21,827 nucleotides of DNA, taken from positions 1 to 21,827 of IMG/VR virus record IMGVR_UViG_3300042563_000571. One strand, written 5' to 3'. Source of the DNA: a virus. This document shows positions 1 through 21,827 of this stretch, in pieces. The notes under the pieces were generated by a model. It was given only the letters and a program-made list of their open reading frames with translations, was not told the origin of the DNA and made no database searches. How positions within the stretch are numbered: the stretch's first letter is position 1; every line of letters starts with the position of its first letter. The position numbers and the translations under genes were made by a program.

Positions 1-329
1 AATAAAGTAGTGACAGTTGCTCTTGTTGCTCTACCTGCAAATGGGTCAACTACTCTTGCACCTTTTAACGACCAATATCTAACTATTGTTTCACATACGC
101 CAGCATGAAACTCCGACAATGTAGCTCCACCATCTTTGTTTTTAATTCCTCTATCTGTTCTTACTGCTAATTCACCATCGTCAAAGTATGCAACATCTTT
201 CCATTTTTGTTTACTTTCCGTTGTAGGTTTGGTTACACTAAACGGTTTCCAACCAAACTGGTCTATACTTTTTAATTCTTCGTCAAAGGGTAAAACCTTT
301 GCGTAATCGTGTTCTCTTGTAACTGCCAT
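1..329 (-). CDS. DNA adenine/cytosine-N4 methyltransferase (partial, 3' end outside window)
   Basis: An open frame starts at the ATG at 327-329 and runs off the left edge with no stop, giving 109 visible codons. The visible C-terminal part reads GARVVDPFAGRATRATVT, which fits motif I (SAM binding, DPFxG) of the beta-class N6-adenine/N4-cytosine DNA methyltransferases. The segment before it (EFHAGVCETIVRYWSLKG) corresponds to the helix that usually precedes that motif. The protein would methylate DNA, perhaps to protect the phage genome from host restriction. The catalytic (D/N/S)PP(Y/F) motif is not visible and may lie in the missing part. The ATG lies 11 bases after the stop of the 56-residue ORF, behind an A-rich leader, so it is probably the last visible gene of the operon. 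Family assignment is fairly secure; specificity is unknown. Confidence 0.75.
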   Translation of the reverse strand, partial: MAVTREHDYAKVLPFDEELKSIDQFGWKPFSVTKPTTESKQKWKDVAYFDDGELAVRTDRGIKNKDGGATLSEFHAGVCETIVRYWSLKGARVVDPFAGRATRATVTTL

Positions 330-340
330 CTATTTTATTT

Positions 341-511
341 TTATCTTATTCGTTCTATTATCCAACCATGCAATACATTTCCATCCTCATCTATAATATA
401 AAATGCATGCCTATCGGAATAATCATTTGAAAGCAGTTTTAACTGTTTCGTTTTTATGAAATTCCAATCAAAGTATAATTCCAAATACCTTGCAAGTTTT
501 GCGTTAGTCAT
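341..511 (-). CDS. hypothetical small protein, 56 aa
   Basis: A short ORF of 56 codons plus stop sits between the sigma-like gene and the methyltransferase. Its ATG (509-511) overlaps the end of the sigma-like gene by 8 bases (504-511), which suggests translational coupling. It ends 11 bases before the methyltransferase start. The protein has an N-terminal helix (TNAKLARYLELYFDWN) and ends with HAFYIIDEDGNVLHGWIIER, which looks like two beta strands joined by a DEDGN turn. I do not recognise the family. Support for coding comes from its perfect fit in the gap and its overlap with the upstream gene. Confidence 0.6.
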   Translation of the reverse strand: MTNAKLARYLELYFDWNFIKTKQLKLLSNDYSDRHAFYIIDEDGNVLHGWIIERIR

Positions 512-1076
512 TAAATGGATTATCTAATATCTCTTTCATATGTGTGCGTATCTTTCTTATTGCAAGGAATGTAGTTGATTTACTTATTCCGATTGCATCT
601 GCTACCTCATTGAGATTTTTATCACTATACCAATACAATTCATAGAGTTTGGCAGAAGGCCATAACTTTGTTCCTTTTAATCTATTAAGTTCTTCTTTAA
701 CCTTATCATATGTTTCCATTATATCATTATCCTTCTGTATATCATATTCTTCAAAAGTGGTTTCTTCATCACAAATTACTTCACCAATATATTTTACCCT
801 ATTCTTTTTCTTCGTTTGATTTAACCACCTATGTCGTAAAAACTTCATGCAATAGATTAAGTTGTAACTATCCTCTTTCCAAAATAGTTTAGTATTTTTT
901 TTTACATGCAAATATTCATAAAGCATACTTACAAGTTCTTCACTATCGGTATAACTCTTACAAATGTTATATGATACTTGCAATAACCATGTATGAGATT
1001 GGAGATAGAGATTAGTTAACCTTCTCTCACATTCCATCTCAATACTACCGGTTATTTCGTTAAGCATTCTCAACAT
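504..1076 (-). CDS. phage sigma-70/ECF-like sigma factor
   Basis: This 190-residue protein has the layout of a small two-domain sigma factor. Residues about 18-60 resemble region 2, with a helix containing DSEELVSMLYEYL. Residues about 138-185 form a region 4-type helix-turn-helix (NLNEVADAIGISKSTTFLAIRKIR) that would bind a -35-like promoter element. An acidic linker (residues 100-130) separates the two. It would redirect host RNA polymerase to phage promoters; which promoters is unknown. The ATG at 1076 overlaps the upstream gene by 17 bases. An in-frame ATG at 1067 (codon 4) would give an 8-base overlap and is an equally good start. Similar sigma-like proteins are common in phages of Bacteroidota. 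A plain HTH regulator is the main alternative. Confidence 0.65.
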   Translation of the reverse strand: MLRMLNEITGSIEMECERRLTNLYLQSHTWLLQVSYNICKSYTDSEELVSMLYEYLHVKKNTKLFWKEDSYNLIYCMKFLRHRWLNQTKKKNRVKYIGEVICDEETTFEEYDIQKDNDIMETYDKVKEELNRLKGTKLWPSAKLYELYWYSDKNLNEVADAIGISKSTTFLAIRKIRTHMKEILDNPFND

Positions 1077-1299
1077 TGTTTACATAATTTCTTATAGTAT
1101 CCACTGCATTTTTCCAATAACTTGCTGCACTTCCACATTGACAAGGTTGACTTCCTCCTTGCGGATTTAATCTTTTGTAAGTATTCCATACCCATCCCGC
1201 TTTATCCGTAGGGATGTGAGTTGTAATAGTATCTAAAATCGATTTTAAGGTATCAAATTCCTCCTTTGTGAATGGATGATACTTACTTACTTGTTCCAT
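1060..1299 (-). CDS. hypothetical protein with CxC motif, 79 aa
   Basis: A 79-residue protein whose N-terminal half is a predicted helix (FDTLKSILDTITTHI). It carries a conserved-looking core, PQGGSQPCQCGSAASYWKNA, with Cys53 and Cys55, followed by a helix (AVDTIRNYV). I have a general impression that GGSQPCxCGS proteins occur in Bacteroidota phages, but I cannot name a function. Two cysteines are too few for a zinc site in a monomer. It overlaps the upstream gene by 17 bases and the downstream sigma-like gene by 8-17 bases, so it is part of the same operon. Confidence 0.65.
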   Translation of the reverse strand: MEQVSKYHPFTKEEFDTLKSILDTITTHIPTDKAGWVWNTYKRLNPQGGSQPCQCGSAASYWKNAVDTIRNYVNNVENA

Positions 1300-1567
1300 T
1301 TACTTTGTTCAATTTTGGTAACTTAATATCCGGTGCCGTTGATTGTTGACCTGGTAAGATTGGGTTCTCTAAATTAACAAATTGTTGTAAGATTTCCCAA
1401 TGCGGATGCGATGGACTGAAACTGAAACCAATTGATGCGAGGATAAGAATTAAATCTTCCATTCTATTCATCTTACTGAAATCGATGAAGTATAATGCAT
1501 CTTTGTTGATTTTTGGATTTGAACCATCTAGTGTTGCTTTGATTGGTTCTCTGAATTGTGTGCTCAT
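1283..1567 (-). CDS. hypothetical protein, 94 aa
   Basis: A 94-residue protein that I do not recognise. Residues 20-50 look like a small folded domain (INKDALYFIDFSKMNRMEDL), and the C-terminal third is proline-rich and probably flexible. There is no signal peptide, membrane segment or cysteine pair. The ATG at 1565-1567 follows an A-rich stretch on the minus strand (ACA then ten A), the kind of leader used instead of a Shine-Dalgarno sequence in Bacteroidota. The stop overlaps the next gene by 17 bases, and the gap to the upstream gene is 17 bases. Position in an operon headed by the promoter at 1828-1859 supports it being real. Confidence 0.6.
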   Translation of the reverse strand: MSTQFREPIKATLDGSNPKINKDALYFIDFSKMNRMEDLILILASIGFSFSPSHPHWEILQQFVNLENPILPGQQSTAPDIKLPKLNKVNGTSK

Positions 1568-1584
1568 TTTTTTTTTGTTTTTGA

Positions 1585-1797
1585 TTAAAATAAATTGATT
1601 TGATTACATTTGCCATCGTAGTCCGGATTAGTCCATTGGTTCATAATCTCTTTTCTGCGACAACATCCACAATCATTCTGGCCGAAGAAACGCTTTGCAA
1701 TATAAAGTGCAATTCGTTCACTTTGACCGATTGTGATAATTTTAAGTAGAACTTCTAAATAAGTTCCTAACTGAATATGTTTAAGTAATGATTTCAT
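1585..1797 (-). CDS. hypothetical small cysteine-containing protein, 70 aa
   Basis: This is the first gene after the promoter at 1828-1859. It encodes 70 residues, with an N-terminal hydrophobic/amphipathic half (YLEVLLKIITIGQSERIALYI) and a C-terminal cluster DCGCCRRKEIMNQW with Cys43, Cys45 and Cys46, plus Cys64. Small proteins with a CGC-x-RR/K-E motif recur in Bacteroidota phages, but their role is not established to my knowledge. The cysteines could bind a metal, which is inference. The start is about 25 bases from the predicted transcription start. Confidence 0.6.
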   Translation of the reverse strand: MKSLLKHIQLGTYLEVLLKIITIGQSERIALYIAKRFFGQNDCGCCRRKEIMNQWTNPDYDGKCNQINLF

Positions 1798-1827
1798 TAT
1801 GTGCCTTTTATATAAGTATCATTTAAT

Positions 1828-1859
1828 TTAAGATACGAAATATTTTTTAATTTACCAAA
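1828..1859 (-). promoter_or_regulatory. Bacteroidota-type promoter, TTTG-N20-TATCTTAA
   Basis: On the minus strand TTTG (1856-1859) is followed by exactly 20 bases and then TATCTTAA (1828-1835). This fits the Bacteroidota vegetative promoter pattern TTTG-N19-21-TAnnTTTG. The -33 half lies inside the last codons of the GIY-YIG gene. Transcription would begin near 1821 and lead into the 70-aa gene at 1797. The stretch ATTTCGTATNTTA and the TTTGGTA box are shared with the second promoter at 3553-3584. Confidence 0.65.
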
Positions 1860-2296
1860 GCTTTGAACTGATATTTTCTATCCACTACTTTACTTCTACC
1901 TTTTATGTTTGCCGAAATTGAACGGAAACCTACATTAAGTTTTCTACTTGCTTCCATAATAGAACGATAGATACCTAATTCTTTTCCTGTGTTTGCACAT
2001 AATACTTTAACTGATACCTTATCCATATTGGTTGCACTTTCTTCGGTTAATTCAAAACCATGTTGTAGTTTTAATTCAGCTTCATAATCCCAACCTTCTC
2101 TACGATTATCAAACTCTTTAACTACTTCCATTCTAACATCAGTTCTTCCGTAGAACTTACCTACGCCTGAACCCTGATACCAATAGGTGTGGTTATACCA
2201 TCTTCTTTTAGGATTGCTAGTGCAACCTATATACTCAATTTCATTTTGTGTATTTACTATGGTATACACAGACCATTTGCTTTTTAACTTTGCCAT
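1847..2296 (-). CDS. GIY-YIG homing endonuclease with NUMOD1-like DNA-binding tail
   Basis: A 149-residue protein. Residues 9-40 match the GIY-YIG nuclease core: SVYTIVN at the position of the GIY motif (variant SVY), YIG at 22-24, then TSNPKRRWYNH with the conserved arginines. The C-terminal part, about 93-145, fits a NUMOD1-type helix-turn-helix (TGKELGIYRSIMEASRKLNV), used by homing endonucleases for target recognition. It would be a free-standing mobile endonuclease that nicks or cuts DNA lacking the gene. It follows the DUF4373 gene after 11 bases, with an A-rich leader. Its last codons contain the -33 half of the next promoter. No intron around it is evident. Confidence 0.8.
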   Translation of the reverse strand: MAKLKSKWSVYTIVNTQNEIEYIGCTSNPKRRWYNHTYWYQGSGVGKFYGRTDVRMEVVKEFDNRREGWDYEAELKLQHGFELTEESATNMDKVSVKVLCANTGKELGIYRSIMEASRKLNVGFRSISANIKGRSKVVDRKYQFKALVN

Positions 2297-2307
2297 ACTT
2301 TTAATTT

Positions 2308-2973
2308 TTATCTTAATTTAATTGTGATTACTTCATCTAATAATTTCTTTTCCTTATCTGAAAGTTTTAATACTTCAAAAAACTTATCCCATCCTATATC
2401 ATTCTGAATATCAAAGTATATATCTTCATACTCTCTATATTCAGTTTCATAATTAGTTAACTTCTTATACAGCTTATAGTATATACCATAGTTGTTACTG
2501 CTATTACTATTCACTTCTTCTATACCTTTGTCTATATCTTTATCTATATCTATCTCTATCTCTTTCTCTATTGTATGATTTGGTATAGGTTGAGTATTCG
2601 GTTCGTATACGGATGGTATACTATTCCTATACTTCTCCCATCGTTTATTAACTGCTTCCGTTCCTTGTTTACTTTTAGCGGATGCTTTATCTCTTCTGAA
2701 TTGTAAATTTTCAATTACTCTCTTACAGGTAACATTACCTTCAAAGTATTCAAAACATAATTCAATTACATCTATTACAATTTTTTCATCACATTGTAAT
2801 TCATATGCAATAGTTTCAGCATCCATTTCAATAAACCCACTACCTTCATGCAGCATTTCTACTAATGACCAGTAAACACCAACACCACTCATACCATGTT
2901 GTTTCCTAATCTTTAATAATTTTTTATCCAACCTACTACGATAATCGTGTTGGAAATAGTTTATTGGCTCCAT
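2308..2973 (-). CDS. DUF4373-type (Lin1244/Lin1753-like) replication-associated protein
   Basis: A 221-residue protein. The N-terminal domain, about residues 4-95, has the DUF4373 pattern: YFQHDYRSRLDKKLLKIRKQHG, then GVGVYWSLVEMLHE, resembling the winged-helix N-terminus of phage replication initiator or DnaD-like proteins. Residues 96-115 are basic (SAKSKQGTEAVNKRWEK). A charged, low-complexity linker of alternating E/I/D/K occupies about 136-153, and a helical C-terminal domain follows. The family is common in phages and mobile elements of Bacteroidota and Firmicutes, and a role in replication initiation or helicase loading is the usual guess. It is flanked on both sides by homing endonuclease genes, one base after HNH and 11 before GIY-YIG. 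Confidence 0.7.
   Translation of the reverse strand: MEPINYFQHDYRSRLDKKLLKIRKQHGMSGVGVYWSLVEMLHEGSGFIEMDAETIAYELQCDEKIVIDVIELCFEYFEGNVTCKRVIENLQFRRDKASAKSKQGTEAVNKRWEKYRNSIPSVYEPNTQPIPNHTIEKEIEIDIDKDIDKGIEEVNSNSSNNYGIYYKLYKKLTNYETEYREYEDIYFDIQNDIGWDKFFEVLKLSDKEKKLLDEVITIKLR
2531..2570. repeat. degenerate hexanucleotide repeat in the DUF4373 linker
   Basis: The plus strand reads as imperfect repeats of TATCTN (TATCTT, TATCTA, TATCTC) for about 40 bases. On the coding strand it gives the alternating acidic/isoleucine/lysine linker. Because the unit is six bases, length changes would keep the frame. Confidence 0.6.
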
Positions 2974-2974
2974 C

Positions 2975-3328
2975 TTATTTAGTTTGATTATGTTTTATGA
3001 TATTATCAGATTGAGTAATACATTGTAAGTTCTCAATTCGATTATCACCTTTATCTCCATTGATATGGTCTATTACCCATCCTTCAGGTATCATACCTTT
3101 GAATGTAACCCATACTAAACGATGAACTCTTAAAGAACTTCTTTCAGCTTTTGTTTTGCCCCAATAAATGTTTGCGTATTTATATCCAGTTTTCTTTGTG
3201 GATAATTTAATTTCTCTCAATTGTCCGTTGAGAGTTCCTAATCTTAATGAAGGTTTATTACAAAATACTTTTCCATCAGTATCTACATAATAGTTAGGGT
3301 AACCCTTAATCTCTTCGATTTGTGCCAT
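2975..3328 (-). CDS. NUMOD4 + HNH homing endonuclease
   Basis: A 117-residue protein. Residues 4-24 match NUMOD4 (EIKGYPNYYVDTDGKVFC), a DNA-binding module of phage homing endonucleases. Residues 68-105 match an HNH nuclease: RVHRLVW with His69, then GWVIDHINGDKGDNRIENLQ with Asp87-His88, Asn90, Asn96 and Asn100. It would cut DNA at a recognition site and promote its own spread. It is a complete, compact free-standing gene. Its leader repeats 25 bases found before the upstream 50-aa gene, and it ends one base before the DUF4373 start codon. Confidence 0.85.
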   Translation of the reverse strand: MAQIEEIKGYPNYYVDTDGKVFCNKPSLRLGTLNGQLREIKLSTKKTGYKYANIYWGKTKAERSSLRVHRLVWVTFKGMIPEGWVIDHINGDKGDNRIENLQCITQSDNIIKHNQTK

Positions 3329-3348
3329 CGTTTTTGTTTTTAATTGTT
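3324..3348. repeat. copy 1 of 25-base leader repeat (before HNH gene)
   Basis: A 25-base sequence spanning the start codon and the A-rich translation leader is identical to 3519-3543. On the minus strand it reads AACAATTAAAAACAAAAACG followed by ATGGC. It supplies the probable S1-type translation initiation region of the HNH gene. Confidence 0.8.
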
Positions 3349-3370
3349 TATAATCTCTGTTTTAATTTAA

Positions 3371-3523
3371 TTAATCTTCAGGTACTAAAATGTTTACTAA
3401 TTCAATCAACTTTGCCAAAGCTGTTGGATTTATATCTTCACCACATTTAATTAGATAATCTGATAAAAATGCAGTTAAGTAGTTTTTGTTTTCCGGTGTT
3501 AAAATCAAATTTGTGTTTGCCAT
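3371..3523 (-). CDS. hypothetical small protein, 50 aa
   Basis: An ORF of 50 codons plus stop, starting at the ATG at 3521-3523 and ending at TAA (3371-3373). The protein is a helix-rich sequence (NKNYLTAFLSDYLIKCGEDI, then a second helix TALAKLIELVNIL) with one cysteine and no recognisable domain. It is the first gene after the promoter at 3553-3584, with a leader of about 23 bases. Its leader and first codon are repeated exactly before the HNH gene. I do not recognise the family; promoter and leader context support it being translated. Confidence 0.65.
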   Translation of the reverse strand: MANTNLILTPENKNYLTAFLSDYLIKCGEDINPTALAKLIELVNILVPED

Positions 3524-3543
3524 CGTTTTTGTTTTTAATTGTT
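3519..3543. repeat. copy 2 of 25-base leader repeat (before 50-aa gene)
   Basis: Identical over 25 bases to 3324-3348. It covers the first bases of the 50-aa gene and its A-rich leader, directly downstream of the promoter at 3553-3584. This copy is probably the original, since it carries the promoter with it. Confidence 0.8.
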
Positions 3544-3552
3544 GTTAATACT

Positions 3553-3584
3553 CTAATATACGAAATCTTTTTGATACTACCAAA
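3553..3584 (-). promoter_or_regulatory. Bacteroidota-type promoter, TTTG-N20-TATATTAG
   Basis: On the minus strand TTTG (3581-3584) is followed by exactly 20 bases and then TATATTAG (3553-3560), close to the Bacteroidota consensus TTTG-N19-21-TAnnTTTG. The predicted start is near 3546, giving a leader of about 23 bases before the 50-aa gene. It shares TTTGGTA, an A run and ATTTCGTATNTTA with the promoter at 1828-1859, more than the host consensus requires. Confidence 0.7.
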
Positions 3585-3679
3585 ACAATTTACATATTTA
3601 GTGTATATTAATAAGTATTGAAATATTTTATTTTCATACCACTTTTTAATAATAATTTTTTTTTGATGTGTTAAAGAAT

Positions 3680-3779
3680 GTGATTGATTAAAAATACCAG
3701 TTCGGATTTATTCCATTATTAACTCGGTTCAATCACTCCTTATATTAGCCCCTAGCGTTTGTGCCATCTCGTTAGGGGC
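3680..3779 (+). ncRNA. candidate structured RNA element
   Basis: The plus strand has GTGATTGA (3680-3687) pairing perfectly with TCAATCAC (3729-3736). Nested inside, ACCAGTT (3696-3702) pairs with AACTCGGT (3721-3728) with one bulged base. Eleven bases later a 10-bp stem follows, GCCCCTAGCG (3748-3757) with CGTTAGGGGC (3770-3779, one G-T pair) and a 12-base loop, then ATTTTGTTT. The order, structured body then GC-rich hairpin then U-rich tract, resembles a small RNA with its own terminator on the plus strand. No good plus-strand promoter was found just upstream, so this could instead be a DNA or RNA element acting on the minus strand. It does not fold as a tRNA. Confidence 0.3.
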
Positions 3780-3805
3780 ATTTTGTTTAATAAAGTTTAA
3801 GCACG

Positions 3806-3829
3806 AAAAAACCCTCATTTAAGAGGGTT
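3806..3829 (-). terminator. Rho-independent terminator of the virion gene block
   Basis: On the minus strand AACCCTC-TTAAAT-GAGGGTT forms a perfect 7-bp stem with a 6-base loop, followed by a T run (TTTTTT counting two stem bases). It lies about 80 bases after the stop of the 42-aa gene and before the promoter of the left block, so it closes the long late transcript. Confidence 0.8.
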
Positions 3830-3909
3830 AATTATTTTTCGTATATTCTACTTACTTTACAAAGAAGCTGTCTGTATTGGTCTGTAATTAGGTTAATAAC
3901 CTATTTTTA

Positions 3910-4038
3910 CTATCTGCCTTGGGAACGATATGCTTTTGGACGTGGATTGTGTTTATTGTAAGATTTCTTACCACCTTCTTGTCCTTGCTTTCTTTTGCCA
4001 AAACTTAATTTGTTACTATTGCTAGATGCTTTTGCCAT
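3910..4038 (-). CDS. small basic phage protein, 42 aa
   Basis: An ORF of 42 codons plus TAG, starting at the ATG at 4036-4038. The protein is rich in Lys, Arg, Gly and Asn, with the core LSFGKRKQGQEGGKKSYNKH and the end KAYRSQGR. Small basic proteins with SFGKR...NKH...YRGQGR-type patterns are, as I recall, common in Bacteroidota phages; their function is unknown and nucleic-acid binding is a guess from composition. It overlaps the upstream coiled-coil gene by 17 bases and is the last gene before the terminator at 3806-3829. Confidence 0.7.
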   Translation of the reverse strand: MAKASSNSNKLSFGKRKQGQEGGKKSYNKHNPRPKAYRSQGR

Positions 4039-4207
4039 ACTTTTTCTCTGATAAATAATTTAGTTCTAATTGAATTGAGTTTACATCTTTACTAATTTGT
4101 AGTATCATTTGTCTCAATTCGTTTATTTGTCCTTGTTGTGCTTCAATTTTCAATTCCAAATCATAAAGAGTTGAATTGAACTTTTTACGCTTGAATATAT
4201 TAAACAT
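4022..4207 (-). CDS. small coiled-coil protein, 61 aa
   Basis: I place the start at the ATG at 4205-4207, which overlaps the stop of the upstream gene by one base (TAATG), a coupling junction used repeatedly in this genome. An in-frame ATG at 4231 would lie inside the upstream gene and is less likely. The 61-residue protein has a basic N-terminus (FNIFKRKKF) and then a long heptad-like helix, LYDLELKIEAQQGQINELRQ through LNYLSEK, consistent with a coiled coil. No known function; it may be a small structural or accessory protein of the late block. Confidence 0.6.
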   Translation of the reverse strand: MFNIFKRKKFNSTLYDLELKIEAQQGQINELRQMILQISKDVNSIQLELNYLSEKKYGKSI

Positions 4208-4527
4208 TATTCTTCTTTTATTGGTATACAATTTGGAACAGGTCTTCCATCATCACCATCTTTCATTCCGTATTGTTCGTAACCTTCGGTGCACGGGTCG
4301 TTCTCATCTTTCAAAACAATACCTTTGTATTTATTTTTAATCTGCATTCCTACAATTTTCATATTAACTTTTTCAGCAGTAGTTAAATTTTGATTTGCTT
4401 CTTCATATGTTCTTACACATACTGCTGCCGCTTGCTGTTCGTCATATTCTGCTGGATATAATACAGGTATACATCTACTTACAAAATCATTTTGATTTTC
4501 GTTTTTATTTGGTTTTGGTATTGGCAT
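4207..4527 (-). CDS. phage protein with MPIPKP and PNCIP cysteine motifs, 106 aa
   Basis: A 106-residue protein with two recognisable pieces. Residues 1-42 (MPIPKPNKNENQNDFVSRCI, then QQAAAVCVRTYEE) resemble a short module found in phage head genes, with Cys19 and Cys37. Residues 77-102 (DPCTEGYEQYGMKDGDDGR, then VPNCIP) form a second motif with Cys79 and Cys100. From memory, both modules often occur fused to XkdF-type proteases or other phage head proteins. Here they are combined in a separate small gene, four genes downstream of the protease. Paired cysteines could bind metal or form disulfides, which is inference. Confidence 0.6.
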   Translation of the reverse strand: MPIPKPNKNENQNDFVSRCIPVLYPAEYDEQQAAAVCVRTYEEANQNLTTAEKVNMKIVGMQIKNKYKGIVLKDENDPCTEGYEQYGMKDGDDGRPVPNCIPIKEE

Positions 4528-4531
4528 CTTA

Positions 4532-4882
4532 TTAATTTACGATATATAATGTATTTTCAAATCTAGCTTTTGATACGGTCTGTAAATCCAATGTTCTCCA
4601 TACTTTTCTACCGCTTTCGTTAGTAAGTGTTGTTTGAATATTATACATTCCTTCTCTTGCTTTTGTTTTTGTCATCTCTTCTCCTTGCTCAGTTGTTCCT
4701 ATTGGTCCTGGAACCCACCACATCCAATAGTAATCCGTATTACCTGCCATTGTTTCCCATTGAACTCTAATAGGATTACTTCTACTTGAACTCTCTAACA
4801 AATCCTGAAATTCAGAAAGTGAAATGGTTTTGGTTTTGATACCAAACTTTTCAATGTTTTTATATACGGAATTAGTATTCAT
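4532..4882 (-). CDS. hypothetical protein, 116 aa
   Basis: A 116-residue protein I cannot name. It has an N-terminal helix (SLSEFQDLLESSSRS), a Trp/Tyr-rich middle (DYYWMWWVPGPIG), a central KAREGMYNIQTTL stretch and a strand-rich end WRTLDLQTVSKARFENTLYI. That tail resembles the ending of many small phage proteins of the type (F/W)RT(F/L)(D/N)L...V...Y.V. It lies 1 base after the cysteine-rich gene and 4 bases before the MPIPKP gene, in the late block. No signal peptide or membrane segment. Confidence 0.55.
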   Translation of the reverse strand: MNTNSVYKNIEKFGIKTKTISLSEFQDLLESSSRSNPIRVQWETMAGNTDYYWMWWVPGPIGTTEQGEEMTKTKAREGMYNIQTTLTNESGRKVWRTLDLQTVSKARFENTLYIVN

Positions 4883-4883
4883 A

Positions 4884-5294
4884 TTAATCAGTTATAGGGC
4901 CACCTGTTACCCATGCATCACATGTTCTATTAGCAGCACATTTGAAATCAAATGCTTCACAATATCCTAAATCACCTGCATCAATTGTATCCCATTCATT
5001 TGTATCATTGATACCACTAGCGATACAATCTAATATTGCTTTGGTTTGAACGAAGAAAGAACAATTACCACATAGGGCTTTCTTTGCACTTTCAACATCC
5101 TCACCACCGAACATCTTTGCTTTTGCTATCCAATAATCTTCATTAGGCTCATTCGGATTGAGAGGGCCATAATTCGCCTCGTCAATGCACCTTTGCCTAT
5201 TTTTAAGATTAGTTGGTATATCCTTTGTTGCCGTAGGGCAAGCTGCTAAACGATATTCTTTAAGTTTGTGTAATAATTTTTGATTACCTAACAT
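4884..5294 (-). CDS. cysteine-rich phage protein, possible metal/Fe-S binding, 136 aa
   Basis: A 136-residue protein with eight cysteines (19, 36, 75, 78, 90, 112, 119, 125). The C-terminal domain carries LCGNCSFF, then LDC, then LGYCEAFDFKCAANRTCDAW and ends GGPI. I have the impression that this pattern (CxxC...C...GYC...FKC...RTC..W..GGP) recurs in unrelated phages. Six cysteines within about 50 residues suggest a metal or iron-sulfur site, but this is inferred from spacing only; disulfides are an alternative. It lies one base after the Dps-like gene, so the two are almost certainly co-translated. This makes an iron or redox partnership worth testing. Confidence 0.65.
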   Translation of the reverse strand: MLGNQKLLHKLKEYRLAACPTATKDIPTNLKNRQRCIDEANYGPLNPNEPNEDYWIAKAKMFGGEDVESAKKALCGNCSFFVQTKAILDCIASGINDTNEWDTIDAGDLGYCEAFDFKCAANRTCDAWVTGGPITD

Positions 5295-5295
5295 A

Positions 5296-5664
5296 TTATT
5301 TCTTTAAGGTAAGTAAGTAAATTGTTCTAGCTATTTGTGCTTCAATTTCATCTATTTGATTTTGAAACCAACTATCTGAATATAATGATGTTCTTTCAGT
5401 TTTAACATATTGGTATAGGTTTTGCATATACTTCATTGTATCATCAGTTGATGTCCAATCTACAAAGTCGTGGGCTTCATAACCTTTTGGTCTACCATAT
5501 ATACCTGCTGTGCTTTCAACTAAACCATCTAATAAATCTTGTATCTTATCATAAAAACCATTTAAGGTTTTGTGTTCACTATACACTTCGGTTTGATTGT
5601 GCCAAAATATACTTTGTTGTTTAGCACTATTTAATACCGATAAAAATTCTACGAATGTTGCCAT
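5296..5664 (-). CDS. Dps-like ferritin-fold protein (DUF5856-type)
   Basis: A 122-residue all-helical protein resembling DUF5856 proteins of phages, related to Dps/ferritin. Residues 19-51 read IFWHNQTEVYSEH, KTLNGFYDKI, then LLDGLVE. His31-x14-Asp46-x3-Glu50 reproduces the spacing of His43, Asp58 and Glu62 of the E. coli Dps ferroxidase site, and HKTLNGF aligns with HEMLDGF there. The first Dps histidine would correspond to His22, though the gap to His31 is three residues shorter. It could oxidise and store iron or bind DNA. Dps proteins are normally about 160-170 residues, so this is a short version. It lies two bases after the protease gene and one before the cysteine-rich gene. A packaged or infection-time role is inference. 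Confidence 0.65.
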   Translation of the reverse strand: MATFVEFLSVLNSAKQQSIFWHNQTEVYSEHKTLNGFYDKIQDLLDGLVESTAGIYGRPKGYEAHDFVDWTSTDDTMKYMQNLYQYVKTERTSLYSDSWFQNQIDEIEAQIARTIYLLTLKK

Positions 5665-5666
5665 AA

Positions 5667-6761
5667 TTAATCTTTTGTTCCTATCAATGCAGGATGTATA
5701 TAATTCTTTTTCTTTTTGCCAGGTCCTTCACCAGGATAAGATGACGCGACTGATGGTTGTCCCTCTGCTTCAATCAATCCTAATTCTCTCAATTTATTTC
5801 TACTCCATGCTAATCCTGCTTTTCCACCCCATGCGTTATACATAAGAAACCCGCAGCCATCGCCGAATGATTTAGATGTTTCCAAATCACCTTCATGTCT
5901 ACTTAAAAAGCTATACATTCTACGAATTGTATCAATTGAGATTGCCTCACCTTTTGCCAATTGGTTGCTTCTCATTTTCCCGACGGGAGTTCCACAACTA
6001 CCCCATCCGTTTTTATTTGCATACTCTAATGCTCTTTTTGCATTATTCTTTACACCATCTGGATAATCAGAATAACTTTCCATCTCAATTCTTTGACCTT
6101 TACCATACCTCTTATCTTTCTTAATAAGAGCTTTAAGGTGTGATAACAATACATCTGCTTCCGTTTCACTTAACTCCGTAATTTGCTTATCTAAAATCGT
6201 TTCCAGAGGTATTTCTATCTTTGATGCTTTAAGTAATTCATGTGTGAATAAACCTTCTAGTGAAATTCCTTTTACCTTTCCCGTTTTTACAAAGTTATCC
6301 CATATATTTTGGTTATCAACTTTGAATACACCGAACCATGTTCCAACCTTTACAGGTAAACCATATGCTCTTGCTTTATCGAATTGAACACTATCAGCTA
6401 CCCAACTCTCAACTAATGAAATATCACTTACTGAATTGGCATGTTCCAATGTAATGTTGTTAGCGTTATTATCTTTGATATACTTTTGTGCAATCTTCTT
6501 TACCATTTCAGGTGAGAACTGAACATAGTAAGGAGTTCCATCTTCTTTTAATCTTAATATCTTCAAATTCGGGATTAGAATTGGGCCAACTATTAAATGT
6601 TTGTCCTCATCAACTGATGCGAATTTAATCTCTACCTTACCATCTTTGCTTAACCAAACAAAATCTTGCATGATGGCCGGCTCGGATACGAGTGATAGAG
6701 CAAATGTGCCATCCTCTTCATCCTTTAAGATTAGTTCGTATGTTTCATAATTTTGTTCCAT
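5667..6761 (-). CDS. XkdF-type prohead (capsid maturation) protease with C-terminal accessory domain
   Basis: A 364-residue protein. The N-terminal two-thirds fit the XkdF/peptidase S78-like prohead proteases: VSEPAI near 25-30, an AspPro-less EHAN motif with His107 (LEHAN), and KGISLEG with Ser167, the likely catalytic His and Ser. Such enzymes cut the scaffold and capsid N-termini during head maturation. Residues about 228-330 form a second domain (SDYPDGVKNNAKRALEYAN, then GKMRSNQLAKGE, IRRMYSFLSRHE, WGGKAGLAWSRNKL) that is commonly attached to such phage proteases. The C-terminus is a basic tail. It is unusual that the gene lies after the tape measure gene rather than next to portal and capsid. 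Confidence 0.8.
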   Translation of the reverse strand: MEQNYETYELILKDEEDGTFALSLVSEPAIMQDFVWLSKDGKVEIKFASVDEDKHLIVGPILIPNLKILRLKEDGTPYYVQFSPEMVKKIAQKYIKDNNANNITLEHANSVSDISLVESWVADSVQFDKARAYGLPVKVGTWFGVFKVDNQNIWDNFVKTGKVKGISLEGLFTHELLKASKIEIPLETILDKQITELSETEADVLLSHLKALIKKDKRYGKGQRIEMESYSDYPDGVKNNAKRALEYANKNGWGSCGTPVGKMRSNQLAKGEAISIDTIRRMYSFLSRHEGDLETSKSFGDGCGFLMYNAWGGKAGLAWSRNKLRELGLIEAEGQPSVASSYPGEGPGKKKKNYIHPALIGTKD

Positions 6762-6792
6762 ATATACTTAACACATTGAAAATTAAAAATCG

Positions 6793-8832
6793 TTATCCTC
6801 CACTAAAAGTTGCTGCTCTATTTGTTCTCCTATCCAATGCCTGTTGGCTAGAAATTTCAGTTGATACAACATATGCTTGAATTGGTTTTTTAGTTGTTTG
6901 TGATAGAGTTTGTGCAATTTGTGATGTAGGATTTGCACCTGCTCCTGTATTAATTTGTGGTGTTGCAGTAGCCGTTGGTGCACCTCCATATACTGGTGGT
7001 GGTGCCTGTGCTGCTGCCGGTGAACCTCCACCACCTTGCACACCTGCTGAACCTGCTGCTTGATTTATTTGTGAAATTGATTTAGCTGCTGCTGCGACTG
7101 TTGATGCAATACTTAATCCCGCCGATATAGTATTAATCGTAACCCAAGGTTGTCCAAAACCTAATGGATTTGCTGCTAATGCTTTTGCATTTGCTAAACC
7201 TGTGTTTGCAATAATTTGTCCGATTGCTGCTGCCTGTGATATAACGATACCTGCAATTGCTAGAGTTTTATTCTTTCCTGCTAATTGAGTTAATGTGTTA
7301 CCGAATTGTGCAAACAAATCTAAATACGCCATATTGATTGCGTGTTTAGCTTCCATTGCTGCTTTTTCAGTTGCAACCTCTTTATTAGTTACATTCATTC
7401 TAGCATCTGCATATTTCTTTCTGATTTCAGTTCTTTGAAATTCAGTAAGTTCAGTATTTTCTAATTCCTTAGCTTCTTGTTCAGCAAGTAATGCTTTCAT
7501 TGTAGCTAATCTCTCTAAATCTTGTTTGAAATCTCCTTCTACTAATTGGTTTTGTCTATCTAACTCCTCAATCTTACCTTGCAATTCTAATAAAGCAATA
7601 CCTCTCTGTTCCTCTAATCCTTTCTTTCTTTGTTCTTTTTTATAGTTTTCAAAATCTAATTCAGCTTGAGCTAATTCTTTTGCATCAGCTGCAAACTTAA
7701 CTCTTAAATCATAAAGTTGTTGTTGGTATGCACCTTCTTCCATACCTTGTGCCTTCTTTATATCCAATGCGTTTTTTTCTGCATCAAAGATATCCTTATT
7801 TGCTTTGGCTGTTAACTCTTTTTGCTTATCCTTAAATCCTGATAATTGAGTTGTATAATCACTATCTAATTTTATTAATTCAGCTTGAATACCTTTATAC
7901 TCAACACTATCTTTTTTATATAATGCTTGCTTATCCTGTAAATCTTTTAATCTTTGATTGTAAGATTTTTCAGCAAATGCTTTTTCAATATCCAACTTTT
8001 GTTGTTCAGTTGTAGCAAGTGCTAGAGTTTCAGCTTTCATTTTCTCTAAACGAGCTTCATCAATCTTATCCTCAGCTTCCATTCTCTTCAACTTCTCTTG
8101 CAAAGCTTTATCACTATCATCCTTTTGTTCTTTGAGATTGGCTTTTTGAGTTTTAGTCATTTTAGCTGCACCCTTATCAAATCTTTCAGTTGCTGCTTCG
8201 TAGTTATCACTAAATGATGTTACTGATGATTTAGCATCTTCCCATGCTCCTGCAAAATCTCCTTTGAATAATTTTACAACTGCCGAACCTAACTTACCTA
8301 ATGATTGGAATACTGCCGTTACTGCCGAATAAACTACTTTGAATGCTTTTGTTACATACGGCATTACCTGTATTGCTAATTCAACAAATCCATCAATCAA
8401 AGGTTGTATTGCTTCTAATATACCTCCGAATATTTGTTCCATTGCAATCAACAAAGGTTCTAGCTTTTTCATCGAACCTTCGGTTTGAGTAAATGCTGCA
8501 ACTAATCCACCAACCAAAGATACTATTAAACCAATACCTGTTGCTTTAAGTGCTGCTCCCCAACTCTTTGTTGCTAATTCAACTTTCTTTAATCCTTGAA
8601 ATAATTGACCTACGGGACCAGGTGCAGCTTCTAATGCTCCTGCAAAATCATCTGCTCCTAATTTAGCACCTGCAATTGCATCCTCCATATCTCTAATTTC
8701 AGAAGATAATCTTTTGAAATCAGCAGAACCTGCAGCTGCACTTTTCAATTGCTTCTTTAATTCTTTCAAATTAGCAATTGAAGCATCTAAATTGGATTGA
8801 ACATCAATCTCTACTTCAACTTTCTTTGCCAT
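6793..8832 (-). CDS. tail tape measure protein
   Basis: A 679-residue protein with the features of a tape measure. It has a helical N-terminus with repeats of small residues and a hydrophobic segment at about 91-113 (KATGIGLIVSLVGGLVAAF). A long charged coiled coil runs from about 215-500, with many K/E/A/Q heptads. A second hydrophobic, Ala/Gly-rich segment lies at about 520-600, and the tail is disordered and Gly/Pro/Ala/Gln-rich. It would set tail length and help DNA passage. At about 0.15 nm per residue the helix would predict a tail near 100 nm, so a siphovirus-type phage. Unlike the usual order, it follows the tail-tip genes and is preceded by no obvious frameshifted chaperone pair. Confidence 0.85.
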   Translation of the reverse strand: MAKKVEVEIDVQSNLDASIANLKELKKQLKSAAAGSADFKRLSSEIRDMEDAIAGAKLGADDFAGALEAAPGPVGQLFQGLKKVELATKSWGAALKATGIGLIVSLVGGLVAAFTQTEGSMKKLEPLLIAMEQIFGGILEAIQPLIDGFVELAIQVMPYVTKAFKVVYSAVTAVFQSLGKLGSAVVKLFKGDFAGAWEDAKSSVTSFSDNYEAATERFDKGAAKMTKTQKANLKEQKDDSDKALQEKLKRMEAEDKIDEARLEKMKAETLALATTEQQKLDIEKAFAEKSYNQRLKDLQDKQALYKKDSVEYKGIQAELIKLDSDYTTQLSGFKDKQKELTAKANKDIFDAEKNALDIKKAQGMEEGAYQQQLYDLRVKFAADAKELAQAELDFENYKKEQRKKGLEEQRGIALLELQGKIEELDRQNQLVEGDFKQDLERLATMKALLAEQEAKELENTELTEFQRTEIRKKYADARMNVTNKEVATEKAAMEAKHAINMAYLDLFAQFGNTLTQLAGKNKTLAIAGIVISQAAAIGQIIANTGLANAKALAANPLGFGQPWVTINTISAGLSIASTVAAAAKSISQINQAAGSAGVQGGGGSPAAAQAPPPVYGGAPTATATPQINTGAGANPTSQIAQTLSQTTKKPIQAYVVSTEISSQQALDRRTNRAATFSGG

Positions 8833-8966
8833 ATTCTTCGTTTAATATTTTTCATACCATCTTTCCAACTTATTGGCAATTGATGTCTACCTTTGGCAAT
8901 ATCAATTTTTTTAGATACTCCATAGTAATCACTTAAATTCAATAAATCAATTATATTCTTTATCAT
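8811..8966 (-). CDS. hypothetical small basic protein, 51 aa, overlapping tape measure start
   Basis: An ORF of 51 codons plus TAG starts at the ATG at 8964-8966, 17 bases after the 90-aa gene. It ends inside the first codons of the tape measure gene (22-base overlap). The protein has an N-terminal helix (IKNIIDLLNLSDYYGVSKKI) and a basic C-terminus (PISWKDGMKNIKRRIWQRK). No family is recognised. It fills an otherwise empty 150-base gap in a densely coding region, and its overlap could couple translation to the tape measure gene. Position is where tail assembly chaperones usually lie, but no slippery-site frameshift is seen, so that role is speculation. Confidence 0.5.
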   Translation of the reverse strand: MIKNIIDLLNLSDYYGVSKKIDIAKGRHQLPISWKDGMKNIKRRIWQRKLK

Positions 8967-8983
8967 ATACTACTTAACAATGT

Positions 8984-9256
8984 TTAACTGAAATCTAATT
9001 GAGAGAAATCGAAACTAAAATCACCTTGTAATGCGCCAGGGACTGTATGTATAATTGAGTTATCACAAATACCCTGACTAGTCAATCTTATACATTGAGT
9101 TGTATCAGGTATTGAAATAATAACAGATGCACCTACACTGCCTAATGTAACATTTCCATATAATACATATGCATTACAATTTAGTGATGTAAATACCGAA
9201 AACACAGGTCCTGCGTTTATCCCTTTATCCGTTAATGTTATTCTTTTAGTTATCAT
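8984..9256 (-). CDS. small tail-associated protein, 90 aa
   Basis: A 90-residue beta-rich protein: RITLTDKGINAGPVFSVF, CNAYVLYGNVTLGSVG, SVIISIP and CIRLTSQGICDN. The text reads like a single small beta-sandwich with three cysteines. It ends with a Phe/Asp-rich tail. Similar short proteins with a T..GI..GP.F start occur among tail genes of Bacteroidota phages, in my recollection. It follows the 458-aa tail protein by 11 bases and precedes the 51-aa ORF and the tape measure. Function is unknown beyond a likely virion role. Confidence 0.6.
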   Translation of the reverse strand: MITKRITLTDKGINAGPVFSVFTSLNCNAYVLYGNVTLGSVGASVIISIPDTTQCIRLTSQGICDNSIIHTVPGALQGDFSFDFSQLDFS

Positions 9257-9267
9257 ATCTTTCTATT

Positions 9268-10644
9268 TTATGGACAAGTTACATAGTTTGTAATTTCTCC
9301 ATCAGTATCAATTTCTACTGCGTATATATCTAATGGGCCAGTTAACTTACGCCATCCGGCTGAACCAACAAATGGAGTTGTTAAAGCTGAACTATCGTAT
9401 AAAATCATACCAACAAATGGGACAGTATATCCAGGTTGTGCGTATACAATACTTGTCGTTGTTGCTCCACTACATGCAGATGCCGAGTCACCACTAGCTG
9501 CATTATCAATTTGATATTCAACAGACCCGGTACTTGGTGCACCATTCCATTGAATACTACCTGTAATATAATATGTGCTGCCACTATTGGCGGTAAACGA
9601 TGCAGTTATCGTAGTATTAGTATATGCGGTAGTTGATATTGTTGTTCCTCCATTTACATTGATACTCATTGTTACACTACCTGATGATGGAAAACCGACT
9701 GTATCTAATTCTGTATTTACAATATGTGAATTAGCTACTAATAAATTACCTATACTTGTCGATGTTGCAGTTACTACATTACTTCCGTTATCATAAATTC
9801 TAAATGAACCATTTTGATTTATTTCTGTAAAACTCCAACTAATTGATGCCGATACAGGTGGAGGTGGTGGAGGTGGCGGAGTTGCTGAACAACTTGCACA
9901 TGTCGTATATGTTCCATATATTCCTACATCATAAAAATCCATTGATGATTGTGTAACACTACCAGAAATTGTCCAACATCCACTTATTTCAGATGATGCT
10001 GATATAATCATACCCGGAACAATTGATGAGGTTGTATTAAATGTTACCTCATATGTTACAGGTGTTTCATCACAGGTTATTATTCTCCAACCATAGTAAA
10101 CATCTTCAATATCAAAATCAAATTGACATTGAACTCCTGGAAGTATATTTGCTAATACATCTCCTAATATTGGGCCTAACAATTCCAAATCACACTCACC
10201 ATTTGATAAGTTATAATTATTAATTGCTCTTAAATGGTAGTGATTGCCCCTGAATTGAACTATATCGTTCAAATCCATCTTAAAGTAATCAGCCAATGGT
10301 ATTATCGCTGAACAATTCATTATCCTAGTTCTAGGATTGTAAAGTAGTTCAACATACTTTTCCCAATATTCCGTATACAAACTTGCAGATGGTGCTTCAC
10401 CATATACTGCTGCTTCATTATTAAACAATAAACTTAAACTACTTGTCGTAGTAACATTACCTGAATAATTATCAAAGTAAGGAAACTCTTCTTGCACAAA
10501 TGAAGACCCACTTATATTTTGAATATAATAAGGTTCACACGCTTTCGTTCCGTTATAAAAGTAAATGTGTGGCAATACTCTAGCAGCATCGTAGTTTATT
10601 GAACTGATGAATGTAGGTAAAAATATTTTTTGTTTCTGCGCCAT
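9268..10644 (-). CDS. modular tail-tip protein with polyproline linker, 458 aa
   Basis: A 458-residue protein. The N-terminal part, to about 160, contains a block typical of Bacteroidota phage tail proteins: YVELLYNPRTRIMNCSAIIP, LNDIVQFRGNHYHLRAINNY and NGECDLELLGPI. Residues 190-252 form a Cys-bounded beta module. Eight consecutive prolines (256-263) act as a rigid linker. A Ser/Thr-rich Ig-like region follows (264-385), and residues 389-458 are a second Cys-bounded module. It probably forms part of the tail tip or a receptor-binding structure; this is inferred from gene order and composition, not a known structure. Starts 9 bases after the upstream gene. Confidence 0.65.
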   Translation of the reverse strand: MAQKQKIFLPTFISSINYDAARVLPHIYFYNGTKACEPYYIQNISGSSFVQEEFPYFDNYSGNVTTTSSLSLLFNNEAAVYGEAPSASLYTEYWEKYVELLYNPRTRIMNCSAIIPLADYFKMDLNDIVQFRGNHYHLRAINNYNLSNGECDLELLGPILGDVLANILPGVQCQFDFDIEDVYYGWRIITCDETPVTYEVTFNTTSSIVPGMIISASSEISGCWTISGSVTQSSMDFYDVGIYGTYTTCASCSATPPPPPPPPVSASISWSFTEINQNGSFRIYDNGSNVVTATSTSIGNLLVANSHIVNTELDTVGFPSSGSVTMSINVNGGTTISTTAYTNTTITASFTANSGSTYYITGSIQWNGAPSTGSVEYQIDNAASGDSASACSGATTTSIVYAQPGYTVPFVGMILYDSSALTTPFVGSAGWRKLTGPLDIYAVEIDTDGEITNYVTCP

Positions 10645-10653
10645 AGTTTATTT

Positions 10654-12645
10654 TTATACACAAGGATTACATATACCTTCTTGTGTTATTACAATACCTG
10701 TAAATGTTTCAATTGAATAATAATCACAACTTGTCAATTCTCTAACAAATCTATATCCTGTTACTAAATTATTTCCGTATTCATCATAGTATAATACTGC
10801 TGATGGTTCTAAAACACCTGTTGATGAATATAATGTTGCAGTTGTGCCACTATAACAAACCGCATCAGGTCTACCAGATGTTGATAATACACAATCTCCA
10901 ATTGGAAATGCTATTGGGCCACCACTCGTTGCACTACCTGATATACCCGTTCCTGCTAAATAGATTAAAGGTGAAGATGCGAATGTAGTTTTAACTTCAA
11001 ACTTACCTTGTGAGAAAAAGTTATTTGTATCTACATAATATGTTTTACCAAATTCTCTATTTGCACCTTTTGCAAATTGTTGAGAAATATAATCCTGGTC
11101 CAAAGTATCACCAAAGTTTAATTCATTTACAGCGTAGTTATTTGCCGGAGAGACAGTAATCTTTTTATCCAAATTAATATATCGGTTGAAATCTTTTACT
11201 TCACCTGATTTATACCATTCTATAAATGGTTCTACGATAAAATCGTTTAGTTTATTTTTGTTAGGATAAATTACTAAATTGAATTTCTTTTGAATACCTG
11301 CAATAAAATCAATTAATTTAATTCCATTAGTTCCAAAAGGCATATTAGCAGCCATATCCAATACTAATCCTGCACCACCCTGATTTACTTTGTTAATACT
11401 TAAAAAAGACCTGGTTTGATTATTTGGATTTAAGATTACTTGGAAATTACTTCCTCCATCGTTATCATAATCTAAATAAAATCTATATTGACCGGCGGGT
11501 AATAAAGCAGTATTAAATTCAGTTAGTAGTGTAAACTCTTGCGTTCTGGTTTGAGTTGCGTTATATGTTTGTATCTGCGTCATATATCGGTTAAAATTAA
11601 CTAACGCAGTTGTTGAAACAGTCGTTCCACTTAAATCTTTTATTTTGAAATACCAAGCGGGAACACCATTACCAACACCAGTTGATTGAATTGTAAAGTT
11701 AAGATTTAATTCACCTCTTAAATTACTAGGAAAATCCAATGTGTATACTAAATCTGATGATAAGTTTCCATTAGGATTTGATTGAATATTAAAGAAAGGT
11801 ATTTGTAAATCCGTTGCTGCACTCATTGTAACATTTGTCATACCACTACCTGATATAGGTGCAGTTCTAAACAATCCGTATATTTCCAAATCATACTCAT
11901 CGTATACCGGATATCTTAATTTATTATTTGCAATCATATAAACATTATCCAACCAACTTTGTTCCCAAAATTCTGATGTGTATGTAAATCCATATTGTTC
12001 AAATATACCATCCCATACATCTTTAATTCTAATTGCAGGTTTGTAATCTTGTATTGCTAATGCACCTTCATTACTATCAATTCCAAAGAATGCTTCTTCA
12101 GGAGTGTATGAAATCTTTTGACCATATTCAGCCATAGGGTATACAACACTGCCAGAAAACAAATTACCACTCCAAGAATTGGTTATATTATCTAATGAGG
12201 ATGTATGATTGTATTGTGCAAGAGAGCTTGTTAAATCGGTTAAAAATTGCGTTTTCAAATCTCTACCAAAACTAGATAAACCACCAAAGACAGTTACTTC
12301 ATAACTATCGATAAATTTATTTTGATAAACATTAACCGAATTTAATTGCAGATATCCTGATGATAAATAAATACCATCGAAATCTAAATAACAAGGAACC
12401 TTTTGATTAGTTGAAAATGTATACGGGTCTTCAACAGATATATCGTAAACAAATTCAAAGAAGTGATTATTAATTTTAGTTCCAGGTAAAGTAATTGTGC
12501 GAGTAAAATCAGAAGGTAATGCACCTAAATCAAAAAGGCCGGTAACATTATTTGATACCAACATTTCTTCATCAGCAAATAAATCTAATATAACATTATT
12601 TGCTACTAATTTGAACCGAAAGCCTTGAACTGATGTTACTCCCAT
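10654..12645 (-). CDS. large tail/baseplate-like structural protein, 663 aa
   Basis: A 663-residue protein. Residues about 46-63 (DFTRTITLPGTKINNHFF) and the following YLQLNSVNVYQNKF belong to a pattern I associate with tail-tip proteins of Bacteroidota phages. Near 190-215 there is IKDVWDGIFEQYGFTYT. Near 435-470 there is NGIKLIDFIAGIQKKFNLV, a hub-like segment often seen in tail proteins. The last 69 residues (595-663) form a Cys-bounded beta module like those of the next gene. It probably builds the baseplate or tail tip. Its ATG overlaps the upstream stop by one base (TAATG), indicating coupled translation. Confidence 0.65.
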   Translation of the reverse strand: MGVTSVQGFRFKLVANNVILDLFADEEMLVSNNVTGLFDLGALPSDFTRTITLPGTKINNHFFEFVYDISVEDPYTFSTNQKVPCYLDFDGIYLSSGYLQLNSVNVYQNKFIDSYEVTVFGGLSSFGRDLKTQFLTDLTSSLAQYNHTSSLDNITNSWSGNLFSGSVVYPMAEYGQKISYTPEEAFFGIDSNEGALAIQDYKPAIRIKDVWDGIFEQYGFTYTSEFWEQSWLDNVYMIANNKLRYPVYDEYDLEIYGLFRTAPISGSGMTNVTMSAATDLQIPFFNIQSNPNGNLSSDLVYTLDFPSNLRGELNLNFTIQSTGVGNGVPAWYFKIKDLSGTTVSTTALVNFNRYMTQIQTYNATQTRTQEFTLLTEFNTALLPAGQYRFYLDYDNDGGSNFQVILNPNNQTRSFLSINKVNQGGAGLVLDMAANMPFGTNGIKLIDFIAGIQKKFNLVIYPNKNKLNDFIVEPFIEWYKSGEVKDFNRYINLDKKITVSPANNYAVNELNFGDTLDQDYISQQFAKGANREFGKTYYVDTNNFFSQGKFEVKTTFASSPLIYLAGTGISGSATSGGPIAFPIGDCVLSTSGRPDAVCYSGTTATLYSSTGVLEPSAVLYYDEYGNNLVTGYRFVRELTSCDYYSIETFTGIVITQEGICNPCV

Positions 12646-13817
12646 TAGATAATAAGTTTATAGCCTTGACCATATTGGAAATCAAATGCGTATTGTATTA
12701 AACCATCAACTACGCCAGTTTTGAATTGGATAGAAGTTGATATGATAGTAATTGGTTTTACATGCAAAGTATCTTCTTGCATCCAATAAATTTCATCAGA
12801 TACTAATAGTTGTTTGAATATATCATTGTAATCTTCACTAACCCAAAATGTGTTAACTGAAATTTGTTGTTTACTATCTACAATATAATTTAGATTTTGG
12901 CTATCCCACTCATTATATGAAAGTGTTCTACCTGCCCATGTGCCAAGTTGAGGTTGATAAGTATGTTTGTCCGAACTAATTGATTGCCTACTAACCATAT
13001 TAAAGTTAAAGTAATCAAATTGTCCAAATCTATTTTTCCATTTTATTCTTATATTAGGATACTTTTGTTGGCATCCTATTTCGTATGTAATCTTTTGTCC
13101 AATAAATGTTGAACCAACTTTTGCCTGTATTGTATACGAACTTAAACCAATTTCAGATATTGGAAAATTAGTATCACCACCTGCTATTGGAAAATGTTGA
13201 ATGAATGTGTTACTATCATTTGTAACTGCACTCATTGAAACTTCTGCATTTGAACCATTGCTACCTGAATATGCTATCGATGTAACAACACCATTAGTAG
13301 CCGTTTCCTTACAATATACGGAGCCTGAACCAACATTACCAATGAATACACTTTGTGTTGCCGGCCCATCGGTTAATAATGGAAAGAATGGAGTTAGAGT
13401 TGGTAACTCTGCACCAATCATTTCAGGAAATATTTGATAACCATCTAATGATTGAAATACATTTGATACTACGTGAGAGCCTGTAATGTATGTTGTGCTA
13501 CCTGAAAGATAACGAGAGTATGTATCAAACTTAAAATTTGAAACACCGGATGGTGTAGTTTGAACTAACCATGTTTGAGTTGAATTTAATATTCTACTTA
13601 CATCAAAGATACCTGTAAACCCATAAATAGATGGATACTTTGCCAATGTCCAAACTTCAGCAGAAGAACTATCTGCAACACTACCCGTCCAAATTGATAA
13701 TTCACCAACATATGTGAAATCAGGTTGACCGACTAATACCGAAGATGAGACCGTAAATATTACGGGCGATTGTGCCAATGAACAACTTGCTGGCGTTTGT
13801 ATAATAGAATAAGACAT
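12645..13817 (-). CDS. tail structural protein, 390 aa
   Basis: A 390-residue Ser/Thr-rich beta protein. It contains a conserved-looking block at 253-275 (YPNIRIKWKNRFGQFDYFNF) and then WVSEDYNDIFKQLLVSDEIYW, both patterns I recognise from tail proteins of phages infecting Bacteroidota, where they probably play a distal-tail or tail-tip role. There is no signal peptide. It begins the tail-tip group after a 48-base gap and ends with a TAATG overlap into the 663-aa gene. The exact position in the particle cannot be told from sequence alone. Confidence 0.65.
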   Translation of the reverse strand: MSYSIIQTPASCSLAQSPVIFTVSSSVLVGQPDFTYVGELSIWTGSVADSSSAEVWTLAKYPSIYGFTGIFDVSRILNSTQTWLVQTTPSGVSNFKFDTYSRYLSGSTTYITGSHVVSNVFQSLDGYQIFPEMIGAELPTLTPFFPLLTDGPATQSVFIGNVGSGSVYCKETATNGVVTSIAYSGSNGSNAEVSMSAVTNDSNTFIQHFPIAGGDTNFPISEIGLSSYTIQAKVGSTFIGQKITYEIGCQQKYPNIRIKWKNRFGQFDYFNFNMVSRQSISSDKHTYQPQLGTWAGRTLSYNEWDSQNLNYIVDSKQQISVNTFWVSEDYNDIFKQLLVSDEIYWMQEDTLHVKPITIISTSIQFKTGVVDGLIQYAFDFQYGQGYKLII

Positions 13818-13865
13818 CTAATTCGTTTTTATATTTAACCACTTTGAAAATAAAAAGTAGTGATA

Positions 13866-14270
13866 CTACAAATCTAAATTTGCCTCAATATCTTCAACTA
13901 CATAATCTCCTAATAGTTTTAGATATTCATCAAATCTTGCATTTAATGCATCATCATCAATTGCTTCCAAAGCGTAATTCCAATTACCTCTTCGTATTGC
14001 AGTTTTTTTCAAACTCATTCTTCGTTTACTTGCTACTGATGGTGGGTCGTTAAACCATTGTCCATATTCAGCAGTAGGTGGTGCATAGGTTAATTCGATA
14101 ACAACTGATAAATCTTTCAATTGCTTTATCATTTTATCTTTTACAGGAGTATTATAAGAATAAATCATTTCTTTCAAATGACCTGTATCTTTGGGTGCTT
14201 TTTTAATAGCTAAATCCCTAATACCAACTGCGATACCTTGTAATGTTCTTATGTAAGGTATCTTTGCCAT
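13866..14270 (-). CDS. HK97 gp10-like neck/tail completion protein
   Basis: A 134-residue protein. I place the start at the ATG at 14268-14270, overlapping the upstream stop by one base (TAATG); an upstream TTG in frame is unnecessary. The motif APKDTGHLK (25-33) followed by TYAPPTAEYGQWFNDPP (61-77) is characteristic of the HK97 gp10-like family, which completes the head-tail interface or the tail end. A C-terminal helix rich in acidic residues completes the domain. The neighbours, a tail-terminator-like protein and a connector, fit a neck cluster. Confidence 0.75.
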   Translation of the reverse strand: MAKIPYIRTLQGIAVGIRDLAIKKAPKDTGHLKEMIYSYNTPVKDKMIKQLKDLSVVIELTYAPPTAEYGQWFNDPPSVASKRRMSLKKTAIRRGNWNYALEAIDDDALNARFDEYLKLLGDYVVEDIEANLDL

Positions 14271-14836
14271 TAGCAATTCAAATTGTTAAAGTCAGCGGTT
14301 GTATATAAATCATATAAACATCTCGGTCTTGCATTGTGTGTTGTTAGAGTAAATGTAGAACTCCAACCTGCTAATCCGTTGTTAAATCTATCGTAGAAAG
14401 GCTCGTTGATAATTGTATCATTGATTTGAAAACTCTCAACTGAATATTGTGTGAAAGAAGTTAAATCGTTTATGATACCTAATGTGTTTGCCCATATATC
14501 CACTCTATCATCAGGCCCATCAAATGGAACTCTCATAGCGTTTGTAGATGTTCCTGCAATATAATTTATACCTTCGTTACTTTCGTTATTCTTATTCTTA
14601 ATTTTATCAGCTACAATAATTTGTATTTGATATTCAGTTGTAGAAGGTGCAAAGTTTGCTCCTAATATAGTAACATTAGCCAAAGGATAAAATGTAAATG
14701 CATTATCATCTATTGAAAACAAATCACCTTGTGAAACTGACTCGATTTGTGGATGATTAACCATAATAGTTTTGAAGTAATCCAAAACATTATAATATAA
14801 ACTATAATTTACGCCTGTATTGTTTACTACACTCAT
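14270..14836 (-). CDS. tail terminator-like neck protein, 188 aa
   Basis: A 188-residue protein with an N-terminal helix (YNVLDYFKTIMVNHPQIESV), a strand-rich core (EYQIQIIVADKIKNKNNE) and the C-terminal FNNGLAGWSSTFTLTT. This layout is that of proteins in the tail terminator position of Bacteroidota siphoviruses. They would cap the tail tube and connect it to the head. It lies between the connector and gp10-like genes, with one-base TAATG overlaps on both sides. The assignment relies on position plus general pattern. Confidence 0.6.
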   Translation of the reverse strand: MSVVNNTGVNYSLYYNVLDYFKTIMVNHPQIESVSQGDLFSIDDNAFTFYPLANVTILGANFAPSTTEYQIQIIVADKIKNKNNESNEGINYIAGTSTNAMRVPFDGPDDRVDIWANTLGIINDLTSFTQYSVESFQINDTIINEPFYDRFNNGLAGWSSTFTLTTHNARPRCLYDLYTTADFNNLNC

Positions 14837-15354
14837 TATAATACTAAATTTATTTGATACTGATTAGTTTGGTCAGGATAGATTTGTGTTTGATTACCTA
14901 CTGATTGTAAGTATTGCGGTATTTGATTACTATATGCAATCAAATAGTTTTGTAATCTTAATGCGTAGTATTGTGCGTTATCTGCTGCTTTTTGTAAAAC
15001 ATAATCCATTTCATTTTTAGATGGTGATACACCTTGTTCAGATTGTTGTTTCACCGCACCATTTGATTTGAATTGAATGTTTGAGAATGGCATATACTCT
15101 ACACATGCATACCATAATAAAGTAAACTTAATATGGTCGTTTAATAAATCTGTATAAAATACTGATAAGTTACCAACAGTCCCTGCAACGATTTGAGCTT
15201 GTAGATATTCAAATAGGACAGTTCCTAATAAATTCTTTAAGTATTTATCTTGTGCAGTTCTTACAAACGGCAATAATGCATCTGCATCAATTGCACCCTG
15301 TAATGGACTATTTTTAATTATATCATTTCTTGTGATAAAAAGTGCGTAGCTCAT
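14836..15354 (-). CDS. head-tail connector protein, 172 aa
   Basis: A 172-residue, largely helical protein (ITRNDIIKNSPLQGAIDADA, LPFVRTAQDKYLKNLLGTVL, FTLLWYACVEYMPFSNIQF). The pattern fits the head-tail connector family seen in Bacteroidota phages (DUF6712-type), comparable in role to HK97 gp6. The C-terminal part is Gln/Tyr-rich. It lies three bases after the portal gene and overlaps the terminator-like gene by one base, the usual place for an adaptor that docks under the portal. Confidence 0.65.
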   Translation of the reverse strand: MSYALFITRNDIIKNSPLQGAIDADALLPFVRTAQDKYLKNLLGTVLFEYLQAQIVAGTVGNLSVFYTDLLNDHIKFTLLWYACVEYMPFSNIQFKSNGAVKQQSEQGVSPSKNEMDYVLQKAADNAQYYALRLQNYLIAYSNQIPQYLQSVGNQTQIYPDQTNQYQINLVL

Positions 15355-15357
15355 ATC

Positions 15358-16686
15358 TTAATCGTTTTTAATAATTTCGTATTCTCTTTCAAAAAATGCT
15401 GATGAAGCATTTATTATTGTTGTTCCTTCACCAGGACCATTAGGGCCTCTTACACCCTGTGTTGGTCGGTTATCATCTATTGTTGTTTGGTCTGCACTAT
15501 CTTCTTGTGTTGCAGGATTTTCCATTTCCTTATTAGTTTCCTCTGCAACTTCTCCAACTGATTTACCCTGGTCTTCTGCCTGTTGTGAAAGAATTGCCAA
15601 AGGAGTTAATTGGTCAAAGTATAATTCAACATCTTCAAATCCACCATCTGCTAATGCACTATCCAAAGTATTTAAGATAAGGTTTTGGAATGGTGTAATT
15701 GTCATAGTTTGTAAGATACTGAATGCCGTCATCATTTCTTCTGATTGAGAACTAAATCCATTATTTGCTGTGCGAATGCCGAGTAATAGTGGAGATGTAA
15801 TTCTATGTGCCACCAATATTCTATCTTGTGCATAATCCGCAACATACTGAAATTTCTCATGTAAGTTATCAATGTTTATTACATCGATTGTTGGTTTAGT
15901 AGCTACATCATCATTAAATGATAACATAAATCTACCTGCATTTTTAGTGCCTGTAAATTTAGCTTTAATTAAATCTTCAATAGTTTCTCTTTGTTCAGGT
16001 GCAGGTTGTCCGTTATTAAAGTTCAACATTACCATTGGTAAGAAACCATTTTCAATATTATTTAAGTGTAAGTTACTTAACTCTGCTTCTACAAAACTGA
16101 ATTGTAATGAAGAAACCCAATCAGGTAATGAATAATAATATAAATTAGGTGAATAGTTTTTCAAATAAAGCACTTCCATCTTTTCGTTAGATGTGCCGTA
16201 AGCAGGTATCTTTTTCTTATCTCTTATCTTTTTTTGGTCTAACCAATCTGTGCAATAATAATAATTTTCAATACGAGGGTTCTCATATATTTTCTCTGCT
16301 CTTAAATACTGAACAGGTATGTGATACATCTTTTTAATCTTTGTATGTGTATCATCCCAATATACTTGATATGCTGCATTACCATATAATTTCAAATCAA
16401 ATGCTACTCTCTTCGTTTCCTCTTGTGGAATTAATCTTTGTAAAGTTTTATTAAACTCTTCGTTTTTAGAATATAATCCTTTTCCGTATACCAAATCAGC
16501 GATACCCTCAATACATGCAGCAGTTGTTGTTGATGTTGAGTGTGCCAATGATATAGCTAAAAAGAAATCATCATGTCCAAACACCCCAAATGGAACGAAT
16601 GGATAACGAGTTTTAGTATCTTCCTGTATTCTAGGTAAATCGTTTGCTCCGAAGTTTACAATATTAAATTTAGTTTCTTTATTCAT
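15358..16686 (-). CDS. portal protein
   Basis: A 442-residue protein with the organisation of phage portals. It has an N-terminal region with HSTSTTTAACIEGIADLVYG, a clip/wing region with aromatic-rich strands (HIPVQYLRAEKIYENP) and a helical stem. Then come LVAHRITSPLLLGIRTANNG and SEEMMTAFSILQTMTITPFQ, a pattern typical of portals. The disordered, acidic, Gln/Asn/Pro-rich C-terminus fits the portal crown or internal end. It forms the dodecameric DNA gateway. It is preceded by one base from the 137-aa gene. Length is within the usual range. Confidence 0.8.
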   Translation of the reverse strand: MNKETKFNIVNFGANDLPRIQEDTKTRYPFVPFGVFGHDDFFLAISLAHSTSTTTAACIEGIADLVYGKGLYSKNEEFNKTLQRLIPQEETKRVAFDLKLYGNAAYQVYWDDTHTKIKKMYHIPVQYLRAEKIYENPRIENYYYCTDWLDQKKIRDKKKIPAYGTSNEKMEVLYLKNYSPNLYYYSLPDWVSSLQFSFVEAELSNLHLNNIENGFLPMVMLNFNNGQPAPEQRETIEDLIKAKFTGTKNAGRFMLSFNDDVATKPTIDVINIDNLHEKFQYVADYAQDRILVAHRITSPLLLGIRTANNGFSSQSEEMMTAFSILQTMTITPFQNLILNTLDSALADGGFEDVELYFDQLTPLAILSQQAEDQGKSVGEVAEETNKEMENPATQEDSADQTTIDDNRPTQGVRGPNGPGEGTTIINASSAFFEREYEIIKND

Positions 16687-16687
16687 A

Positions 16688-17101
16688 TTATGTCATTATT
16701 ACATATTCGTTTGTAGATACGTGAGATTTCTCATTACCGTCTAATGGAATTTGGTTTTCGTAATTTGCTTTATCAATACTTTGTGATACGAATGCCTGTA
16801 AACTACCATGATATACCGGGTCGGTGTATCCACTACCTGAAATGAATGGTGTTAATGATATTCTATATTCACTACCTGTTGTAAAACCAGTAGTATTAAT
16901 TGATAAATCAAATGTAATTGTAGCAATACTTTCGCACGGGTCATAGTTCCAAGTGCTACCGCTCTTATCCATTACAAAGAATGAAGTGTTGTGTAAGGTT
17001 TGCATATCTTGCAAACTCATTAACAATAAAGATGCGCTTGGAGGTATTTGTGCTGTGCGAAGTTTGAATGTGTTGTATCCACCTATGGTATAGCTAAGCA
17101 T
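16688..17101 (-). CDS. unknown structural protein, 137 aa
   Basis: A 137-residue protein likely to be a single beta-sandwich: GGYNTFKLRTAQIPPSASLL, ATITFDLSINTTGFTTGSEY, RISLTPFISGSGYTDPVYHG. The alternating hydrophobic and Ser/Thr pattern resembles Ig-like virion decoration or tail domains. No cysteines beyond one, and no membrane segment. It lies directly upstream of the portal gene (one base) and after the terminator following the tail tube gene. A head or tail virion component is likely, but I do not recognise the family. Confidence 0.55.
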   Translation of the reverse strand: MLSYTIGGYNTFKLRTAQIPPSASLLLMSLQDMQTLHNTSFFVMDKSGSTWNYDPCESIATITFDLSINTTGFTTGSEYRISLTPFISGSGYTDPVYHGSLQAFVSQSIDKANYENQIPLDGNEKSHVSTNEYVIMT

Positions 17102-17158
17102 TATCTCGTATTAAGTTGTTCATATCTTTAACACTACTCAAAATTAAAATGATTAAAT

Positions 17159-17188
17159 AAAAAAACCCCTACATCTCTGTAAGGGTTT
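17159..17188 (-). terminator. Rho-independent terminator after tail tube gene
   Basis: On the minus strand AACCCTTAC-AGAGAT-GTAGGGGTT forms a 9-bp stem with one mismatch, followed by seven T in all (two in the stem). It lies about 25 bases after the stop of the tail tube gene, 58 bases before the next start. With no clear promoter seen for the 137-aa gene, partial read-through is expected. Confidence 0.7.
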
Positions 17189-17212
17189 AGTATTTTTAAG
17201 TGTAATACTGAA

Positions 17213-17779
17213 TTAGCTATATACGACATTGAAGTTTGGAGTTAAACCAGCTAATGCGTTAGTTGAAGTGCTACCTGATAACCAAGTTGCCGGTAATTTT
17301 TCCATACCTGTTAAGGTTACAGAATATCCGTATAAATCTCCTAATGCTGCGCCTGTTCCAATCGTTCCCGCAGTTACATCCATACCTAATTGTAAACCTG
17401 CCAAAAATGCATCTCCGTTATTTGTCCAAACGATAACTTGATTACGACCATAAGACATCAATTTTAATTGAGTGCTCATTTCGTTAGTTAGTTTTTTCAA
17501 ATTAAGAACTAATTCTTGTGAGAAGAATGTAGTTCCGTTTTCACGAGATGTGTTGACAGTTTCAGTATATGCACTTGTTCCTTTTAATTGGTAGAAATAT
17601 AAGTTTGAACCGCTTGGTATTGCTGTTAGCAATCCATCAGCTCCGGCAGAGCCACTAGTTGTAGTAAAACCACCTGAAACATACGGAAGAAAATATACTC
17701 CCTGTAAGCCACCGATGCTTTCTTTACAAACTTCTTGTCTACCTTGTGTTACATTACATACGCCTGAAGTGTAAGCCAT
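17213..17779 (-). CDS. major tail tube-like protein
   Basis: A 188-residue protein. After a short N-terminal part (VTQGRQEVCKESIGGLQGVY), it has the tail-tube pattern seen in Bacteroidota phages: NTSRENGTTFFSQELVLNLK, QLKLMSYGRNQVIVWTNNGD, AFLAGLQLGMDVTAG and TGAALGDLYGYSVTLTGMEK. It would form the hexameric rings of the tail tube. It sits between the capsid and 137-aa genes, upstream of the portal, rather than near the tape measure. Its transcript is bounded by hairpins on both sides, consistent with high expression. Confidence 0.7.
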   Translation of the reverse strand: MAYTSGVCNVTQGRQEVCKESIGGLQGVYFLPYVSGGFTTTSGSAGADGLLTAIPSGSNLYFYQLKGTSAYTETVNTSRENGTTFFSQELVLNLKKLTNEMSTQLKLMSYGRNQVIVWTNNGDAFLAGLQLGMDVTAGTIGTGAALGDLYGYSVTLTGMEKLPATWLSGSTSTNALAGLTPNFNVVYS

Positions 17780-17811
17780 ATCTGTTAATTTTTTTGTTGT
17801 TAGTTAAAATT

Positions 17812-17845
17812 AATTGGTGAGGATTTTAACCCTCACCGACCAATT
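17812..17845 (-). terminator. hairpin between capsid and tail tube genes (weak terminator or processing site)
   Basis: GGTGAGG (17816-17822) pairs with CCTCACC (17831-17837), seven base pairs, and the outer AATTGG (17812-17817) can pair with CCAATT (17840-17845). This directly follows the capsid stop at 17854. The 3' side on the minus strand is A/T-rich but without a clean U run, so partial termination or RNA processing is more likely than strict termination. Confidence 0.45.
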
Positions 17846-17853
17846 AGTTATTT

Positions 17854-18861
17854 TTAGTATGCTCCGTAGTAAACGATATCTTGTCCGATACCGAAAATTA
17901 CTGCTCCTGTGTATCTCATAATGATACGATAGTTTTGTGAACCATCGATGTTCGCCATATCCAATACTCTTACTTCGTTGTAATCTGATAATAAACCAGT
18001 TCCGAAGTGCATATTAGATTTTTGAGCTGCAACGATTTTGCTATCACTCATACCAGGACACAATAAGATTTCAATACCATTGAAGTTGAAAGGCTTATCA
18101 CCCACGTTCATTTGGTTGTTCCAACCATTAGCACCTACTGCACCACCTGCTAAAGCTTGTTGATAAGCTTTACCAACATTTGTTGATACATAGATTACTA
18201 AATCTTCTTTACCATAAACTGCGTTAGGAATAGAATTTACTACACTATCCAATTTAGATAATACATTCGCTGCTGTTACACTTCCAGAAATTGGTTGACC
18301 ACCAATTAAAGAAGAACCGCTGAATGCAGGGATAACACCAGTTGAGACTGTAATGCTACCTGAAACAACAGTCGTATTAGCTGCTACTGATGCTGATAAT
18401 TGAGATTGGAAACCTAGGAATTGACCATTCACATTAGTTCCTTGCCAAATTGCTTGCTCAGTTGCTTGTGCTACGATACCACCTACATAAGAGATTAAGT
18501 AGTCGTTGAAGTTTTTAGGGATAGTATCAAATGCACTATATCCTAATTGTAATGCTTCCCAAGATTGAACGAAGTTTTGCTTACATAATTGTAAGTTAAC
18601 TTGTAATTCTTTTGGAGTTAAAACTGCTTCTGTTAAAGTTACAGAGCCGCTTGTTACGAAATCACATGATGCATCTTGAACGATACCATCTACTGCAATT
18701 CTTTGGATAACCTCTTTGTATTTCACATTCGGGTGAATGGTAACATACTTGTTGTCCAATGTTTTTGCTGATAACAACGCTGCTGCGATGTATTGACCTG
18801 CGAACTCACCTGCGTAGGTAGAGCTAATTGTAGGTTCAGCGAATTTTTGAAGTTTGTTCAT
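17854..18861 (-). CDS. major capsid protein (HK97-fold type)
   Basis: A 335-residue protein. I place the start at the ATG at 18859-18861 (MNKLQKFAEP); a longer reading from 18948 lies inside the scaffold gene. It contains AGEFAGQYIAAALLSAKTLD, a GSVTLTEAVLTPKELQVNLQ stretch like the E-loop/P-domain boundary, then GIVAQATEQAIWQGTN, and DLVIYVSTNVGKAYQQALAG followed by GIEILLCPGMSDSKIVAAQ near the A-domain, ending with a beta strand RYTGAVIFGIGQDIVYYGAY. This is the pattern of HK97-fold capsid proteins of Bacteroidota phages. It lies 31 bases after the scaffold gene and upstream of a hairpin. Confidence 0.8.
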   Translation of the reverse strand: MNKLQKFAEPTISSTYAGEFAGQYIAAALLSAKTLDNKYVTIHPNVKYKEVIQRIAVDGIVQDASCDFVTSGSVTLTEAVLTPKELQVNLQLCKQNFVQSWEALQLGYSAFDTIPKNFNDYLISYVGGIVAQATEQAIWQGTNVNGQFLGFQSQLSASVAANTTVVSGSITVSTGVIPAFSGSSLIGGQPISGSVTAANVLSKLDSVVNSIPNAVYGKEDLVIYVSTNVGKAYQQALAGGAVGANGWNNQMNVGDKPFNFNGIEILLCPGMSDSKIVAAQKSNMHFGTGLLSDYNEVRVLDMANIDGSQNYRIIMRYTGAVIFGIGQDIVYYGAY

Positions 18862-18892
18862 TTTAATTTTGTTAAATGAGTTAATAATATTT

Positions 18893-19621
18893 TTATCTAT
18901 AAAGTTTTGATAAGAAGTCACCTTGTGGGTTACCTGTTTTCTTACCATATGATTTACTAAAATCTTGTGGTTTTAATGACTCGGTTGGAGCTCCGTCTAA
19001 TTTCGGTAACTCTTCATCTTCATCTTCATCTTCATCAACCTTTGCCATTTCCATTGGAGATGGTTGTAAAGAACTAACCTCTTGTCCTTCTTCTGGATAT
19101 GCTGATGCGAATTTCTCTTTCATATCAGTTACCATTTTCTCTAATTCATCAATTCTGTATCCTAAACGAATTAATGGGTCTTTCTCATCATCGGTATCAT
19201 CACCCATTGAGTTTCTGATATCTTCATCAGTTGTGTTTGGTAAAGATTTAGCTTCTTCGGTTGTAGCATCGGCCATTTCAACCTCTTCTGCTGCTTTTTT
19301 GTCAACTACCTCTTCATCCATCTTTTTTTCCAAATCTTCGGCATCTTTTTCTTCAACATTTTCTCTTGAAGTAATCTTACCATCCATAGTTTCAATTCTG
19401 ATAACTACTTTGTTACCTTCACTATCGGTTAATTCGATTTCATGTTCTCCGTCCGGAGCTTTGGTTTTTTCACCATCTGCACCTACAACTTCAACATCTT
19501 CACCCAAATCAAATGTAGGTGATTGTAAAATATTTCCTTGTGCATCTTTTGCATCTGTGAATTTTACTTCTTCGCTAGATAACAAAGAAAGTATTCTATT
19601 CAATACGCTTTTTGAGTTCAT
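18893..19621 (-). CDS. capsid assembly scaffold-like protein
   Basis: A 242-residue, very acidic protein directly upstream of the capsid gene. Residues about 18-85 form a beta domain (SPTFDLGEDVEVVGADGEK, then APDGEHEIELTDSEGN) similar to a domain known to me from Bacteroidota phage head genes. Residues 90-145 are acidic and disordered, 150-172 is a coiled coil (RLGYRIDELEKMVTDMKEKF), and 195-205 is DEDEDEDEE, coded by a TTCATC repeat at about 19012-19036. It ends with a basic GKKTGNPQGDFLSKLYR tail that could bind the capsid protein. It would guide capsid assembly and be removed by the prohead protease. Function is inferred from position and composition. Confidence 0.7.
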   Translation of the reverse strand: MNSKSVLNRILSLLSSEEVKFTDAKDAQGNILQSPTFDLGEDVEVVGADGEKTKAPDGEHEIELTDSEGNKVVIRIETMDGKITSRENVEEKDAEDLEKKMDEEVVDKKAAEEVEMADATTEEAKSLPNTTDEDIRNSMGDDTDDEKDPLIRLGYRIDELEKMVTDMKEKFASAYPEEGQEVSSLQPSPMEMAKVDEDEDEDEELPKLDGAPTESLKPQDFSKSYGKKTGNPQGDFLSKLYR

Positions 19622-19667
19622 AATATTAAGTTTGTTTTATGTTTAACACCTACAAAATCAAATGTTA

Positions 19668-20891
19668 TCATTTTTTATTAAAAATATATTCATTTGCAGG
19701 ATTTATTTCGGAATTATCCACTAAAAGTTCAATTATTTTCGGATTTACTAACTCTGGATGCACCCACCAATCTTCAAAAGCAGATTTTTTATCAACTGAA
19801 ATATTAGAAACTACTAATTTATATCCCATCATTTCTAAATATTTTCTACTTTTATCCCTATATGTTTTATCATCACTATACCAATCATGCTCATAAGTTA
19901 TTACAGCAAATCTATATTTGTCAAATGGAATAGATAAAAGTGCTTCAAATGTATTCTTTGCCGGCTCACAATCTAATTGCAGATAATCTAAATCAGTTCC
20001 CCAATTTTTATTATCTAATATCTCTAAATAATTTGCTTTGGTTGCATCTCTTTGTATACATTGATTTTTTCTTTTACCATTAAACCATGTAACCATTGTA
20101 GGATTGATTTCTAACGATATACCTTTCCAATTAAACTTATCCTCTAATAAAAAAGTATTGGAATGCTCAAATGGTTGATACGAACCTATCTCTAAATACT
20201 TACCTTCTTTCTTGCCATCCAATGCCATTAAGACAAACATATCTTGAAATGCCTGTGAGTGATTATGTTCTATCATCTCAATACCATTAAACTCATATCG
20301 TATCTTATCACCTTTCTTATAGTATGTAGGTTTTGCCCAATTATCTGTTCCCCAAATAAGTTTAATATTATTTTTAACTGATACTTTGTATTCATCACTT
20401 AATTCATAATTCTCATATAAGTCCAAAAGCAAATCAATACTCTCTTTTGTTCTACCCATCCACCAACTAACTACACTTTTTTCAAACAAAAATCCTATTT
20501 TACCTGGATATTCTACACTCTGCAACTCATCAACATCAAAATTGACCATAAAAAGTCCAATTTCAGCAGTTGAATAACTTTCTTGCCACTCTTTATTCCT
20601 TTCATATAACCTACTTAATAAGAAATATGCTTCTGGTTTCATTGGCAATACTGATATAGCATGTTGATACATACCCTTTGCATAAAATGTTCTATTACCT
20701 TGCTTTTCAAAACACAATCCACACTTTAATAAACTTTCGTAAATCAATAAATCGTTCTTTGATACTTCGGTTAATCTTAAATAAAAAGACATTGCCGCAG
20801 CATATTGTTCGTTATCGTAATACCAATTAGCTAAATGAAATGCTGCTAAGTCGTTGTATGGTGATTGTATAAAACTATTTAATTCCTTCAT
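19668..20891 (-). CDS. TPR + FkbM-type methyltransferase
   Basis: A 407-residue protein; the ATG at 20889-20891 is preferred to a TTG two codons upstream. Residues 1-175 are TPR-like helix pairs (AAFHLANWYYDNEQYAAAMS, EAYFLLSRLYERNKEWQESY). The C-terminal domain fits FkbM methyltransferases: SQAFQDMFVLMALDGKKEGK, SAM motif I YLEIGSYQP (232-240), SLEINP (259-264), DYLQLDCEP (302-310), ITYEHDWY (331-338) and WWVHPE. FkbM enzymes O-methylate sugars or polyketides. With the adjacent glycosidase-like gene it suggests modification of glycans, on the virion or the host. It overlaps the upstream gene by 17 bases. Substrate is unknown. Confidence 0.8.
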   Translation of the reverse strand: MKELNSFIQSPYNDLAAFHLANWYYDNEQYAAAMSFYLRLTEVSKNDLLIYESLLKCGLCFEKQGNRTFYAKGMYQHAISVLPMKPEAYFLLSRLYERNKEWQESYSTAEIGLFMVNFDVDELQSVEYPGKIGFLFEKSVVSWWMGRTKESIDLLLDLYENYELSDEYKVSVKNNIKLIWGTDNWAKPTYYKKGDKIRYEFNGIEMIEHNHSQAFQDMFVLMALDGKKEGKYLEIGSYQPFEHSNTFLLEDKFNWKGISLEINPTMVTWFNGKRKNQCIQRDATKANYLEILDNKNWGTDLDYLQLDCEPAKNTFEALLSIPFDKYRFAVITYEHDWYSDDKTYRDKSRKYLEMMGYKLVVSNISVDKKSAFEDWWVHPELVNPKIIELLVDNSEINPANEYIFNKK

Positions 20892-21827
20892 AAACAAATT
20901 TTAAGAAATAATCTTTTGGGATTTCTAATAAGAATGCTGCATTATCTTCATAACCAAATGTGATTAGGATTTTATCTTTGTATTCTGCTATTCCACAACA
21001 AAACTCAATCATACCTGTCATAAAATCAAACGATGGTGTTCTATGTATTATATTCCAATTTTTATCAAACACAATTACTCTGTGTCGATATGTAGCATCT
21101 TTATTGTTTTGCGTATTCCTCCAATAATCAGTTTCATGCACAATACACATCCTATGGTTGCCAATAGTTATTACCTGACTACCACCACGCATATCTTTTT
21201 CAATTGGTATAGTTGTATCAGCCAGAAATACTTGCTCCGTATCTCCGTTTATATTTGCTTTAACAATCTCTACCGGATTACACCATTTTAAGTAATGGAA
21301 TGGCATATCTAAAATAGGCATCCAATTCTTTTCACAATAACTTTCTTTATTATTTGGAGTTGGTATTCTAAACCTACTCATCTCGGTATTATCTTTTATT
21401 TTAGATAATTCCATTCTACCTATGCCAGTTGTTTCAGTATCTCTACGAACACCTGTAAGATAAACATCATCCCACTTTACTAATCTAGCATCTTCTAATC
21501 CAATAAATTCCCACCAGGGTTTAGTATCGAAATTAGATGTGTCAACTTTTGTAGGATTATGTAAAGCATTATCTTTCCATTCACCTAAATAGTTTGTCGT
21601 TGTTAGTGTAATATCGTTATCAGGATTTAGATAACATAAAGGGCCCCATCTACTTTCAAATTTGCCAGAAGTATGATATAGGGTATATTGACAGTGTCTA
21701 ACATTGATTAGAACTCTATCATCATCAACTAAAATAGAAGGATTGAGTAAACCCGTCTTATTATCAGTTGGAAATGCTAATGGATATAAATTACCACCAT
21801 TAGCTAAAATGTGTTTTGCTAGATTTT
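20875..21827 (-). CDS. five-bladed beta-propeller glycosidase-like protein (partial, 5' end outside window)
   Basis: The frame is open from the right edge to the stop at 20875-20877, giving 316 visible residues. Visible markers of the five-bladed propeller superfamily (GH43/GH32/GH130-like): LLNPSILVDDDRVLINVRHC at about 26-45, LTTTNYLGEW, then FIGLEDARLVKWDD at about 107-120, VYLTGVRRDTETTGIGRMEL, CEKNW (164-168) and CIVHETDYWRN. The GLEDAR region corresponds to the conserved EDPR-type motif of these propellers. It probably binds or cleaves a glycan or phosphorylates its linkage; the true substrate is not deducible. It is followed by the FkbM gene with a 17-base overlap. The short piece starting at 21414 is not a separate gene. 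Confidence 0.7.
   Translation of the reverse strand, partial: NLAKHILANGGNLYPLAFPTDNKTGLLNPSILVDDDRVLINVRHCQYTLYHTSGKFESRWGPLCYLNPDNDITLTTTNYLGEWKDNALHNPTKVDTSNFDTKPWWEFIGLEDARLVKWDDVYLTGVRRDTETTGIGRMELSKIKDNTEMSRFRIPTPNNKESYCEKNWMPILDMPFHYLKWCNPVEIVKANINGDTEQVFLADTTIPIEKDMRGGSQVITIGNHRMCIVHETDYWRNTQNNKDATYRHRVIVFDKNWNIIHRTPSFDFMTGMIEFCCGIAEYKDKILITFGYEDNAAFLLEIPKDYFLKFVYEGIK

Follow-up and report, generated by a model that had tools for sequence, protein, structure and literature searches.

A Dps-like mini-ferritin and a HiPIP-like cysteine protein as neighbours in a phage head gene block: a candidate iron/redox unit

Two small genes follow one another among the virion genes of an IMG/VR virus record, and they raise the question of why a ferritin-like protein should be encoded beside a cysteine-rich one in such a place. 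The window, that is the whole stretch of DNA analysed, is 21,827 bases long. A first-pass annotation had proposed that the two proteins, one a Dps-like ferroxidase and the other possibly metal-binding, could form an iron or redox unit delivered or used during late infection. Both open reading frames are confirmed from the sequence on the minus strand, at 5664..5296 (122 aa) and 5294..4884 (136 aa), together with the single base that was said to separate the stop codon of the first from the ATG of the second (TAA-T-ATG).

The surroundings agree with the earlier description of a virion gene block. The adjoining upstream gene (5667..6761, minus strand) encodes an XkdF-type prohead protease (Peptidase_S78_2, PF14550, E 2e-12) which also matches head maturation protease PHROGs and has a phrog_2859-like domain, called SDYP here, at its C-terminus. 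Further upstream on the same strand are genes for a tail tape-measure protein (6793..8832; weak PHROG tape-measure matches, E 1.8e-4), a portal protein (15358..16686; phrog_33693, E 1.5e-55) and a probable major capsid protein (17854..18948), which matches a family without a named function (phrog_11320, E 1.3e-32) and is assigned as capsid by gene order. Downstream of the pair, also on the minus strand, lie a 116-aa protein with no assigned function (4532..4882) and a 106-aa protein, MPIP (4207..4527). According to the gene-order table the former is the usual next gene after the cysteine-rich domain of the 136-aa protein, hereafter HIP, or after a protease-HIP fusion. The MPIP protein is small, has four cysteines and belongs to no Pfam family; its domain is found fused N-terminal to HIP in relatives, and is repeatedly joined there to HIP and to the protease.

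Elsewhere in the window a GIY-YIG endonuclease (1847-2296, with a weak NUMOD1 match) and an HNH_3 endonuclease (2975-3328) bracket a Lin1244-like gene; both are probable free-standing homing endonucleases. The gene at 19668-20897, which adjoins the capsid genes, has a TPR-like N-terminus, the only part with profile matches, and behind it a region that by eye resembles an FkbM-type methyltransferase.

The 122-aa protein is a member of PF19174 (DUF5856; E 1.4e-17, 64.9 bits against a gathering score of 34.6) and matches phrog_858 (E 1.9e-18), a family named 'starvation-inducible transcriptional regulator'. The AlphaFold check for a ferritin helix bundle, suggested in the first-pass annotation, was run; the AF2 model is a four-helix bundle (pLDDT 96.1) with helices at residues 4-24, 28-56, 73-93 and 98-119, and its best PDB matches by Foldseek are Dps proteins (prob 1.00, TMq 0.66-0.76). 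Single-sequence searches of the PDB with the 122-aa and 136-aa proteins gave chance matches only. The DUF5856 family profile finds HP-NAP and Dps as its best PDB matches (E 0.002), aligned through all four ligand positions. The Pfam scan of the protein itself gives PF19174 only, with no match to the Dps family PF00210; PF00210 touches one of 41 DUF5856 relatives (E 0.0028), and PF19174 touches one canonical phage Dps at 0.002.

The predicted ferroxidase ligands H22, H31, D46 and E50 (codons within 5515..5601, minus strand) are assigned from the alignment, the motif and the match to HP-NAP/Dps. Only six columns are invariant in the 41-row DUF5856 alignment, namely these four with G54 and D105, and the H-H-D-E pattern is kept in all 89 distinct relatives. 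The two histidines are spaced x8 in 84 of these and x11 in the other five, which through a three-residue longer loop have the exact Dps spacing, H-x11-H-x14-D-x3-E. The first-pass annotation had noticed H31-x14-D46-x3-E50, which is present, and had overlooked the fourth ligand, H22. The shorter motif, weak evidence by itself, arises in 1.3% of same-composition shuffles and the full H-x8-H-x14-D-x3-E in 0.005%. The equivalent residues had been given as His43, Asp58 and Glu62 of E. coli Dps; this numbering is wrong, as the hmmsearch offset gives H63, D78 and E82, and 43/58/62 is what we take to be Listeria Dps numbering.

Three features of Dps are missing from the 122-aa protein. Residues 57-72 form no helix in the AF2 model, where Dps has the short helix of the BC loop; there is no basic N-terminal DNA-binding tail (pI 4.9, K+R 11 against D+E 17), so DNA binding through a tail of the Dps type is not supported; and the additional Dps aspartate, four residues after the second histidine, is Asn35, at a position that varies across the family. 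For these reasons the protein is best called a Dps-like mini-ferritin rather than a textbook Dps, an assignment for which fold, ligands and profile matches to HP-NAP/Dps all argue. The models are of monomers, and ligand sites shared across subunits are predicted from the likeness to Dps.

Of the eight cysteines in the 136-aa protein, six (C75, C78, C90, C112, C119 and C125) span 51 residues, which agrees with the six in about 50 residues counted earlier; the others are C19 and C36. The core, C75-x2-C78-x11-C90-x21-C112-x6-C119-x5-C125-x2-W128 (4920..5072, minus strand), is conserved: C75, C78, C112, C119 and C125 occur in 47 of 47 non-redundant relatives, C90 in 42 and C19 in 43, and 46 of the 47 keep the full cysteine motif. 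The same five cysteines are invariant even among distant relatives, and at least 598 IMG/VR stretches encode a relative.

Family scans place the protein in no Pfam, PHROG or NCBIfam family, and the HIP family profile gave only chance matches in the PDB. The four-cysteine layout of the high potential iron-sulphur proteins (HiPIPs) with its aromatic residue is present (C75, C78, C112, C125-x2-W128). When the AF2 model (pLDDT 89.6) was compared with 350,542 PDB chains by Foldseek, ranks 1-16 were all HiPIP, with weak scores (E 0.09-1.4, TMt 0.35-0.56), and nothing sensible ranked below them. Among Pfam families, HIP members touch the HiPIP family PF01355 most frequently (11 of 59), with a best E of 0.12 that lies below the cut-off. 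When HIP was compared by HHalign with a HiPIP alignment assembled from genome hits, the CxxC stretch alone was aligned, with a probability of 10%, and resemblance instead of membership is therefore claimed; strict membership of the HiPIP family is supported neither by this nor by the sub-cut-off PF01355 matches. Seven GenBank phage records name HIP relatives 'high potential iron-sulfur protein', names that look automatic and are no evidence by themselves. The description 'HiPIP-like' stands on the model, the Foldseek ranks, the invariant cysteines and the PF01355 touches, and in that sense the metal-binding cysteine protein of the earlier annotation is supported, its bound metal being a prediction.

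The neighbourhood of the two genes was compared across 65 DUF5856 clusters and 144 HIP clusters, formed at 95% identity. The loci (L numbers below), with flanks of 4-6 kb, had been fetched through one or other protein, so the frequencies describe this collection and are not population estimates. The HIP gene lies 2-7 bp 3' of DUF5856 in 16 of the 65 DUF5856 clusters. In three further clusters the gene that begins 5-7 bp after DUF5856 has HIP as its C-terminus, and there the two follow the portal gene, not the protease. No HIP is found within the flanks of 44 DUF5856 clusters, and most HIP clusters have no detected Dps partner, so that general adjacency of the pair is ruled out. The HIP domain was found in only two MAG contigs, from Chitinophagaceae and Betaproteobacteria MAGs, and DUF5856 is absent from both genomes. 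The pairing is real, and not obligate: of the conserved adjacency put forward in the first-pass annotation, the recurrence at 2-7 bp in two contexts holds, and many phages have one gene alone. Against a joint function, the many HIP domains that lack a Dps partner indicate by their distribution that the cysteine domain must also be useful by itself.

In 39 of the 144 HIP clusters the XkdF protease and HIP form one protein, with HIP either at the C-terminus or inserted after the N-terminal strand. Some relatives (e.g. L036, L015) carry HIP and SDYP modules between the SLVxxPAI strand of XkdF and the protease core. These fusions bear on a serious, if rather unlikely, alternative, in which two independent accessories occupy one slot of the head module and their adjacency reflects a recombination hot spot. 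The mini-Dps would then be a cytosolic scavenger of iron and ROS in late infection, and the cysteine domain a zinc- or disulfide-stabilised structural knob on the protease. This would fit the observation that a protease-fused HIP is never seen beside DUF5856 among the loci examined, and also the fluid gene order, with about 14 changes of state in protease fusion and about 8 in DUF5856 adjacency on a HIP tree built from few columns, most forks of which are unresolved. The discussion of phage Dps in Benler 2021 (PMC8008677), which proposes a role in cytosolic oxidative-stress tolerance, is also in its favour.

Fusion of HIP to the portal occurs in three clusters (L276:3525-5363, L272:3513-5531 and L414:2534-4399), at the C-terminus in L276 and L272, whose portals are of the phrog_145 type. 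HIP domains are also found in two giant ORFs, L273:4389-8420 (1344 aa) and L274:4476-8807 (1444 aa); the former also bears a Zeta-toxin/kinase domain at its C-terminus, together with an RNA 2'-phosphotransferase-like segment, which is reminiscent of polyvalent head-ejected proteins.

DUF5856 has head connections of its own. In 22 further DUF5856 clusters a portal of another family is followed by DUF5856 and then either by a MuF-like gene for head morphogenesis or by some other small gene. The genes of L106 run terminase, portal, DUF5856, MuF, protease, capsid, with L200 concordant where examined; DUF5856 therefore occurs in head operons whose other head proteins are unrelated. Together with the fusions of HIP to protease and portal, the position in head operons supports the late or virion use first proposed, with localisation to the head as the prediction that follows. 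Since both domains sit among, and fuse to, capsid-assembly genes, they might be scaffold-like modules of head assembly, ancient folds with a structural role and without metal chemistry. We consider this improbable, because the catalytic ligands H22, H31, D46 and E50 are the most conserved positions of DUF5856 and five cysteines of HIP are invariant, and these are not the residues that a bundle with a structural role alone would conserve most strictly.

Single chains that hold both domains show the two joined more closely than as neighbours. Foldseek against viral models found the HIP fold (E 1e-16) in a 290-aa protein named 'DNA-binding protein Dps', and distant HIP queries of IMG/VR gave 13 ORFs, from several metagenomes, each a single chain that joins an N-terminal Dps domain to a HIP domain. 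PF00210 matches the six fusion ORFs scanned at E 1e-14 to 2.5e-20, and the fusions form at least four clusters (HIP domain, 95% identity). The minimal form, in L393 (3494-4369), is Dps and HIP in 292 aa; its gene comes after those for terminase and portal and before those for scaffold and capsid. Longer forms of 674-803 aa adjoin a different portal family. These multi-domain Dps proteins (L330:2825-5002, L338:634-2655, L324:2675-5083) combine Dps with HIP, with DUF5824 and, between the Dps and HIP domains, with an extra CxxC...C...C segment that again resembles HiPIP and touches PF01355 at 0.099 in L338. The L330 protein has a Cys-rich stretch, and the L330 and L324 genes lie directly 3' of a phrog_776-type portal gene.

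The Dps of these fusions is of the canonical lineage, whereas that of the 122-aa gene is of the DUF5856 lineage, and the Dps-HIP pairing therefore appears to have more than one origin. This repeated origin is why we favour a unit over mere neighbourhood, which had been the favoured account until the Dps-named viral protein with a HIP fold and the IMG/VR fusions were found. Fusions with another Dps lineage and adjacency at 2-7 bp also exceed what a slot shared by two independent accessories would easily explain. The iron or redox unit proposed in the first-pass annotation is thus well supported by the single-chain fusions and by close adjacency in two contexts.

We therefore regard it as moderately probable that the pair is a head-associated iron/redox unit composed of a mini-Dps ferroxidase and a metal-cysteine domain. 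The 122-aa protein would be a minimal Dps-like ferroxidase oligomer with di-iron sites at its subunit interfaces, H22 and H31 coming from one subunit and D46 and E50 from its neighbour. With O2 or peroxide as the oxidant of Fe(II), it would remove Fenton-active iron. In the HIP domain C75, C78, C112 and C125 would be the ligands of a metal centre, most likely an Fe-S cluster of the cubane type, C119 being a further invariant cysteine beside these four putative ligands. The domain may act as an electron relay for the ferroxidase, or as its redox switch or sensor, and/or as a module that ties the unit to the portal or prohead protease during head assembly. The presumed benefit is protection of DNA being packaged. 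All of the following are predictions of this scheme: that metal is bound, that the mini-Dps has ferroxidase activity, that electrons pass between the two proteins, that they are present in procapsid or virion, and that DNA is protected while it is packaged.

Fe-S clusters in virions have a precedent at the lambda-type tail tip. The pairing of a ferritin with an Fe-S partner likewise has one in bacterioferritin and Bfd, and the junction here of a ferritin-family protein with an Fe-S-like domain could be read in the same way, the mini-Dps storing iron and the Fe-S domain reducing and mobilising it for host or phage Fe-S proteins. This we think very unlikely, as the high potential of a HiPIP-type cluster would make it a better acceptor of electrons from Fe(II) than a reductant of ferric mineral. 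The widest form of the head-associated iron/redox unit is itself rather doubtful: that many freshwater phages carry in the head, attached to portal and prohead protease, an iron-redox device of mini-Dps and HiPIP-type Fe-S protein, which is packaged with or around the genome and controls iron oxidation during assembly or is delivered with the DNA.

The usual explanation of phage Dps-like proteins is that they help the host under stress, and HiPIP names in phages look like stray automatic annotation. Here both domains belong with capsid assembly: DUF5856 is kept inside head operons whose portals are of unrelated types, and HIP has been joined to protease, portal and Dps proteins. Should these proteins hold metal, a large number of environmental virions would be carriers of iron and redox chemistry, with consequences for viral iron cycling, for how DNA is protected inside the particle and for the maturation of these heads. 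Full-text searches, which covered open-licence literature, found no paper on DUF5856 or on the DUF5856-HIP pair.

Among known systems, 'Gratiaviridae' gut phages encode a Dps and an Mn-catalase (PMC8008677) and L. plantarum phages a ferritin-like protein (PMC6669764). These are similar in being phage-borne, iron-sequestering, ferritin-like enzymes, and both papers discuss them as oxidative-stress helpers. The passages of the two papers that concern these proteins describe no HiPIP-like partner, head-operon linkage or fusions. DUF5856/phrog_858 includes rI.-1 of Pseudotevenvirus phages, and the 122-aa protein is a full member. In T4-like phages the DUF5856 gene is a neighbour of rI and carries a regulator annotation, whereas here it lies in a head operon by the protease and HIP. 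The name of RB16 rI.-1 (L132:2902-3285), 'starvation-inducible transcriptional regulator', hides a Dps-like fold; its gene adjoins the lysis-inhibition gene rI.

Dps and HP-NAP (PF00210) share with the 122-aa protein the four-helix bundle and the H-H-D-E ligands, and are its best fold and profile matches in the PDB. DUF5856 differs from them in a His-His loop that is usually three residues shorter and in the unconserved aspartate at His+4, and the present protein also in its length of only 122 aa, in a model with no BC-loop helix and in having no basic N-terminal tail. HiPIP (PF01355) has the CxxC...C...C-x2-W layout of HIP and fills PDB Foldseek ranks 1-16, with weak scores, but the gap between the second and third cysteines is 33 residues in HIP and 16 in A. 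vinosum HiPIP, and HIP, which stays below the Pfam cut-off, has the extra invariant Cys119 and a helical N-terminal part. The neighbouring protease is a member of the XkdF (PBSX) prohead protease family (PF14550), to which its relatives add HIP and SDYP domains, either C-terminally or between the N-terminal strand and the core.
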